Source of the DNA: Arachidicoccus rhizosphaerae
GTDB lineage: Bacteria > Bacteroidota > Bacteroidia > Chitinophagales > Chitinophagaceae
Assembly: GCF_900107765.1 (NCBI RefSeq)
Contig: NZ_FNQY01000012.1
Location: 1 to 64,000, forward strand
DNA: 64,000 bases
Direction: 5' to 3'
Both the position numbers and the translations under genes were made by a program. The stretch's first letter is position 1; the number at the start of each line of letters is the position of its first letter. Positions 1-64,000 of this stretch are shown in pieces. The notes beneath the pieces were generated by a model. The model worked only from the letters and a program-made list of their open reading frames with translations. It had not been told where the DNA came from and searched no databases.

Positions 1-657
1 CTTCCACATGTCCATATTCACAATATTTAGTTCAGGTAGCACTTCTTTTCCAGAAAGCTGATACAGCAATGTTTTTAGGTCCTTTTCACTCTGGCCTTCC
101 TGCAGCTCCAGAATGTATTCCTTGTCACTGTCAAGCACAATTGTTGCGTAGTTATGCCCTTTCGTAAACGCTTTCTCGTCTATACTAATATTCTTAAAGG
201 ATATAGCTTCCCCGCGATTTAGCATGCCTTGCTCAACAGCATCTTCCATAATGCTTCTTATTATGTACGGGGTGGTTTTCATTATTTCTGCAACTGTATT
301 TTGCACTTTAATTTTTTGCAACAACCTAATCGCTTCACTTCTAAATAGATAGGTGTAGCTTCTATTAGGAGGGGTAAAATTGGGCTTATAGGTCTTAACC
401 TTGCCATCATGATCTTTATATCTAGGAAGCTTGGCTATCAGGTAGCATTTGTACTCAAACCAAGCTAAATGCTGCCACTCCCTTTCCGGGGCATAGTCAT
501 AAATGGGATACCATTTCCCATCAACTAGACAATCTGTCAACTGGTATTTTAAATAAATTCGAGTGATCTTCTCAGGCGAGGTCATCTTCTCCACCTGCAC
601 AATCGCAAACTCATCTGTTATACCCAACATCTCCTGCAAAAACATGTCAAATTCCAT
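1..657 (-). mobile_element. ISL3-family transposase, N-terminal 219 codons (cut by window edge)
   Basis: Open frame from an ATG at 655-657 down to base 1 with no stop; the rest lies off the left edge. Residues 158-170 (SIDEKAFTKGHNY) match the first catalytic-Asp block of ISL3 transposases, and residues 213-219 (VNMDMWK) match the second-Asp block, giving Asp160 and Asp216 as two DDE-type residues. The third residue would be in the missing part. I see no clear N-terminal zinc-finger cysteine pairs, so this may be one of the shorter Bacteroidota variants. The element end lies between about 690 and 712, where it abuts a DarT-like coding sequence; neither its inverted repeat nor a target duplication can be confirmed without the other end. 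The ISL3 assignment rests on motif recognition. Confidence 0.75.
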
Positions 658-691
658 CCCGCAAATATGCACCTAAATAATAATGTAACCA

Positions 692-823
692 TTATTTATT
701 TACGATAGCCACAAAATTTGGACTGGCATTAGGAGAATTTTTATGAGTAATACCATAACGTAAAACATGAGGAATATTATCAATATGAGTTATTCGATAT
801 AATTTAACGTCCTTCAGATCCAT
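692..823 (-). pseudogene. DarT-type DNA ADP-ribosyltransferase, 5' remnant cut by the insertion sequence
   Basis: A 43-codon frame whose residues 8-40 (LYRITHIDNIPHVLRYGI, then HKNSPNASPNFVAI) closely resemble the start of DarT (DUF4433) toxins, where an R-I-x-H-x-D-N-I-P stretch forms part of the NAD+ pocket. Full DarT proteins are roughly 200 residues or more; here the similarity stops at about residue 40 and the frame closes three codons later, exactly where sequence belonging to the ISL3 element begins. The gene was therefore probably interrupted by the insertion. DarT modifies thymidine in single-stranded DNA and is normally paired with the antitoxin DarG, which would lie beyond the left edge if still present. 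Seen: homology block and abrupt end. Inferred: disruption by the IS. Confidence 0.65.
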
Positions 824-1002
824 AGGTCCAGTTTATTGTTTCGTAATCGAGTCCAAATATAATTCTTTTAATAAGACATTAGCTGAAAATTAAAATTCGC
901 TGTATATATCCTGACCCGAAAAAGCCCTGATTCTATTTTAATGATCTCTAACAGAATTTTGACAGACTTTAACTACAACATACTGACGTTTAGTGCTTAA
1001 GG

Positions 1003-1021
1003 AATCCAGTCCTGGGCACCA
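1003..1021 (+). other. tRNA-Leu-like 3' end, probable att-site scar
   Basis: AATCCAGTCCTGGGCACCA looks like the end of a tRNA: last bases of the T loop, T-stem strand CCAGT, acceptor strand CCTGGGC, discriminator A and CCA. The acceptor complement GCCCAGG is typical of bacterial tRNA-Leu. Bases immediately upstream do not continue as a tRNA (no TTC loop start, no anticodon arm), so only the 3' end is present, and it is followed by a strong terminator as a real tRNA would be. This is the pattern left when an integrase inserts at a tRNA 3' end, and would put the integrated DNA to the left of here. The isotype is inferred. Confidence 0.5.
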
Positions 1022-1035
1022 ACAAAACCCTGAAA

Positions 1036-1066
1036 GGCTATAAATCTCTGATTTATGGCCTTTTTT
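1036..1066 (+). terminator. Rho-independent terminator behind the tRNA-like fragment
   Basis: GGCTATAAAT and ATTTATGGCC form a ten-pair stem (one T-G pair) around a short loop and are followed by TTTTTT. Its position 15 bases after the CCA end suits a terminator that originally served the tRNA gene. Confidence 0.75.
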
Positions 1067-1107
1067 GATATTCGAAATAACCCGCCTCTATCTTAGGTAA
1101 TTCCTAA

Positions 1108-1302
1108 AGGAGTATATCACACGTTTGCGACGATAGTATCAAATACAATATTAGCTTTGAAAGCGATTCCAGATTTTCAAAAAAGGAGTACGATAAACTT
1201 GTTATAGTTGATACAGTATCATTAGTTGTAATCCAAAATAATTCGACAAAAGTCATTGCAAACTTTCATGCGAATGACACGCGATTACAAGTTCGAAAAT
1301 AA
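1108..1302 (+). pseudogene. Possible 3' remnant of an unknown gene
   Basis: A 64-codon stretch open from an in-frame stop at 1105-1107 to TAA at 1300-1302, without a plausible start codon near its beginning. The translation (for example FESDSRFSKKEYDKLVIVD) has protein-like composition but no family I recognise. It lies just right of the tRNA-end scar and could be the tail of a gene whose front was lost when the neighbouring DNA was rearranged. It may also be a chance frame. Confidence 0.25.
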
Positions 1303-1331
1303 TTTTGTGTGATTATTGACAGTGTCCATAA

Positions 1332-1781
1332 TCACTTATTTAGTTTAAAAAATAATGTGTCAGATAATCTCTTTGAGCTCAATTTCAAATTATTACCGGT
1401 AACAACCCACTCATCCGGATACATGACTCCAGTAACATAGTTGTCCAATTCAGGACCAAAATAGGGCAAATCGGAGGCAAATTCAGGCATTATAATCCTG
1501 TGATTTTTAAATTTAGCCTTTTGTTGCATAAAATAGTAAGTGGTTCCAACCCTCGCAGCATAATTATTTTCCCTGCTATCCGAAATTAACAATACAAGGC
1601 AGTCGCATGTTTTGTTTATATCCAATAGGGTGGTATCTCTATCCTGCCTGATATACCCTATCAGATGCCACTCCCCTCTCAATTCTTTAGGAGGTACAGA
1701 ACTTTCAGTAGTTTTGGTACAGCCTAAACAAATACTTAAAAAAACACATACAATAAATGGGAACGTTTTTAAAGAATTCAT
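1332..1781 (-). CDS. Lipoprotein of unknown function (149 aa)
   Basis: Residues 1-20 form a lipoprotein signal with lipobox LGC at Cys21, so the mature protein should be membrane anchored. The body starts with LRGEWHLIGY, an opening common in small META/lipocalin-like Bacteroidota lipoproteins, and continues as a mostly beta-type sequence with a Cys-Asp-Cys at residues 59-61. I do not recognise a specific family. It is transcribed alone toward the accessory scar region, with about 200 A+T-rich bases upstream. Confidence 0.7.
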   Translation of the reverse strand: MNSLKTFPFIVCVFLSICLGCTKTTESSVPPKELRGEWHLIGYIRQDRDTTLLDINKTCDCLVLLISDSRENNYAARVGTTYYFMQQKAKFKNHRIIMPEFASDLPYFGPELDNYVTGVMYPDEWVVTGNNLKLSSKRLSDTLFFKLNK

Positions 1782-1991
1782 AGTTTTTTATTTTAAGTCA
1801 TTGGTGTCTTTATAACCTTAAGCAGCTACCAAAAAAACCATCATTTACTTTCAAACAAAAACAAACAGTTTACAACCGTTTATTAGAACGGGATTAACCC
1901 CTATTAACGTTACACCAAAATATCATAATTATTTCAAATTATATTTTCAAAGTATTGCCCTTTATATATTGTCCTATTATTCCAGTATCCG

Positions 1992-2381
1992 CTATAATTC
2001 ATAAAGCTCAATAGGCAATCCATCGGGGTCATTGAAAAATGTATACTTTTTTCCGGTGCATTCATCAATTCTGATTGCCTCTGTAAACACATGCTTATCC
2101 GCTAAACTGGTTACTTCCTTTTCGATATTTTTTACAGCAAAGGCTATATGTCTGAGACCAGCTGCCTCCGGCCTGGTCATTCTCGCAGGCGGATCAGGAA
2201 AAGAAAACAGCTCAATTAAATACTGACCGTTTAAAGAAAGATCAAGCTTATAGGAATTCCGTTCTTCTCGGTAAATCTCCTGCTCTATTTTAAAACCTAG
2301 TATTTTGGTATAAAAATCTTTAGAGAGTTGATAATCCCGGCAGATTATTGCTATATGATGTATCCTTTCAATATGTATCAT
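1992..2381 (-). CDS. VOC (glyoxalase I-fold) family protein, YaeR-like
   Basis: 129 aa, the usual size for a two-module vicinal-oxygen-chelate protein. The four expected metal ligands are visible: His8 or His9 (RIHHIAI), Glu57 (LIELF), His78 (LRHIAF) and Glu125 (GLPIELYEL). The sequence resembles the YaeR/SMU1112c branch of lactoylglutathione-lyase-like proteins, whose substrate is unsettled; glutathione-dependent methylglyoxal detoxification should not be assumed. It is a single cytoplasmic gene, separated from the neighbouring lipoprotein by about 210 bases. Confidence 0.85.
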   Translation of the reverse strand: MIHIERIHHIAIICRDYQLSKDFYTKILGFKIEQEIYREERNSYKLDLSLNGQYLIELFSFPDPPARMTRPEAAGLRHIAFAVKNIEKEVTSLADKHVFTEAIRIDECTGKKYTFFNDPDGLPIELYEL

Positions 2382-2633
2382 ATTTCTTCTAATTTTTTAA
2401 AGTTATACGGGCCTGAAAAATAAATATTCAATCCAGATTCTGCCAAAACTAAAATCACAAACTCCCTAATTCCCTTCTTTCCCCAAAAAAGCGTATTGCT
2501 CAGTCAATAGCCCCGGCCGTATTTCAAATAATGGTCATTTTTAGCACCGATTTCGCTGGAATATCTGTAATTTTAGGGTTGTCAAGGGATGCATCCTTTG
2601 GCAAATTACATCTTTTTAATTGAGAACCCGCTT

Positions 2634-3236
2634 ATGAAACGATATACGGTATTACTCGCCTTGGCTTTATTGTTATGTTTATGCTGCTATAATTCTTTCG
2701 GACAATATAGTAGCATGCATACACCGTATGGCAAGGTTAACATCCCTAACCCTTCTACAGGCACGACCTTTTTGCCATTTTTAAAATCAGGTAGTGGAAG
2801 CCCCAAGATGAAGGCGCTGGACTATACGGTTGTTTTAAATTCAGGAGAAATCTATAAAGGAACAGGCAAACTTCGTTTATATAAAGGAAAATATTATATT
2901 CAATTTTATAAAGGGAAAAAGCTCAGACTATTTAATCCGGAGGATACCAAATCCATTACCGCTATTACAGAAATGGGCAGAAAAATGGTTGGCCTTCCAG
3001 CTTTTAATGATTCCTGTTGGCTTTTTAAAACCTATGAAGGCAAAATCAATAAATATTCCGTAGCCCCTGAATGGGGAACACCCTATCCTGCGGCCATCCA
3101 AAAAGACCCTCAAATGCCGCCAGTTGAAATATCCAAGGAAAATGTCATGAACTTCGTCCAGGATAATCCAGAGGCTCTTGAAAAGGTTAAGAAAGGAAAA
3201 CTACTGGACGCTGTCAGAATCTATAACAGACCGTAA
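2634..3236 (+). CDS. Secreted hypothetical protein (200 aa)
   Basis: The frame is open further upstream, but the Met at 2634 is the better start because it places a clean signal peptide (MKRYTVLLALALLLCLCC, cleavage near SFGQ) at the N-terminus. The mature region contains a beta-rich section (LDYTVVLNSGEIYKGTGKLRLYKGKYYIQF) reminiscent of small periplasmic proteins, then a C-terminal part with an N-P-E-A-L-E-K-V-K-K-G-K helix. No family is recognised. Its stop lies five bases from the stop of the convergent alginate-lyase-like gene, with no terminator in between. Confidence 0.7.
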   Translation: MKRYTVLLALALLLCLCCYNSFGQYSSMHTPYGKVNIPNPSTGTTFLPFLKSGSGSPKMKALDYTVVLNSGEIYKGTGKLRLYKGKYYIQFYKGKKLRLFNPEDTKSITAITEMGRKMVGLPAFNDSCWLFKTYEGKINKYSVAPEWGTPYPAAIQKDPQMPPVEISKENVMNFVQDNPEALEKVKKGKLLDAVRIYNRP

Positions 3237-3241
3237 ACCTA

Positions 3242-4423
3242 TTACAGCCATATAAGCGGATTTCTGACCGGCAGATTTCTAATTACTTCTTCCACAGTGG
3301 GAAAATGTTCCAAATGGCTCCAGCAATCCAACCATTCTCTCTGTCCAAATTCTTTGGCCCCGAAAAGCAAGGACGGCTGAGCAACAGGCCACTGATCCCA
3401 ATACATCACATCCGGTTTCAATGGCCACTTGGATTTATCTTTTATAAAAGGGTACATAAATTCGATTCCTTTTCGAATTGACTTACCATCAGGCGTTTTA
3501 TAGATCCATAAATTGTTTTGTGGCGTAGAAAGTAGCTGGCATATAGTGGCAAATGCATCCAGATTAAACAAAGAATATCCGTAGGGCTTGGTTCTCGCCA
3601 TCTCCATTGGGAAGCTTCCACCAGTCGCCATTTGATTTGGCAATAAAACGGTCTTATATCTACTGCTGCAAAAATCCATCAACTTTTCATTTCCGGTAAA
3701 ACGGGCAAAGCAGGCTACCTGCATCACCCAGCAGGTGCCGTGATTATTAGCGGCATTCATTTCATCTTTACCGTAAGGATGGGTTGTTACCCAATCCAGA
3801 TAGGCGCTAAACCAATCTTTTATTTTTCCCAGGGCCACCTGATCCATATCAGGAGATTTTTCCATTACATATAATCCCTCGGCCACCTCCATTAACTGAA
3901 TGGCATCAATAATACCTATCCCCCTGCCTGTCACCCTTCCCTTTATGGCCTGGGCATATAATAAATTGGGATGCATCATGGTGGCCGTATCTACAAACCA
4001 TGCCCTGCAATGCTCCATCGCTTTTTTTAAATAAACCGAATTATGGGTAATTCGCCATGCTGAGGCTAAAGAGCCTACAATACGGCTCAGCCGGACCATG
4101 GCAAGTCGGTGTTTTACAAAATTATCAGGATTGGTCAGGCCATCTTTTTTAATATAAGGACTATCAGGACTTGCAGCATTAGGCCACCAATAATCTCCTT
4201 CACTATAAAAATCATGTATTCCGCCTGCACTTCGTTTACAGATATAGGATGTAACAGTTACAGGCTTTTCCTTCAAGGCCCTGCCCGCACGTTGTAATAC
4301 AGCTTGTCTGAGTACAGATTCTGTTAAATGGTATACGGAAGTATCCGGCGTGACATGTTGCGCCCTCACTATCATTTTGCTGCTTAAAATCAGGATAAAC
4401 AACAGCATTATCAACTTTCGCAT
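3242..4423 (-). CDS. Alginate lyase family protein (PL5-like), secreted
   Basis: 393 aa with a signal peptide (residues 1-21). The helical body matches the alginate_lyase (alpha/alpha-toroid) family: the Y-W-W-P motif near 78-81, the central NNHGT at 226-230 supplying the Asn/His pair, and MARTKPYGYSLFN at 275-287 supplying candidate Arg/Tyr residues. Such enzymes cleave uronate-containing polymers by beta-elimination, but many Bacteroidota members act on substrates other than alginate. It lies 33 bases behind the GH2 gene on the same strand, so the two are probably co-transcribed and treat the same glycan. Confidence 0.8.
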   Translation of the reverse strand: MRKLIMLLFILILSSKMIVRAQHVTPDTSVYHLTESVLRQAVLQRAGRALKEKPVTVTSYICKRSAGGIHDFYSEGDYWWPNAASPDSPYIKKDGLTNPDNFVKHRLAMVRLSRIVGSLASAWRITHNSVYLKKAMEHCRAWFVDTATMMHPNLLYAQAIKGRVTGRGIGIIDAIQLMEVAEGLYVMEKSPDMDQVALGKIKDWFSAYLDWVTTHPYGKDEMNAANNHGTCWVMQVACFARFTGNEKLMDFCSSRYKTVLLPNQMATGGSFPMEMARTKPYGYSLFNLDAFATICQLLSTPQNNLWIYKTPDGKSIRKGIEFMYPFIKDKSKWPLKPDVMYWDQWPVAQPSLLFGAKEFGQREWLDCWSHLEHFPTVEEVIRNLPVRNPLIWL

Positions 4424-4456
4424 ATCTGTGGCTTTATCAAGTTTATAATGTTATTA

Positions 4457-6907
4457 CTATAGGGAGACAAAGGCAACTGGCAACCCGTCTATTTTGGCAC
4501 TCGCTACCGATTTCCCATTATTTGTATGAATCCTGATGATGGCCCTGCCATTGTAGAGCTGAACCCTTCTGGAACCGGAAGAAGTACCCAGATCATCTAT
4601 TAAAGTGCCATCACCGGCAAGTCCGAACCGGATCCAGTTCTTAGCATCCAGACATTCAACCTGATTTACGTCATATACCTTTGCCTCAATAGTGGCTATA
4701 CCATCTTTTTCACTAATTTTTTTGAGTTGCACCACTGCAGGTTTACCCCAGTTGTCTGTCTGGTAATCAAAATGAATCGTATCTGAAATACTAGCGCCTC
4801 CCTTACTTGCTTTAACAATGGCCTCGTAACTACCTTTGTGCATGGGTACATTCCATCTAAGGCCGGCAGCTGGAAAATTCTGACTATTACGCTTTCTCTT
4901 CCCATAAGATTTACCATTCACAAAAAGCTCCGCCTGATCACAATTGGAATAGACCTTGATCATTTTTTCCTCGCCGTCTTTACCCCACCTGACAGGCCAG
5001 TGATGGCCGTATATATGTGCCATAAGTTTATTAGTCCAGTATGACTGGAAGACATAATAAGACTCTTTTGGAGTCAGATCCCTTTCAACAACCCCTTTTT
5101 GATTCATATAAGGAATCGGATTGTCCGGTCTCACGGGTGTTGAGAAATCTTTAAACACCCACATGGCAGCACCCGTCAGCCATGGCATTGTTTCCTGTTC
5201 CTTTAGATGCCAGTCAAATAAATTACAGATATAGGTTTCGCTCCAGTCACCATCCTTTGAGGCACGGGCTGCACCTCCGTATAAGGAAGCATCTCCTGCC
5301 CTTTCATCAGCAGCGCCTGTTGCTTTAATATTCTGCAGTCCCTTATCTGGATTTTCAGAATTTCGTCCGGCATGGCTGTCACCTCCCCATTCTACGTGTA
5401 AAAAGTGATCCACTTTATCAAATTCTGTTTTGGTAATTTCTTTGTATTCAGTATAAATACCCCTATACCAGCCCGCCCAAATAGAAGGAGAATACACATC
5501 TACAATATCACTGGCAAACTCACAACGACGAATCGCGGTTTTTCTGGAGGAATCTAATTGATGGGCCAGATTATTTAACTCAGTAAAATATGCTCTGATC
5601 TTTTGTTTGTCAAATTCAGCAAAATCATTTGGCCAGTCATTTTCATTACCTAGACCCCAGATAATAACAGCAGGATGATTATAATGCTGTTCTATCATAT
5701 TGGTTAACATACGCTTGCCCTGTGCCTGATAGACAGCCCCCCCTAAACCTCCCCGGCACCAGGGAATTTCTTCCCAGACCAAAATTCCCAGGCTGTCACA
5801 TAAATGAAGTATAATCGGAGACTGCTGATAATGAGCCAGGCGGATAAAATTCACACCCATATCCTTCATCAATACCATTTCCTCACGCATTTGACTTTCC
5901 GTCATTGCGGCACCCTGGCCTGCAAAATCTTCATGTCTGTGCGTACCTCTCAGAAGCAGTCTTGTACCATTAAGTTTAAAAGGTCCTTTTTTTACAAATT
6001 CAAAACTTCTGAATCCAACAGGAGTGATACTGATATGGCTACCGGCCTTTGATGAGATCTTTGTTTCCAGACTATACATCCTTGGAGTCTCCGGAGACCA
6101 AAGCTTTGGATTTTTAATATCCAAAGTTGTTACCTCTTGATCACCATTAAACAGATTCATTGTTTTATTGAAGGAAGCTACAACCTTTCCATCAGGGTCC
6201 TTTAAGCTTACAGACAAATCACCTGCTGCTATATTGCCGGGATTATCAAATCTTACTTTTACCGGCAATTTTGCACTTTTTAAACCGGCAGTCATTACCG
6301 GATCAGCAAAGATCTTATCAATATATAAACCCGGTTCATACACAAGGTTAACATACCGATATAGCCCGCCATACAAGTTAAAATCTGACAAGTCAGAAGG
6401 CATCATTTCCAGATCACGACTGTTATCACATCTGACTGCTACAGGAATCTTGCCTTTAAAAGCCTTAAATAAACTATCGTTGGATTTAAAACTATTTACA
6501 GCGTCCGTAATATCTACCGTCCATTCATCATACCCTCCGACATGGCTCCCCACTTTAGTAGTATATACGTACACTTCCGTTTTCTGGCCGGCCCCTTCAA
6601 AATGCAGCAAGGTTCTTCCTGCTGAATATGGATTACTGATATTCAGCTGCGTTTTATACCACATGGGACCTTCATAATAATTTACATCCGGATCTACCGC
6701 ATCTCTTGCATTCACGCAATGCGGCAAACTTACCTGGCTCCATAATGGAACCGTTTCAGGGTCACCCTGCTTAGCCGGCCTCACGGCCTCCCAGATGCCT
6801 CCTAAATCTTCCCTTAAAAATGACCAGCCTGTGTTCAGCCTGCGAGACTGCTGCCCGAAGGATAAGTTGTAACCTAATAAAAATAAAACAGCCAATAAGT
6901 ACCTCAT
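4457..6907 (-). CDS. Glycoside hydrolase family 2 (beta-galactosidase/beta-glucuronidase type)
   Basis: 816 aa, exported (signal to about residue 19). Order: jelly-roll sugar-binding domain (~20-195), Ig-like domain (~200-305), TIM barrel (~310-640) and C-terminal beta domains, as in GH2. The acid/base Glu422 lies in the signature WGLGNEN, and Glu506 in HVEWGG fits the nucleophile. FIRLAHY and ILVWEEIP are further GH2 landmarks. Beta-galactosidase, beta-glucuronidase and beta-mannosidase activities occur in this family and the sequence does not settle which. With the downstream lyase it probably forms a two-gene unit for an acidic or galactose-rich plant glycan. Two LacI-like palindromes lie upstream. 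Confidence 0.88.
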   Translation of the reverse strand: MRYLLAVLFLLGYNLSFGQQSRRLNTGWSFLREDLGGIWEAVRPAKQGDPETVPLWSQVSLPHCVNARDAVDPDVNYYEGPMWYKTQLNISNPYSAGRTLLHFEGAGQKTEVYVYTTKVGSHVGGYDEWTVDITDAVNSFKSNDSLFKAFKGKIPVAVRCDNSRDLEMMPSDLSDFNLYGGLYRYVNLVYEPGLYIDKIFADPVMTAGLKSAKLPVKVRFDNPGNIAAGDLSVSLKDPDGKVVASFNKTMNLFNGDQEVTTLDIKNPKLWSPETPRMYSLETKISSKAGSHISITPVGFRSFEFVKKGPFKLNGTRLLLRGTHRHEDFAGQGAAMTESQMREEMVLMKDMGVNFIRLAHYQQSPIILHLCDSLGILVWEEIPWCRGGLGGAVYQAQGKRMLTNMIEQHYNHPAVIIWGLGNENDWPNDFAEFDKQKIRAYFTELNNLAHQLDSSRKTAIRRCEFASDIVDVYSPSIWAGWYRGIYTEYKEITKTEFDKVDHFLHVEWGGDSHAGRNSENPDKGLQNIKATGAADERAGDASLYGGAARASKDGDWSETYICNLFDWHLKEQETMPWLTGAAMWVFKDFSTPVRPDNPIPYMNQKGVVERDLTPKESYYVFQSYWTNKLMAHIYGHHWPVRWGKDGEEKMIKVYSNCDQAELFVNGKSYGKRKRNSQNFPAAGLRWNVPMHKGSYEAIVKASKGGASISDTIHFDYQTDNWGKPAVVQLKKISEKDGIATIEAKVYDVNQVECLDAKNWIRFGLAGDGTLIDDLGTSSGSRRVQLYNGRAIIRIHTNNGKSVASAKIDGLPVAFVSL

Positions 6908-6958
6908 ATACGGGATTGAATAATTTAAATCGAAACGGACCGCCTCCGCTGTGTCCGA

Positions 6959-7056
6959 TTGGAAACGATTTCAAAAAATAAAACTAACATCAATTACCCC
7001 CTAAAACTAAAGCAAAAAGATCAGTTGTTAGTTAATTAATTCCGCAACCGTTTCCG
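6959..7056. promoter_or_regulatory. Candidate LacI-type operators upstream of the GH2/lyase operon
   Basis: TTGGAAACGATTTCAA (6959-6974) is an imperfect palindrome about a central CG, 52 bases before the GH2 start. A second candidate, CCGCAACCGTTTCCG (7042-7056), is centred on AACCGTT. Both resemble LacI-family half-site patterns. No LacI gene is in the window, so this is a pattern match only. Confidence 0.25.
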
Positions 7057-7076
7057 TAGTTAGGTTATGGTCCATA

Positions 7077-7121
7077 AAAAATGTGTCCCTGGTCTTTTAT
7101 GAGTTACGAGGACACATTTTA
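7077..7121 (-). terminator. Terminator of the DoxX-like gene
   Basis: AAAAATGTGTCC and GGACACATTTT form a long stem with a loop of about 21 bases. Read on the minus strand it ends in TTTTTTA, about 40 bases after the DoxX stop codon. Confidence 0.65.
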
Positions 7122-7161
7122 TAGAGATAAAACCTTCTACATACATTCCAATACCGTACAA

Positions 7162-7572
7162 TTATTTGGGGCCGACTATTACAGGGAACCGCTTGACATC
7201 CTGAAGTCTATGATAGCTTACGTATGAGATGACAAGTAGGACCATAAAGATGACTGGAGATAACAAACTGGATGTCCACCCGTCAACGGCCGCATAGGCT
7301 ATAAAAGCAGAGATAAAATCAATCCCGAAGGCAACATAGGTCCATTCCTTGATTCGCGGGGAAACAGGGACAATCAACAGGATACCGCCAATAATATGGC
7401 CTATACTTACTTCCCACCTGAACCATTCCGGCAGTAGGAGATGTTGGGTTCCCTGTTTGGCTATTTCACTATTGATAAAAAAGGCGCCAGATAATTCAAA
7501 TAGCGCAATGATCAAAGTCGTTACCCAATAGGTAATCTTGACCGACTTGTTGTTTTTTGAGGTCGTTTCCAT
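7162..7572 (-). CDS. DoxX-like family membrane protein
   Basis: 136 aa with four hydrophobic segments (about 13-33, 53-72, 78-98, 103-123), the layout of DoxX-like proteins. The fragment EWFRWEVSIGHIIGGILLIVP matches the conserved part of the family. These proteins sit in the inner membrane and are linked loosely to thiol or redox stress; no catalytic residues are known. It stands alone, with a clear terminator downstream and about 75 bases from the DinB gene upstream on the same strand. Confidence 0.75.
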   Translation of the reverse strand: METTSKNNKSVKITYWVTTLIIALFELSGAFFINSEIAKQGTQHLLLPEWFRWEVSIGHIIGGILLIVPVSPRIKEWTYVAFGIDFISAFIAYAAVDGWTSSLLSPVIFMVLLVISYVSYHRLQDVKRFPVIVGPK

Positions 7573-7646
7573 ATTTCGATTTAAGATTAATAAAACAAAA
7601 AAATACTATTATAGAAAAATGCTTCCCAACGACGAACCATTCCCCG

Positions 7647-8183
7647 TCAGGCCCTTTTATTCAATGATTGCCAAATAGTTAATAATTGCTTTCTATGGCG
7701 GTCCATATGAAATCCTGCAAAACCAATCAGTTCATACCGGGTTAACCGGCCCAATTCCGGAAAATCCATACCCTGACACACCAAGGTTAGATCCAAATCC
7801 CTGATATCTTTTAATAAAGCCTGCTCTGCTTCTGTGGTCGCGGTCCGAATAAGGGTCCTGGATATATATTCGGTACCAGGGCGTAATATCTCTGCAGACT
7901 TCCCCTTAACATGCATATCCTCCATCCCTCTTTTTAATATTGCAATGTTTTCATCTGCCGATCTTGGGCACGCCTCAACCGGTCCATTTACCAGCTGGTG
8001 GATAAGGGTCAAAGATTTCACCACATGGCAACCCACCTGTGCTGCTGACCAGTTATCTGCATTTATCCGCTGATTAAAGACTGTTTCATCAAAATCATAC
8101 AGCACTTCCACAAAATTTCTTACTGCCTCCAAAAGTTGAACTTCTAACTGATATATTTTTTCTTGTGTAATGCTGGCTATCAT
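7647..8183 (-). CDS. DinB family protein
   Basis: 178 aa four-helix protein. The three expected metal-binding histidines are recognisable: one in AQVGCHVVKS and two in GFHMDRHRKQL near the C-terminus. Bacterial DinB/YfiT-like proteins are metal-dependent enzymes, often thiol transferases; the substrate of this one cannot be deduced. It is cytoplasmic (no signal). It precedes the DoxX-like gene on the same strand by 74 bases and may be transcribed with it. Confidence 0.8.
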   Translation of the reverse strand: MIASITQEKIYQLEVQLLEAVRNFVEVLYDFDETVFNQRINADNWSAAQVGCHVVKSLTLIHQLVNGPVEACPRSADENIAILKRGMEDMHVKGKSAEILRPGTEYISRTLIRTATTEAEQALLKDIRDLDLTLVCQGMDFPELGRLTRYELIGFAGFHMDRHRKQLLTIWQSLNKRA

Positions 8184-8489
8184 AATATAACTGCTCCTGT
8201 TTAATCAATAGAAAATAACCACTGTCTGAATACTTACCCGGTGGCGCTATGGGAAATAGATGCTACAACAAAAATAAATGCTTTTCCCTTTATTCAAGGG
8301 TGGTAATTACGGCAATCTAAAAGGCCTTATACGACATCATGATCAACTCTCAAAACAGTCATCCGATCAGCAGACAAAGTACACTTAATTGATTCTCAAA
8401 ATATTAATTAAAAAAAGCGTCAATATTTTTACAAAGGGCCAGATATGACATCCTTTTCAGTAAGATGCTGAAAACAGTATTTTTACCAA
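8184..8489. other. Intergenic region, 306 bases
   Basis: A+T-rich spacer between the DinB start and the stop of the repeat lipoprotein. It contains a weak hairpin (TTTTCAG/CTGAAAA, 8454-8474) that may end the lipoprotein transcript, and presumably the DinB promoter. No coding frame or RNA gene is apparent. Confidence 0.5.
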
Positions 8490-9572
8490 CTATTTTCTAA
8501 GTGCAATTGAAGTTATATTGCTGTAAGCCAGACTATCAGACAAGGGCTGGACCATACCATTTTTCCACAGTCTCCCATATTGTAAACCGCCATCCATAAA
8601 ATTACCCACTACATATATATCCTCACCATTTACTGCAATATCGTTGGCCGTAAAACCTGGCAAATGGATTGTCTGACCATTTTGCCAGCTAAGGGCTGAC
8701 CAGTCAATATAGGTTTGGCCGGCCACATACACCCCTGTATCCGTTACCGCCATTTTATTCGCCGAAGTAAAATCATTCAGAGGTGCATATAATTCTCCAT
8801 TTTTAACTACACAAGGCAGGCCGTAATAACTATCGCTATTATAACTACAAACAATATAGATATCTTCCCCTTTAACAGTCATATCGAATGCAGTTATAGC
8901 ATAATCCAATGTCGAGCGTACTCCGTTTTTCCAAAGCGAGGGAATCACATAATGATCCTGAATAACTGCCCCCATGATATACATGTCTCCACTCGTGGTA
9001 AAACCGATCGCCTGAGCAGCTCCTCCTTCGGGTCCTTCGTCCAGTTTCTCTGATTTCCCGTCCACCCACAACGCCGCATATTGCTCCAGATCAGTGCTTG
9101 TCATCATACCCGCTACATATACCTTATGATCATGTACGGTAATATCCGTCGCTACTGAGGGTGTACGAAACTCGCCTTCGGTATCCATCGTATCCACAAG
9201 TGGAATTAATTGACCGTTTTTCCAGATAACGGCGCGGGCATCTCCGTTTTGCAGCTCAATAGCCCCTGCTATATACACATCTTCCCCATCTAAAGCAATA
9301 GCCGTGGGACTCGAAGATACGCCACCGGGTAACCGACTGGCTACCCCATTATGCCAGAAAGTGGCATAATCTCTCTGGGTGGACATTTCATACTCTGTTC
9401 CCACCATAAAAACATCCTTAATCGTATCAGTCTCTACGGGCACTGTCGGAAGGGTATCTACTGGAGGAGTCACAACAGGCGGTTCAGGTGCATTATGATG
9501 TTTCGTACAGGCTAAAAATCCCATAATAAAGATCGAAAGTATCCATACCTTCAAATGGCCATATTTAAGCAT
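8490..9572 (-). CDS. Lipoprotein with seven WxNG repeats, probable beta-propeller
   Basis: 360 aa. Lipobox FLAC with Cys22, then a Pro/Thr/Val-rich linker (about 28-50), then seven repeats of about 45 residues, each with a V-Y/D-I-Y-V-A-G strand and a [FIL]W[KQH]NG turn (FWHNG, IWKNG, LWVDG, LWKNG, VVKNG, SWQNG, LWKNG). Seven equal repeats of this length suggest a seven-bladed propeller tethered to the outer membrane. I know of no assigned function; a binding or adhesion role would be a guess. It is monocistronic, between the DinB gene and the arabinofuranosidase. Confidence 0.75.
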   Translation of the reverse strand: MLKYGHLKVWILSIFIMGFLACTKHHNAPEPPVVTPPVDTLPTVPVETDTIKDVFMVGTEYEMSTQRDYATFWHNGVASRLPGGVSSSPTAIALDGEDVYIAGAIELQNGDARAVIWKNGQLIPLVDTMDTEGEFRTPSVATDITVHDHKVYVAGMMTSTDLEQYAALWVDGKSEKLDEGPEGGAAQAIGFTTSGDMYIMGAVIQDHYVIPSLWKNGVRSTLDYAITAFDMTVKGEDIYIVCSYNSDSYYGLPCVVKNGELYAPLNDFTSANKMAVTDTGVYVAGQTYIDWSALSWQNGQTIHLPGFTANDIAVNGEDIYVVGNFMDGGLQYGRLWKNGMVQPLSDSLAYSNITSIALRK

Positions 9573-9688
9573 AAACAGTTCAATAAGATGATGTATGACT
9601 GAAAATCAGTATTTTAAACATCAAACTTAACATTCTTATCCCATTTGGAAAAATAATTCTTGGACAACAGAATATCCCTAATAGAACA

Positions 9689-9727
9689 GGGGCCGTCTTT
9701 CAGGAATATTTCCCTAAGACCGGCCCC
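9689..9727 (-). terminator. Hairpin after the arabinose operon
   Basis: GGGGCCGTCTT and AAGACCGGCCCC pair with one bulged base. It lies about 55 bases past the GH51 stop. There is no strong T-run on the minus strand, so it may act as a transcript-end stabiliser rather than a classic terminator. Confidence 0.5.
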
Positions 9728-9781
9728 ATTCACCCTTTTATCTAAAATCCAAAACTTAAATGAATATTTATTTGTCGCTTT

Positions 9782-11335
9782 TTACTGAGCGTCCAGCATC
9801 ACCACACTATGTGCAGGCAAATTTACAGTCAAAATCTGGTTCTCCGGGGAACCAGATAATTTATAATCTGCAAATCCGGTTGTTTTAACATTCCCAGGCT
9901 GTTCAAATGTATTGATGGCCGTCACGGTCTTTGCGTCCAGAAGTTCTCCGCTTACTTTTCCATATTTGGTATTTGTCAGATCCACGGTAACAGTTCTAGC
10001 CTTTTCTGCGTCCAGGTTCACCAGACTGATGTGCATCACACCTGCTTTATCAATGGAGGCTGATCCGTTAATCGCGTCAATGGATTTACCATCGACTGTG
10101 TAAGCCGGGCTGATTAAATGGAGCGGCACCAGCTTACCACCCTGATGTTTTTTATACATCTCGAACACATAATAGGTGGGTGTCAGAATCATTTCATCGC
10201 CTTTCGTAAGTATCAGTGACTGCAATACATTCACGGTCTGAGCCAGATTGGCCATTTTTACCCTATCTGCATGATTATTAAAGATATTAAGCGTGGTAGC
10301 TGCAATCAACGCATCCCGCATGGAATTCTGCTGATACAGGAAAGAAGGGTTTGTTCCAGGTTCTGCATCAGTCCAGACACCCCATTCATCCACTACCAGA
10401 GCTACTTTCTTCTGAGGGTCATATTTATCCATGATAGCAGAATGTTTGGTCACCAGATCTTCCATATGCAGGCAGTTTTTCATGGTATTAAAGTATTCTG
10501 CTTCCGTAAAATCAGTCGCAGAGCCTTTTTTGCCCCAGCTACCTGTCGGAATTGTATAATAATGCAGACTGATTCCCCACATCATTCCGAGAGGAATACC
10601 TTTCATCAGAACTTCCGTCCAGTGGTAATCATCTGAGTTAGCGCCGCTGGCAATTCTTTTTAAAGGAGCATTCTGGTAACTTCTGGCAAAAGTGGCATAC
10701 CTGCGGAACTGATCCACATAATATTCCGGCGTCATATTTCCACCACACCCCCAGCTTTCATTGCCAATGCCGAAAAACTGAACGCCGTAAGGCTTATCTA
10801 CACCATCCTGCTTGCGCAGTTTAGTCATCGGACTCTCACCGTCAAAGTTCAGATACTCCACCCAATTGGACATCTCCTGTACAGTGCCGCTCCCCATGTT
10901 ACCGGATATATAAGGCTGGGTATGCAACAGATGGCATAACTGCATAAATTCATTCGTACCAAAGCTATTATCTTCTGTAACGCCGCCCCAGTTAGTATTT
11001 ATCATTTTAGGGCGCTGTGCCGGATCTCCGATCCCGTCCATCCAGTGATATTCATCCGCAAAGCAGCCTCCCGGCCACCTGAGATTGGGAATCTGTATTT
11101 TTCGCAGCGCTTCGACAACATCCATACGGATACGTCCTTCTTTTTTAACTTTTGCATCCTTAGGCACCCAGATACCTCCATAAATGCCTCTTCCTAAATG
11201 CTCGGAGAACATCCCGTAGATATTGGGATCTATTTCTGTTTTGGCCTGGCTGGCATCCAGACTCACGACTGCTTTCTGAGCAGAGGCGCCTAATACCAGA
11301 CAACCCATCAAAATCGTCAGCAATTGTTTTTTCAT
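9782..11335 (-). CDS. Alpha-L-arabinofuranosidase, GH51, exported
   Basis: 517 aa with signal peptide (to about residue 20, ASAQ). GH51 layout: TIM barrel followed by a beta-sandwich (alpha-L-AF_C). The acid/base Glu193 lies in [12 protein letters not shown] and the nucleophile Glu317 in VVDEWGVW. It releases terminal alpha-L-arabinofuranose from arabinans, arabinoxylan or arabinosylated proteins; export here points to periplasmic or surface action on oligosaccharides. It is the last gene of the operon araB-araD-araA-symporter-araR-GH51, 106 bases behind araR, so the enzyme that makes arabinose is expressed with the genes that consume it. Confidence 0.92.
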
Positions 11336-11441
11336 TTCAGTTCTTGTGTTATTGCGATAATCAATCGCAGGTTAATCAATTCAAAATAATTAATACAACA
11401 GTAGTTGGCCCGGTATTAATTCACAAAGACGGTCTGCAACA

Positions 11442-12278
11442 TTAGGCGCTTTTTCTGGGCGTTCTATTAACGGCCTTGTCCGCATCAGTATTCTCTTTTT
11501 TGTCCGTTTTTTTCTTGACTTTATTTTTAAACTTTGGCCGATAGACAAAATTCAAAAAGGTATTAAATCCTTCTTCATATTTTTCATTATCCAGTTTATA
11601 GAAATAGGCTCCCTTTTTTGAATTTAATTTATCCCTTTCCTTTAAACGAACGAGTAACCCGGTGGAACGAATTTTCTTAAAGAAGTTCCCGGGATCAAAT
11701 TTGGTATCATAAAGCTTTTCATAAAGAATCTGAAGTTGCGGGATCGTAAATTTATCCGGTAACAATTCAAAGAGTAAGGGGTGAAGAGCCGCTTTATAGC
11801 GCAACCGCTCTTTTGCCATCTCCACCATTTCATTATGATCAAAAATCAGTTTAGGCACTTCTTCTGCAGGCACCCACCTGGCCTGAAAATCAGCACTCAT
11901 CTGGCTCTGATAGCTTTTAATATCAATTAAGGCAAAATAAGCCATTACGGAAGTTCTGGCCCCCGGATCTCGCGCCGGATTACTGAACAGATGTAACTGC
12001 TCCATATAAATCCCTTCCAGACCGGTGAGCTCATGCAGGACCCGGATAGCAGCGTCTTCGCTGCTTTCCGTTTCTCCCACAAATCCGCCCATCAGACTCA
12101 GTCTGCCCATGCAGGGTTCAAAACCTCTTTTAATGACCAGGAGCTTAAGTCCCTCCTCATCAAATCCGAATATGATACAGTCTACAGCCAGCAGAAGTTT
12201 CTTGCCGCTATATTTCCTTTTCTTTTCCTTTATCTTCGGGTTGTCTTTTTTGATCTGGCTCTTTTCTACCTTTTCCAA
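11442..12278 (-). CDS. araR: Nudix-type arabinose regulator AraR (NrtR family)
   Basis: 278 aa: a basic N-terminal tail (1-27), a Nudix-fold domain (~28-165) and a winged helix (~175-250). In Bacteroidota this architecture is the known L-arabinose-responsive repressor AraR, unrelated to Firmicutes AraR. The Nudix box (from Gly65) is damaged: the R-E-x-x-E-E core reads R79-V-L-H-E-L84, so two of three metal-binding glutamates are gone. That fits a ligand sensor and not a hydrolase. The gene lies between the symporter and GH51 in the arabinose operon, implying autoregulation. The C-terminal tail is Lys-rich. A second homologue is at 54105. Confidence 0.85.
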   Translation of the reverse strand: MEKVEKSQIKKDNPKIKEKKRKYSGKKLLLAVDCIIFGFDEEGLKLLVIKRGFEPCMGRLSLMGGFVGETESSEDAAIRVLHELTGLEGIYMEQLHLFSNPARDPGARTSVMAYFALIDIKSYQSQMSADFQARWVPAEEVPKLIFDHNEMVEMAKERLRYKAALHPLLFELLPDKFTIPQLQILYEKLYDTKFDPGNFFKKIRSTGLLVRLKERDKLNSKKGAYFYKLDNEKYEEGFNTFLNFVYRPKFKNKVKKKTDKKENTDADKAVNRTPRKSA

Positions 12279-12331
12279 TGTATTGATTTTGGATAATTTG
12301 ATCTCAATTAATTACAGTATTACCTTATCTA

Positions 12332-14017
12332 CTACCAGAACTTCGCATATAGAGCGGCGAATAACATCATGATTACTACAATCAGCACTAAAACGCTAGG
12401 CTCAACCTTATACATTTTCCGGTCAATAACAAAGGCTTTAGGATTGACTTTCGGACTAAACATGCTGCAGATCACCATCAGCACCACGGTAAATCCAAAG
12501 GCCAGGCCCATACAAATCAGAAATGGTATCTCATAGCCGCCATGTCCGTTAGGATATGCCGTATAGAACCAGGTATTATTTCCAAGCATGGCCGGTGCAA
12601 ACTCATTAAAGAATACACAAAGCACAAATCCTCCGACAATACCTACAATGGATGCAAGACCATTCGTTCTTTTCCAGAACATCCCCAGTAAGAATACCGC
12701 CAGTACACCCGGGCTGATAAATCCTGTATATTTCTGTATAAAGGTAAAGCCGCCTGCACCGCCGATGCCAAGGATATCATCCCAGGTAAAGAACAGGCCA
12801 ATTGCCATAGAAATCACCACCGCAATACGGCCTATCCAGACCATTTTCTTATCAGTCGCTTCTTTATGGAAATAGTTTTTATAGATATCCAGCGTATAAA
12901 TTGTGGAAATACTATTGGCCTTTCCTGCCAGGGAGGCAATAATGGCTGCGGAAAGTGCCGCAATAGACAGCCCTTTTAAACCATTAGGCAAAAAACCTAA
13001 TACGGCAGAATAAGCATGATCCTTATGCCCACCCAGATCCGGTAAAAATCCTTTTTGGTACAGCACATAAGCAGCAATACCAGGAAGCATGACCACAATC
13101 GGGGTAAACATTTTTAAAATACCCGCAAACATCAGCCCCGTGCGTGCAGTTTTCAGATTTGCGCCCAGCGCTCTTTGGGTAATGTATTGGTTGGTTCCGA
13201 AATATTCCAGGTTCACAATCCACTGACCAGCGATATACATTAGGATGCCGGGTACAATCAGATACTGATCAATGTAATGCTGGGAGGAGCTGGCTGTCGG
13301 TTTAGAATAAATTAAGTGGAAATGCTGCGGCGCAGCGTCCATCATTGCCTTGAATCCCGCAAAAACATCTTTTCCCAGCCCGAACTTTTCACTAACTACC
13401 TGTAAAGCAAAGTAAGTGGTGGCCAGACCGCCGATTAACAGCATGGCCACCTGAATGGCATCCGTATAACCGATTACCTTCATGCCCCCAAGAGCGATCA
13501 GTACAGAACAAATTGCAAAAATCACCATAATCAGATGCAAAGACTGCCCCCCTACCAGGGTATTAACAGCCAAGGCGCCCAGGTACAAAATGGAAGTAAT
13601 GTTTACAAAAACGTATAACATCAGCCAGAATATGGCCATAATCAAAGCCACCGTTCCATTAAACCTTCGTTTAAGGAACTGCGGCATGGTAAAAATCTTA
13701 TTTTTTAAGTAAATCGGTAAAAACCAGACGGCTATAATAATCAACCCTAAGGCTCCCACCCACTCATACACCCCTACGGCAATTCCCACGAAAAAACCAT
13801 CTCCGCTCATACCGATAAATTGCTCAGCTGAGATATTGGAGGCAATAATAGAAGCGCCGATTGCCCACCAGGTGAGCGAGCCCTCAGCCAGAAAATAATC
13901 ATGGCTGCTTAGGTCCTTATTTTTCCTTTTACGATAAATCCACAGTCCATAAAACGTAATCAGTAAAAAATAGGCAACGATTATGATATAATCAATATGG
14001 ATAAGTCCACTTTTCAT
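12332..14017 (-). CDS. Sodium:sugar symporter (SSS/SGLT family), probable L-arabinose importer
   Basis: 561 aa with about 14 hydrophobic segments starting at residue 9. SSS-family landmarks include the early NISAEQFIGMSG segment and AAIIASLAGKANSISTIYTLDIYKNY, which contains the TM8 Ser/Thr-rich sodium site. It is very similar in kind to vSGLT-type Na+/galactose carriers. Located 46 bases after araA and before araR in the operon, it is best read as the inner-membrane importer delivering arabinose to AraA. Substrate is inferred from context. Confidence 0.87.
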   Translation of the reverse strand: MKSGLIHIDYIIIVAYFLLITFYGLWIYRKRKNKDLSSHDYFLAEGSLTWWAIGASIIASNISAEQFIGMSGDGFFVGIAVGVYEWVGALGLIIIAVWFLPIYLKNKIFTMPQFLKRRFNGTVALIMAIFWLMLYVFVNITSILYLGALAVNTLVGGQSLHLIMVIFAICSVLIALGGMKVIGYTDAIQVAMLLIGGLATTYFALQVVSEKFGLGKDVFAGFKAMMDAAPQHFHLIYSKPTASSSQHYIDQYLIVPGILMYIAGQWIVNLEYFGTNQYITQRALGANLKTARTGLMFAGILKMFTPIVVMLPGIAAYVLYQKGFLPDLGGHKDHAYSAVLGFLPNGLKGLSIAALSAAIIASLAGKANSISTIYTLDIYKNYFHKEATDKKMVWIGRIAVVISMAIGLFFTWDDILGIGGAGGFTFIQKYTGFISPGVLAVFLLGMFWKRTNGLASIVGIVGGFVLCVFFNEFAPAMLGNNTWFYTAYPNGHGGYEIPFLICMGLAFGFTVVLMVICSMFSPKVNPKAFVIDRKMYKVEPSVLVLIVVIMMLFAALYAKFW

Positions 14018-14063
14018 GTGTCTAATTTGTTAGTTGAGGGCTTTCCCCCTGGTGAATGAATAT

Positions 14064-15554
14064 TTAACGGTAATATGCCTGAGCGAATTTAAGTTCTTTC
14101 TTGATTTGACGAATGGTGGTATCCTGGTCAATAACCACTGTCTCAATACCGGCGATATCTGCAAAATCCTCAATCTGTTCCATGGAGAGGTTTTGGCTAT
14201 AACAGGTATGGTGCGCACCACCGGCAAGTATCCAGGCAGCACAGGCCGTCTGAAAATCCGGTTTGGGTTTCCAGATAATACGGGCAACCGGCAATTTAGG
14301 TAAAGCCTCTGTAACATCCACGCCTTCCACCGCATTTGCGACAAGACGGAATCTGCCTCCCATATCCACCAAACTGGAAGCGATGGCCGGGCCACCGCCT
14401 CCGTTAAATACCAGCCGAACCGGATCTTCTTTGCCGCCTATGCCCAGCGGATGTATTTCACAGCTGATTCGGCCCTTAGCTAAAGTCGGGTCTACTTCCA
14501 GCATATGAGACCCCATAATCTTTGCATCTTTTGGATCCAGGTGATAGGTATAATCTTCCATAAAAGCATTCGCCCCCGGAAGCCCTGCTCCCATTACCTT
14601 CATGGCACGTACCAGGGCAGCCGTTTTCCAGTCACCTTCTCCTGCAAAGCCGTAACCGTCCGCCATGAGGCGCTGAACGGCAATACCCGGCAGCTGCCGC
14701 ATACCATGCAGATCTTCAAAAGTATCGGTGAATCCTTTAAAATTACCCGCTTTTAAGAACTGACGAAGCCCCAGTTCAATTTTCGCCGCTTCTTTTAAGG
14801 CAGCACGCTGTGCACCTCCATTTTCTAAGGAGGCCATCAAATCATAGCTATCCTCATATTCCTGAATCAGTGTGTTTATTTCTTTATCAGAAATCTCATT
14901 CATAATAGCGACCAGGTCTCCGATCCCATATGTATTTACAGAAAACCCAAGTTTGGCTTCAGCAGCAACTTTATCACCTTCTGTAACGGCGACATAGCGC
15001 ATATTGTCTCCAAATCTGGCAAATTTGGCCCCTTGCCAGTCAGCCCATCCGGCCGCAACCCTGGCCCAGTCTCCAATTTGCTGCTGTACACTTTCATTCG
15101 CCCAGTGACCTACGACAACCTTACGGTTGATGCCAAGCCTGGTGACGATAAAACCAAATTCCCTATCCCCGTGCGCACTCTGATTGAGGTTCATAAAATC
15201 CATATCCATGGTGGACCATGGGATATCCTGATTAAACTGCGTATGTAAATGGAGTAAAGGTTTACCTAAAATATTAAGCCCCCTGATCCACATCTTGGCT
15301 GGGGAAAATGTGTGCATCCAGGCAATAAGACCTATCACATTTTCATTATTATTGGCTTTTTGGATCAATTCATAGATCTCGTCCGTGGTTTTCACCGTGG
15401 GCTGCCAGACAATTTTGGCAGGTATCACACTGGCTGCATCCAGGGCGGCAGCAATCTGCTGACTATGGCTGGCCACTTCTTTAAGCGTTTCTTCTCCATA
15501 TAAATGCTGGCTACCGGTCACCAGCCATATTTCCCGGTTTGTATCGTTAAGCAT
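14064..15554 (-). CDS. araA: L-arabinose isomerase
   Basis: 496 aa, the normal length. Converts L-arabinose to L-ribulose in the cytoplasm with Mn2+. The four catalytic/metal residues are at positions matching the E. coli enzyme: Glu306 (FAGEGDW), Glu333 (FMEDYTYH), His350 (GSHMLEV) and His449 (GGAHHTCYS). The segment [19 protein letters not shown] is also typical. It is the third gene of araBDA, with 65 bases separating it from araD and 46 from the symporter. Confidence 0.97.
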
Positions 15555-15619
15555 AGATTTTTGTTTAATGATAATATTTTATAGTTATAAATAGATTCAA
15601 ATTAAATCCGGGCCTGGTG

Positions 15620-16318
15620 CTACTGGCCGTAATAGGCACCGCTACCGTGTTTTCTTTCATAATGCTTCTTAATCAGGGCATCTTTTAATCTGGGTGCGTC
15701 AGCATTGATTTGTCTGGTGAATAATGCCATTTTAGCAACCTGCTCTAAAACCCCGCTGTTATAAACAGCTTTTGCTGCATTTTTACCCCAGGTAAAAGGA
15801 GCATGGTTACCCACCAGAATCATTTCCATTTCTTCATAACTCAGACCCCGTTCCTTAAAGCAATCCATAATCTGAAAACCGGTCTGATACTCATAATCCC
15901 CTTGTATCATTTCATCTGACATCGGAGGGGCACAAGGAATATCCATGGTATTATGGTCAGCATGCGTAGTCCCGAAAATAGGGATATCCAATCCTGACTG
16001 TGCCCAGGAAGTTGCATATGTAGAATGAGTATGTACCACACTGCCGATTTTATCCCAGTGCTGATATAATACACCATGCGTTTTCGTATCGGAAGAGGGC
16101 CGCAGGTTTCCTTCCACCACTTTTCCTTCATAATCAACGATGACCATTTTATCCGGGCTCAGCTCTTCATAAGGAACACCGCTGGGCTTAATGGCAAAAA
16201 CAGCTTCGCCGCGGTCCACCACACTAACGTTACCAAAAGTAAACAAAACGAGACCTAATGCAGGTAGCTGCATATTGGCCTCGTATGCTTCTTGTTTAAT
16301 GGATAAGTATTTTTGCAT
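15620..16318 (-). CDS. araD: L-ribulose-5-phosphate 4-epimerase
   Basis: 232 aa class II aldolase/epimerase-fold enzyme. It converts L-ribulose 5-phosphate to D-xylulose 5-phosphate, feeding the pentose phosphate pathway. Zinc-binding His96 and His98 lie in VVHTHSTYA, a further His lies in ILVGNHAPFTWG, and Asp77 corresponds to the catalytic Asp of the E. coli enzyme. GTTHADHN is the conserved nearby loop. It sits between araB and araA on the same strand with gaps of 51 and 65 bases. Confidence 0.96.
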   Translation of the reverse strand: MQKYLSIKQEAYEANMQLPALGLVLFTFGNVSVVDRGEAVFAIKPSGVPYEELSPDKMVIVDYEGKVVEGNLRPSSDTKTHGVLYQHWDKIGSVVHTHSTYATSWAQSGLDIPIFGTTHADHNTMDIPCAPPMSDEMIQGDYEYQTGFQIMDCFKERGLSYEEMEMILVGNHAPFTWGKNAAKAVYNSGVLEQVAKMALFTRQINADAPRLKDALIKKHYERKHGSGAYYGQ

Positions 16319-16369
16319 AATAATATTTTAATAGTAAGATTAAATAAAGCTTCATCAGCATCGGGAAAA

Positions 16370-18019
16370 CTAGTGACCGGCGGTTTGCGCCTCCACCCAG
16401 CCTCCAAGGCTCTGATACTGCGCATACCGCTTATTATATAATGTATGCCTGCCCTGATCAGGTATATAAGGCGGATCAAAGCCTTGTCCCATTGCAGCCA
16501 TGGCATCTTCAACTTTCGTAAAAATGCCCGCTGCCGTGGCGGCAAACATTGCAGCACCGGTCGCACAAGTCTGTTCAGAGCGGTGAACTTTAATAGGCAT
16601 CCCGATAACATCCGCCATGGTCTGCATAATAAAGGCAGATTTTTGTGCAACACCGCCCATTGCAATGAGTCCTTTTACTGCAATACCTTCTGATACGAAT
16701 CTTTCCACAATTGCCCGAGCACCAAAACAGGTAGCTTCTACCAGTGCCCTGAAAATTTCCGGGGCATCCGTACCCAGGTGCAGCCCGCTGATGGCAGCCG
16801 TGAGTGCCTGATTTGCATCCGGCGTTCTGCGGCCGTTTAGCCAGTCTACAGCAAGGATACTGTTTTCTGTCACCGGTCTTTTGCTGGCTTCAATGGATAA
16901 TTTCACCAGTAAGTCTTTTTCCATTTTTTCCAGTTGCTCTTCCGGGAGTCCCATATTTTTAGCGGGCCATAATAACAGGTTTTTAAACCATGCATACACA
17001 TCCCCGAATGCACTTTGTCCGGCTTCCAGTCCAACCATGCCTGGGATGACGGAACCTGGCACCTGGCCACAGATACCACTGACCTGAATACCATTCATCT
17101 CTGATTGCGGTACTACCATAATATCGCAAGTAGAAGTTCCGATAATTTTACTGAGCATATAAGGTTCTATTTCCGCCCCTACGGCTCCCATGTGGCAATC
17201 AAATGCCCCAATGCCAATAACGACATCCGTAGAAAGCCCTAATTTGTCAGCCCATTGCTGGCTAAGGGTACCAACGGCCTCTGACGCCGTATAAGTCCGG
17301 TCAAATAGACGATCCGAGAACCCATCCAGCAAAGGATCGATGGCTGTAAAAAAACTATTAGGAGGTAACCCGCCAAACTCAGCCGCATATAACGATTTAT
17401 GCCCCGCAGAACAGACCCCTCTTTTCAGATTTTTTATATCTGTTCCTCCGGTGAGTAAAAATGGAATCCAGTCACAATGCTCCACCCAGCTATATATATA
17501 AGGTCTGATTTGTTCATCTGTACGTAACACATGTAATAACTTAGCCCAGAACCATTCTGTACTATAAATCCCCCCTACATATTGCAGGTAATTGATTTGC
17601 TGTTGCGCGGCCACTTCATTAATACGGGCAGCTTCCTGGATGGAAGTATGGTCTTTCCATAAAACAAACATGGCATTAGGATTCTGCTCAAAACCGGGCT
17701 TTAATGCCAGCGGCGTACCTGTTTCATCTACTGCAACCGGAGTGGACCCTGTGGTGTCCACGGAAATACCTCTTACATAACCAGCCGCATCAGGGCCTGC
17801 TTTTTCCAGGACATCTTTAATCGTGGTAGTCAATCCTTCAACATAGTCTAAAGGGTGTTGTCTGAACCGCTGATTTTCAGCATCACAATACTGGCCGGCC
17901 GCCCATCTGGGATAATAAAATACACTGGAAGCCAATTCTTTACCACCTGCCGTATCCATCAGGACGGCACGGACAGAATCGGTTCCATAATCAAGACCTA
18001 TTACATAATTGTAATTCAT
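16370..18019 (-). CDS. araB: L-ribulokinase
   Basis: 549 aa FGGY-family kinase. It phosphorylates L-ribulose at C5 with ATP. The N-terminal phosphate-binding segment YVIGLDYGTDSVRAVLMD (residues 5-22) is diagnostic, and the ATP-domain segment GLIAMGGVAQKSAFIMQTMADV is present near 455-480. It is the first gene of the arabinose operon, so the operon promoter should lie in the 121 A+T-rich bases between it and the AraC-type regulator. A TATATTTG sequence at 18021-18028 touches the start codon and is too close to be the promoter unless the message is leaderless. Confidence 0.96.
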   Translation of the reverse strand: MNYNYVIGLDYGTDSVRAVLMDTAGGKELASSVFYYPRWAAGQYCDAENQRFRQHPLDYVEGLTTTIKDVLEKAGPDAAGYVRGISVDTTGSTPVAVDETGTPLALKPGFEQNPNAMFVLWKDHTSIQEAARINEVAAQQQINYLQYVGGIYSTEWFWAKLLHVLRTDEQIRPYIYSWVEHCDWIPFLLTGGTDIKNLKRGVCSAGHKSLYAAEFGGLPPNSFFTAIDPLLDGFSDRLFDRTYTASEAVGTLSQQWADKLGLSTDVVIGIGAFDCHMGAVGAEIEPYMLSKIIGTSTCDIMVVPQSEMNGIQVSGICGQVPGSVIPGMVGLEAGQSAFGDVYAWFKNLLLWPAKNMGLPEEQLEKMEKDLLVKLSIEASKRPVTENSILAVDWLNGRRTPDANQALTAAISGLHLGTDAPEIFRALVEATCFGARAIVERFVSEGIAVKGLIAMGGVAQKSAFIMQTMADVIGMPIKVHRSEQTCATGAAMFAATAAGIFTKVEDAMAAMGQGFDPPYIPDQGRHTLYNKRYAQYQSLGGWVEAQTAGH

Positions 18020-18140
18020 ACAAATATAATTATGAGTAAAATTTTTTAATTGTAAATTTAACTATTATTACCAACTCACAAAAAAAATATCTAATTTTTT
18101 TAAAACAATATAACTATCTGATTGATTACCAATATTTAAA

Positions 18141-19043
18141 TTATTTTCCTGCTACGAGGCTTGGTTGTTGCAATTCTCTTAAACTCTCTATATATTCACT
18201 TGGCGCCTGGCCCATGACCGTCTTAAAGACCCGGTTAAAATTAGTAATACTATTAAAACCTGAACTGTAGGCAATGCTGGAAATACTCTCAAATGAACCT
18301 GAAGAGAATTGTTTTCTGGCTTCCCCTATTCGAATCTCATTTAAAAACTGGACAAAAGTATGCCGGGTGTGTTTCTTAAAGAACCTGCAAAAGGCCTGTG
18401 GCGTCATATAAGCCTGGGCGGCAACATCCTCCAGGGTAATCGGTTTATCATAATTATGCAGGATATAATTATAAATATGGCTGATTCGAATGCCGTCTGT
18501 TTCCGTTTTGACCATTCTGGGACCTTGCTTGGATAAAATAGTATGATCACTGATACTGCTCAGCTTTTGCAATAGCTGAATAAATAAAATCGTGGATTTA
18601 GTAACGTCCTGTGTTTTATATAAAGCGTCCATCATCCGGGAGACTTCCGGAACATGACTACCGGGAACCTGAATACCATATTGGGCCTGATCAATAAAGC
18701 TGCGTAAATGTTTGAGTTCAGGAATTCCCAGTAATGTATTGCAAATGACTTCAGGATCAAAAAATACATCTAAAGAACAAATAATTCTCTCTGAACCTTC
18801 CTCAAAATAAGCGGCCGGGCTTTTAAATAAATGCGGCTGTCCACCCCCTATAATAAAAATATCATTATGAGTAAAGCTATGGATATTATGGTCCACCATC
18901 AGGGTACCTTCACCGTGCTGTACCCAGGTTAACTGCATCTCCTTATGACGGTGCAGATAGGGGTAAAAATGAGGTAAAATATCCATTCTGGTAACGATGG
19001 TCTTGTCATGACTGACCGGTACGGTAAACTGCAGCACTTTCAT
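18141..19043 (-). CDS. AraC-family regulator, probable hydroxyproline-locus regulator
   Basis: 300 aa. The N-terminal half (~15-110) is a cupin-like sensing domain with a histidine-rich start (HRHKEMQLTWVQHGEG). The C-terminal ~100 residues hold the double helix-turn-helix, including ITLEDVAAQAYMTPQAFCRFFKKH and SSIAYSSGFNSITNFNRVFK. It is divergent from the hydroxyproline catabolic genes with a 328-base shared control region, so regulation of that locus is the likeliest role. It also lies next to the arabinose operon, but that operon has its own AraR. Confidence 0.85.
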   Translation of the reverse strand: MKVLQFTVPVSHDKTIVTRMDILPHFYPYLHRHKEMQLTWVQHGEGTLMVDHNIHSFTHNDIFIIGGGQPHLFKSPAAYFEEGSERIICSLDVFFDPEVICNTLLGIPELKHLRSFIDQAQYGIQVPGSHVPEVSRMMDALYKTQDVTKSTILFIQLLQKLSSISDHTILSKQGPRMVKTETDGIRISHIYNYILHNYDKPITLEDVAAQAYMTPQAFCRFFKKHTRHTFVQFLNEIRIGEARKQFSSGSFESISSIAYSSGFNSITNFNRVFKTVMGQAPSEYIESLRELQQPSLVAGK

Positions 19044-19371
19044 AATTAGGGAAATTTAATGTGAAGGAATCATTACCTTATTGCAATCACTTGCTAATGC
19101 CAAATTAACATCTTCTTTTTAGATAACACGTAAATTACCCCTAAAAAGTCAAATTTTGCATATATTCGGTTAAAATCCGATAAGTGAGACTGATATTTTG
19201 TGCCATTTTAAGCTTTTACTAGCATTTAATACCATTCTTCTACCTGGTTAATATCTGAATAGTAAACAACAAAAAGCGGGAATATACCTTCAAAACCAGC
19301 CGGTAATTTTACAATCGTGAATACCTTACTTAGATAGGGGACTTTATTTACTCTTAAAATCATATTAAACT
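19044..19371. promoter_or_regulatory. Divergent control region, AraC regulator / hydroxyproline genes
   Basis: 328 A+T-rich bases between the divergent regulator and the DapA-family gene. A small inverted repeat TCGG-N7-CCGA lies at 19166-19180. I could not find a convincing TAnnTTTG promoter by eye. Direct repeats for AraC binding would be expected here but are not obvious. Confidence 0.4.
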
Positions 19372-20292
19372 ATGGCAATAGAATGGAAGGGTGTATTTCC
19401 AGCAGTAACCACAAAATTTAATGAAAAAGATGAGCTGGATCTGCCATTATTTGAAAAAAATCTCACCGCTCAGCTTAGTGCCGGGGTGGCAGGAATTATC
19501 ATTGGCGGGTCACTGGGAGAATCCAGTACGGTAAGTGTGGAAGAATTATCAAAATTAGTAGAAAGCGGATTAAAAGTTGCGGCAGGCAAAGTGCCTATTA
19601 TCGTAAATATTGCCACCGGCTCAACTAAAGAGGCCGTAACACTGGCCGGTAATATTAAAACCTGGGGAGCACAAGGTATTATGCTACTGCCTCCCATGCG
19701 CTATAAATCTACCGACAACGAAACCGTGCAGTTCTTCAGAACCGTCGCAGAGTCAACAGATTTACCCATATTACTCTACAATAATCCGGTGGATTATAAA
19801 ACAGAAATCACGCTGGATATGTTTGAACAGCTTCAGGATATCCCGAACATCCAGGCGGTAAAAGAGTCCACCAGGGATGTCTCTAATGTAATCAGAATGC
19901 GCAATCATTTTGGAGAACGTTTTGCAATTTTGTGCGGCGTTGACACGCTGACCTTTGAAGAACTTTCCTCTGGCGCTGATGGTCTGGTAGCAGGTCTTGT
20001 TTGCGCCTTTCCGAGGGAAACCGTCGCCATATATAAATTTATTAAAAATAACCAACACGACAAAGCACTTGCAATTTACAGATGGTTTATGCCTTTATTG
20101 GAATTTGATATTACGCCGCAACTGGTCCAGTATATCAAACTGGCAGAGGTATACACAGATCTGGGAAGTGAGATTGTCAGAGCACCTCGTTTACAATTAA
20201 GTGGAACACAAAGAACGGAGGCTATTCAAATTATAGAAACTGCCTTAAGAAACCGTCCTTTGACGCTTGTTGAGGAAGGTCTTGCCTTATAG
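19372..20292 (+). CDS. DapA-family lyase, probable pyrroline-4-hydroxy-2-carboxylate deaminase
   Basis: 306 aa, class I aldolase-type TIM barrel. The Schiff-base Lys164 lies in IQAVKESTRD and the catalytic Tyr136 in LLYNNPVDY; GGSLGESSTVS replaces the usual GTTGE loop. The family includes dihydrodipicolinate synthase and N-acetylneuraminate lyase, but the following ALDH, epimerase and D-amino-acid oxidase indicate the hydroxyproline pathway step: pyrroline-4-hydroxy-2-carboxylate to 2-ketoglutarate semialdehyde plus ammonia. It is the first gene of the rightward locus, 180 bases before the dehydrogenase. Confidence 0.82.
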   Translation: MAIEWKGVFPAVTTKFNEKDELDLPLFEKNLTAQLSAGVAGIIIGGSLGESSTVSVEELSKLVESGLKVAAGKVPIIVNIATGSTKEAVTLAGNIKTWGAQGIMLLPPMRYKSTDNETVQFFRTVAESTDLPILLYNNPVDYKTEITLDMFEQLQDIPNIQAVKESTRDVSNVIRMRNHFGERFAILCGVDTLTFEELSSGADGLVAGLVCAFPRETVAIYKFIKNNQHDKALAIYRWFMPLLEFDITPQLVQYIKLAEVYTDLGSEIVRAPRLQLSGTQRTEAIQIIETALRNRPLTLVEEGLAL

Positions 20293-20471
20293 CAGTCAGT
20301 TAAGCAGACGCAATATATTTCCGTAAAAATAGCCCTAAAGCCTTCATAAGGCAAATAGGACAAGCTCATGTAAAATACGTAACTTAGACAATTAAGCGTA
20401 ATAGGTTTTTCACAAAACCAACCTATGGCAAAAATTACCTAATTGAATGATTTCACTTTAAATAACCGAAG

Positions 20472-21971
20472 ATGCAACACGACATAACAGAATCGATGAA
20501 TCAGGCAGCAGCCTTCATGGACCGGGCCCAGGCCGCTTTTTTACAGTACCAGCATACTACAGCCGGGCAAAGGGCTGAGCTGCTGGAGCGCATCGCCGAA
20601 CATCTGGAAAATAACAGAGCAAAGTTAATCCCGCTGGCTCAGGCAGAGTCTCATTTACCAGAGGGAAGGTTAAACGGGGAGCTTAGTCGCACTACGGGAC
20701 AATTAAAGCTCTTTGCAAGCCTGATCAGAGAAGGAAGTTGGATTCAGGCTGCCATTGACCCCGCTTTACCCGACAGAAAACCATTCCCCAGAACAGATAT
20801 CCGAAAAATGCTGCGTCCCAAGGGGCCGGTTGTTGTTTTTGGCGCGAGCAATTTTCCTTTTGCCTTTTCTACCATGGGCGGAGATACCGCCAGCGCTTTG
20901 GCAGCAGGATGCCCGGTTGTTATTAAGGCGCATCCAGGACACCCGGGCACTTCTAAAGCAGTATTTGAAGCGGCCGTGGCCGCCGTTGAAGCCCTGGGTC
21001 TTCCAGCAGACACCATTCAACACGTGGCACTGGATGGATACCAGATTGGTATTGATCTGGTTCAGGCCGATGCAACCGCCGCTGTCGGGTTCACCGGTTC
21101 GTTTCAGGGCGGGCAGGCGCTCATGCAGGCAGCCAGCGAAAGACAAAGGCCAATAGAGGTTTTTGCTGAAATGAGCAGCACCAACCCCGTAGTGGTTTTA
21201 CCCGATCTACTCAACAGTCAGCCTGAACAAACAGCACAGAAGCTGGCCGGCTCCATCGCCCTTGGCGTGGGTCAGTTCTGTACTAATCCGGGCTTAATAT
21301 TCATCCGCAAGGATCAACAGTTCGAACAATTTCAACAGGCATTAATTACTGCACTGCAAACAACCCCGGCCGCGCCAATGCTGCACCCGGGCATCGTTGA
21401 GAACTACCATAATAATCTTCAGATAGTATTATCTCAGGCGGGCGTCCAGACCTTAATTGAAGGAAGTGATGAGATTAAGGACCTTTCTATTACCCCTTCT
21501 CTGGCCAGCGTAACAGCTGACAGTTTTATTCATAACGCTGCGCTGAAAACAGAGGTCTTTGGCCCCTTTTCCCTGCTGATAGTAGCTGAAAACCAGCAGG
21601 AATTGTTGGCAGCCATCCAAAGCGTGGACGGTCAATTGACTGCCAGCATATTTGGCACGCAAAAAGATTTTACAAATAATGCCGATTTAACTTCCTTGCT
21701 GGACATTGTGTCCAACTTCGCCGGCAGGGTTATCTTCAATGAAGTACCAACAGGCGTGGAAGTCTGTCACGCCATGGTACATGGCGGACCTTTCCCTTCC
21801 ACTTCCAACAGTAGTTATACTTCCGTAGGTACAGATGCTATTTTGCGGTGGGTCAGACCCGTCTGTTTTCAGAACTTCCCGGACTCCCTGCTTCCTGCAG
21901 CCCTACAAAATAATAACCCTCTGGGTATCTGGCGGTTGATTAGTGGGCAATTAACCAGGGATTCCCTGTAA
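20472..21971 (+). CDS. 2-ketoglutarate semialdehyde (2,5-dioxovalerate) dehydrogenase
   Basis: 499 aa aldehyde dehydrogenase. General base Glu233 (FAEMSSTNPVV) and nucleophile Cys270 (GVGQFCTNPG) are present; the MSSTNP sequence with a ~500-residue length is characteristic of the 2,5-dioxovalerate dehydrogenase branch. It oxidises 2-ketoglutarate semialdehyde to 2-ketoglutarate, the last step of hydroxyproline and oxidative pentose pathways. Here the epimerase 26 bases downstream assigns it to hydroxyproline. It is rich in Gln/Ala near the N-terminus and cytoplasmic. Confidence 0.9.
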   Translation: MQHDITESMNQAAAFMDRAQAAFLQYQHTTAGQRAELLERIAEHLENNRAKLIPLAQAESHLPEGRLNGELSRTTGQLKLFASLIREGSWIQAAIDPALPDRKPFPRTDIRKMLRPKGPVVVFGASNFPFAFSTMGGDTASALAAGCPVVIKAHPGHPGTSKAVFEAAVAAVEALGLPADTIQHVALDGYQIGIDLVQADATAAVGFTGSFQGGQALMQAASERQRPIEVFAEMSSTNPVVVLPDLLNSQPEQTAQKLAGSIALGVGQFCTNPGLIFIRKDQQFEQFQQALITALQTTPAAPMLHPGIVENYHNNLQIVLSQAGVQTLIEGSDEIKDLSITPSLASVTADSFIHNAALKTEVFGPFSLLIVAENQQELLAAIQSVDGQLTASIFGTQKDFTNNADLTSLLDIVSNFAGRVIFNEVPTGVEVCHAMVHGGPFPSTSNSSYTSVGTDAILRWVRPVCFQNFPDSLLPAALQNNNPLGIWRLISGQLTRDSL

Positions 21972-21997
21972 ACTTTTAAAAGTATATCATTTTACAT

Positions 21998-22999
21998 ATG
22001 CGCAAAACATTTTTCTGTATTGATGCACACACCTGTGGCAATCCGGTCAGGCTAGTCGCCGGCGGCGGTCCTTTATTAGAAGGCGCCACCATGCGGGAAA
22101 AAAGGCTTTATTTTCTGGAGCATTATGACTGGATCAGAAAAGGGCTGATGTTTGAGCCCAGAGGCCATGACATGATGAGCGGAAGCATACTTTATGCCCC
22201 CTCCAGTAAAGATTACGATATTGGCGTCTTATTTATTGAAACCAGTGGCTGTCTGCCCATGTGCGGCCATGGCACAATCGGCACCGTAACGGCCGCCTTA
22301 GAAGCCGGCCTGGTCACCCCGGCCACCCCTGGCACCCTGAGGCTGGAAACACCGGCCGGCCTTGTAGTAGCCTCCTATCAGGAGGTAGCGGGAAAGGTAA
22401 AATCTGTTAAACTGATTAATGTCCCCTCTTTTTTAGCGGCAAAAGACCTGGTGGCCGAGCATCCGGAGTTAGGAACCTTAACCTATGATGTTGCCTTTGG
22501 CGGTAACTTTTATGCCATTATTGACCCGCAAAAGAACTTCAGTGGCATGCAGAATTATACGGCACTTGATATTGTCCGCTGGTCTCGTCAGATGCGCCAG
22601 GAAGTGGCCAAAACGGACCATTTTGTTCACCCGGTAGACACAGCTATTCATGGTGTGCACCATGTAATGTGGACCGGCACCACATTAGACCCTAAAAGCA
22701 ATGCCCGTAATGCCGTTTTTTACGGAGAAAAAGCCATTGACAGATCACCTTGTGGCACCGGCACTTCCGCTCGTATGGCTCAGTTATATGGCAGAGGTAA
22801 ATTAAAGGCAGGTGAACGGTTTATTCATGAGAGTATCATTGGCTCCACTTTTACAGGAACCATTGAAGGAACTACCCAGATTGGAGACTTTCAGGCAATT
22901 ATTCCGGGAATAGAAGGCTGGGCACGTGTATTTGGTCATAATACCATTACAATAGATACGGAAGACGACCCTCTGGCCCTCGGTTTTTCGGTGATTTAG
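21998..22999 (+). CDS. 4-hydroxyproline 2-epimerase
   Basis: 333 aa proline-racemase superfamily member. Both catalytic cysteines are present: Cys89 in MCGHGTIG and Cys252 in SPCGTGTSARM. Two cysteines fit a racemase or epimerase; the related trans-3-hydroxyproline dehydratases have Thr in place of one. The enzyme interconverts trans-4-hydroxy-L-proline and cis-4-hydroxy-D-proline, the entry step of the pathway. It is translated 26 bases after the dehydrogenase gene, so co-transcription is likely. Confidence 0.92.
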   Translation: MRKTFFCIDAHTCGNPVRLVAGGGPLLEGATMREKRLYFLEHYDWIRKGLMFEPRGHDMMSGSILYAPSSKDYDIGVLFIETSGCLPMCGHGTIGTVTAALEAGLVTPATPGTLRLETPAGLVVASYQEVAGKVKSVKLINVPSFLAAKDLVAEHPELGTLTYDVAFGGNFYAIIDPQKNFSGMQNYTALDIVRWSRQMRQEVAKTDHFVHPVDTAIHGVHHVMWTGTTLDPKSNARNAVFYGEKAIDRSPCGTGTSARMAQLYGRGKLKAGERFIHESIIGSTFTGTIEGTTQIGDFQAIIPGIEGWARVFGHNTITIDTEDDPLALGFSVI

Positions 23000-23236
23000 C
23001 AAAACAAAAAATAATCATAACCCATTTTTATGCATCGCTCTGATGATATATTAAGCTCATTTTGAATGTCCGGCCTGCTGCTGCTCAAATACAGAAATTG
23101 CCTCCTAGATACTTCAAATAAAGGAAATGGTGAAATCTGACTATACGCCACGGTCTTTTCAGCAATCCAACATTTACCATCGCAGCTCAAAAATGTATAA
23201 AAATAACGATACGATTCAAGATAATTCAAATAATAT

Positions 23237-24496
23237 ATGAGCCAAAACAAGGTGATAATTATTGGAGGCGGAATTTCCGGCCTATCCTCGGCTCGCTACC
23301 TGGCAAAAGCAGGCTGGCAAGTGACCGTTCTGGAAAAAGGTGATTTTAAAGACGGCTGTTCATACGGTAATGCAGGATTTGTCTGTCCCAGCCATTATGT
23401 TCAATTAGCCACTCCCGGTATTGCCAGACAGGGGCTTAAATGGATGCTTAACCACACCAGCCCTTTTTATATCCAACCCAGACTTGACAGCGCCTTAATC
23501 AGATGGGGAATTCAATTTTTAAAAAGAGCCAAGCAAAAATATGTAAACCACAATGGAGTCCCTTTAAGGGATATCGGGCTTTTAAGTCAAAGAGAATATG
23601 AAGAGGTCTGGCAAAAGGAGCTCAATTTTGATTATCAGCATAAGGGAATGCTGGAAGTCTTTCAGAGCACTGCTGCCCGTAAAGAATGTACTCATATCGC
23701 CAAAATGGGCCAGGATTTAGGTCTGGACATAGAAATGCTGGATAAAGAAGGACTCGAACATTTAGAGCCCGACACGAAATGGAATGCCATTGGAGCTGTT
23801 TATTATAAATGTGACGGTCATTTAAATCCCAGAAAGCTGATGGAAGGACTGCAGGATCAATTAAGTACGCTTGGCGTTCAACTGATCCCGCGCCAGACTG
23901 TTACTGGTATAAAAAAGGAAGGCAACCTGATCAGTGAAGTACATACAGATAATCAGATTTACAAAGCAGATGCCGTTGTATTAGCTGCCGGCTCCTGGAG
24001 TGAACCACTGGCTAGGCAATTATCCCTGAATCTTCCGGTCGTTGGCGGCAGAGGCTATTCTTTTATGGTTCCTGTCAGCAATGGACACAGGATTCATCGT
24101 CCGGGCCTGCTGGTCGAAGGACGGGCAGCCTTTACGCCTTTAGCAGACCAGCTTCGTTTCGGAGGCACTATGGAAATCAGAAAACTGGACGCCCCGCTTG
24201 CGCTAAACAGGGTAAAAGGGATTATTCAGGCTGTGGGCCAGTTTTTTCCGGATTATCAACTTGATTTTAACCAAATACAGCACCAGATCTGGTCTGGATT
24301 CAGGCCGGTTTCTGTGGACGGCATGCCTTATATCGGCAAATCACCTAAGATTGACAATTTAGTGATCGCAACCGGCCATGCTCAACTGGGCATCAGCCTG
24401 GGAGCGGCTACGGGGCTGCTAGTCAGCGAACTGGTCCGGGGTGTCCAAACTAGCATAAATATTTCTACCTTTGGGATTAATAGATTCAATAACTAA
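23237..24496 (+). CDS. FAD-dependent D-hydroxyproline oxidase/dehydrogenase (DadA-like)
   Basis: 419 aa DAO-fold flavoprotein. FAD-binding GGGISG at residues 10-15 is followed by a Glu ending the second strand (TVLEKG); the C-terminal part contains GFRPVSVDGMPYIG and ATGHAQLGISLGAATG, typical of DadA-type D-amino-acid dehydrogenases. In this locus it should oxidise cis-4-hydroxy-D-proline to pyrroline-4-hydroxy-2-carboxylate, the substrate of the DapA-like deaminase. It follows the epimerase after a 237-base gap that may hold its own promoter, and is followed after 10 bases by the aminopeptidase. Confidence 0.88.
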   Translation: MSQNKVIIIGGGISGLSSARYLAKAGWQVTVLEKGDFKDGCSYGNAGFVCPSHYVQLATPGIARQGLKWMLNHTSPFYIQPRLDSALIRWGIQFLKRAKQKYVNHNGVPLRDIGLLSQREYEEVWQKELNFDYQHKGMLEVFQSTAARKECTHIAKMGQDLGLDIEMLDKEGLEHLEPDTKWNAIGAVYYKCDGHLNPRKLMEGLQDQLSTLGVQLIPRQTVTGIKKEGNLISEVHTDNQIYKADAVVLAAGSWSEPLARQLSLNLPVVGGRGYSFMVPVSNGHRIHRPGLLVEGRAAFTPLADQLRFGGTMEIRKLDAPLALNRVKGIIQAVGQFFPDYQLDFNQIQHQIWSGFRPVSVDGMPYIGKSPKIDNLVIATGHAQLGISLGAATGLLVSELVRGVQTSINISTFGINRFNN

Positions 24497-24506
24497 ATAA
24501 GAAATT

Positions 24507-25907
24507 ATGTTTAACAAAGAGATCTATATCCAGCGTAGAAATCAACTGGCCCAAAAAGTCGGTTCAGGCCTGATTTTATTGTTGGGTAACGATGAAGCAG
24601 GTATGAATTTTAAAAATAATTGGTACCCATTTAGACAAGACAGCACCTTTTTATATTATGCAGGCATTGATCTGGCGGAATTGGCAGTCATCATAGATCT
24701 GGATCAAGGCTCCACCACCCTATTTGGCAATGATCTGACCATTGATGATATTGTGTGGACAGGCCCGCTTCCCACCCTTACGGAGCAGGCCAATAGTGCA
24801 GGCATTGAAAATGTTCGTCCATATAAAGAACTGGAAACAGTGCTAAAAAATGCAAAGAACAAACAACAAACGGTTCATTTTTTACCGGCTTATCGCCCGG
24901 AACACACACTTAAGCTTCAGGCCTGGCTTGAAGTCCCCCCCTCCCAAAGCGTATCTTCAGCCTCCGAAGCATTGATTAAAGCTGTCGTATCCATGCGTTC
25001 CCATAAGGGACCTGAAGAAATCGCAGAAATGGAAAAAGCGGTGGACATATCCAATGACATGCACACCTATTTTATGCGGGCCGTGGCAGCGGGGAAAAAC
25101 GAGATGGCCATTGCAGGTCAGTTAAGAGCCATCGCCATAGCTGCCGGAGGGGATCTTTCTTATCCGACTATCTTAACTTCCCGAGGGGAGACCTTACATA
25201 TTCATGCCCGCAATCTGGAACTGCCTGCAGGCGCTATGGCCTTATGTGACGCAGGAGCAGAAACCCCTATGCATTACGCGGGAGACCTAACCAGAACAGC
25301 ACCGGTCAGCGAAAAATTTACTGATATACAAAAAGATATGTATCAATTGATTTTAGATATACAACTAAAAACAATCGATGCCTGTCAGCCGGGCACTCCT
25401 TTCAGCGAGGTACACCGATTAAGTGGGCAGTTACTCCTGGAAGGATTACAATCATTTAATATCATTAAAGGGAATGTTCAGGAAGCGCTGGCTCAGGATG
25501 CCCATACGTTGTTTTTCCAATGTGGGCTGGGACATATGATTGGCCTGGATGTCCATGACATGGAAAATCTTGGGGAACAATATGTGGGTTATACAGCCGA
25601 TGCGCCCAAAAACATGAATTTCGGATGGAAGTCATTACGTTTAGGCAGGGCATTAGAACCAGGCTTTACCATTACGGTCGAACCCGGCATTTATTTTATC
25701 CCTACTTTGATAGATTTATGGAAAGCAGAAAACAGACTTGCGGATTACATAAATTATCAGGAACTTGAAAAGTTCAAGGATTTTGGTGGCATTCGCATTG
25801 AAGACAATCTGGTTATCACAGAAAATGGTTACCGGATCCTGGGCAGCCGAATGGCAGCAAAAACGGTAGCAGACATGGAGGCGCTGCACCGCCAGGGACT
25901 TCTATAA
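24507..25907 (+). CDS. pepP: Xaa-Pro aminopeptidase (aminopeptidase P, M24B)
   Basis: 466 aa: N-terminal creatinase-like domain (~1-170) and a C-terminal pita-bread metallopeptidase domain. Five dinuclear-metal ligands are visible: Asp248 (CDAGAET), Asp260 (YAGDLTRT), His343 (GLGHMIG), Glu392 (VEPGIYF) and Glu432 (RIEDN). It removes an N-terminal residue preceding proline, and probably hydroxyproline. It starts 10 bases after the D-hydroxyproline oxidase, which ties peptide cleavage to hydroxyproline catabolism in one transcript. No signal peptide, so it acts on imported peptides in the cytoplasm. Confidence 0.93.
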   Translation: MFNKEIYIQRRNQLAQKVGSGLILLLGNDEAGMNFKNNWYPFRQDSTFLYYAGIDLAELAVIIDLDQGSTTLFGNDLTIDDIVWTGPLPTLTEQANSAGIENVRPYKELETVLKNAKNKQQTVHFLPAYRPEHTLKLQAWLEVPPSQSVSSASEALIKAVVSMRSHKGPEEIAEMEKAVDISNDMHTYFMRAVAAGKNEMAIAGQLRAIAIAAGGDLSYPTILTSRGETLHIHARNLELPAGAMALCDAGAETPMHYAGDLTRTAPVSEKFTDIQKDMYQLILDIQLKTIDACQPGTPFSEVHRLSGQLLLEGLQSFNIIKGNVQEALAQDAHTLFFQCGLGHMIGLDVHDMENLGEQYVGYTADAPKNMNFGWKSLRLGRALEPGFTITVEPGIYFIPTLIDLWKAENRLADYINYQELEKFKDFGGIRIEDNLVITENGYRILGSRMAAKTVADMEALHRQGLL

Positions 25908-25938
25908 AAATAAAAACTGCTTAAAAGGCTTGTTTCAA

Positions 25939-25969
25939 TAAAAAACCGGGTGAAAACATCCGGTTTTTT
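25939..25969 (+). terminator. Terminator of the hydroxyproline/pepP transcript
   Basis: AAAAAACCGG and CCGGTTTTTT enclose a short loop and end in a T-run, 31 bases after the pepP stop. The remaining bases to 26330 are A+T-rich with no recognisable gene and should contain the promoter of the next operon. Confidence 0.8.
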
Positions 25970-26330
25970 ATTACACCCAACCCTACTCAACAGATTGCAA
26001 ATCAAACGTTCAAAAGGCCACAATGGGCAATCAGGCCGCCAACAGGCCAATTCCAGGTTAATATCAAATTAATAAAGGTTAAGAAATGCTCAGCAAGCTA
26101 CCATGATTTTTACATGAAAATGGTTAACTTTATGTTTTATAATTGTACATATTACAATATAAATACTGAATTCACTCGCGGATAACAGACAAAATTGATT
26201 AACGAAAACAAAGTAATTGCGGTCCTTTAACAAGCTGTGACAGTGCTGATTTGTCCACAATTGAAAGGCCCATAATATCATAAAGCAGCGCATCAATAAA
26301 CGGTTACACTATTTATTTAAAATCTACCTT

Positions 26331-27287
26331 ATGACCATAAAAAACAGGCTTTTACAAATCAATGCAAAGATGGTATCAGGGTTATTTTTAGCAGGAACAA
26401 TCTGTTTTTCGGCAATGGCCCAAAAAACGAATCTGTCCTCAATCCATAAAAAGGATAGTGCGTCTCTGGTCGGGAAATATTTTGCCCAAATGATTAGTGC
26501 TCCTCCAGACAGCCTTCACCTCAATCCTTTTTACAAGCAATATTGTAATGCTTCCGGCATCCCGGTAGTCGGCTCTAAGAAAGTGCCCCCTACAGCGCTG
26601 CTAACCGCCAGAGATATTATTACTTATATGCTGGCCGGCAGAAGTGACATCAGAGCAGAACTGGTAAAAGAAAAAAGCCGGGTTTTGGTAATGGCAGAAA
26701 CCGAAATGGAGACTGATCTTCCGGAACGGAGTGACTGGAAAAAACCGGCTTATGACGACCCGAGGCTTACACCAAAAGAAAGAGCCAATTACAATAAACC
26801 AGGAGGCATAGCCTCCCAGACAGACAAAGGCTATTGGAATCAAAGAGCCCGAGGAATGGGGGGCCGTATTACATCCTGCGCCGAGGAAAACCTGTTGGGC
26901 TATCCGGGCACCAGATATTATGGCGAAAACATTACTGTTCATGAGTTCAGTCATAACATGATGAGTGCCATTGAAAAGATCGACCAGCCCCTTTATAACC
27001 GCATCCTGGCTGCTTATGAAGTGGCCAAACAAAAGGGCATGTATAAAGGGCAGTATGCCATCAATACGGCTGATGAATACTGGGCAGAAGGAACACAGTG
27101 GTGGTTTTGGTCAAATTTTCCTTTTACAGATACCTCCAGAAATATTACAGTCTGGTCTCCGGCTTCATTAAAGACATATGACCCGACACTTTACCAGATA
27201 CTATCTGAAGTGTATATCGGTCATCACAATCCAGCAGATGCCTATTATAAAACACATTATAGCCCCGGGGCAAACAGCACTCATTAA
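26331..27287 (+). CDS. Secreted HEFSH-type zinc metallopeptidase, family not recognised
   Basis: 318 aa with signal peptide ending near AMAQ (residue 30). A zinc-peptidase motif His204-Glu205-Phe-Ser-His208 is followed about 40 residues later by ADEYWAEGTQWW, where Glu249 or Glu253 could be the third ligand, as in gluzincins. The N-terminal region includes Tyr-Trp-Asn and two Cys (Cys72, Cys183) that could form a disulfide in the periplasm. I cannot place it in a named peptidase family. It precedes the GH127 gene by 61 bases on the same strand, so it probably works on the same glycoprotein; peptide-backbone cleavage is the natural hypothesis. Confidence 0.7.
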   Translation: MTIKNRLLQINAKMVSGLFLAGTICFSAMAQKTNLSSIHKKDSASLVGKYFAQMISAPPDSLHLNPFYKQYCNASGIPVVGSKKVPPTALLTARDIITYMLAGRSDIRAELVKEKSRVLVMAETEMETDLPERSDWKKPAYDDPRLTPKERANYNKPGGIASQTDKGYWNQRARGMGGRITSCAEENLLGYPGTRYYGENITVHEFSHNMMSAIEKIDQPLYNRILAAYEVAKQKGMYKGQYAINTADEYWAEGTQWWFWSNFPFTDTSRNITVWSPASLKTYDPTLYQILSEVYIGHHNPADAYYKTHYSPGANSTH

Positions 27288-27348
27288 AAATCACCAATAG
27301 AACCTAACAATACAGACAAACATTTTACTACCTTCTTATTTTTAACTT

Positions 27349-29814
27349 ATGTACACGTTCAACAAGCATGCAAGCAAAATGCAACAGCTGATTCGTAAAT
27401 CAGGCAAGACCATCGGACTGGGTCTTTTGGCGGCAGGGATGCTCCAGGCAAGTCCTTCCGCCTTTGGACAAGATTACCCCTATAAGCCCGTAGCCTTTAC
27501 TCAGGTACAGCTTACAGATCATTTCTGGAAGCCTAAAATCGAAGTAAATGCCACCGTCACTATCCCCTACATCTTACAAATGTGTAAGGAACATGGCCGA
27601 ATCGACAACTTTCTGAAAGCTGCCGGTAAGGAGCCTGCCGGTGATAAGTTAACCGCCTATCCATTCGACGACACAGATATTTATAAACTCATCGAAGGCG
27701 CTTCCTATAGTTTACAAACCACACCCAACCCGCTACTGGACAGACAACTTGACACGTTGATTCAGATTATTGGGGAGGCCCAGGAACCTGACGGCTATCT
27801 GTATACTTTCAGAACCGCCAAAGTGAAACATCCACAGGAATGGATTGGTCAGCACCGTTGGGAAAATGCTGAAATATTAAGTCATGAATTATATAACTGC
27901 GGTCATTTATATGAAGCAGCAGTAGCGCATTATCAGGCCACAGGCAAAAAAACACTCCTGGATATAGCCACCAAAAATGCCGATTTACTCGTTAAGGATT
28001 TTGGTTGGGGAAAAATTGAAAAATACCCCGGCCATCCAGTAGTTGAAATGGGACTGGCCAAACTTTACAGAGTCACCGGACAGAAAAAATACCTCGACCT
28101 GGCCAAGTTCTTTTTAGATGTAAGAGGCCCTCAGAAAGATAATAAAGGGGATGTCTATAACCAGTCTAATATCAAACTGGTTAATCAAAGAGAGGCCGAA
28201 GGCCACGCCGTAAGGGCAGCTTATCTGTATTCCGGCATGGCTGATGTTGCAGCACTCACAAAAGACACCGCTTATCTGACCGCAATAGATGCCATCTGGA
28301 ATGACATTATAGACCACAAACTCTATATTACCGGAGGCATTGGTGCCACCGGTAATGGGGAAGCCTTCGGACCTGCATATGACCTTCCCAATATGACCGC
28401 ATATGCAGAAACCTGTGCCGCCATCGCCAATGTATATTTCAATGAACGCATGTTTTTATTACATGGTGATGCCCGATATATAGATGTACTTGAAAAAACC
28501 TTATATAACGGTTTACTATCAGGAGTATCTCTGGATGGCACCCATTTTTTCTATCCCAATCCGCTTGCCTCTCTGGGGCAACATGCGCGTAGTGCCTGGT
28601 TTGACTGTGCATGTTGTATCACAAACATCTCCAGATTCATGCCTTCCATGCCGGAATATATCTATGCACAGGACAAAAACTCTTTATTTGTGAATCTGTT
28701 TGCCGCCAACAAGGCCAGTTTTGAACTGGCAGCAGGAAAAGTTCAGTTAGAACAGATTACGAATTACCCTTGGGATGGCAAGATTCAAATTAATGTTACA
28801 CCCATTACAGCCAAAGACTTTTCTTTACACATTCGCATACCAGGCTGGGCCAAAGGTGATGCCCTGCCTGGAGATTTATACCATTTTCTGGACATCAACC
28901 CCCATCCGGTCGATCTGTTCCTCAATGGCAAAAACGTTGACTATCAACTGGTCAACGGATATGCAGTGATTAACAGAAAATGGAGTAAAGGGGATCAGAT
29001 TAGTTTTGACCTGCCTATGCCTGTTAAAAAGATTCTTGCCAACCCAGAGGTAAAAGCAGATGCGGGGCGGTTTGCCTTCCAAAGAGGCCCGATTGTCTAT
29101 TGTATTGAAGGAGCCGACAGAAAAGATAGCAGTGTGATGCATTTAGTAATTGACACTGCGGCTCAGGTCAGAACCAGTTATGCAACTCATAAATTAGGTG
29201 GTATTGAAGAGCTTGAGATTCCGGGCTACCTTCTAAAACGTAAAGATGCAAATGAAGGAACAGCTGTAGAAAAGTCGCCCACCCAGGTAACGGCCATCCC
29301 ATATTATAGCTGGAACAATCGTGGCTCCGATGAAATGGAGGTCTGGATTCCTTATGATGCGTCCAGTAGCACACCACTCCCGGCACCATCCATTGCCTCT
29401 AAAAGCAAAGTAACAGGATCTCATGTTTCCAAACTGATGCTCAGGGCAGTTAATAATCAGGTCACACCGGAAGACTCAAAAGATCAAAGTACAGGTAATC
29501 TGCATTGGTGGCCTGCCAAAGATCAACAGGAGTGGGTTCAATATGAATTTGATCAGCCATATACTATTTCCAGCTCAAAGGTCTATTTCTTTGATGACGG
29601 TCCTTTTGGAGGCTGCAGGGTTCCTGCCAGCTGGCAATTACTTTACAAAAAAGGCGACAACTGGATACCGGTAGAAAACACGTCCGGCTATACCACAGAA
29701 AAAGATAAATTCAATGAGGTTCATTTTAAACCTGTAAAAACAACAGGACTGAAATTACAACTTCAACTTCCAAAGGATAATTCTTCCGGCGTATTGGAAT
29801 GGTCCGTCAAATAA
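27349..29814 (+). CDS. Beta-L-arabinofuranosidase, GH127 (DUF1680), exported
   Basis: 821 aa: signal sequence (cleavage near AFGQ, residue 41), alpha/alpha-barrel catalytic domain (~45-480), beta domains, and a C-terminal discoidin-like sugar-binding region (~690-820). By comparison with HypBA1 of Bifidobacterium, Glu338 (GNGEAFG) is the acid/base, and Glu354, Cys356 (AETCAAIA), Cys422 and Cys423 (DCACCITN) are the zinc site with the cysteine nucleophile. HypBA1 removes beta-L-arabinofuranose from hydroxyproline-linked arabinosides of plant extensins. That activity matches the hydroxyproline and arabinose pathways on its left. A strong terminator follows. Confidence 0.9.
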   Translation: MYTFNKHASKMQQLIRKSGKTIGLGLLAAGMLQASPSAFGQDYPYKPVAFTQVQLTDHFWKPKIEVNATVTIPYILQMCKEHGRIDNFLKAAGKEPAGDKLTAYPFDDTDIYKLIEGASYSLQTTPNPLLDRQLDTLIQIIGEAQEPDGYLYTFRTAKVKHPQEWIGQHRWENAEILSHELYNCGHLYEAAVAHYQATGKKTLLDIATKNADLLVKDFGWGKIEKYPGHPVVEMGLAKLYRVTGQKKYLDLAKFFLDVRGPQKDNKGDVYNQSNIKLVNQREAEGHAVRAAYLYSGMADVAALTKDTAYLTAIDAIWNDIIDHKLYITGGIGATGNGEAFGPAYDLPNMTAYAETCAAIANVYFNERMFLLHGDARYIDVLEKTLYNGLLSGVSLDGTHFFYPNPLASLGQHARSAWFDCACCITNISRFMPSMPEYIYAQDKNSLFVNLFAANKASFELAAGKVQLEQITNYPWDGKIQINVTPITAKDFSLHIRIPGWAKGDALPGDLYHFLDINPHPVDLFLNGKNVDYQLVNGYAVINRKWSKGDQISFDLPMPVKKILANPEVKADAGRFAFQRGPIVYCIEGADRKDSSVMHLVIDTAAQVRTSYATHKLGGIEELEIPGYLLKRKDANEGTAVEKSPTQVTAIPYYSWNNRGSDEMEVWIPYDASSSTPLPAPSIASKSKVTGSHVSKLMLRAVNNQVTPEDSKDQSTGNLHWWPAKDQQEWVQYEFDQPYTISSSKVYFFDDGPFGGCRVPASWQLLYKKGDNWIPVENTSGYTTEKDKFNEVHFKPVKTTGLKLQLQLPKDNSSGVLEWSVK

Positions 29815-29856
29815 ATAAAGGCGTCTGATCAGTCCAATGATTAGCAGTCTATTAAA

Positions 29857-29906
29857 GGCAATTATCGAGTAATGTTACCTAATTACTCAATAATTGCCTT
29901 TTTTTT
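29857..29906 (+). terminator. Terminator after GH127
   Basis: GGCAATTATcGAGTAAT and ATTACTCaATAATTGCC form a long stem ending in eight T residues. It separates the zinc-peptidase/GH127 unit from the M1 aminopeptidase. The rest of the 367-base gap to 30182 is A+T-rich and shows nothing else I can name. Confidence 0.88.
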
Positions 29907-30181
29907 GAAAAGCAAAAAAGAACGCAGATAGTTTAAAAGGTTAAAATCCTGCAATCATGCAGCAATATTGGTAAAAGATTTACATATCTATAGTCATAAC
30001 TTCACTTTCTATTTAAATATTACCATTTTATTTTGAGCCAATTCAAATTGTTGCCCAATTAGAGGATTTTTTTGGCTTTTTTAAATATGTGTATTTTATA
30101 CAATTCAAACCTGTGTTTAACCAGCAATTGGTATCACTTAAATTATAGATAATACGTTTTGAATGCCTCAACCTTTTAGCC

Positions 30182-31930
30182 ATGCCTAAAAAATATCACA
30201 TCCTCCTGTTGGTTATTCTATGCGCTATTAATAATAGCTTTCTGTCCGCTCAGGTAAACCTGCAGCCAAATGCAGACAGTGTACGCGCTCAAAGAGACCG
30301 GATGGTCCGGGCAGCAACATTGGCATACCAAAACAAGGTATTTACCAAAGCTGACACGATTAGAGGCAGCATTACTCCGGAGCGCGCCTGGTGGGATGTG
30401 CTGCGTTATGATATAACCATCAAACCGGTGTTTGACTCACATTTTACAGTAGGTAACAACCTCATTACCTATCAGGTTATAAGTAATGAGCAGCCATCCA
30501 TGCAAATTGATTTACAGGAACCATTGAAAATAGACAGTATTGTATTAGATAATAACGAGCGCTTAAAATTTAGTCAGCAAGGAAACGCCTGGTATGTTCA
30601 AACACCTAAACAGTCCTTATTCAGCATTCATACGGTCCGCATTTATTTTCAGGGCAAGCCGCAAATAGCCGTAAGGCCACCCTGGGATGGTGGATGGACC
30701 TTTACCAAAGACCGTTCGGGTCATCCCTGGATGACCGTCTGTTGTCAGGGACACGGAGCGTCCATCTGGTATCCCTGTAAAGACCACCAAAGTGATGAGC
30801 CTGATCAGGGAGCCACACTGACGATGATTGCCCCTAGTAACCTGGTTGCGGTAAGCAATGGCAGGAAAATAAGCGAAGTCAAAAATCAGGACGGCACAAC
30901 CACCACTAAATGGGGAGTCAAAAGCCCTATCAGCAATTATTGTATCATTCCTTACATAGGTGACTATACCAGTTTTTCAGAAGTTTTCCATGGAGAAGCG
31001 GGGCCTTTAGATATCACTTACCACGTTTTAAAAGAAGATCTTCAAAAAGCAAAAGACTATATGCCATTTGAAGTTCGCCATATGCTGCAAAGCATGGAAT
31101 ATTGGTTTGGACCTTATCCTTTCTATCAGGACGGCTATCAATTAGTAGAGGTTCAACACACTGGCATGGAGCACCAGAGTGCAGTCGCTTATGGAAATTG
31201 GTTTGCGCATGGTTACAGAGGTAAGGACCTGGCCGCAAACGGATGGGGCAGCAAGTGGGATTTTATCATTGTCCATGAAAGCGGGCATGAATGGTTTGGG
31301 AATAATATCACCTCAAAAGACGTGGCTGATATGTGGGTTCATGAAAGCTTCACCAATTACTCAGAAACCCTTTACGTTGAATACAGATGGGGCAAAAAAG
31401 CGGGCAATGAATACAATTTTGGAATCCGCCAGAATATTCGCAATGACCGGCCTATTTTAGGACGTTTCGGCGTAAACGAGTCAGGAAGCGGAGACATGTA
31501 TTATAAAGGCAGCAACATGATTCATGCCATTCGCCACAGTTTAGATAATGATTCACTCTTCAGAAGTATATTAAGGGGACTTAACAAAGAATTTTATCAT
31601 AAAACCGTTACAGGTAAACAAATAGAAAATTATATCTGTAAAAAAGCCGGATTCAATTATTTACCCGTTTTTACTCAATATCTGACGACAACAGAAATCC
31701 CTAGACTGGACTTACATTTTAATCAGGATAGCAGCATCTTATCATTCAGGTGGAAAAACTGTATCGATAGCTTTAATCTACCCATTGCACTACATGAAGC
31801 GAAAACAAATACCGCCATTAAAATCTATCCAAGCACCCAATGGCAGAAAATAAAGGTATCCAAAGATCAATTACCCTTATTTAATCCAGATAGCATAAAA
31901 TTCAATTATTACATACAAGTGGACTTTTAA
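30182..31930 (+). CDS. M1-family metalloaminopeptidase, exported
   Basis: 582 aa with signal peptide (residues 1-23). N-terminal beta-saddle domain (~65-275), then the thermolysin-like catalytic domain: GMEHQS (~328) takes the place of the GxMEN exopeptidase motif, His365-Glu366-x-x-His369 binds zinc and Glu388 is the third ligand after exactly 18 residues. The usual large C-terminal helical domain is mostly missing, so this is a short M1 enzyme. It should remove N-terminal residues from peptides in the periplasm. It sits between GH127 and the SusCD pair, consistent with processing peptides for uptake. Confidence 0.9.
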   Translation: MPKKYHILLLVILCAINNSFLSAQVNLQPNADSVRAQRDRMVRAATLAYQNKVFTKADTIRGSITPERAWWDVLRYDITIKPVFDSHFTVGNNLITYQVISNEQPSMQIDLQEPLKIDSIVLDNNERLKFSQQGNAWYVQTPKQSLFSIHTVRIYFQGKPQIAVRPPWDGGWTFTKDRSGHPWMTVCCQGHGASIWYPCKDHQSDEPDQGATLTMIAPSNLVAVSNGRKISEVKNQDGTTTTKWGVKSPISNYCIIPYIGDYTSFSEVFHGEAGPLDITYHVLKEDLQKAKDYMPFEVRHMLQSMEYWFGPYPFYQDGYQLVEVQHTGMEHQSAVAYGNWFAHGYRGKDLAANGWGSKWDFIIVHESGHEWFGNNITSKDVADMWVHESFTNYSETLYVEYRWGKKAGNEYNFGIRQNIRNDRPILGRFGVNESGSGDMYYKGSNMIHAIRHSLDNDSLFRSILRGLNKEFYHKTVTGKQIENYICKKAGFNYLPVFTQYLTTTEIPRLDLHFNQDSSILSFRWKNCIDSFNLPIALHEAKTNTAIKIYPSTQWQKIKVSKDQLPLFNPDSIKFNYYIQVDF

Positions 31931-32110
31931 ATTTTAATAATTTCAACTAAGGACCTTTTTAACGGTCCGGCCATAGAGATAAATTACATCATCAATACTT
32001 CAGAAGACATTCTCCTTCTTACAATCATTATTTAACATCACTGGCATAAAATATTTTTTATCGAACAGACAAAAAACAGGCTATAAATTTTCACACAAAA
32101 AGAAACCGCA

Positions 32111-35080
32111 ATGAATACTAAAATCCCAAAAAAAATTAGGGCCACTCTACTATTGCCCTTAATTGCCCTGCTGTTTTGCCAAATCGGCATCTTGCAGGCC
32201 CAAGACAATCAAACTATTACAGGTACGGTAAAATCTGAGGAAAACGACCAGCCTCTTCCTGGTGTATCCATTACAGTTCAGAAAACGGGTAAAGGTACCA
32301 CAACGGATATAAATGGACATTACCAAATCAAAGCCACATCTGCCGACACCCTTATTTTTCATTTTGTCGGCTATCACGAACAACATGTCGCAGCCGATCA
32401 CTCACCACTGGACATCGCACTCCAGAACGCTTCAAACCTTCTTGGAGACGTTGTCGTTGTAGGTTATGGAACTGAAAAAAAGGAAGTGGTCACGGGGGCT
32501 ATCGGAACCGTAAAGTCTAAGGACTTCGTGAAAGGCGCCGTAAAGGATGCTGCACAATTGATTACCGGTAAAGTGGCAGGCCTAAGCGTGTCTTCCTCCA
32601 CAGGCGACCCGACAGAAGGCACAGAAATTATGCTTCGGGGTATTTCTACCCTCATGTCTTCTACTGCCCCATTAATTCTAATCGATGGCATTCCAGGGGA
32701 TTTGAAAACCGTTGCACCTGAAGACATCGCTTCTGTTGACGTACTTAAAGATGGTTCAGCAGCCGCTATTTACGGAACTCGTGCAACCAATGGTGTTATT
32801 TTAATTACCACCAAACAATTCAATAAAAATCAGTCAAAATTGCAATATGACGGTTACGTAAGTGTCCAGACCATTGCCAAAAGACCCGAATTTCTGGATG
32901 CAGCAGATTACCGTCGTTTAATTAAGGACGGTGTTGCCTACACGGATTACGGAACATCTACAGACTGGTTTGGTGCGATTTCCAGAACACCGGTTAGCCA
33001 TACCCATAATTTTTTACTTCAGGGAGGAAACGCACAGACAAACTATACAGCCAATATTAACTACAGCAATTGGCAAGGGCTTTTAAAACGCTCCAATAAT
33101 GCAAACCTCAGGGCAAATTTTGATATCAATCATGCTATGTTTAACGACAAAGTGAAAATCCACTTAAATGCAATCATGTCCAAAAGAAAATACTGGACAG
33201 GCGGGGATGGATATAGCTTTAATACCTATATCTACCGTCAGGCACTCATCCGTAATCCAACGGATAGCATCCGCCACGCCGACGGCAGTTTCGTTACAAG
33301 AGATGGTTATTTCTATGACAACCCGGTTGCCTTACTAGAAGGTGTTGACGGAGAAAATACGGAAAAGGAACTACGGCTAAATGGAAGCATTACCTATCAG
33401 CCCATTACATCATTGATTTTTAAACTATTAGCTTCTGACAACAGTTGGATGCAAACAAGGGGTTATGCGACAAACAGCTCTTATCCCTCCAACGATGCCA
33501 ACGGATGGGGCAAATCATACGCCTCCAGAGGACAGTCAAACACAGAGGATCATCTATTAGAATTCACGGCTAATTATGACAAGGCATTTGGAGCTCACCA
33601 TATAAACATTCTGGGCGGTTACAGTTACCAGGACGCTATGGCTGAAGGCTTCTGGGAAAATAACTGGTATTTCCCCACCGATGTATACGGTTACAATAAT
33701 ATGGGTGCCGGCGATGCGCTTTCAGAAGGAAGTGCCGGCATGGGAAGCAGCAAAGGCGAATATAAACTTATAGGATTTTTCGGAAGACTTAACTACAATT
33801 ATGCAGAAAAATACCTGTTTATGGCCTCTTTACGCCGAGAAGGTTCTTCCAAATTCGGTAAAAATTACAGATGGGGTATGTTTCCCGCTGTTTCAGCAGG
33901 CTGGAGAATTAGTCAGGAAGATTTCTTAAAAAGCAGCAAAGTCATAGATGATTTAAAACTGCGTATAGGTTTCGGGATAACAGGAACAGCTCCTTCAGAT
34001 AACTATGATGCGTTAACCACCCTTAATTATGGCGACCGTTTTTTGTATAACGGGAATTGGGTACAAGGATTATCTCCAACCAGGAACCCTAATCCGAATC
34101 TAAGATGGGAACAAAAGGAAGAATATAATATAGGTGTAGACTTTTCGCTGTTCAATCATTTTGTCTCCGGAAGTATCGATGCCTATCGGAGAAATACCAA
34201 GGATATGCTATACGACTATCCTGTTCCGGTGCCTCCCTATCTATATAGCACCATCCTCGCCAATGTTGGTCAGATGCGCAATGAAGGTTTGGAAGTCCTC
34301 TTAAATTTCAATCCCGTTACCACCAAGGACTTTGCCTGGAACTCCGGGGTCACTTTTTCAACCAATAAAAACACCTTAGTCTCTATCAATAATGACGAGT
34401 TTAATCTGACGCAAGACTGGTTTACAGCAGGATATACAGGAGAGCCTATTCAAACCTATACCCACCGTGTTCAGGTGGGTCAGCCTATAGGCAATTTTTA
34501 TGGCTGGAAATCAGTAGGAATTGACGAAGATGGTGTCTGGAAAATATTAAATAAAGACAACGAAGTCATTTCCATTAAAGATGCTACGGAGGAAGACAAA
34601 CGTGTTTTAGGTAATGGTCTTCCAAAATATTATTTGTCTTGGAACAATACCTTCAGGTATAAACAATTTGATTTAAGTATTAATATGCATGGCGCATTTG
34701 ACTACCAGGTTTTGGATTTCCTACGTCTGTTTTATGAAAATCCCAGAAATGCACAATACAATATGCTTAAATCAGCATTTAATAAAGTATACAATACCGC
34801 ACAGCTTGATTACGACCTGTCCTATGTAAGTTATTACGTGGAAAACGGAGATTACTGGAAAATAGATAACATCACCCTCGGATATACGCTTCCTTTAAAG
34901 AACAAAAAAACATTTTCGTCGGCCAGAATATACGCCTCTGGCCTTAACCTGGTTACGCTCACAGGATATAAAGGTATAGATCCGGAAGTCAATCGAAGCG
35001 GACTTGCACCAGGTAATGATGACAGGGATAAATATCCAACCACCAGAACTTTCACCTTAGGTGTCAATCTTACTTTCTAA
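32111..35080 (+). CDS. SusC/RagA-type TonB-dependent outer membrane transporter
   Basis: 989 aa. Signal peptide (~1-30), carboxypeptidase-D-like plug-associated domain (~33-110, TGTVKSEENDQPLPGVSITV), TonB-linked plug with VVVVGYGTEKKEVVTGAIG, DVLKDGSAAAIYGTRATNGVI, then the 22-strand barrel ending in aromatic TFTLGVNLTF. SusC proteins import bulky oligomers such as glycans or peptides using TonB energy, with SusD as lid. It is followed after 19 bases by its susD partner. Substrate unknown; the surrounding genes suggest arabinosylated or proline-rich peptides. Confidence 0.95.
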   Translation: MNTKIPKKIRATLLLPLIALLFCQIGILQAQDNQTITGTVKSEENDQPLPGVSITVQKTGKGTTTDINGHYQIKATSADTLIFHFVGYHEQHVAADHSPLDIALQNASNLLGDVVVVGYGTEKKEVVTGAIGTVKSKDFVKGAVKDAAQLITGKVAGLSVSSSTGDPTEGTEIMLRGISTLMSSTAPLILIDGIPGDLKTVAPEDIASVDVLKDGSAAAIYGTRATNGVILITTKQFNKNQSKLQYDGYVSVQTIAKRPEFLDAADYRRLIKDGVAYTDYGTSTDWFGAISRTPVSHTHNFLLQGGNAQTNYTANINYSNWQGLLKRSNNANLRANFDINHAMFNDKVKIHLNAIMSKRKYWTGGDGYSFNTYIYRQALIRNPTDSIRHADGSFVTRDGYFYDNPVALLEGVDGENTEKELRLNGSITYQPITSLIFKLLASDNSWMQTRGYATNSSYPSNDANGWGKSYASRGQSNTEDHLLEFTANYDKAFGAHHINILGGYSYQDAMAEGFWENNWYFPTDVYGYNNMGAGDALSEGSAGMGSSKGEYKLIGFFGRLNYNYAEKYLFMASLRREGSSKFGKNYRWGMFPAVSAGWRISQEDFLKSSKVIDDLKLRIGFGITGTAPSDNYDALTTLNYGDRFLYNGNWVQGLSPTRNPNPNLRWEQKEEYNIGVDFSLFNHFVSGSIDAYRRNTKDMLYDYPVPVPPYLYSTILANVGQMRNEGLEVLLNFNPVTTKDFAWNSGVTFSTNKNTLVSINNDEFNLTQDWFTAGYTGEPIQTYTHRVQVGQPIGNFYGWKSVGIDEDGVWKILNKDNEVISIKDATEEDKRVLGNGLPKYYLSWNNTFRYKQFDLSINMHGAFDYQVLDFLRLFYENPRNAQYNMLKSAFNKVYNTAQLDYDLSYVSYYVENGDYWKIDNITLGYTLPLKNKKTFSSARIYASGLNLVTLTGYKGIDPEVNRSGLAPGNDDRDKYPTTRTFTLGVNLTF

Positions 35081-35099
35081 CCTTATAAATTTAAATAGA

Positions 35100-36689
35100 A
35101 TGAAACCGTTAAATATTTTATATAAAGGTTTGCTTCTAGCTGGTATATTAACTGTTACCACTAATTGTACAAAGCTAGATGTCACAGACTATTCAGAAAT
35201 CATCAGCGATAATTTTAATCCTACGGCAGATGATGTTGCCTCCATTATTGCTCCCGTTTATATAAGTTTCAGGCCAATGTGGGCTGACTGGTATGGTAAT
35301 TTTGACCTGCAGGAAGAAAGCGCGGATGCGATAGTGACGCCGGTGCGCCCGAATGGATGGTATGACGGAGGAACATATATCCGTATGCATCAACACTTAT
35401 GGACACCAACAGAAGGCCAGCCAGAGACGCTTTGGTATAATTGTTTCAATGGTATAAATGCCGCAAACAGGGTACTCAGTCAGATAGAATCGGGTGAGCT
35501 TCCTATAACAGATGGCAAAGAAGCCATTGTTGCAGAAATGAAAGTAGCCAGGGATTTTTGTTATTATGAACTTATGGACAATTTTGGGAATGTCCCCATT
35601 GTAACAGATTTCACTAGTAATGACCTGCCTCAGCAAAGTACACGTAAAGAGGTATACGACTTTTTGATTAGTGAACTCAAGGAGAACATCCCCTTACTAA
35701 GCGATGAAGTCAGTTCGAAAACCTATGGCAGATTTAATCAATGGGCTGGTTACAGCCTGCTAGCTAAAATCTATTTAAATGCACAGGTATATACAGGGAC
35801 TGCCGCATGGCAAGACTGCATAGATGCATGCGATAAAGTGATTAATAGCGGAAAATACATATTAGAGTCTGATTACAAATCAAATTTCATTACAGAAAAT
35901 GAAAATTCCCAGGAATTAATCTTTACTGTTCCCTATGATGAAACAAAAGCTCCAGGTTTTATTATTCACATGAAAACATTAAAGCCTGCGGATCAGAAAG
36001 TATACAATCTTCAGGCCCAGCCCTGGGGCGGTTCCTGTGCCGTTCCTCAATTCATCCATACATATGATCCGGATGACAGCAGACTTGCAGATTCCTGGAT
36101 TTCCGGGCCACAAATCACACCTGAGGGCGAAGTAGCCATTGATTATATAGATTCCCTGATCAATATTGATCAGGCCGGTGGCAATCCTTTTAATTACGGT
36201 TACCCAATTGGCAAATACGAAATAAAAATGGGTGCTAAAGGATCCTTAAGTAACGATTTCCCGATTTTCAGATATGCCGACATTCTGATGATGAAGGCAG
36301 AATGTTTATTAAGAACGGGGAAGGCCGATGAAGCAGCTACCCTGGTAACTCAGGTTAGACAAAGAGATTTTAAATCAAATCCCGCAAAAGCAACGGTGAC
36401 AGGAGCAGATCTTCAAAAAGGTAGCGTATACGATTATGGTTATGTCAAAAACGGAAAAATTGTAACTGATGAGGGAGGAGCCGATATACAATACGGCAGA
36501 TTTTATGATGAACTTGGATGGGAATTTGCCGCCGAAGCACACAGAAGGCAGGATATGATCCGCTTCGGCGTATACTCAACAAAAATGTGGTTCCAACATA
36601 AGCCAGTCGGTACTTACAGGACTTTATTCAGCATCCCGGAAAGTGTCTTAAACTCCAATTCAAATCTGAAACAAAATCCCGGTTATTAA
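35100..36689 (+). CDS. SusD/RagB-type outer membrane lipoprotein
   Basis: 529 aa from the Met at 35100, chosen because it gives a proper lipoprotein signal (MKPLNILYKGLLLAG... TTNC, Cys23); a frame-open Met at 35061 would add residues overlapping susC and spoil the signal. Body is the TPR-containing SusD fold, ending with a C-terminal domain including GWEFAAEAHRRQDMIRFG, a hallmark of the family. It binds the substrate at the cell surface and closes over SusC. The pair is terminated by a strong hairpin. Confidence 0.94.
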   Translation: MKPLNILYKGLLLAGILTVTTNCTKLDVTDYSEIISDNFNPTADDVASIIAPVYISFRPMWADWYGNFDLQEESADAIVTPVRPNGWYDGGTYIRMHQHLWTPTEGQPETLWYNCFNGINAANRVLSQIESGELPITDGKEAIVAEMKVARDFCYYELMDNFGNVPIVTDFTSNDLPQQSTRKEVYDFLISELKENIPLLSDEVSSKTYGRFNQWAGYSLLAKIYLNAQVYTGTAAWQDCIDACDKVINSGKYILESDYKSNFITENENSQELIFTVPYDETKAPGFIIHMKTLKPADQKVYNLQAQPWGGSCAVPQFIHTYDPDDSRLADSWISGPQITPEGEVAIDYIDSLINIDQAGGNPFNYGYPIGKYEIKMGAKGSLSNDFPIFRYADILMMKAECLLRTGKADEAATLVTQVRQRDFKSNPAKATVTGADLQKGSVYDYGYVKNGKIVTDEGGADIQYGRFYDELGWEFAAEAHRRQDMIRFGVYSTKMWFQHKPVGTYRTLFSIPESVLNSNSNLKQNPGY

Positions 36690-36761
36690 TTTCCGGACGG
36701 GCAGATATTATTTGAAAAAAATCAGGAAGATATAAAGCGAAGATTATCTTCTGCATCTTGC

Positions 36762-36804
36762 AAAAAGCTAAACAAGTAGACGATCTTTACCTGTTTAGCT
36801 TTTT
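36762..36804 (+). terminator. Terminator of the susCD operon
   Basis: AAAAAGCTAAACA and TGTTTAGCTTTTT form a stem with a loop of about 17 bases. The stretch from here to 36995 otherwise holds only the sensor-kinase control region. Confidence 0.85.
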
Positions 36805-36931
36805 CTGTAAAAGTCAATTTAGAACCCACGGAAAACAAAACTATGCGCTAAACTGCCGGGGAACCAGCGTTTTTAATCAGAGACAATTAGGCAGCAGAAC
36901 ACATGAAATAAATTTAGAATATATCACATTT

Positions 36932-36953
36932 TTTGTAGCCTCATAGCTACGCT
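36932..36953. promoter_or_regulatory. Palindrome and -7-like element upstream of the sensor kinase
   Basis: TTTGTAGC-CTCATA-GCTACGCT is an inverted repeat whose left arm and six-base spacer length match a perfect palindrome at 52176-52197. TATATTTG at 36968-36975 fits the Bacteroidota -7 element and lies 20 bases before the kinase start; no -33 TTG is found at the right distance, so the palindrome may be an activator site. Confidence 0.35.
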
Positions 36954-36995
36954 CACTAGCAATATAGTATATTTGCCATCAGACTCATTTTAACC

Positions 36996-39900
36996 ATGGC
37001 CTTTCCCATTCATTTTGGTAGTACACGTACAAGACGAAGGGTATTAGCAGCGCTACTGTTTTTCTTCGTGATCTCCTCCAGCTTTGCCCAATCCTCTGAT
37101 TACATAATCAGACATTATACCACCAATGATGGCCTTTTGCAAAATAGTGTTCTTCATATAGAATTCGACCACAATAGTTATTGTTGGATTGCCACAGAAG
37201 CTGGACTTACCAGATTTGATAATAAAGAATTCAGCGGTTATAATGCCACCAACATCCCAGGGCTGAAAGACAACAGGATCCGTCGGCTCTGTATTACCCT
37301 GCAAGGCCAGCTGTACGCCAAAAATCTCCATGAGCAGGAAATTACCATCAGTACAGAAAACAGCGCCTTCGCATCCAGGCCTGTGATCTTGTCAAAGGTC
37401 AGCCCATACTATTTCCCAAAATCAGGCTATGCCACGGCCAATGATCAGATTGAAATCTTGTGGGACTCTTTGAAAAAAACAGTGGCTGTTCCGCTTATAA
37501 GAAGCCACTATGCAACGTCAACCGGCGACACTTATCTTACTTTCCGGAGTCAATTATTTCAGATCTTGCCCCAGGGCAGCCAAATGCTCAAAAACTGGCC
37601 TCAGGCCCCCGTACAGACCGTTCCTGTCGGCCCCTATCTGCTTCAGGTCTGGGAAAGTCATAAAGCAGCTGTCTGGAAAGGGGGCAAATTATTATTTGAG
37701 ACGACCATCAGGGGTGACCTCCCTGCAAATACATCTTTCATTGAAAATGATTCTAAGCTGCACTGGAGCCCGGCCGGCACCTTCGTTTTTGCTCAGGGAG
37801 ACCTCTTTCGTATCCAGGTATCAGACAGTACCGTTTCAGCAAAAAAAGTACTCAGCCACCTGCCCATGAAAGCTGTCAGTTGTGTAAATTATCGACCCCG
37901 AAGTAATATTTATTATCTGGGCACACTAACTGACGGACTATATATTGCCAAAGTATCTCCTTTTCACTATCCGCAATTATCCGGCACCAACAAAAATAAT
38001 TCAACCTATGCCATTGGGAAGACCTCAAAAGATGAACTTATTGTCAACAATACCGTAATTCCTAAAAACGGACCCAGTTATGGCGTAAAATTTTCAGAAT
38101 ACACCTTCCGCGCGTTTGTAGACAAATCCGATTGGTTCTATTTTCAAAACGCATTTGATTTATATAGATATAACAGTGTAAGTCATCAAATGCCAAAAAT
38201 CATGAAACTGGATGAGAACCTGGCCAGTATCCTGAAAGAGAACACTTCGGAGGACTTGCTGGTGTGTACCAGGCAATCACTGACCAAGCTATCCATATCC
38301 GGCCCAGAGCCTAAAATCTTATGGCAAAAACAACTTCCCATTCCCTATAATGCAGAGAGCGTAAATAAAATGTATCCGCTTAACGGCAATCATTATTTGC
38401 TGCTGACCACTAGTGGCATCAGATGGTATAATATCCAGAACAATACTTCGGAGAAACAGATACTGGACTCCATAGCCATGTACAGCTTTTATAGGGATAG
38501 AAAAAACCGTTATTGGTTTTCGGGCGACGGTTATGGAATCTTTCTATATGTTGATAATAAAATTTTTCCGCTACCCAAAAGCAAATTCGACAAACTCAGC
38601 TCTGTCATTGACTTTATTGATGACGGCAGAGGCAATTTCTGGTTACCCACCAATAATGGCCTATATAGCGTTGAGATAGAAAAGCTGGCAGCGTACATTC
38701 AATTAAAGACCAATAATCTGTTTCTCTACACGATCAACAATCTGGACGGCCTCAGAACCAACGAATTTAACGGCGCTGTCCCGTCCTACCAGTGGTTAAG
38801 TGACAGCACACTGGCACTAGCCTCCATGAACGGACTCGTAGAGTTTAAACCCAAATCACTACGCCCCAATTATCCGGGTAATAACATCTTCATTGATGAT
38901 TTTTGGGTGGATTCGGTAAAAATAATGCCCAAATCCCTCAAAAACCCTATCCGCCTTTCCCCCGACTTTAACTTAATGAAATTAAAGATAGGAAGTCCTT
39001 ATTACGGCAACCCCCAGAATAATCATTTGGAATATGCCATTCATCGGGCGGGAACACCGGTACAATGGGAAGCCTTGCCTGTTGATGGGATATTAACCGT
39101 TAACAATCTACCCTCAGGATCCTATATTATTAATTTCAGAAATAAAGAGGGTTCTCAGAATGCAGAAAACCAGCAACTTAATATTTCTTTTGATGTTATT
39201 CCTCATTTTTACAATACCTGGGAATTTTACTTATCGGTTATTGTACTGATCATCCTGATATGTTTTGTGATTTTCAGATGGCGACTGAGACGGCTGGAAA
39301 AAGACAAACAAAGGATTGAAGCCATCGTCATTCAAAGAACAAAAGACCTGGAGAAAACAACCAGACAACTACAGATTTCAGAGAAAGCACTCCAGCAAAG
39401 TAACAAACAAAAAGAGCAGATCATCACAATGGTGCTTCATGATCTGCGGTCTCCTTTAAGATTTCTCAAAACCGTCACCAACGGAATAATGCATAAGTTT
39501 CAGGAAGAGATATCCACATCCCTGTCTGATAGCCTGCAAAAGCTCAACGGCTCAGCTGTCTCATTATGGGAGTTCACCGACAGGTTCTTTACCTGGGCCG
39601 TCACTCAAAAACAGGACTTTAAAATACAGGAATCTGAGTTCGAACTGCAGGAAGTCTTTAACCTTGTAGCCTCCTTCTATATGGATATTGTGATGCTCAA
39701 TAACAATAGGCTACAAATAGAGGCTACCAGCCTGATCTGCCATACTGATAAAAACATTTTAATGCTGATTTTGCGCAATCTGGTGGACAACGCCAATAAA
39801 AATACTTTTGGCGGCATTATATCCTTAAGGGCGACTGCCGATCAAAAACAAAACCACATTATCATAACGGACCAGGGTAGCGGTATGCTGCCGGAGCAAA

Positions 39901-40076
39901 TCCAGATGTTTCAAACAGGCGATGGAGGTAATGAGGCTCACTCCAATAAGCATATCGGAAGCCAGGTAATTTACCAAATGCTGCTCAAAATCAATGGCCA
40001 GATAACTATTAATACATCTGAGAAGGGGACGACATTTACCATTAGCCTGAAAAAACGGGCGGCATCACACCTGTAA
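36996..40076 (+). CDS. Periplasmic-propeller sensor histidine kinase
   Basis: 1026 aa. Signal sequence, two-component-regulator propeller repeats (~30-640), a Y_Y_Y-type domain (~650-735), one membrane span (~746-768), coiled coil, HisKA with phospho-acceptor His815 (MVLHDLRSPLRFLK), and HATPase with Asn932 (LVDNANKN) and DQGSG. It ends there: the receiver and AraC domains that complete hybrid two-component glycan sensors in Bacteroidota are absent, and no response-regulator gene is adjacent. It lies downstream of susCD and may sense an oligosaccharide or peptide in the periplasm. Confidence 0.9.
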   Translation: MAFPIHFGSTRTRRRVLAALLFFFVISSSFAQSSDYIIRHYTTNDGLLQNSVLHIEFDHNSYCWIATEAGLTRFDNKEFSGYNATNIPGLKDNRIRRLCITLQGQLYAKNLHEQEITISTENSAFASRPVILSKVSPYYFPKSGYATANDQIEILWDSLKKTVAVPLIRSHYATSTGDTYLTFRSQLFQILPQGSQMLKNWPQAPVQTVPVGPYLLQVWESHKAAVWKGGKLLFETTIRGDLPANTSFIENDSKLHWSPAGTFVFAQGDLFRIQVSDSTVSAKKVLSHLPMKAVSCVNYRPRSNIYYLGTLTDGLYIAKVSPFHYPQLSGTNKNNSTYAIGKTSKDELIVNNTVIPKNGPSYGVKFSEYTFRAFVDKSDWFYFQNAFDLYRYNSVSHQMPKIMKLDENLASILKENTSEDLLVCTRQSLTKLSISGPEPKILWQKQLPIPYNAESVNKMYPLNGNHYLLLTTSGIRWYNIQNNTSEKQILDSIAMYSFYRDRKNRYWFSGDGYGIFLYVDNKIFPLPKSKFDKLSSVIDFIDDGRGNFWLPTNNGLYSVEIEKLAAYIQLKTNNLFLYTINNLDGLRTNEFNGAVPSYQWLSDSTLALASMNGLVEFKPKSLRPNYPGNNIFIDDFWVDSVKIMPKSLKNPIRLSPDFNLMKLKIGSPYYGNPQNNHLEYAIHRAGTPVQWEALPVDGILTVNNLPSGSYIINFRNKEGSQNAENQQLNISFDVIPHFYNTWEFYLSVIVLIILICFVIFRWRLRRLEKDKQRIEAIVIQRTKDLEKTTRQLQISEKALQQSNKQKEQIITMVLHDLRSPLRFLKTVTNGIMHKFQEEISTSLSDSLQKLNGSAVSLWEFTDRFFTWAVTQKQDFKIQESEFELQEVFNLVASFYMDIVMLNNNRLQIEATSLICHTDKNILMLILRNLVDNANKNTFGGIISLRATADQKQNHIIITDQGSGMLPEQIQMFQTGDGGNEAHSNKHIGSQVIYQMLLKINGQITINTSEKGTTFTISLKKRAASHL

Positions 40077-40593
40077 TGCCTCCGCAATGCAGTCCCAACT
40101 AAGACATACCGACTTTAGGCTTTATCATCATGCTTGTCAACACGCACGCAACCTGTCGCAACTTTTCGGAAAAAGCCGTGGGATCCACTGTTTTTGAAGA
40201 CCATATTATCTTAGTTTAGTTCAATAAAGTTTAATGCTTAATGCCGAATTTCCCTGAAAAAAGGACGCCGTGAATTCCTCCTTTTAAGGAAATCACAGCG
40301 TCTCTATATACGTTAAACAGCAAAAAACATAATTGATTATGTCGCAGCAAAAAACAAACAGCGTTCCCGCTGCTGTTTCCTGCCGGGACATTAAGCTCCA
40401 ATCTTTTGTAAAAGTCGTCCGTCAGCGCCATTATAAAAGTAACAATTTAGCTACAACGGCAAAACAAAGGCCCCCACATCTAACCTGGTTACTGATATAA
40501 CCCGGATCAAAAAGCTAACACTCAGTTGACAATTCAGTCATAATTGATTAACACAATGCAACTTACTTTACTATATCAAAAATAATATTTGAT
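40077..40593 (-). ncRNA. Intergenic region with a candidate minus-strand small transcript
   Basis: 517 bases without a convincing gene. On the minus strand two terminator-like hairpins follow one another: AAACAGC/GCTGTTT with a downstream GTTTTTTG (40343-40378), and the longer one at 40257-40302. A transcript starting near 40440 would end at one of them. A 66-codon frame lies here (40231-40431, minus) but runs through the second hairpin and has no recognisable domain. A small RNA is the better guess; evidence is only structural. Confidence 0.25.
40257..40302 (-). terminator. Minus-strand terminator in the 40-kb intergenic region
   Basis: GACGCcGTGAaTTCCT pairs with AGGAAaTCACaGCGTC with two mismatches; read on the minus strand it is followed by CTTTTTTC. 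It has no annotated minus-strand gene immediately upstream. Confidence 0.6.
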
Positions 40594-41427
40594 ATGACAA
40601 AAAGAAAGCTTGACGTCGTTGTTCTCTCAGATATACACCTAGGCACCTACGGCAGCCACGCCAGAGAACTACTTCAATATCTGCGATCCATTGAGCCAAC
40701 TTTACTGATCCTGAACGGCGATATAATTGATGGCTGGCAGTTTACCAAGAGGTATTTCCCGAAGAGTCATTTTGCGGTTATTAAAGAAATTCTGGATATA
40801 ATCTGCCGGGGTACGCAGGTCGTATATATTACCGGCAACCATGATGAGGTCTTGCGTAAATACACAGACACTCATATCGGCACTTTTACATTAACCGATA
40901 AATACAGCATCGACATCCATGGCAAAAAGGCATGGATATTCCATGGGGATGTCTTTGACAATACAACCCGGGGCAGTGCACGGATCCTGGCGAAGTTCGG
41001 ATCGAAAGGATATGACTTACTGATACTTTTAAACAGGGCGATCAATTATTGCATGAAAAAACTGGGTCGGGAAAAAGTCTCCTTTTCAAAAAAGGTCAAA
41101 AACGGCGTAAAGCAGGCCGTCAAATTCATTAATAAATTTGAGCAGACAATCGGGGGGCTGGCCATAGAAAACGGCTATGATTATGTTATTTGCGGGCACA
41201 TTCATCAACCTTGCATGAAGCAAATTATAACAGCCGAAGGAACAGTTACTTACTTAAATTCAGGAGACTGGATAGAAAATCTTACCGCACTGGAATACCA
41301 CAACAATCAATGGAAAATATATCATTATGATCCATTAGAATTTAATGACCTTCATCCAGAACCGCCAGTCAACTCCTCTCTCAATGTCTTTTCAGAACAG
41401 ATAGACTATAATCTACAACCTCAATAA
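40594..41427 (+). CDS. Metallophosphoesterase, LpxH-like (UDP-2,3-diacylglucosamine diphosphatase family)
   Basis: 277 aa calcineurin-type phosphoesterase with the full metal set: Asp13/His15 (SDIHLG), Asp43 (NGDIIDGW), Asn82-His83 (GNHDE), His117 (FHGD) and GHIHQP near residue 205. The arrangement SDIHLG...GDIIDGWQ...GNHDE matches the LpxH-related proteins annotated as UDP-2,3-diacylglucosamine diphosphatase. It is only 2 bases from a glycosyltransferase gene, so a role in making a glycolipid or phosphorylated envelope glycan is plausible. True LpxH activity is not shown by sequence. Confidence 0.85.
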   Translation: MTKRKLDVVVLSDIHLGTYGSHARELLQYLRSIEPTLLILNGDIIDGWQFTKRYFPKSHFAVIKEILDIICRGTQVVYITGNHDEVLRKYTDTHIGTFTLTDKYSIDIHGKKAWIFHGDVFDNTTRGSARILAKFGSKGYDLLILLNRAINYCMKKLGREKVSFSKKVKNGVKQAVKFINKFEQTIGGLAIENGYDYVICGHIHQPCMKQIITAEGTVTYLNSGDWIENLTALEYHNNQWKIYHYDPLEFNDLHPEPPVNSSLNVFSEQIDYNLQPQ

Positions 41428-41429
41428 CT

Positions 41430-42476
41430 ATGAAAATATTATATGCAATACAGGCAACCGGCAACGGTCATATCAGCAGAGCCATGGAGCTGATGCCTCA
41501 CCTGAAGCGCTATGGGCATGTGGATGTATTTCTCAGTGGGAGCAACAGTACCTTACAGGCTGACCTGCCTATAAAATTCAGAAGTCAGGGGCTTAGCCTT
41601 CAGTACAGTTGCAATGGCAAACTGAATTTCGCCAAAACAATTAAATCTTGCCAGCTGCGCAAGGCATTCAAAGAAGCCGCCAGCCTACCGGTCAAAGATT
41701 ATGACATGGTCATCAATGACTTTGAAGCCATAACCTCCATTGCATGCAATAAACAATCGGTTCCGATGATACATTTTGGACATCAGGCAAGTTTTGTTTC
41801 AGATGCCACTCCCAGACCGGACAACAAAAGCATCATAGGCGAATGGATTCTGCGCAATTATGCGCATAGCCATTTGAATCTCGGGCTTCATTTTAAGCGG
41901 TATGACCAGTTTATCCTTCCTCCCGTTATCCAGCGTTCAATCTGGGAAGCAACTCCTTCAACCGAATCCCATGTAACTGTTTATCTTCCCTCTTTTTGTG
42001 ACAAGGAATTACTGCAGCTATTCTCCGTAATCAAAAATGTACCGTTTGAAATCTTTTCCAGGCACTGCAAAGAGATCATGACATTTCAACATATTAAACT
42101 TATTCCAGTTGAAAAAGAGGCCTTCAATAAAAGTCTGATTAATAGCACGGGCATTATCACGGGAGCCGGATTTGAGACACCAGCTGAAGCGCTCTACTTG
42201 GGTAAAAAGATCATGGCTATTCCCATCGGCGGTCAGTATGAACAAAAATGCAATGCGGCCGCACTGAAAAGGTTAGGTGTAAAAACAATCAATGCGATTG
42301 TTCCGAACCAGTTTAAACAGGAGGTAGAAAACTGGCTGACCAGCCCTAATAAGGCGACCGGCCTTAAATGGCAGTCCACAGAAAAAACGGTTACGGCATT
42401 ATTTGATCTATGGGATACAGCCACCCGTAAAACGATGCTGTCCAAAAGCACCTCTCCGGAAATCGCACTCTTGTAA
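41430..42476 (+). CDS. Glycosyltransferase, MurG/GT28-like
   Basis: 348 aa GT-B-like protein. It starts with KILYAIQATGNGHISRAMELMPHL, the glycine-rich acceptor-side loop typical of MurG-like enzymes, and has GIITGAGFETPAEALYLGKKIMAIP around 245-270, the nucleotide-sugar-binding C-terminal segment. It probably transfers a sugar to a lipid or cell-envelope acceptor. Translationally coupled to the upstream phosphoesterase (2-base gap) and convergent with the dedicated FAS operon. Confidence 0.82.
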   Translation: MKILYAIQATGNGHISRAMELMPHLKRYGHVDVFLSGSNSTLQADLPIKFRSQGLSLQYSCNGKLNFAKTIKSCQLRKAFKEAASLPVKDYDMVINDFEAITSIACNKQSVPMIHFGHQASFVSDATPRPDNKSIIGEWILRNYAHSHLNLGLHFKRYDQFILPPVIQRSIWEATPSTESHVTVYLPSFCDKELLQLFSVIKNVPFEIFSRHCKEIMTFQHIKLIPVEKEAFNKSLINSTGIITGAGFETPAEALYLGKKIMAIPIGGQYEQKCNAAALKRLGVKTINAIVPNQFKQEVENWLTSPNKATGLKWQSTEKTVTALFDLWDTATRKTMLSKSTSPEIALL

Positions 42477-42481
42477 AAGAG

Positions 42482-42515
42482 TGACTTTCACGCAGGTGAT
42501 TATCATTGAAAGTCA
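42482..42515. terminator. Hairpin between convergent glycosyltransferase and fabG
   Basis: TGACTTTCA and TGAAAGTCA form a nine-pair stem with a 16-base loop; the plus strand continues ATTTGTTTC. Suitable as a bidirectional terminator, though the T-runs are weak. Confidence 0.5.
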
Positions 42516-42598
42516 ATTTGTTTCATATCCCCACAGCATGTAACCTTGGTTCGCAATAGCCCATTGAGAAAATTTTGCGATCTGTCTGTTACGCCCTG

Positions 42599-43354
42599 CT
42601 ATTTGCCAATACCACCGTCTACGCAGATTACCTGTCCGGTCATATAAGTGCTCTCATCTGAGGCCAGAAATAACGCAAGGCCGGCTACATCTTCCACCTG
42701 ACCGTATCTGCCTAGAGAAATATTTTTTAAAAATCCAGCAGAGATATCTGTATCAATTAGATGCTGGGTCATATCTGTTTGTATGAATCCCGGTGCAATT
42801 GCATTGCACCGGATCTGTTTACCCCCCAGCTCTTTGGCAACCGATTTGGTGAATCCGATGATGCCGGCCTTAGAGGCGGCATAGCTGCTTTGCCAGGAGT
42901 TACCATATATTCCCACAATGGAACTGATATTTATAATACTCCCTCGCTTAGCCTTCCCCATATGCCGGGTCACCAGCTTGGTCATATTAAAAACGCTATA
43001 AAGGTTATTAACAATAACTTCATCCCACAGTTCGTAAGAAGTTCTGGACAGCGTACTATCCTTTGAGATACCCGCATTGTTTACACAGATATCGACTTGT
43101 CCATACTCTGCAATAATTCGGTTTACAAAGGTTTCACATTGTCCAAAATCAGAAACATCCACCTTGACAGCTCTTGCAAGCCCGCGGTCTCCGCTAATGG
43201 CATTTTCAATATCCTTTATTTCCGCTTTTTTATATTTACTTTTATAGGTGATAATAACCCTGGCTCCCTGATCCGCAAACTTCTTTGCAATCGCACACCC
43301 TATCCCACGGGAGCCACCGGTAACAATCGCGACTTTGCCCTTAAGCTGTTCCAT
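42599..43354 (-). CDS. 3-oxoacyl-ACP reductase, FabG-like SDR
   Basis: 251 aa short-chain dehydrogenase. NADPH-binding TGGSRGIG (12-19), NNAG (92-95), and catalytic Ser144, Tyr158 and Lys162 (YAASK) are all present. C-terminal GQVICVDGGIG is typical of FabG. It is the last gene of the dedicated FAS operon, 12 bases after the ACP, and should reduce the beta-ketoacyl intermediate carried on that ACP. Confidence 0.9.
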   Translation of the reverse strand: MEQLKGKVAIVTGGSRGIGCAIAKKFADQGARVIITYKSKYKKAEIKDIENAISGDRGLARAVKVDVSDFGQCETFVNRIIAEYGQVDICVNNAGISKDSTLSRTSYELWDEVIVNNLYSVFNMTKLVTRHMGKAKRGSIINISSIVGIYGNSWQSSYAASKAGIIGFTKSVAKELGGKQIRCNAIAPGFIQTDMTQHLIDTDISAGFLKNISLGRYGQVEDVAGLALFLASDESTYMTGQVICVDGGIGK

Positions 43355-43366
43355 TGTTCAATCGGT

Positions 43367-43867
43367 TTATTTTTTTGCAACTTTTATTTTTGTTTCAATT
43401 GCCAGATACAGATCCTCAAAGCTCTTGAGATCATATATTTCCTCGTCTTCAATCGTGATATTAAAGGCTTGCTCCACATCCACTATGATCTCCACGAAGT
43501 CCACCGAATCAATATTTAATTCATCGATAAAACTTTTGGTGGTATCTCGCTCGATATTATCCAGCAGTTCCGGATGCTCCGTATAATTAGCAACGATTTT
43601 CTTTAACCGCTCAGTTATCTTTTTGTCAAAAGAAATTGCCTTTTTCAGGATTCTCTTCTTCGTGGCGGGCTGTGTAGCAGCCTTTTTCGCTGTAGTCTTC
43701 CCCTCGGAATCAGTTTTCGAAGTTGTTTTCTTTGTGGCCCCAGTTTTTGGACTGGGAGCGGCAACTACTTTAGGATTTTTCTTTGCCACGCCTTCGGTCT
43801 TATTAGCCTTCGCGGGTGCAGCAGCAAGAGATGCCGGCTTCTTTGAATGGGTGCTTGACGCTTTCAT
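43367..43867 (-). CDS. Acyl carrier protein with a Lys/Ala-rich N-terminal tail
   Basis: 166 aa from the ATG at 43865-43867; the frame's earlier start would be TTG three codons upstream. The last ~85 residues are an ACP: the phosphopantetheine site is Ser121 in ELNIDSVDFVEI, followed by the acidic helix III (DVEQAFNITIEDEE). The first ~75 residues are a disordered-looking tail rich in Lys, Ala, Pro and Thr (for example TKKTTSKTDSEGKTTAKKAA), resembling histone H1 tails. Ordinary ACPs are about 80 residues, so this is double length. It lies between fabI and fabG in the FAS operon, which implies a dedicated carrier. Confidence 0.87.
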   Translation of the reverse strand: MKASSTHSKKPASLAAAPAKANKTEGVAKKNPKVVAAPSPKTGATKKTTSKTDSEGKTTAKKAATQPATKKRILKKAISFDKKITERLKKIVANYTEHPELLDNIERDTTKSFIDELNIDSVDFVEIIVDVEQAFNITIEDEEIYDLKSFEDLYLAIETKIKVAKK

Positions 43868-43897
43868 ATAAATCAATTTAATAATTTAAAAGTATTT

Positions 43898-44722
43898 TTA
43901 TTTAATTTCGCCCCTCATTTCATGTATTAATTTCTCAGAGAGGCCCGTTGCGCTAAAGCCGCCATCATGAAAAATATTCTGCATGGTAATATATCGGGTA
44001 TAGTCACTAAATAACATTGCACAAAAAGAGGCGAGATCCGCTACAGGTGCATTACCCAAGGGACTCATATGATCCGCATAATCCATAAATTCCATAAACC
44101 CGTTAATACCGGTACCGGCCCTTGTGGCGACAGGAGACTGAGAAATGGTATTAACCCGGACATTCCGCCGGATTGCATAATGATAACCAAAGTTCCTGGC
44201 AATGGCTTCCAGCAGTGCTTTTGCATCGGACATCTCATTATATTCAGGAAATATCCTTTGTGCGGCGATATAAGTCATCGCAACGACACTCCCCCATTCA
44301 TTCAGTACATCCTTTTGATATGCTACTTGTAACACTTTATGAAAGCTGACTGCCGATACATCCAGCGTTTTCTGATAATATTCATAATTCAATTCCGTAT
44401 AGGGATGTTTTTTACGTATATTCAGGCTATTGGCTACACTGTGCAGGATAAAATCAATCTTTTTCTTTTTAAAATGCCTGGAGCAGAAGGCATATAATTT
44501 TTCAATATCTTCAATTTTTGTAAGATCCGCCCCAAATACAGGCGCCTGAATGTCGGCTGCCAGCTTTTCCGTATCACTAAACCTTATGGCGATTGGTAAA
44601 TTAGAAAGTACAATATCAGCTCCTTCCTGCCTACATTTAAGCGCCACTTGCCAGGCAATGGACTGTTCGTTCAATGCGCCGAAAATGATTCCTTTTTTAC
44701 CTTTTAATATCTTACTTGTCAT
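43898..44722 (-). CDS. Enoyl-ACP reductase, FabI-type
   Basis: 274 aa. The nucleotide-binding start GIIFGALNEQSIAW matches FabI's G-x5-S-I-A-W. Active-site Tyr151, Tyr161 and Lys168 have the same spacing (10 and 7) as Tyr146, Tyr156 and Lys163 of E. coli FabI. It performs the last reduction of each elongation cycle. It lies in the operon between a ketosynthase and the ACP and is more divergent than a housekeeping FabI would be (for example AMTYIAAQRIFPEYNEMSDAK). Confidence 0.88.
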   Translation of the reverse strand: MTSKILKGKKGIIFGALNEQSIAWQVALKCRQEGADIVLSNLPIAIRFSDTEKLAADIQAPVFGADLTKIEDIEKLYAFCSRHFKKKKIDFILHSVANSLNIRKKHPYTELNYEYYQKTLDVSAVSFHKVLQVAYQKDVLNEWGSVVAMTYIAAQRIFPEYNEMSDAKALLEAIARNFGYHYAIRRNVRVNTISQSPVATRAGTGINGFMEFMDYADHMSPLGNAPVADLASFCAMLFSDYTRYITMQNIFHDGGFSATGLSEKLIHEMRGEIK

Positions 44723-44758
44723 ATTAGTTTTTAATTACTCAAACTATTTGCCCTCTGC

Positions 44759-46042
44759 CTATGCTTTGAACTTTTTCAACACCAGGCAGGAGTTCACATC
44801 TCCAAATCCAAAACTGATTTTGCATACAATATCCAGCGCTATATCCATAATAGCTTTGGGCGGTACACAGTCATGTGCAATTAATTGGCCGATTTCGGGA
44901 TGCAATTCATCAGCATTGATGGACGGGTGAATAAATCCATGATAGAGCTGAAGAACGGCGGCAACTGATTCGATTGAGCCTGAAGCGCTCAAACAATGCC
45001 CAATCATAGACTTCATAGAATTAATATAAGGAAAGTCAGTTCCTTTTCTATTCAGTGCTTTTACCCAGGCATTAATTTCGGTAATATCTCCGATGGTTGA
45101 GGACAGATGCCCGGAAATCAGATCGATCTGACCGGGTAGTACCCCGCAACTTTTAAGACCGTTTCTGATACATCGAACCATACCGTTGACATTCCCAATA
45201 GTCATCGTGCCTTTGCCGCGCTGCCCTCCGGAATTAATATGGCCTCCGAGGATCTCTGCATAAATTCTGGCACCTCTTTTCTGGGCCGTGCTCAGGTTTT
45301 CCAGCACTAAGGCTCCCGCCCCCGAACTGGGCACAAAACCGGCGGCATCTTTATCCATAGGTCGGGACGCTTTTTGGGGGCGGTCATTAAACCCGTGGGC
45401 CGTAGCAAACATAGAGTCAAAAGGGCCCCATACATAAGGACTGTTACTTTCTGAGCTACCCACAAGCATCCTTGTAGCCGCACCGGACCTGATTTTCTCA
45501 AATGCCATTAAAATGGCTTCCGTCCCTGTATTACAGGCCGAAGCATTACTGGTAACCTGATTGCCCAGCCCGAGTATTTTCGCAATATATGCACTCACCG
45601 CACTATTTATCGCCTGAGGCAAAGCCCTGGGATTACCTTTCCTGGTATCCTGACCGCTCTCTCTGAGCGCAATTCCATAGTGGGTGGCCTCAATGCCATT
45701 GCTACCGGTCCCAAATATACAGCCACTGGTATAATCTGCCCCATCCGAGGCTTTAGGGAATGCCAGTCCGCTATCCTTCCAGGCCTGCGCAGCTGCAATA
45801 CAACCGTAAGTAATTCCGGTACTGAATACCTCCTGTATCTGATGCTTCTCCAAAAAAGCCAACCGGTCCTTTTCGCTTAATGCAGGAACTCCGCCAATCT
45901 GACAACGAAAAGCATGCTCCCGCAGTTCGGGATAAAATTTTATACCCGACTTCCCTTTTCTGATGGCCGATGTAAACTTCTTTACGCCTATACCATTTGG
46001 GCTTAATACTCCCAGGCCGGTAATTACAATTCTATCATTCAT
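44759..46042 (-). CDS. Beta-ketoacyl-ACP synthase (FabF-like), copy 1
   Basis: 427 aa thiolase-fold condensing enzyme. Cys170 (SNASACNTGT), His312 (ISGHLSSTIGDITE) and His349 (KSMIGHCLSASG) form the Cys-His-His triad of elongating synthases. The usual E/D-A-H-G-T motif is replaced by S-G-H-L-S-S, which is uncommon. The second synthase is directly upstream (47 bases). Possession of the nucleophile cysteine argues against a chain-length-factor role. Confidence 0.9.
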   Translation of the reverse strand: MNDRIVITGLGVLSPNGIGVKKFTSAIRKGKSGIKFYPELREHAFRCQIGGVPALSEKDRLAFLEKHQIQEVFSTGITYGCIAAAQAWKDSGLAFPKASDGADYTSGCIFGTGSNGIEATHYGIALRESGQDTRKGNPRALPQAINSAVSAYIAKILGLGNQVTSNASACNTGTEAILMAFEKIRSGAATRMLVGSSESNSPYVWGPFDSMFATAHGFNDRPQKASRPMDKDAAGFVPSSGAGALVLENLSTAQKRGARIYAEILGGHINSGGQRGKGTMTIGNVNGMVRCIRNGLKSCGVLPGQIDLISGHLSSTIGDITEINAWVKALNRKGTDFPYINSMKSMIGHCLSASGSIESVAAVLQLYHGFIHPSINADELHPEIGQLIAHDCVPPKAIMDIALDIVCKISFGFGDVNSCLVLKKFKA

Positions 46043-46089
46043 TTTAATTAAAATTCAGTTTATGGACAGGGTCACCTATTTGTCCGGTC

Positions 46090-47403
46090 TTATTTTACGC
46101 CTTCCGGCCAATGCCTTACCATAACACAGCCGGCCACATCCCCGAAACCATAAGAGGTTTTGGCAACAATATTCAGTCTTTTCTTTATCGACTTTAAGGG
46201 CACTTTTGATCTCGGCACGATAGCGGCAATTTCTTGATCCAATTGTTCCGCATTAAGGGTCGGATGAATAAACTGATCCTGTAACTGCAAAGCCGTCGCA
46301 ACCAGTTCCAACGAGGAGGACGCTGCAAAACAGTGTCCAGTCATTGATTTCAAAGCATTGATGTAGGGAAAATCATTTCCTTTTCGTTTCAAAGCACCGG
46401 CAAGCGCTTGGACTTCATACACATCCATGATATAGGACGGCAGATGCCCGCAAACAAGGTCAATTTCATCAGGGCGGATCTTAGCCGCCTCCAGGGCAAA
46501 ACCGATAACATCCTCCATACTTTGCCGGTTATTAATCGTCATCGTCCCCCCCGCCCTTTGGGCGCCACAGATCAGGCTTCCACCCAACAGTTCACCATAT
46601 ATTCTGGCACCTCTTTTTTGGGCAGATTGAAGACTTTCAAGTACCATCGCACCGCCGCCGCTTCCAGGCACCAGCCCATTAGCCCCTGTGCTCATAGGAC
46701 AACTGCCTTTTTCCGGTCTGTCATTATATCCTTTTGCCAACGCATAAAAATCATCATAGAGCGTCATTCCATCATACCCTCCCCAGACGTTATGATGACT
46801 GCTTTCTGCAGATCCCACTAAAACGATACTGGATTTCCCCTCCCTGATCCTGTTGAAGCCCTCCAGCGCTGCCTCTACTCCGGTAATACAGGAAGAAGAA
46901 TTAGTGGTTAATTGATTACCGATTCCTATTATACCTCCCAAATAGGCACTGACACCACTATTCATCGCCTGCTGAGCTGTCCGGCCTCCCATTTTACGGA
47001 CATTGCCGGTATCCACCAGGCTGATACCGTAATCAATCGCATCAATACCATTAGTGCAGGTTCCGAAAATGCAGCCATAATCCCAGGCCGCCTGACTGCT
47101 CTTACTGGGCAACAATTCCAGACCGGCATCATACCAGGCTTCAAGACCAGCCATGCATCCATAAATAATACCCGTCCCTTTCATTTTAACCAACCCGTAT
47201 TGCTTTGTAAAAGCGTCAATCTGCTTTTGCTCCAGCAGGGGCAATCCTCCTATATGACAGCGATAGTTCTGCTGTTCAAGAATTTCATGATAACGGATAC
47301 CGGAAATACCTTTTTTCAGGCCGGCCTTAAATGCCTTCAGGCCGGTGCCAATCGGGCTGCATACCCCAAGTCCCGTTATAACAACTCTAGTATTCTTACT
47401 CAT
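46090..47403 (-). CDS. Beta-ketoacyl-ACP synthase (FabF-like), copy 2
   Basis: 437 aa, homologous to the following synthase. Cys172 (TNSSSCITGV), His320 (VCGHLPSYIMDVYE) and His357 (KSMTGHCFAASS) form a complete triad. Again the A-H-G-T motif is altered (C-G-H-L-P). It begins 2 bases after the FabZ-like gene, a spacing that implies translational coupling. Two different but complete synthases in one operon suggest division of labour, for example by chain length or starter. Confidence 0.9.
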   Translation of the reverse strand: MSKNTRVVITGLGVCSPIGTGLKAFKAGLKKGISGIRYHEILEQQNYRCHIGGLPLLEQKQIDAFTKQYGLVKMKGTGIIYGCMAGLEAWYDAGLELLPSKSSQAAWDYGCIFGTCTNGIDAIDYGISLVDTGNVRKMGGRTAQQAMNSGVSAYLGGIIGIGNQLTTNSSSCITGVEAALEGFNRIREGKSSIVLVGSAESSHHNVWGGYDGMTLYDDFYALAKGYNDRPEKGSCPMSTGANGLVPGSGGGAMVLESLQSAQKRGARIYGELLGGSLICGAQRAGGTMTINNRQSMEDVIGFALEAAKIRPDEIDLVCGHLPSYIMDVYEVQALAGALKRKGNDFPYINALKSMTGHCFAASSSLELVATALQLQDQFIHPTLNAEQLDQEIAAIVPRSKVPLKSIKKRLNIVAKTSYGFGDVAGCVMVRHWPEGVK

Positions 47404-47405
47404 AA

Positions 47406-47930
47406 TTAATTAGAATTAACGACAACTCCAGACAATACCCCTTTAGCCACGAGTTGACCTGCTTCATTTTCAATTCGGACATTACATTTCAGTTTATTCA
47501 ATCTGAAAAAGACCTTTTCGGCTCTCACGAATATCTTTTCCTGAGGGCGTATTATAAATTTATAATCCATATTCGCTGAAGTCAGATAAAAAAGATGGTT
47601 CACTTTATAACCAAAAGCACTAAGATCTATGACCGTCATTGAACTTAGGGAGGCTGGCAGTTCAATGGGCAACTCGCTGAGTGTTTCAATGCCATTCCCT
47701 AATAAATACATTCCAAAAGCAAGTAGCCCGATTTGAGCCGCCGACTCCTGTAATATGGCACCCGGCACGACCGGGTTACCGGGAAAATGCCCTTTGAAAA
47801 ACATCTCCTGTTTTTTAAAGGTATATGTAGCCAAAATATGCGTACTGTCAACTTCCACAATATCCTCTATAAAACAATAGGGTTTTTTGCAAGGAAAATG
47901 TTCAATAATCAGTTCTTTGGTCACTTCCAT
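47406..47930 (-). CDS. FabZ/FabA-like 3-hydroxyacyl-ACP dehydratase
   Basis: 174 aa hot-dog-fold protein. His48 in KGHFPGNPVVPGAI and Glu62 in LQESAAQIG match the catalytic pair of FabZ. It would dehydrate the 3-hydroxyacyl-ACP made by the FabG-like reductase. Slightly longer than housekeeping FabZ (about 145-150 aa). It starts the tightly spaced core of the operon and lies 102 bases behind the acyltransferase gene. Confidence 0.87.
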   Translation of the reverse strand: MEVTKELIIEHFPCKKPYCFIEDIVEVDSTHILATYTFKKQEMFFKGHFPGNPVVPGAILQESAAQIGLLAFGMYLLGNGIETLSELPIELPASLSSMTVIDLSAFGYKVNHLFYLTSANMDYKFIIRPQEKIFVRAEKVFFRLNKLKCNVRIENEAGQLVAKGVLSGVVVNSN

Positions 47931-48032
47931 ATTATAACTTTTTTAATCACCTCAAAATTTTATCGCGCTATTTTATAGCTATTACCAGGCTTCCCGGAAT
48001 TCCTGTATGAGTCATGCTCATCAGCCCCATCT

Positions 48033-48812
48033 TCAGATAAGCGCTGCATACCTCTTATTCAACTTCCGGAGCACTGACTCCATTCTTTTGTATACGGTTT
48101 CTTTTAAAAAATTGGCATCCATATGCATACATCCGTCTGCCTGAATTTCTTTCAAAAACATCACCCTGCAAACACCTGGACGCAGGGATAAAGCACGGTT
48201 AAAATGCATCCTGTCTACACTGTCAATAAAAACAACCGGCCTTATGCTCACCCCTCTTTTAATCGCCAATTGGAACGGACCTTTGTAAAACGCTTTTAAC
48301 GGAAGTTCGCTCTCATTAAAAGTTCCTTCGGGGAAAACAAAAACCGAGGTTTTCTCTTCCAATGCCCGGTTCAGGTCGATATAGCATTTTGCCCGTGAAG
48401 CAGCGCTGCCTCTGTCAACGGTTACTGTCATTCTGCGATAAAACCAACCAAATAAAGGAATACGCCCCATCTCATCTTTTCCAAGCGGTTTATAAGGGCC
48501 CTTCATACTTGCCAGCATCAGAAAAACATCAATATATGATCTATGGTTTGCTATGTATATTGCCGGCTCGTCCGTCCAATCATCCCGCTCGGCCTCATAT
48601 TCCCATTCCAATTTAACGGCCACAGCCCATAACCAGCACCTGGCAATGCAGCCACAGATTCTATAGAACAGTTTTACGCCCACCGTTCTATTCAATAGTA
48701 ATACACCAAATGGGAACAATAAAACCATCATAAAAACAATGCCCGCCAGTGCATATGCATTATAGGCCCACAAAAACGCTTCCTGATACCATTTTAAATG
48801 CTGTTGCTCCAA
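48033..48812 (-). CDS. PlsC-like 1-acyl-glycerol-3-phosphate acyltransferase family protein
   Basis: 259 aa membrane-associated acyltransferase. Residues 17-45 are hydrophobic; the HX4D motif is His90-Asp95 (NHRSYID) and the phosphate-binding motif is FPEGTFNE with Glu162. It should transfer an acyl chain from ACP to a glycerolipid-like or other hydroxyl acceptor. Being second in the dedicated FAS operon, it is a likely end-user of the chain built there. It need not be the housekeeping PlsC. Confidence 0.87.
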   Translation of the reverse strand: MEQQHLKWYQEAFLWAYNAYALAGIVFMMVLLFPFGVLLLNRTVGVKLFYRICGCIARCWLWAVAVKLEWEYEAERDDWTDEPAIYIANHRSYIDVFLMLASMKGPYKPLGKDEMGRIPLFGWFYRRMTVTVDRGSAASRAKCYIDLNRALEEKTSVFVFPEGTFNESELPLKAFYKGPFQLAIKRGVSIRPVVFIDSVDRMHFNRALSLRPGVCRVMFLKEIQADGCMHMDANFLKETVYKRMESVLRKLNKRYAALI

Positions 48813-48858
48813 AATACTAATGCTTCATATAGTAAAATAAAATATATTAACTTTACCC

Positions 48859-50433
48859 TTATCCCTTCTTACTTTTTATTTGTTTTTGATCTTTGTCCTT
48901 TATAAAAATGCTATTATAAATAATAAAGGTCACAAAAACCAACAGGCACAAATAAGCAAACCAGTGAGGATGCGCTACAATAAAGGTTTGATAATCATTG
49001 GGGGTAATCATTACATAGCCGATCATTGCAGCAGAACTCTTATTCATGTCCGGCATCTTGCCTGTAGATTGTATCATTCCTGAATAGCCGTCATTATTAT
49101 TAATAACCAGGTCTTTTCTTGTTTCAATAGCCCGCAGCCGCGCATGAAACTGGTGCTGTTTGGCAATATATGTATCACTGAACCAACCATCATTACCCGG
49201 ATTCACCAGAAAATTTGCGCCCTGACTGACGGTGCGGTAGGCCAGATCGGGAATGGTAGATTCATTACACAGCAACATCCCGGCATTTCCAACAGGGGTC
49301 GGCAGGGGCTTATCACTTGTCCCCTCCTTAACCCTGAAGCCGGTACTGTTGTAAAAGGGGATCAACATCCCCAGAAAAGGTTTTTCGATCAGACTCAGCG
49401 CGAGCCGTTTGTCATAGCGACCAATAACTTTATGATGCGGCTCCATACAATAGATGGAATTATAGAAAATTCTGTTTTTACGGTCAAAATCGGTATTCAT
49501 ACCAATCAAATGAGTGATGTTATACCCTGTTGTAATGGAGTCCAATACCTTTAAAAAGTCGTCATCCGGTGTATAATTCCAGGGAATAGCGGACTCATAC
49601 CAGATAGTCAGGGCTGTTCCTGTACCACAAATCTGTCTGTTCATTTCAAACAGCTGCCTGGCCAGAAAATCGCCATTGGCAGGATTCCATTTAAATTGCG
49701 GGTCCAGATTCTGAGATAAGATAGCGGCCTTGAAAGGCTTTTCTTTTTTTATGGCAATATCTTCCTGAAGCCGGTCCTCATAGTTATTTAAAATTACAGC
49801 GCCGAGTAACAGGCTACCCAGGATTATGCCCACGGGAACTATCAGCATCCTCCATTTTTTATAATAGAAGAAATAAGCAGTACAATAACTTAAAAAGACC
49901 ACTAAAAAAGTCAGCAATAACGGTCCGGTAATCGTCGTAATTTGTGCAAGATATAGATTCTGCGCCAAAGAGATATAGGAAACAAACAAGCAAAGCGCAA
50001 ATCCTTTGGCAAAATAGATCATAAAAGCATCAACCAACACCCAGAACGAAGACAGATAGATTCCGTTGACAAGCCATTCCAGTTTATATCGTTTTTTTCT
50101 TTTAAGGAACAAAATAATCCATCCCAAAATACCGGCATATAGCGCAAAAATAACAGTAAATATCAATGTGATACCGACACCGAGTAAAACCCCTTTACCC
50201 GTAAATTTATCTGCACCGCCTATAATCCAGAAAAAATTCAGTACAGCGGTAACTCCGCCAACAAATGCTCCTCTTTTGAAAGCCTCCGCCGGCTTATCAA
50301 TATCCATAAACCCGTAAAATACCAAAGCATAAACGATCCAATTCAAAGGTGTGTCAGTCATTTGAATGGACATCGTAATGGGAATGGCACTCAATAATAA
50401 TATCCAGTACTTTTTATTCAATTTTATGTGCAT
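48859..50433 (-). CDS. Apolipoprotein N-acyltransferase-like nitrilase-fold protein
   Basis: 524 aa from the ATG at 50431-50433 (the longer frame would need a TTG start and adds a non-membrane stretch). An N-terminal block of about seven membrane segments (~10-225) is followed by a periplasmic carbon-nitrogen hydrolase domain. The Glu-Lys-Cys triad is visible: Glu280 (WYESAIPW), Lys342 (YDKRLALSL), Cys389 (LLCNEST). The usual W-P-E-S is W-Y-E-S. It is the first gene of the dedicated FAS operon, so it may N-acylate a specific amine, and not be the general Lnt. Confidence 0.85.
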   Translation of the reverse strand: MHIKLNKKYWILLLSAIPITMSIQMTDTPLNWIVYALVFYGFMDIDKPAEAFKRGAFVGGVTAVLNFFWIIGGADKFTGKGVLLGVGITLIFTVIFALYAGILGWIILFLKRKKRYKLEWLVNGIYLSSFWVLVDAFMIYFAKGFALCLFVSYISLAQNLYLAQITTITGPLLLTFLVVFLSYCTAYFFYYKKWRMLIVPVGIILGSLLLGAVILNNYEDRLQEDIAIKKEKPFKAAILSQNLDPQFKWNPANGDFLARQLFEMNRQICGTGTALTIWYESAIPWNYTPDDDFLKVLDSITTGYNITHLIGMNTDFDRKNRIFYNSIYCMEPHHKVIGRYDKRLALSLIEKPFLGMLIPFYNSTGFRVKEGTSDKPLPTPVGNAGMLLCNESTIPDLAYRTVSQGANFLVNPGNDGWFSDTYIAKQHQFHARLRAIETRKDLVINNNDGYSGMIQSTGKMPDMNKSSAAMIGYVMITPNDYQTFIVAHPHWFAYLCLLVFVTFIIYNSIFIKDKDQKQIKSKKG

Positions 50434-50544
50434 TTTACGTAATTCAGTTGGGGCAGCTTTAAAAATGTTATAAACAGTAAATAATCCCAATTTACCAGCA
50501 GAAAAATAAAATCAATTAAACATCACCATGCCTTTGCATTATAT

Positions 50545-50583
50545 AAATAGGATGTTCGCATATTTCAGCGAACACCCTATTTA
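50545..50583 (-). terminator. Terminator of the T9SS-sorted protein gene
   Basis: AAATAGG-x-TGTTCGC and GCGAACA-x-CCTATTT form a strong stem with one mismatch, 23 bases after the stop codon. Confidence 0.8.
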
Positions 50584-50605
50584 AGCCATGATTTCCTAAA
50601 TTCGA

Positions 50606-51997
50606 CTACTTCTTAACAAATGTCACTGATTGACTGGTTCCATTGTCAGTGATTACCTGTAAAATATAGACGCCTGCGATTAGTTTAGTTACATCTACCT
50701 TATTGGAAGAATCAACCACGCCTTTTGCTACGTTTGTTCCACCGAGAGAAACAATACGGTATGCACTTCCAGCTTTTACTCCCTTAACAGTTAAATATCT
50801 GGATGCGGCCGGATTTGGATAAACGGATAATGATGAAGCGGCATCCGCCAAGGTAACATTCACACTATTGGAATAACTAACCGCCCCTTCTTTTGAGACT
50901 TCACCCACTCGGTAAACAGCCTTAGTAGCAGGTGTTACGTCAGTAAAGCTATAATTCAGCGTAGTTGTGCTGTAGCCGCCATTAGCTTTGCTGGCTACTG
51001 TTCCCAGTGTCTGATAGCTGCTGCCACCATTCACACTTCTTTCAATAGTAAATTCTTTATTGTTCAGCTCGGTTTCAGTTGCCCACGAAAGAACTACTGT
51101 ACCTTTATTAACTGTTACCTGCAGACCGGCTGGACTCCATTTAACAGGAAGGCTGGCAGTAGCGATATCTGGTCCAGTAGCAATGAAAGGCATACCGTGA
51201 TCAAAGTGATTACCTCCATTGACAGCCACTGGATCAGGGTTCCCTTCTGAAGCATGATCCTTGATTCGATTCTGTCCTCCTTCAAAAGTATTGAAGTTAA
51301 TGGTCTGTTCAGCTATAGTCCCTGGACTTTGTCCATCCCATGCAGCAGTAGTCGTTAATAGCCTGAAAGAATAGACTGAGTCTGGAAGTATAGTGCTTCC
51401 AGGCATAATAGCAAACTTAAGTGCCCCTTTCATATAGTTATAGTCGCCTGAAACAAATCCCGGTACGGTTGTACCATCAAGTGTAATACCGGTCGCATTA
51501 GAAGTAACCACTTTGCCGCCAAAATCAATTGTATGAGAGGCGGTTGTTGCAGTTGGTCCTGCATAAGCACCGAGTCCGGAATAATCTGTAAGGCCTGAAG
51601 GCGTATAATCACCTTCTGTCAAAGAACTGAAATTTCTCGCTAAAACCCAGTCCTTTCCGATTGAATCCGTATTAATTGTCACCCACGCCAATTGATAGTT
51701 AGGGCTCTGAGCCTGTGAGGTTCCGCCAGCACCTGCTACAAAGGCCTGCCCATTGGCATTACCTCTGGCATATTGAAGTACAATTGTTCCATTTCCCTGC
51801 GTTTTAAAAAATGTCCACATACCGAGCGACATTTCCAGGTCAATAGGTTGGCGATCATTTTTTACAAATGAACCATTTGTTTTTAATACACTTTGGCTGG
51901 CATCATCTTTCCATACATAATCCCCCATACCAAAGGTTCCTGCCTTTGCAAGGGCTATCGCAAAGACAGCGATAAAGAGTGTAAAAATCTTTTTCAT
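50606..51997 (-). CDS. Secreted protein with type IX (type A) sorting domain
   Basis: 463 aa. Signal peptide (1-19), a beta-rich N-terminal part, a domain around 295-385 resembling the fibronectin-like segment often placed before the sorting domain (VVLSWATETELNNKEFTIERS), and the Por secretion C-terminal sorting domain (~390-463: SLSVYPNPAA ... GVYILQVITDNG ... SVTFVKK). It is exported by T9SS to the surface or medium; function is unknown. It has no neighbouring operon partner. Confidence 0.88.
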   Translation of the reverse strand: MKKIFTLFIAVFAIALAKAGTFGMGDYVWKDDASQSVLKTNGSFVKNDRQPIDLEMSLGMWTFFKTQGNGTIVLQYARGNANGQAFVAGAGGTSQAQSPNYQLAWVTINTDSIGKDWVLARNFSSLTEGDYTPSGLTDYSGLGAYAGPTATTASHTIDFGGKVVTSNATGITLDGTTVPGFVSGDYNYMKGALKFAIMPGSTILPDSVYSFRLLTTTAAWDGQSPGTIAEQTINFNTFEGGQNRIKDHASEGNPDPVAVNGGNHFDHGMPFIATGPDIATASLPVKWSPAGLQVTVNKGTVVLSWATETELNNKEFTIERSVNGGSSYQTLGTVASKANGGYSTTTLNYSFTDVTPATKAVYRVGEVSKEGAVSYSNSVNVTLADAASSLSVYPNPAASRYLTVKGVKAGSAYRIVSLGGTNVAKGVVDSSNKVDVTKLIAGVYILQVITDNGTSQSVTFVKK

Positions 51998-52663
51998 GAA
52001 ATTAAATTATTGATTAAAAAATATAAAAAACTGTCTTTAAAGAATCCTCCACATCTTTATTGTTGTACACTGTTCTACAAAAGATGTACTTTAAAGGATG
52101 GGTGCCAGTTTTAAATTAATACTGCATAGGCTAGCACCTTAACATTAACAAAAGTACCTTAGGCAAATAATTTCATTTGTAGCTTTGCAGCTACAAAACA
52201 GAAAATAATCATTAAGCAAACTATTTCATTCCCAGTAAATAGCAGATGAAACATAAAAGGGTGAAATAATAATCTGACTTAGAAAAAAAACGTGATTTTC
52301 GTTAACGTTTGTCAGTATATGACAATGCAATCTTTAGGGAAAACTTAAATGCCTATACTTTTTTATTTTAGTATATCATTTATTTTTCATCCATAAAAAA
52401 TAGACTTCCAATCTGAGACCTAGGTATCCTCACATCTAATGCTCATTAATAAACACTTTTTTTTTGCCGATGTTGACTTATAAATACTATAAGAAGAGGA
52501 GAAGAACTTTAATACAAAAGATAACAGGTTATTGGTGGAAACTGTTATCTCCGAAAATTAAGCCCAAAATCAAAACAATAATAAATAATGAAAAGAGCGC
52601 TAAGCAGTTTCTATTTAAAAAACTACTTAGCGCTCTTTTCACTAAACCGACTCTGTAAAGTAT
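51998..52663. promoter_or_regulatory. Intergenic region with palindromes
   Basis: 666 A+T-rich bases. Contents: a minus-strand -7-like TACTTTTG (complement of 52149-52156), a perfect palindrome TTTGTAGC-N6-GCTACAAA (52176-52197), another TTGTCA-GTATA-TGACAA (52309-52325), and the galM terminator at the right. A 64-codon plus-strand frame (52464-52658) is Lys-rich and runs through the terminator, so I do not call it. Confidence 0.5.
52591..52639 (-). terminator. Terminator of galM
   Basis: AAAAGAGCGCTAAGcAGTTT pairs with AAACTaCTTAGCGCTCTTTT, one mismatch, with T-runs on both strands. It starts 25 bases after the galM stop. Confidence 0.9.
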
Positions 52664-53800
52664 CTATTTTATAGACAAAGCATAGGTGGTTTGTTCATGA
52701 TAATGTTCTCCCGGTCTCAAAATCGTATTAGGGAATTTAGGTTCATTAGGGCTATCAGGAAAATGCTGTGTTTCGAGTGCTAACCCATCGTATTTAACGA
52801 CTTTGTGGCCTCTGGCTGTAATCGAACCATCCAGGAAATTGCCTGAATAGAATTGCAGGCCTGGTTGGGATGTAAATACCTCCAATTGTCTGCCGGAAGC
52901 ACTGTCATAAAGAGTGGCGACAGGTGCATTTGCTCCAACAGTCGTGTCCAGAGCCCAGTTATGATCATAACCTCCGGGAACCTGGTCAATTCTGGCCCCT
53001 ATAGCGGTGGCGGTATTAAAATCAAACGGAGTTCCCTTGACACTCACGGGCAACCCAACCGGTATCTGATCTTCTACCGGAGAATAATTAGGAGCCTTAA
53101 TGGTCAGTTTTTCATCCAGAACGGTTCTGGCCAGATTACCTGACAGATTAAAATAACTGTGATTGGTCAGATTAACCGGGGTAGGTTTATCTGTTGTTGC
53201 ATCATAAGTAATATTTAGTTTATTATCACTTGTCAATTCATAATGAACCGTCACATCTAATGTGCCTGGATAGCCTTCTTCCCCATCCTTAGAGGTATAA
53301 TGCAGAACAAGCTCCGTTTTGTTACTATCAGGCACCTCAACGTTCCATAGCACTTTATCAAATCCTTTAATTCCACCATGAAGATGATTATGCCCGTCAT
53401 TTACTGCCAATTGATAGGTCTTTCCATCTAGTGTAAATTTACCTTTAGCAATACGATTGGCATAACGCCCGATGAGGGCGCCAAAGTAGGGCGGATGAGC
53501 CAAATAGCCACTTAGACTGTCAAACCCAACAATAATTTCACTGGTATCTGCATTTCTATCCGGAAAACGCCAGGAGGTGATCGTACCTCCATAATTGGAT
53601 ATGGCCATCTTTGTTCCATGACCATTATCCAGGTGGTAGAGCAAAACCGGGCTACCATCATAAGTACCCCAGCTGGAAACTGTAACCGCCTTCTTAGTGC
53701 TGTCTGTTTGATTTTGCTTCTGAGTTCCAGAACCACCACAGGAAACAAGACCGGCAGCTAGTGCCAGTGAGCAAAAGCTCAAATACCATTTTCTATTCAT
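52664..53800 (-). CDS. galM: Aldose 1-epimerase (mutarotase), lipoprotein
   Basis: 378 aa. Lipobox LVSC with Cys21 anchors it in the envelope. Galactose-mutarotase signatures: NHLHGG, the catalytic His in NLTNHSYFNLSG, DHNW and the catalytic Glu in LETQHFPDSPN. It interconverts alpha and beta anomers of free sugars. In Bacteroidota arabinose regulons a mutarotase is commonly included, and this one is divergent from an AraR-like gene, so L-arabinose is the likely physiological substrate. Periplasmic location would supply the transporter-preferred anomer. Confidence 0.92.
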   Translation of the reverse strand: MNRKWYLSFCSLALAAGLVSCGGSGTQKQNQTDSTKKAVTVSSWGTYDGSPVLLYHLDNGHGTKMAISNYGGTITSWRFPDRNADTSEIIVGFDSLSGYLAHPPYFGALIGRYANRIAKGKFTLDGKTYQLAVNDGHNHLHGGIKGFDKVLWNVEVPDSNKTELVLHYTSKDGEEGYPGTLDVTVHYELTSDNKLNITYDATTDKPTPVNLTNHSYFNLSGNLARTVLDEKLTIKAPNYSPVEDQIPVGLPVSVKGTPFDFNTATAIGARIDQVPGGYDHNWALDTTVGANAPVATLYDSASGRQLEVFTSQPGLQFYSGNFLDGSITARGHKVVKYDGLALETQHFPDSPNEPKFPNTILRPGEHYHEQTTYALSIK

Positions 53801-54104
53801 AATGTATTCATTTTTAAATTTAAAAGACCATTAAAAGTACGTATTTTATTGTATATATGACAATTTATATAAACGTTTTTTACATGCTTTAAAGTTCTGA
53901 AATTTTTCTCATTTCAGTCTTCAAATTGAAAACTTTCATAGCGCATGTACGGCCGGAGCTGCCCCCCAACTCAAATTAAAGGGAACTTTAACATTTAACA
54001 ATCACAAAACAATATAGAATTAGTTAGAATATGATACCTTTATACATAATAACCCTTTATTATTTATCGATTGAAATTTAAATCGAAATTCAAACTGTTT
54101 TTAA
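53801..54104. promoter_or_regulatory. Divergent control region, galM / AraR-like regulator
   Basis: 304 bases. TTGTATATATGACAA (53849-53863) is a near-palindrome about 50 bases before galM and resembles half of the palindrome at 52309. TCGATT-N8-AATCGA lies close before the regulator start. Either could be an operator; none matches a motif I can name with certainty. Confidence 0.4.
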
Positions 54105-54809
54105 ATGACGCAATACAAAGGACAAGAACACTACCTGGTAGCCGTGGATTGTATAATATTCGGCTTTGATGGAGAACACTTAAACCTCCTACTCATTAAA
54201 AGAGGTTTTGAACCTAAGAAAAACAAATGGTCCCTTATGGGCGGCTTCGTTCAACCTACCGAAGACCTGGATGGCGCAGCCAAACGTATTTTACACCAGC
54301 TGACCGGATTAAAAGGAGTCTATCTGGAACAATTAAAAGCATTTGGTCAGCCCAAAAGAGATCCGGAAGAAAGAACCATCAGTATCTCCTATTTTGCACT
54401 GATAGACATCAACCAGTATAAGGAAAAAATCAGCGATACATATGCAGCAGAATGGTTCCCGCTTAAAAAATATCCTAAACTGATTTTCGACCATGACAAA
54501 ATGATTGAGCTCGCCAAAGGAAGACTACGTTATAAAGCCTCTTTACATCCAATCCTATTTGAACTTTTGCCTGAGAAATTCACAATGCCTCAATTACAAA
54601 ACCTTTACGAGGATGTATATGACACTTCCTTTGATAAACGTAACTTCTCAAGAAAGGTGCTTTCCACTTCTTTATTGGTTAAATTAAATGACAAGGACAT
54701 GTCTACCTCTAAGAAGGGCGCATTTTACTATAAACTCAATAAAAAGCAATATACCGAGAACTTCCATTCATTTTTGAAGTTTATTCCAAATCCAGATCAT
54801 TTATTGTAA
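54105..54809 (+). CDS. AraR-like Nudix-domain transcriptional regulator, paralogue 2
   Basis: 234 aa, closely similar to the operon-borne AraR along its whole length (shared VAVDCIIFGFD, IKRGFEP, SLMGGFV, PKLIFDH, RLRYKA, LHPxLFELLP, SKKGAxxYKL), lacking that protein's basic N- and C-terminal tails. The Nudix core R-E-x-x-E-E reads R-I-L-H-Q-L here, so no metal-binding glutamate is left: a pure sensor. The winged helix occupies ~140-220. It is divergent from galM and probably controls it. The pair may be an ancient duplication with split target genes. Confidence 0.85.
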   Translation: MTQYKGQEHYLVAVDCIIFGFDGEHLNLLLIKRGFEPKKNKWSLMGGFVQPTEDLDGAAKRILHQLTGLKGVYLEQLKAFGQPKRDPEERTISISYFALIDINQYKEKISDTYAAEWFPLKKYPKLIFDHDKMIELAKGRLRYKASLHPILFELLPEKFTMPQLQNLYEDVYDTSFDKRNFSRKVLSTSLLVKLNDKDMSTSKKGAFYYKLNKKQYTENFHSFLKFIPNPDHLL

Positions 54810-54826
54810 GTTTGATTTTATATTTA

Positions 54827-54867
54827 AAAAGGTCCCTGAATATGCTAATTTGCATTACAGGGACCTT
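54827..54867. terminator. Bidirectional terminator between convergent genes
   Basis: AAAGGTCCCTG and CAGGGACCTTT form an 11-pair stem, flanked by A/T runs on both sides. It serves both the AraR-like gene and the DPP4-type peptidase. Confidence 0.85.
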
Positions 54868-54910
54868 TAAATTTTATGATGTAGTCATTCAGTCAATTAT
54901 CCGCCGCACG

Positions 54911-57349
54911 CTATCTGATTCCCGTCTTGGGCAAAGTAAACTTTTCATTCCCGTTATGATCCGGCGGAACAGCATTTAATAAATGCCTTACAAAGAAGTC
55001 CTTCTTCCTGGCTCTTCCATAAGGTCCGCCATCTGTATGGTCAGATCCTGGTACCGGCAGAAAATCAAAGGCCTTCCCGGCTTTAATCAGCGCGTCGGCT
55101 ACTCTATAGGTACTTTCCGGTGGCACATTCGTATCCGCCTCTCCTACGATCAGCAACAGACTGCCCTTTAATTTGTAAGCATTATCAACATTGGAGGCAG
55201 CAGCATATTCAGCATCCACTGGATATCCCATCCACTGTTCATTCCACCATTGCTTATCAATGCGGTTATCATGACATCCACAGGCTGCAACACCAGCTTT
55301 ATAAAATTCAGGATGACTCAACAGCGCATCCAGGGCATCCTGACCACCTGCGGATGTACCATAAATACCCACCCTACTGTCATCGACAATCGGCAACTTC
55401 GCAGCCAGTGCTTTAATCCAGGCAATGCGATCAGGTAATCCCGCATCCTGCAGGTTTTTCCAACAAACATCGTGAAAAGCTTTTGAACGATTGGCTGTTC
55501 CCATTCCATCAATCTGTACGACAATAAAACCCAATTCAGCAATACTTTGCATTTCACTATAGCCTAAAAAACTTTTAGGAACAAAAGCATCCTGAGGTCC
55601 GGCGTAAATATTTTCTATGACCGGATATTTTTTAGCCGGATCATAAGAGGATGGCACACAATATATACCGTAAATATCTGTTTTACCGTCCCTGCCTTTT
55701 GCCACAAATGAAGTAGGCAAATGCACGCCGGTTGCCAGCAGATCCTCAATATTGGCCTTTTCGATGACAGCAATTTCCCTGGCATCAGACACTTTTTTTA
55801 ATTTGGTGACGGGGGCAATATTCACCTCAGAATAAGTATCCAGCATAAATCTTTTATCAGGACTAAAACGAACCGTGTGATTACCAGCTTCAGGTGTCAA
55901 GTCAATTAGATGGGTCCCGTCAAAACGAATTCGGTAATAATGAATATAGTATGGATCTTCACCTGGATTCATGCCGCTGGCCCTGAACCAGATCTCCCTT
56001 TTTTGGGTATCCACACTATCCACCTCTCTTACTATCCAATCTCCGCGCGTAATTTTTGTTTCCCTTTTATTTTTGGTATCCAATAGAAAAAGGTGCTGCC
56101 ATCCATCCTTCTCAGAGGAATAAATAATTTCATGCGACTCAGGAAGATAATAAGTCATTAATCTGGACTCGTAAATAAATGTTTTTGCACGTTCATCGTA
56201 CACTTCAGAAGTGTCCCCGGAAAGGGCATCTACCTGGATTATTCTGAACCTCTGATTACCTCTGTCCATTCTTTCATACATAAACTTAGATGGGTCTTTA
56301 CTGTCCCAGTGAATCATGGGTGCCGGAAAATAATCAATGGTGTCCGTATGTACTTTAATATCCCTACCCGTTAATGGATTAAAAACATGCATCACATAAG
56401 CCGTAAACGGATCTCCTGGCTGTTTATAAGGATGTGATTTCAGTTGTCCCCGCGTGGTACCGGGAACTGAACTCAACACATAATAAACATTAGAGTCAAT
56501 CACCGGGAAAATATGATAAGCCACAAAATAATTATTATCCTCTGACCATGCAATAGACCCGTAAGGATTTTCGTCCGTCCCGTCTGTGGTCAACTCTTGC
56601 ACCTTGCCTGTCCTTGTATCCGTTACAAAAACATTCCCTTTTTGAATGGCAACAGCAAAACGGCCATCCCCCGAGATCGTATCTGTTTGAAAACTATCAT
56701 AACGGCTCGGCCGGGGTACAAAGTCATACCCTTGTTGCCGCCACCAGGGAAGTGACCCTTTCTTTTCATGTCCGCCCTGAAGCGTCCATAAGTCCCCTTG
56801 CGCATCATTGTACCCGAATTTTTTCCCTTCTACATCAAAAGTCCAGATATTATTAAGGGTCCCGGCTCCCTTCTCAAATGTTTTATGCCATTGTAAACCG
56901 TTTAAAGGCAGACTGTCAGCAATGAATGATTTCCCGGTTTTATCCGTTAACAAGGCGGCAAGACGGCTTTCATTAAATGCCGGTCTTTGCCTTCCGGTTT
57001 CGGCCTCCACCAACCGATAATCCATTTTCCCCTGAGCCATCTGATGGATATACCAGAATCCCGGGCTATTTTTTTCATTCTGGATCCAGTGTCCATTTAC
57101 AGCTGCGTTATATATTTTATTTTTAGTCAGGCTATCCATAAGCTGGCTTTTCAAATACCCATCAGCAACCTGTTGCGCAGTTGGAAAGTACGATTCATTA
57201 GGGCTACGCTGAGCATGCACTTCTTGCTTTAAGAAAATGAATAACCCCAAAAATCCGGTTAAGACGAATATCTTTTTAAGTCGACCGCTTATGCTGTGCT
57301 GGACGGCTGTTTCTCTCATTATTACGTGTTCAGAAGGTGACTGTTGCAT
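54911..57349 (-). CDS. S9 peptidase, dipeptidyl peptidase IV type
   Basis: 812 aa, exported (hydrophobic signal ~24-45 after a longish polar N-terminus; a Met at residue 11 is an alternative start). N-terminal propeller (DPPIV_N, ~100-560) and C-terminal alpha/beta hydrolase: nucleophile Ser666 in GTSAGG, Asp in VGEADTNVP and His in PGSDHTDGG. DPP4-type enzymes release Xaa-Pro dipeptides from N-termini. This suits digestion of proline/hydroxyproline-rich peptides in the periplasm, upstream of a proline iminopeptidase 159 bases away on the same strand. Confidence 0.88.
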   Translation of the reverse strand: MQQSPSEHVIMRETAVQHSISGRLKKIFVLTGFLGLFIFLKQEVHAQRSPNESYFPTAQQVADGYLKSQLMDSLTKNKIYNAAVNGHWIQNEKNSPGFWYIHQMAQGKMDYRLVEAETGRQRPAFNESRLAALLTDKTGKSFIADSLPLNGLQWHKTFEKGAGTLNNIWTFDVEGKKFGYNDAQGDLWTLQGGHEKKGSLPWWRQQGYDFVPRPSRYDSFQTDTISGDGRFAVAIQKGNVFVTDTRTGKVQELTTDGTDENPYGSIAWSEDNNYFVAYHIFPVIDSNVYYVLSSVPGTTRGQLKSHPYKQPGDPFTAYVMHVFNPLTGRDIKVHTDTIDYFPAPMIHWDSKDPSKFMYERMDRGNQRFRIIQVDALSGDTSEVYDERAKTFIYESRLMTYYLPESHEIIYSSEKDGWQHLFLLDTKNKRETKITRGDWIVREVDSVDTQKREIWFRASGMNPGEDPYYIHYYRIRFDGTHLIDLTPEAGNHTVRFSPDKRFMLDTYSEVNIAPVTKLKKVSDAREIAVIEKANIEDLLATGVHLPTSFVAKGRDGKTDIYGIYCVPSSYDPAKKYPVIENIYAGPQDAFVPKSFLGYSEMQSIAELGFIVVQIDGMGTANRSKAFHDVCWKNLQDAGLPDRIAWIKALAAKLPIVDDSRVGIYGTSAGGQDALDALLSHPEFYKAGVAACGCHDNRIDKQWWNEQWMGYPVDAEYAAASNVDNAYKLKGSLLLIVGEADTNVPPESTYRVADALIKAGKAFDFLPVPGSDHTDGGPYGRARKKDFFVRHLLNAVPPDHNGNEKFTLPKTGIR

Positions 57350-57508
57350 ACATTAAGGTTCAGATTTTACCTGCCATCGCTCCAGTGGGGAGAAAGCAGA
57401 CTCCCAGTAAAGGTATTAGGGTTTTTTAACCAAAGCCATCCGGATTTTAGCTAAAGTTATGTAGATTTTAACCCGTCACGCAACCAAACTCCTGTTATGG
57501 CTTAATCA

Positions 57509-58654
57509 TTAATCGTGTTTATCCAGGAACTTCTGTACAATCGGATAATATAACTCTGGAACTTCAACATTTACATTATGCGCCGCTCCCGGCAAAACAT
57601 GTAGCTGTTTTTTATCATTAGGAACGCCGCTCAGACAGTCATATATCAGCTTCGCCTGCCCCGGACCTACGGCATAATCCTCTGCTCCGCCAATGACCGC
57701 CACCGGGATATGAATGGAGGCCAACAGATTATTTAATTCTAAATGATTATAGGCTGGCGTATTTCTAAAAATCTTATTGACATATGCACCTTTTTCAGCT
57801 ACGCTATCATAACTTTCCAGATCGTAGTGGGCCAGTTGATAAAAAACTGAATCTTTCCCTAATTTCATGATTCTGTTATGAGCAGCCGTATCACACCAAT
57901 AAGGGTCAAATCCGAGAATTTCCGGGAATGTAAATTTTATGAGTTCCATATCCTCAAAAAATTGATTAAAATTCCCTTTCTCTATACGGTTAATTTCCCG
58001 TAGTACATAATGCAGAGAGTCGGACCTGGCAGATTCATGCCCACCTAATACGTTTAACTCGCTATTGGCTAATGCTTTCTCATGGTCCAATAAAACCTTA
58101 TTCTGATAGGGTCCGCTAATCTTGCCACTCACTGAAACAAAAGACTGAATCTTTTGTTGATGATCCAATAAATATAAAAACCCAAGTGTGCCGCCCCAAG
58201 AGCCTCCCAGTAAATGAATAGGACGATTCGCAAACCGTTGTTTCAAGGTATCTACCACGGCATCCAGATCCGCTACAAACTGCTCCATTGTAATGAGACT
58301 GTCCGCAGATTCCCTGGGAGATTTCCCACAACCCCGCTGATCCAAATACCCCAATAAATAATCCTCTTCCAGTACATCTTTATAAAAATACCTGTCAAAA
58401 CCAGAACATCCTCCCGGCCCTCCATGCAATAGCAGCACAATAGGTCCGTTTTTATTACCTGCAAGGCGCAGGTATAAACTATTTGCTTTTACCGGAATAA
58501 ATACTTCCTGATCTATAAAGGTATTGCGAGAAGAATTGCAGGATACCCCTGGTATCAAAATAATGAATAACCAATAAATTGACAGCCTGCAAATAGGTTC
58601 ATATCTTTTCCATACCCACTTAAGAGGTATTACCACACAATCGATGTTTTTCAT
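57509..58654 (-). CDS. Proline iminopeptidase-like alpha/beta hydrolase (S33)
   Basis: 381 aa with an N-terminal hydrophobic segment (25-38) after a polar stretch; Cys39 could be a lipid anchor but the lipobox (GVSC) is not canonical. HGGPGG (77-82) is the S33 oxyanion loop, Ser152 lies in GGSWGG, Asp in GGAEDYAVG and His in PGAAHNVN, the typical triad. Proline iminopeptidases release N-terminal proline or hydroxyproline, complementing DPP4 downstream on the same strand. Other alpha/beta hydrolases share these motifs. Confidence 0.78.
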   Translation of the reverse strand: MKNIDCVVIPLKWVWKRYEPICRLSIYWLFIILIPGVSCNSSRNTFIDQEVFIPVKANSLYLRLAGNKNGPIVLLLHGGPGGCSGFDRYFYKDVLEEDYLLGYLDQRGCGKSPRESADSLITMEQFVADLDAVVDTLKQRFANRPIHLLGGSWGGTLGFLYLLDHQQKIQSFVSVSGKISGPYQNKVLLDHEKALANSELNVLGGHESARSDSLHYVLREINRIEKGNFNQFFEDMELIKFTFPEILGFDPYWCDTAAHNRIMKLGKDSVFYQLAHYDLESYDSVAEKGAYVNKIFRNTPAYNHLELNNLLASIHIPVAVIGGAEDYAVGPGQAKLIYDCLSGVPNDKKQLHVLPGAAHNVNVEVPELYYPIVQKFLDKHD

Positions 58655-58934
58655 AATAGATTATAACTTAGGTTCTTATTATCCAGGGATTCTTATAACT
58701 CTTTAATATACCGGCACTTGAGATAAATCCCGTCTTTTAATCAATTTTTTCAGCGGTACTGCTTTACACGACTTTGTCTTTCAGAGCGGAAGGCAAGTCC
58801 GTTATTCCTTTGAAATGCAACGGTTTAATCAATTATTACACATTGCATAAAAAGAATAAGCACGCGCTTGCCACCATAAAAACGCAACTATGAAGATAAA
58901 GGTTTAAATTTGGTTAAACAACTGTCGGCAAGTC

Positions 58935-59180
58935 ATGGAACAGATTATCAATATTAACAAGCATCCTTACTGGGAAAACCATCCCGATCAAATGCAGGCT
59001 TTAGAAGCCAGAGTCAATGAACATATTGCTGCTGGTAATATTTATGAAGACGGTGAACAGGCCGAGTTTAATTTACTGGGACATCCCGTAACCTTATTGA
59101 TTCATGTGCAAACAGAAGAAAGCAGGGTATCGGGGGACATTTATAACATTTTGGATTTGGAACTGATAAATCATGGCTAA
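58935..59180 (+). CDS. Small conserved-looking hypothetical protein (81 aa)
   Basis: An acidic cytoplasmic protein with no signal or membrane segment. It has a helical start (HPYWENHPDQMQALEARVNEHIAAG) and a beta-type second half. No family recognised. It is isolated between the iminopeptidase (divergent) and an NlpE/META lipoprotein (convergent). Confidence 0.55.
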   Translation: MEQIININKHPYWENHPDQMQALEARVNEHIAAGNIYEDGEQAEFNLLGHPVTLLIHVQTEESRVSGDIYNILDLELINHG

Positions 59181-59247
59181 ACGATGATTACGTCATTGTA
59201 CTAATCCGGTCCAAACCCAAATAATAACTTGTTTTTTATATTTACAA

Positions 59248-60069
59248 TTATCTCAGATAGACAGCTACAAACTGTGCCAAAGGAGCCATTCTAGCTTTAT
59301 TTAAATAAAGTGTATCACCATGCTGGCTATAATTGTCCGCCTTATTCAACACTTGCATAAACTGTTTTTCTAAAGCCAGATCCGAGCAAGCCATCATGGT
59401 AGAAATCATTTTTGAGAACAGGATCCTGTTACCTGGCTTTAATTCAAAATGACCGCCAAAGCCATTACATCCGGCAAAACCCCTTACAGTACTGTCACCT
59501 GTTTTTAAAATCATATAAGGTTCTTTACTTCCGCTATAACTAATCTGTTGTCCGTTTAATTGGGTCAGTTTCCAGTATTTCTCCTCAATGGACTGTTGAT
59601 CCAGCTTGGTTAATTTATAAGAACCGGCCGACGGGCCCTGAACGGCATTCCCGGACTGATCTAATTGTAATAACCCGTTTTCTATAACCTTATAACTTTG
59701 CTGGCCGGCTGAAGACTTCAGGGCAATTATCCCACCATGGTTATCCCAACTAAAGGTGCCATTTTCTTTATAGGTTGAATCCCCCTTCCCTTCATATTTA
59801 TATTGCTTTGTAAAGGTACCGTCAGCATTCAAAGTTATCACAGTCTGGATGGCTGAGCAATCAGCACATGGCAATTGTCCCTGATATACACCGGCCCAAT
59901 CCAGACTGTTTTGGCTGTTATGGCCACTGTTTATCTGTGCCTGTGAATTGATTCCGTTAGTTTGTTGAACGTTCTTACAACTTTGGATACCTATTGAGAT
60001 AAGTAACGGCATGGCGCAGTATAAAAGCTGGTTAGCATATTTGCCAGAAAAATAAGTGGTGATTTTCAT
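59248..60069 (-). CDS. NlpE N-terminal plus META (HslJ-like) domain protein
   Basis: 273 aa. Signal-like N-terminus with a Cys at residue 31 (GIQSC) that could be lipidated. First domain (~55-150) is NlpE-like, with CADC in GQLPCADCSAIQTVI and the strands FTKQYKYEGKGDSTYKENGTF. Second domain (~165-270) is META: YWKLTQLNGQ and GFAGCNGFGGHFEL are characteristic. NlpE in Proteobacteria senses surface and copper stress through Cpx, absent in Bacteroidota, so the role here is open: probably envelope stress or metal binding. Confidence 0.85.
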   Translation of the reverse strand: MKITTYFSGKYANQLLYCAMPLLISIGIQSCKNVQQTNGINSQAQINSGHNSQNSLDWAGVYQGQLPCADCSAIQTVITLNADGTFTKQYKYEGKGDSTYKENGTFSWDNHGGIIALKSSAGQQSYKVIENGLLQLDQSGNAVQGPSAGSYKLTKLDQQSIEEKYWKLTQLNGQQISYSGSKEPYMILKTGDSTVRGFAGCNGFGGHFELKPGNRILFSKMISTMMACSDLALEKQFMQVLNKADNYSQHGDTLYLNKARMAPLAQFVAVYLR

Positions 60070-60285
60070 TTTGTTTCGTTTAAAGGTTGATAAAGAAAAT
60101 CAAATTGTCAGACTTTCTATATACAGAAACTCAACAAGCTCAAAAAACGCTACGAAAGGACCCTAAAAAATTCCTCAAAAATCATTGAGGGCAGGCCGCA
60201 ACCGTCTTTTCAAAGATAAGCATTAATATACAAACAATACCCATATCTGAACTTCAAGAAGTTCGAATAAAGTCACTTTTTAAAA

Positions 60286-60534
60286 CTAAGACACAGATCC
60301 AAAATATAAAGCCCCAAAATACTTAGCCCCATAAAAAGGAATAAACATTTTCCAAAATTCTTTTTTAGGTAATTGTCCCAACCGGATCAACCTATAACCG
60401 TCTACAATGGGTCGATAGATCAACACATACGCTAAAATCAAAAACAAGGTTGTTTCGTACAGTTCACATTCATACAAATAGACCATGATTGCCATTGGTA
60501 ACAGAATCTGCAGGTAATAGTACAGTAGTTTCAT
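60286..60534 (-). CDS. Small membrane protein (82 aa)
   Basis: Two or three hydrophobic segments (about 5-20, 27-42, and an aromatic C-terminus FYGAKYFGALYFG). Highly aromatic with a central polar loop (YRLIRLGQLPKKEFWKMF). No family recognised. A single gene in a 990-base stretch otherwise free of large genes. Confidence 0.6.
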   Translation of the reverse strand: MKLLYYYLQILLPMAIMVYLYECELYETTLFLILAYVLIYRPIVDGYRLIRLGQLPKKEFWKMFIPFYGAKYFGALYFGSVS

Positions 60535-60693
60535 GCTTATTAGTTTTGCAAGTACACAGGTGATTAAATCATTAAAAGCAGTGCGATACCCAAGACTAAA
60601 AAGTGCACCTCAATTTTGTATACCGAAGTTAAGAAATAACTTGGGCAAACCAAAATAAATAGGGAAAAATAAGAATTTATTCATGTAGCCGGA

Positions 60694-60810
60694 CTATAAA
60701 AAACGCAATAAGCCAGCAAGCCACGCAAAGGCGATGGCCCATATCAGGAAATATCCCGCAATCAACCACAAAATCGTATACTTTGAAAACGACTGCTCAT
60801 TCCTTTTCAT
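60694..60810 (-). CDS. Very small single-span membrane protein (38 aa)
   Basis: ATG at 60808-60810, stop TAG at 60694-60696. The product is MKRNEQSFSKYTILWLIAGY followed by FLIWAIAFAWLAGLLRFL: a polar, basic N-terminus and one long hydrophobic helix with no charged residue until the last Arg. Such composition is unlikely by chance. Function unknown. The rest of the 60535-61059 stretch shows nothing else. Confidence 0.5.
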   Translation of the reverse strand: MKRNEQSFSKYTILWLIAGYFLIWAIAFAWLAGLLRFL

Positions 60811-61059
60811 TTTGCGACTTCTTTTACAGAAGAAGATACCTATAAAATAAAGATAATCAACTAACTAGAAGAGTTTAGCTGATTTATATTTCGGGGTATC
60901 TTCCATTATTTAGGTTAACGAAATAATTTAATGACGATCATCCTTAAGAAAGAGGACAACTATAAGTACCCTAATGAGCCGATAACCCCCATTGTGTGGT
61001 GATTTTTTTTATTTTTATAAATTTCAGAGCAGGTAGTTGAATATCAATATTTAACCCGA

Positions 61060-61662
61060 TTAAAAAAGTCTGCCAGCCTGAACCGGGCTATTATTTTTTT
61101 CCATGAGCAATAACCATCTTTTCTTTTCAACACCTCCTGCATAACCGGTTAGGCTGCCATTGGAGCCGATAACTCTATGACAGGGAATAATAACCGCAAT
61201 TGGATTACGGCCATTGGCCGATGCGATAGCCCGGATGGCCAGCGGGTTATTCATGATTTCAGCCTGTTGTTTATAAGTCCAGGTCACTCCATAGGGAATC
61301 TGAAGCAGGGTTTGCCATACGGTACGTGCAAATTCATTCCCTAAAATATCCAAATCAAGCGGTACGGTAAATATTTTCAGAGAACCTGCAAAATAAGCCT
61401 CCAACTCCCTGATTGTCTGTAGTAATATAGGGTGGGTAATAGAATGCTGCTGTATATTCCAGCTGGTATTTAATTTAATGGCTATATCATCCACCTCTTT
61501 TTTAATCTGATCCAGGCTCCCGAATTCCAAAATCGCCAGCCCTTTATCAGTAGCTGCCGCCACCATGGTACCGAGGGGCGTATCAATCCTGCAGACCGTA
61601 ATGGGTGCAGCCAGGGTTTTGTTTTGGGATGCAGGTACAGATGCGGCTAATTTTGTATTCAT
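61060..61662 (-). CDS. Methylated-DNA-protein-cysteine methyltransferase
   Basis: 200 aa Ogt/MGMT. The methyl-acceptor Cys161 lies in VIIPCHRVIG and the helix-turn-helix region is FARTVWQTLLQIPYG. It transfers alkyl groups from O6-alkylguanine to itself in a single-use reaction. It has an N-terminal extension of about 20 residues (SVPASQNKTLAAP) but no Ada zinc-binding or AraC domain, so it is a stand-alone repair protein. Confidence 0.95.
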   Translation of the reverse strand: MNTKLAASVPASQNKTLAAPITVCRIDTPLGTMVAAATDKGLAILEFGSLDQIKKEVDDIAIKLNTSWNIQQHSITHPILLQTIRELEAYFAGSLKIFTVPLDLDILGNEFARTVWQTLLQIPYGVTWTYKQQAEIMNNPLAIRAIASANGRNPIAVIIPCHRVIGSNGSLTGYAGGVEKKRWLLLMEKNNSPVQAGRLF

Positions 61663-61776
61663 ATTTTACAAATTTAAAGGCAGCAATTAAGGACGTTGAT
61701 TTATACTTCAAATTTAGCCTTTTTCAGTTAAAACAGGGAAAATAAACTTAGGGATACCTAACTTTAATCATCCAAT

Positions 61777-62334
61777 TCAAATGTGAGGAAGTGCAGAATT
61801 TTCTGCCCCCTCCACAATGGTCGGCGGCGTTGAATCCGACGAATCAGCCGGCTGCTCAGATTCTTCCTGCTTTTTTTCCTGCAATTCCTGAATACGGTGA
61901 GTTACTTTTTCTTCCAGCAATTCAGCCCTTGCCTTATTCACTTCTATGGATTCTTTTAATATAGCCGGCATTTCCCCCAGCATTTTTTTACCTACAGGAC
62001 TTTTGTAAAAAGCAATGATTCCCTGTAAATCTTCCTCAGAATAGTGTTTGGCATAAATGGGCAATATAATCGCGGCCATCGAATCATAACTGAGGTAATT
62101 GCTGAACTCTTCAACTATCATATCTCCATACACCGGATCCTGTTGTTTGAGTTTATCCCTTACAGCATCCACCATTAATTCGATATATTTTCTGGTACCA
62201 ACAAGATCCACCATTTCCATAATAAGGGCCTTTTTTCGGGGACTGATGGCATCGTTACTTTGTCCTTTAGCCAGCAGGACCATACCAAAAGAAAATAAGA
62301 TGGTGCAAAATAATCCGCAGATAAATTTTCTCAT
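61777..62334 (-). CDS. DUF2059 domain secreted protein
   Basis: 185 aa with signal peptide (to about residue 24, AKGQ). The central part, with YDSMAAIILPIYAKHYSEEDLQGIIAFYKSPVGKKML, matches DUF2059, a periplasmic helical domain of unknown function. The last ~40 residues form a Gln/Glu/Lys-rich helix followed by an Asp/Ser/Pro/Thr tail. It stands alone. Confidence 0.85.
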   Translation of the reverse strand: MRKFICGLFCTILFSFGMVLLAKGQSNDAISPRKKALIMEMVDLVGTRKYIELMVDAVRDKLKQQDPVYGDMIVEEFSNYLSYDSMAAIILPIYAKHYSEEDLQGIIAFYKSPVGKKMLGEMPAILKESIEVNKARAELLEEKVTHRIQELQEKKQEESEQPADSSDSTPPTIVEGAENSALPHI

Positions 62335-62745
62335 TTCGCATTGTATTTATTCAAAATTAATCGAAAACCTTTAATAACCAACTATATTTCTCCCTTTTCC
62401 TGTTATAGGTCAGAAAGGTTAAGCACTGTTTGGATATTTTCCAATTTACGACAATCAATTTCCCAATTTGATAAACAAGGACTTAAGGATAAGCTTCATC
62501 TTTGCATTAATAATGGTTTTTCAAAATAAGGCAGGATCCGGCTTAATCTGTTACCCGGTTCCCATAGCTTCTGCCGGCCTGCCTGATTTTGAATGTTTGA
62601 ACAATTTTTAGATGATAATTTTTTGCTTTGATTCGGTTGTGACCCTGTTATTATGAAAATGCTTTGCAACGCAGCAGGGCCGTGCATTACCTAAGTAATC
62701 GCACGGCCCTCTTTTATTATTATAAACAAAGCTGTTCTGCTTAAA
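62335..62745. other. Intergenic region, 411 bases
   Basis: Contains the DUF2059 promoter side and, at the right, the hairpin described separately. Small frames here overlap and show no recognisable protein. No RNA gene noticed. Confidence 0.5.
62676..62714 (+). terminator. Very stable hairpin downstream of the oxidoreductase
   Basis: AGGGCCGTGC-ATTAC and GTAAT-c-GCACGGCCCT pair over 15 positions with one bulge. CTTTTATTATT follows on the plus strand; on the minus strand there is no T-run, yet the nearest gene end is on the minus strand (36 bases away). Confidence 0.6.
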
Positions 62746-63384
62746 TTAATACCCTAATGTAAATCTTTTTTGGATATGTTGTGGCTGAAGAATTTCACCG
62801 ACAACCGCTACCGCTAAATCTTCCACTGAAATTTTACTTTTACCAGCCTCATCAAAAACAGGGTTTTCCAAACCTAGTCTAAATACACCTGTTCTCTCAC
62901 CGGGAACCAGCTCAATTGCAGGACTCAAAAAGGTCCAGTCCAGCTCTTTTTCCTGTCTGAGACTGCTCAGATAATCTCTTGCCGCAGTAGCTCCTGGTTT
63001 CCACTCTTTTGGAAACTCATCACTATCTACCAGCTGGTTCTCCCCTATATACAGACTTCCTGCACCCCCAATGACTAAAAGGCGCTTTACGCCGGCGGCC
63101 TTTGCTGCAGCCTGAATAGCCTTAGATCCTTTTATAAAATCATCATAGATATTGGGATTTGCCCAACCCGCATTATATGCGCTGATAATTGCATCCTGAT
63201 CTTTAAAAATTGCTGTCAGCTCTTCTGTTTTATTGACGTCAGCTGCTACAGCTGTCACATTCGGCAATGCAGGCGCCATAGTTACATCTCTTGCAATGGC
63301 CGTTACAGTAAGCCCTTTGTCACTGGCTTCTTTTAAAATGGCTTTTCCTACAAACCCTGTTGCTCCGATAACTACTACTTTCAT
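62746..63384 (-). CDS. NAD(P)-dependent oxidoreductase, NmrA/YwnB-like SDR
   Basis: 212 aa atypical SDR. The Rossmann start is VVVIGATGFVGKAIL with GxTGFxG at 7-13. It keeps the fold but lacks a plain YxxxK, as in NmrA/YwnB-type proteins that sense or bind NAD(P). It lies 123 bases downstream of the Rrf2 gene on the same strand and shares its operator type, as with B. subtilis ywnA-ywnB. Function is probably linked to redox or electrophile stress. Confidence 0.85.
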   Translation of the reverse strand: MKVVVIGATGFVGKAILKEASDKGLTVTAIARDVTMAPALPNVTAVAADVNKTEELTAIFKDQDAIISAYNAGWANPNIYDDFIKGSKAIQAAAKAAGVKRLLVIGGAGSLYIGENQLVDSDEFPKEWKPGATAARDYLSSLRQEKELDWTFLSPAIELVPGERTGVFRLGLENPVFDEAGKSKISVEDLAVAVVGEILQPQHIQKRFTLGY

Positions 63385-63469
63385 TGTTTTATTTTTTATT
63401 TATAATTTAATAGGTTTTCCACTAGGCTAATCTTGACATTCTCACTGACCCTTTTTAACGAACACCTTA

Positions 63470-63500
63470 ATTGTAATTAAATTTATTACAGTTAAAGGTA
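63470..63500 (-). promoter_or_regulatory. Rrf2-type operator and promoter of the oxidoreductase gene
   Basis: ATTGTAAT-TAAATTT-ATTACAGT (63470-63492) repeats, with one changed arm base, the operator before the Rrf2 gene. The adjoining TAAAGGTA (63493-63500) is the complement of TACCTTTA, one base from the TAnnTTTG -7 consensus. Same order and spacing as at 63931. Confidence 0.75.
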
Positions 63501-63507
63501 AAAAACA

Positions 63508-63912
63508 TTATTGAAACTGTTGGCAAAATGCCTTTAATGTAGTCGCAGACAACTGACGTTCCAACTTCAAATCGATCTGTTCGTAAAGCTGATCCAAATG
63601 ACCTTTAATCTGACGACCTACCGGACAATCCGGATTAGGGGTATTTTTCGATATTCCTAACAGTGCTTCCGGTTTAAGCGATCGGTAAATTTCAGCAAGT
63701 GTAATGATGTCTGCTGATCGGGCTAATTGATAACCGCCATTTTTGCCTTCTCTGCTTAAAACAAGTCCCTGATCAATCAGCTCCTTAAGCGCTTTTCTTA
63801 CCTGAACCGGATTTATATTCAGACTGCCGGCAATATAATCAGAAGATAATTGCTCCTTTGCGTAACAAAGCAGGGTCATAATGTGTATTGCTATAGGAAA
63901 TCTTCCATTCAT
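63508..63912 (-). CDS. Rrf2-family transcriptional regulator (no iron-sulfur cysteines)
   Basis: 134 aa winged-helix protein. The recognition region is LSSDYIAGSLNINPVQVRKALKELIDQGLV, followed by the wing SREGKNGGYQLA. The conserved Cys triplet of IscR/NsrR is absent; only Cys101 is left in the relevant stretch (PNPDCPVG), so it should be a YwnA/CymR-like member that does not bind an iron-sulfur cluster. It precedes and likely represses the oxidoreductase gene as well as itself. Confidence 0.88.
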   Translation of the reverse strand: MNGRFPIAIHIMTLLCYAKEQLSSDYIAGSLNINPVQVRKALKELIDQGLVLSREGKNGGYQLARSADIITLAEIYRSLKPEALLGISKNTPNPDCPVGRQIKGHLDQLYEQIDLKLERQLSATTLKAFCQQFQ

Positions 63913-63930
63913 TTACCTTCGGAAATTTAT

Positions 63931-63984
63931 ACTGTAATATTTTTTATTACAGTACAAAGGTAATACAGATATTTCAAACCCAAA
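63931..63984 (-). promoter_or_regulatory. Autoregulatory operator and promoter of the Rrf2 gene
   Basis: ACTGTAAT-N7-ATTACAGT (63931-63953) is a perfect palindrome, extendable by one pair on each side. On the minus strand it directly follows TACCTTTG (complement of 63955-63962), a full TAnnTTTG -7 element, with TTTG (complement of 63981-63984) 18 bases upstream as the -33 element. The operator therefore overlaps the transcription start, a repressor arrangement. Confidence 0.8.
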
Positions 63985-64000
63985 TTATTTTTAAAAAAAA

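Follow-up and report, generated by a model that had tools for sequence, protein, structure and literature searches.

Within the window, a 64,000-nucleotide stretch of an Arachidicoccus rhizosphaerae contig, eight minus-strand open reading frames occupy positions 42,599-50,433. A sequence-only reading had described them as a fatty-acid-synthase (FAS) operon on a single strand. All of the frames are present in the order it gave, and all eight products match the families it named in Pfam and NCBIfam. Its interval was nevertheless too short, as the unit reaches upstream to a gene for a secreted partner protein at 50,606-51,997 (Table 1). LpxH-like and GT genes (40,594-42,476) face the operon; they were excluded from the unit because of this orientation and because FabG of A. 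ginsenosidivorans is not followed by them. Scans for promoters and terminators yielded counts close to those for shuffled sequences, and a plasmid search returned no match.

Table 1. Features of the operon and the upstream partner gene.
Feature	Position	Strand	Remarks
FabG-like ketoacyl-ACP reductase	42599..43354	(-)	last gene of the operon
ACP	43367..43876	(-)	DSVD phosphopantetheine site; K/A-rich N-terminal extension of ~80 residues
FabI-like enoyl-ACP reductase	43898..44722	(-)	63% identity with the genome's other FabI (C39)
KS2, active-type ketosynthase	44759..46042	(-)	Cys-His-His intact in 5/5 FAS loci
KS1, ketosynthase paralogue	46090..47403	(-)	Cys-His-His intact in the window, lost in three other genomes (chain-length-factor-like)
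FabZ-like hydroxyacyl-ACP dehydratase	47406..47930	(-)	Pfam/NCBIfam match
PlsC-like acyltransferase	48033..48812	(-)	absent from the A. ginsenosidivorans operon
Lnt-like N-acyltransferase (Lnt2)	48859..50433	(-)	LNT_N and CN_hydrolase domains
Secreted partner protein	50606..51997	(-)	signal peptide of the plain type, then a divergent WRW domain at the N-terminus; sorting domain of T9SS type A at the C-terminus
WRW domain of partner, ~residues 20-218	51344..51940	(-)	hhalign probability 97.8% to WRW family
T9SS type A sorting domain of partner, residues 392-463	50609..50824	(-)	TIGR04183 / PF18962

The catalytic residues were said to be in place, and this is borne out for both ketosynthases, Lnt, FabI, FabG, FabZ and the ACP (likely ATG start, 43867). 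KS1 carries C172, H320 and H357 and KS2 has the same set, while the Y-x-K motifs of FabI and FabG, the His/Glu residues of FabZ and the DSVD site of the ACP were judged intact by eye. Neither FabD nor FabH is encoded in the operon, as had been reported. The ketosynthases, FabI, FabZ and ACP are related to housekeeping families and score under their equivalog cut-offs in NCBIfam; FabG passes a subfamily model only. One possibility is that these FAS-type enzymes, with their intact active sites, are simply the housekeeping FAS-II set. The earlier reading had taken the set to be dedicated unless these were the only FAS-II genes of the genome. They are not: separate FabF (C27), KS (C5) and FabI (C39) genes are encoded elsewhere, along with other PlsC-type genes, and the operon occurs in only two of six sampled Arachidicoccus genomes. 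A housekeeping role for the FAS is therefore very nearly ruled out, and a housekeeping Lnt was rejected in view of Lnb (below).

Lnt2 (residues numbered from the 543-aa ORF ending at 50490) scores 160.6 bits against TIGR00546, for which the curated cut-off is 132.9. It shares the LNT_N and nitrilase domains of E. coli Lnt (PDB 5n6h, 5xhq), and its triad E299/K361/C408 corresponds to E267-K335-C387 of that enzyme, with E369 in the place of E343. The triad and the E343 equivalent are invariant in 43 of 43 Lnt-like sequences. On the other hand, Lnt2 has C-N-E in place of C-Y-E, and its lid motif is also changed. The position of Y388 is Asn in 41 of the 43 Lnt-like sequences and Tyr in all 21 classical Lnts; Lnt2 has Asn (N409) there. 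In the E. coli enzyme Y388 is needed for activity, and Y388W is inactive though the acyl-enzyme still forms (PMC5500890). In a quickly built tree with long branches, the Lnt-like proteins form a clade apart from classical Lnt, and all five FAS-linked Lnts are monophyletic within the tree (SH-aLRT 100).

To our knowledge, Lnt is known solely as the final enzyme of lipoprotein maturation, acting on diacylated cysteine. Here that N-acylation is probably the work of Lnb, the Bacteroides lipoprotein N-acyltransferase, which the window's genome also encodes and which is present in seven of seven Lnt-like genomes, compared with two of 34 classical-Lnt genomes. Lnb is a Bacteroidota N-acylation enzyme, as Lnt2 would be, but it is distinct in sequence and predicted structure (PMC13103446), and it is encoded alongside Lnt2, not in place of it.

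The upstream partner belongs to what we define here as the WRW partner family, in which a signal peptide is followed directly by a [YW]RW-type N-terminal domain. This WRW domain (YRWRNDDG-x-ET-x-ATWKA) was previously undescribed and is found on secreted proteins, mostly type IX secretion (T9SS) cargo. The window's protein falls within the family (hhalign probability 97.8, E 7e-13) though it has diverged strongly, its motif reading DYVWKDDASQ, and it has no lipobox cysteine. Its C-terminus passes the T9SS type A models TIGR04183 (36.5 bits versus 23) and PF18962 (30.1 versus 27), and the T9SS core protein SprA is present in the genome. From the apparent cleavage site up to the motif, WRW partners have no cysteine, and they are not lipoproteins. 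In the predicted WRW structure the mature N-terminus enters a beta-strand almost at once, a geometry in which the Lnt active site would have little free linker to reach; the window's own partner folds poorly (pLDDT 59), and its model was too poor to use. Foldseek searches with the WRW domain gave weak RhoGDI/PDE-delta/UNC119 matches (best E 0.016, none <=0.001), and those of VIA-align (Z <=6.7) were scattered across many beta-sandwich folds. We therefore assign no fold to the domain, and a lipid-binding fold was rejected on account of matches this weak and diffuse.

Enzyme and partner are closely associated. A WRW gene is next or next-but-one at 40 of the 44 Lnt-like loci in the Chitinophagaceae set plus L240, but at none of the 21 classical Lnt loci taken with their flanks. 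The 40 comprise 39 loci and L240, which comes from another family of the same class, so the pair also occurs outside Chitinophagaceae. Adjacent WRW and Lnt-like genes often overlap by a few bases. Among 396 genomes of the family, Lnt-like genes are present in 39 and WRW genes in 38, with both in 37 and one alone in 3 (raw counts, kinship ignored); the single genome that has WRW alone still carries, within ~1 kb of that gene, an Lnt remnant of 52 residues. Where a genome holds two pairs, the closest relatives of enzyme and partner fall in the same foreign pair or pairs for seven of eight pairs. In two genomes (G186 and G103) a single Lnt-like gene goes with 2-4 WRW genes located elsewhere, an arrangement that would fit an enzyme with several substrates. 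The pairing is well supported, although conserved neighborhood alone is not proof of enzyme-substrate contact. Our literature searches found no paper tying Lnt to T9SS cargo.

It could be speculated that Lnt2 is a second, general lipoprotein N-acyltransferase, a backup Lnt, as its score above the TIGR00546 cut-off would allow. This is very unlikely given that Lnb is already there, that the partners have no lipobox, that C-N-E replaces C-Y-E and that the coupling to WRW genes is near-perfect.

A first impression that the operon was confined to two Arachidicoccus genomes was overturned when three more genomes (G112, G192 and G269), from two other genera, proved to have it. Gene order is kept in the second Arachidicoccus species, A. 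ginsenosidivorans (~70-83% identity per protein), where PlsC is missing, KS1 is frameshifted and FabG is kept. In the other three the operon is partly rearranged and some FAS genes lie on the opposite strand, so that orientations are split at three of the five loci. Given this conservation within the genus and in two others, the operon is not a chance assembly. FabG occurs at two of the five loci (the window and A. ginsenosidivorans) and was not found at the other three; PlsC likewise occurs at two, and in G269 the FAS genes have a relative nearby. Long ACP extensions are also present at the other four loci. All of the FAS-linked Lnts, one subclade spread over five genomes and three genera and accompanied by FabZ-KS-KS-FabI-ACP, have a WRW-type gene upstream, either adjacent or one gene further away, and no other Lnt-like locus has FAS genes of the operon type.

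This distribution bears on two alternatives. The Lnt-like and WRW proteins might cooperate while the FAS genes are mere neighbors with an unrelated product, as the split strands in G112, G192 and G269 and the occurrence of KS/FabZ/ACP kin in unrelated clusters would permit. We consider this unlikely, since the FAS genes are closely spaced on one strand in Arachidicoccus and accompany every Lnt of one strongly supported clade and none of the Lnt-like loci outside it. Alternatively, acyl transfer may have been lost and the nitrilase domain may hydrolyze or process an amide on the partner, much as an amidase would. Membership of the CN_hydrolase superfamily and the replacement of Y388, on the acceptor side, and of the lid motif are consistent with this; however, the LNT_N membrane domain and the full E-K-C triad are retained, and the gain of a fatty-acid synthase by one subclade is a sign of acyl chemistry. 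An amidase is therefore quite unlikely.

Both ketosynthases described in the earlier reading are intact in the window, but the counterparts of KS1 in G269, G192 and G112 lack the catalytic residues, which both Arachidicoccus genomes keep. The view of KS1 as a plain second active ketosynthase is thereby weakened, and KS1 and KS2 are probably a chain-length-factor (CLF)-type partner and a condensing KS, respectively. KS-CLF pairs operate in type II polyketide and aryl polyene synthases. They resemble the operon in having two adjacent KS homologues, one of them degenerate in three of the five genomes here, but FabI would fully reduce the operon's chain and the Arachidicoccus KS1 keeps its triad.

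Contrary to the earlier view that the set could not be matched, its KS/FabZ/ACP core is kin to a FabZ-KS-ACP-PPTase block found inside type III PKS clusters of Bacteroidota and next to flexirubin (Dar) clusters. The gene order FabZ-KS-ACP and a GHL-type second His motif are shared, and the block's KS is ~50% identical to KS2. In contrast to those clusters, the operon has no type III PKS, DarB/DarG/DarH, methyltransferase, FAD enzyme or PPTase, and it adds a duplicated KS, a true FabI, an extended ACP, the Lnt-like enzyme and the WRW partner. A flexirubin/dialkylresorcinol cluster was rejected because, unlike L042, the operon has no DarB/DarG/DarH matches, DarB giving a mere trace match to KS2. 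A type III PKS cluster was rejected because no type III PKS, methyltransferase or FAD enzyme, all found at most KS-kin loci, is present in the operon or its two downstream neighbors.

Such kinship could mean that the chain enters a small molecule or special lipid (an N-acyl amine, or an ornithine-type or other aminolipid) which the Lnt-like and PlsC-like enzymes help to make and the WRW protein binds or exports. The kin FAS blocks normally sit in type III PKS and flexirubin clusters, and the PlsC-like protein shows weak similarity to OlsA models. This is the strongest of the alternatives but is rather unlikely: the operon has no amino-acid-activating or small-molecule tailoring genes, and the Lnt-like/WRW pair occurs at ~35 loci without operon-type FAS genes, so that the FAS must have been added to an Lnt-WRW system already in place. 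Of the special lipid or N-acylated product proposed earlier, the latter is plausible, with the neighboring secreted WRW-domain protein as the likelier acceptor.

Our preferred, still tentative, interpretation is that operon and partner could well form a dedicated protein-acylation module, in which the operon's own FAS makes a saturated chain and the Lnt-like enzyme puts it on the partner. From the gene content we infer the following route. FabG, FabZ, FabI and the KS2-KS1 pair would assemble, on the ACP encoded in the operon, a saturated chain of defined length, with FabD and FabH supplied by the cell. Because the ACP is cytoplasmic and the Lnt catalytic domain periplasmic, the chain would probably pass into phospholipid, through the PlsC-like enzyme where present and otherwise through housekeeping acyltransferases. 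C408 would then take it up from phospholipid as a thioester and hand it to an amine of the partner, most likely the N-terminus freed by signal peptidase I, and the acylated partner would leave through the T9SS, held by its lipid tether. Several observations speak against the module: the window's partner has diverged strongly, the mature N-terminus of WRW proteins offers little linker, PlsC and FabG each occur at only two of the five loci, and FAS gene orientations are split at three. With slightly more reserve, the reading may extend to a hitherto undescribed system, in which an Lnt-family enzyme N-acylates Cys-less, signal-peptidase-I-processed, T9SS-secreted proteins that it recognizes through their N-terminal WRW domain, the subtype with its own KS/CLF-type FAS giving a custom chain.

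If so, lipidation in bacteria would extend to a second class of exported proteins, by way of a recognizable N-terminal domain, and some bacteria would reserve an entire fatty-acid synthase for the purpose. The lipid tether would be a possible way for type IX cargo to stay at the cell surface. The WRW domain is searchable and the enzyme-substrate hypothesis is defined, and control of acceptor choice by the residue beside the Lnt nucleophile becomes a testable question.

Dedicated sorting pairs, such as exosortase/PEP-CTERM and the single-target sortases, likewise couple a membrane enzyme, in both presence and neighborhood, to proteins that share one terminal domain and vary in the remainder. 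In the Lnt-like/WRW pair, however, the enzyme is an Lnt-type acyltransferase rather than a transpeptidase, and the putative recognition domain is N-terminal rather than C-terminal.

The eight minus-strand open reading frames that the sequence-only reading had reported are real, and family searches confirmed all of their families, from the FabG-like gene to the Lnt-like gene (see table). We regard the operon as virtually certain. The order Lnt-FabZ-KS1-KS2-FabI-ACP-FabG is conserved in Arachidicoccus ginsenosidivorans, whose proteins share about 70-83% identity with these; PlsC is absent there, and KS1 lies in two frames, broken by a frameshift that is either real or an assembly error. The set is an additional fatty-acid synthase (FAS) and not the housekeeping one, as other genes of the same genome show: a FabF beside a normal ACP (C27), a further ketosynthase (KS; C5), a FabI (C39) and two more acyltransferases of family PF01553. 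A gene pair encoding an LpxH-like phosphoesterase and an MJ1255-type glycosyltransferase converges on the operon; both gene types also adjoin a type III PKS cluster at another locus, L104.

Features of the operon, its surroundings and related loci
Feature	Position	Strand	Remark
Phosphoesterase-glycosyltransferase pair	40594-42476		
Operon, FabG-like to Lnt-like	42,599-50,433	minus	
ACP with extension	43367-43876		
Lnt-like start	50,433	minus	most likely ATG; A. ginsenosidivorans protein begins at equivalent place
WRW-type partner	50,606-51,997	minus	one gene upstream of Lnt, same strand
A. ginsenosidivorans KS1	L037:8864-10170		frameshift
G269 WRW partner	L164:12972-14342		dockerin-like end
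G269 degenerate KS			catalytic positions His/Ser/Thr
G192 degenerate KS			Gly/Thr, third His kept
G112 degenerate KS			Ser/Ser/Ala

Each of the first Lnt homologues checked across the family adjoins a gene for a secreted protein, here called WRW, with the motif YRWRNDDG-x-ET-x-ATWKA beginning within about 6-12 residues of the signal peptide. This N-terminal part matches no Pfam or NCBIfam model. A canonical WRW domain is confidently predicted to be all-beta (pLDDT 89), and comparison with solved structures gave generic beta-sandwich matches, nothing more specific. Among nine WRW proteins scanned, the middles vary (Ig_7, PKD, CBM_4_9) and most end in a T9SS sorting domain. One, that of genome G269, has a dockerin-like match in place of the T9SS tail; there, a second T9SS protein lies between partner and Lnt. 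The operon's own partner carries both a signal peptide and a T9SS tail, with DYVWKDDASQ at the position of the motif, and it matched a profile of 27 WRW domains with 97.8% probability; with its A. ginsenosidivorans orthologue it is among the most diverged members.

A WRW gene was next or next but one at 40 of 44 Lnt-like loci (39 in the systematic check, plus L240), and at none of the 21 classical Lnt loci for which flanks were retrieved. Where it was missing, L177 is a contig of only 4 kb on which the upstream ORF is truncated and has a sorting tail at its end, genome G396 is 66% complete, and G186 and G103 lack the neighbor but carry 2-4 WRW genes elsewhere. Across 396 family genomes, 39 had the Lnt-like clade, 38 the WRW domain and 37 both (Fisher p-values for these raw counts ignore shared ancestry and are not taken as proof); in the single genome with WRW alone, an Lnt fragment lies at most about 1 kb from the WRW gene. 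Presence is patchy within a genus yet concordant (three Arachidicoccus genomes have both, three neither), and G514, outside the family, has a Lnt-like gene followed directly by a WRW gene. In two-pair genomes, enzyme and partner were nearest to the same foreign pair(s) in 7 of 8 pairs, a match not expected from the species tree by itself. A functional link between the two proteins is very probable. At L200 and L201, a single Lnt-like gene has a WRW gene on either side.

The Lnt-like enzymes have likely retained acyl-enzyme chemistry, since none of the 43 aligned sequences departs from the triad or the fourth glutamate. In contrast to classical Lnt, 41/43 carry Asn directly behind the nucleophile (21/21 classical ones carry Tyr), and the lid motif LVPGVE is replaced by ALSLIE, LLSFIE or similar. 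E. coli Lnt Y388W is inactive while the acyl-enzyme still forms (PMC5500890), which ties this residue to the acceptor step. Among 101 relatives, Lnb (PMC13103446) occurred in 7/7 genomes with a Lnt-like gene compared to 2/34 with classical Lnt; lipoprotein N-acylation in the former can thus probably be assigned to Lnb. Within this order a genome hardly ever carries classical Lnt (34 genomes over cut-off) together with Lnb (60 genomes); two of these relatives do. From their apparent cleavage site to the motif, WRW precursors showed no cysteine. The kept triad, Tyr-to-Asn change, altered lid, cysteine-less precursors and presence of Lnb together suggest that this Lnt derivative serves another acceptor. 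The simplest candidate is the WRW protein, whose acylation we consider somewhat favored.

The FabZ-KS-KS-FabI-ACP set occurs at only five of the Lnt-like loci (five genomes, three genera), and their Lnts form one clade (SH-aLRT 100). ACP is cytoplasmic. Lnt draws acyl chains from phospholipids (PMC5500890). For both reasons the FAS chain would have to pass from ACP via phospholipid to the Lnt-like enzyme and then to the WRW protein. The PlsC-like enzyme would be the natural candidate for the phospholipid step, a candidacy weakened by its presence at only 2/5 loci. The phospholipid step is inferred, as are the length of the chain and where it is attached. If the WRW protein is acylated, the FAS probably supplies its chain; taken together, these judgements leave the whole statement a little short of an even chance.

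KS1 and KS2 share about 50% identity. Their nearest outside kin sit in FabZ-KS-ACP-PPTase blocks of a Bacteroidota cluster (FAD enzyme, methyltransferase, type III PKS, SDR; L070-L147) and beside flexirubin genes. This cluster is very widespread, its KS having >500 relatives among the matches listed in the genome collection. In a KS tree the nine FAS-operon KSs form one group (SH-aLRT 97), which excludes the four KSs of flexirubin clusters and most of those from type III PKS clusters. Kinship and tree suggest that a secondary-metabolite FAS block was put to a new use in the operon.

Three other genomes that have the system, from two genera, each combine an intact KS with one that has lost the Cys and one or both His. 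By these residues the two match a ketosynthase plus chain-length factor, though KS1 of both Arachidicoccus species retains its catalytic residues. Long lysine-rich extensions mark the ACP at each of the five loci (this operon, L037, L164, L165 and L166), whereas the ACPs of related clusters have roughly 82-85 residues. The extensions are lysine/alanine-rich and N-terminal, in G112 C-terminal as well, and resemble histone-like tails.
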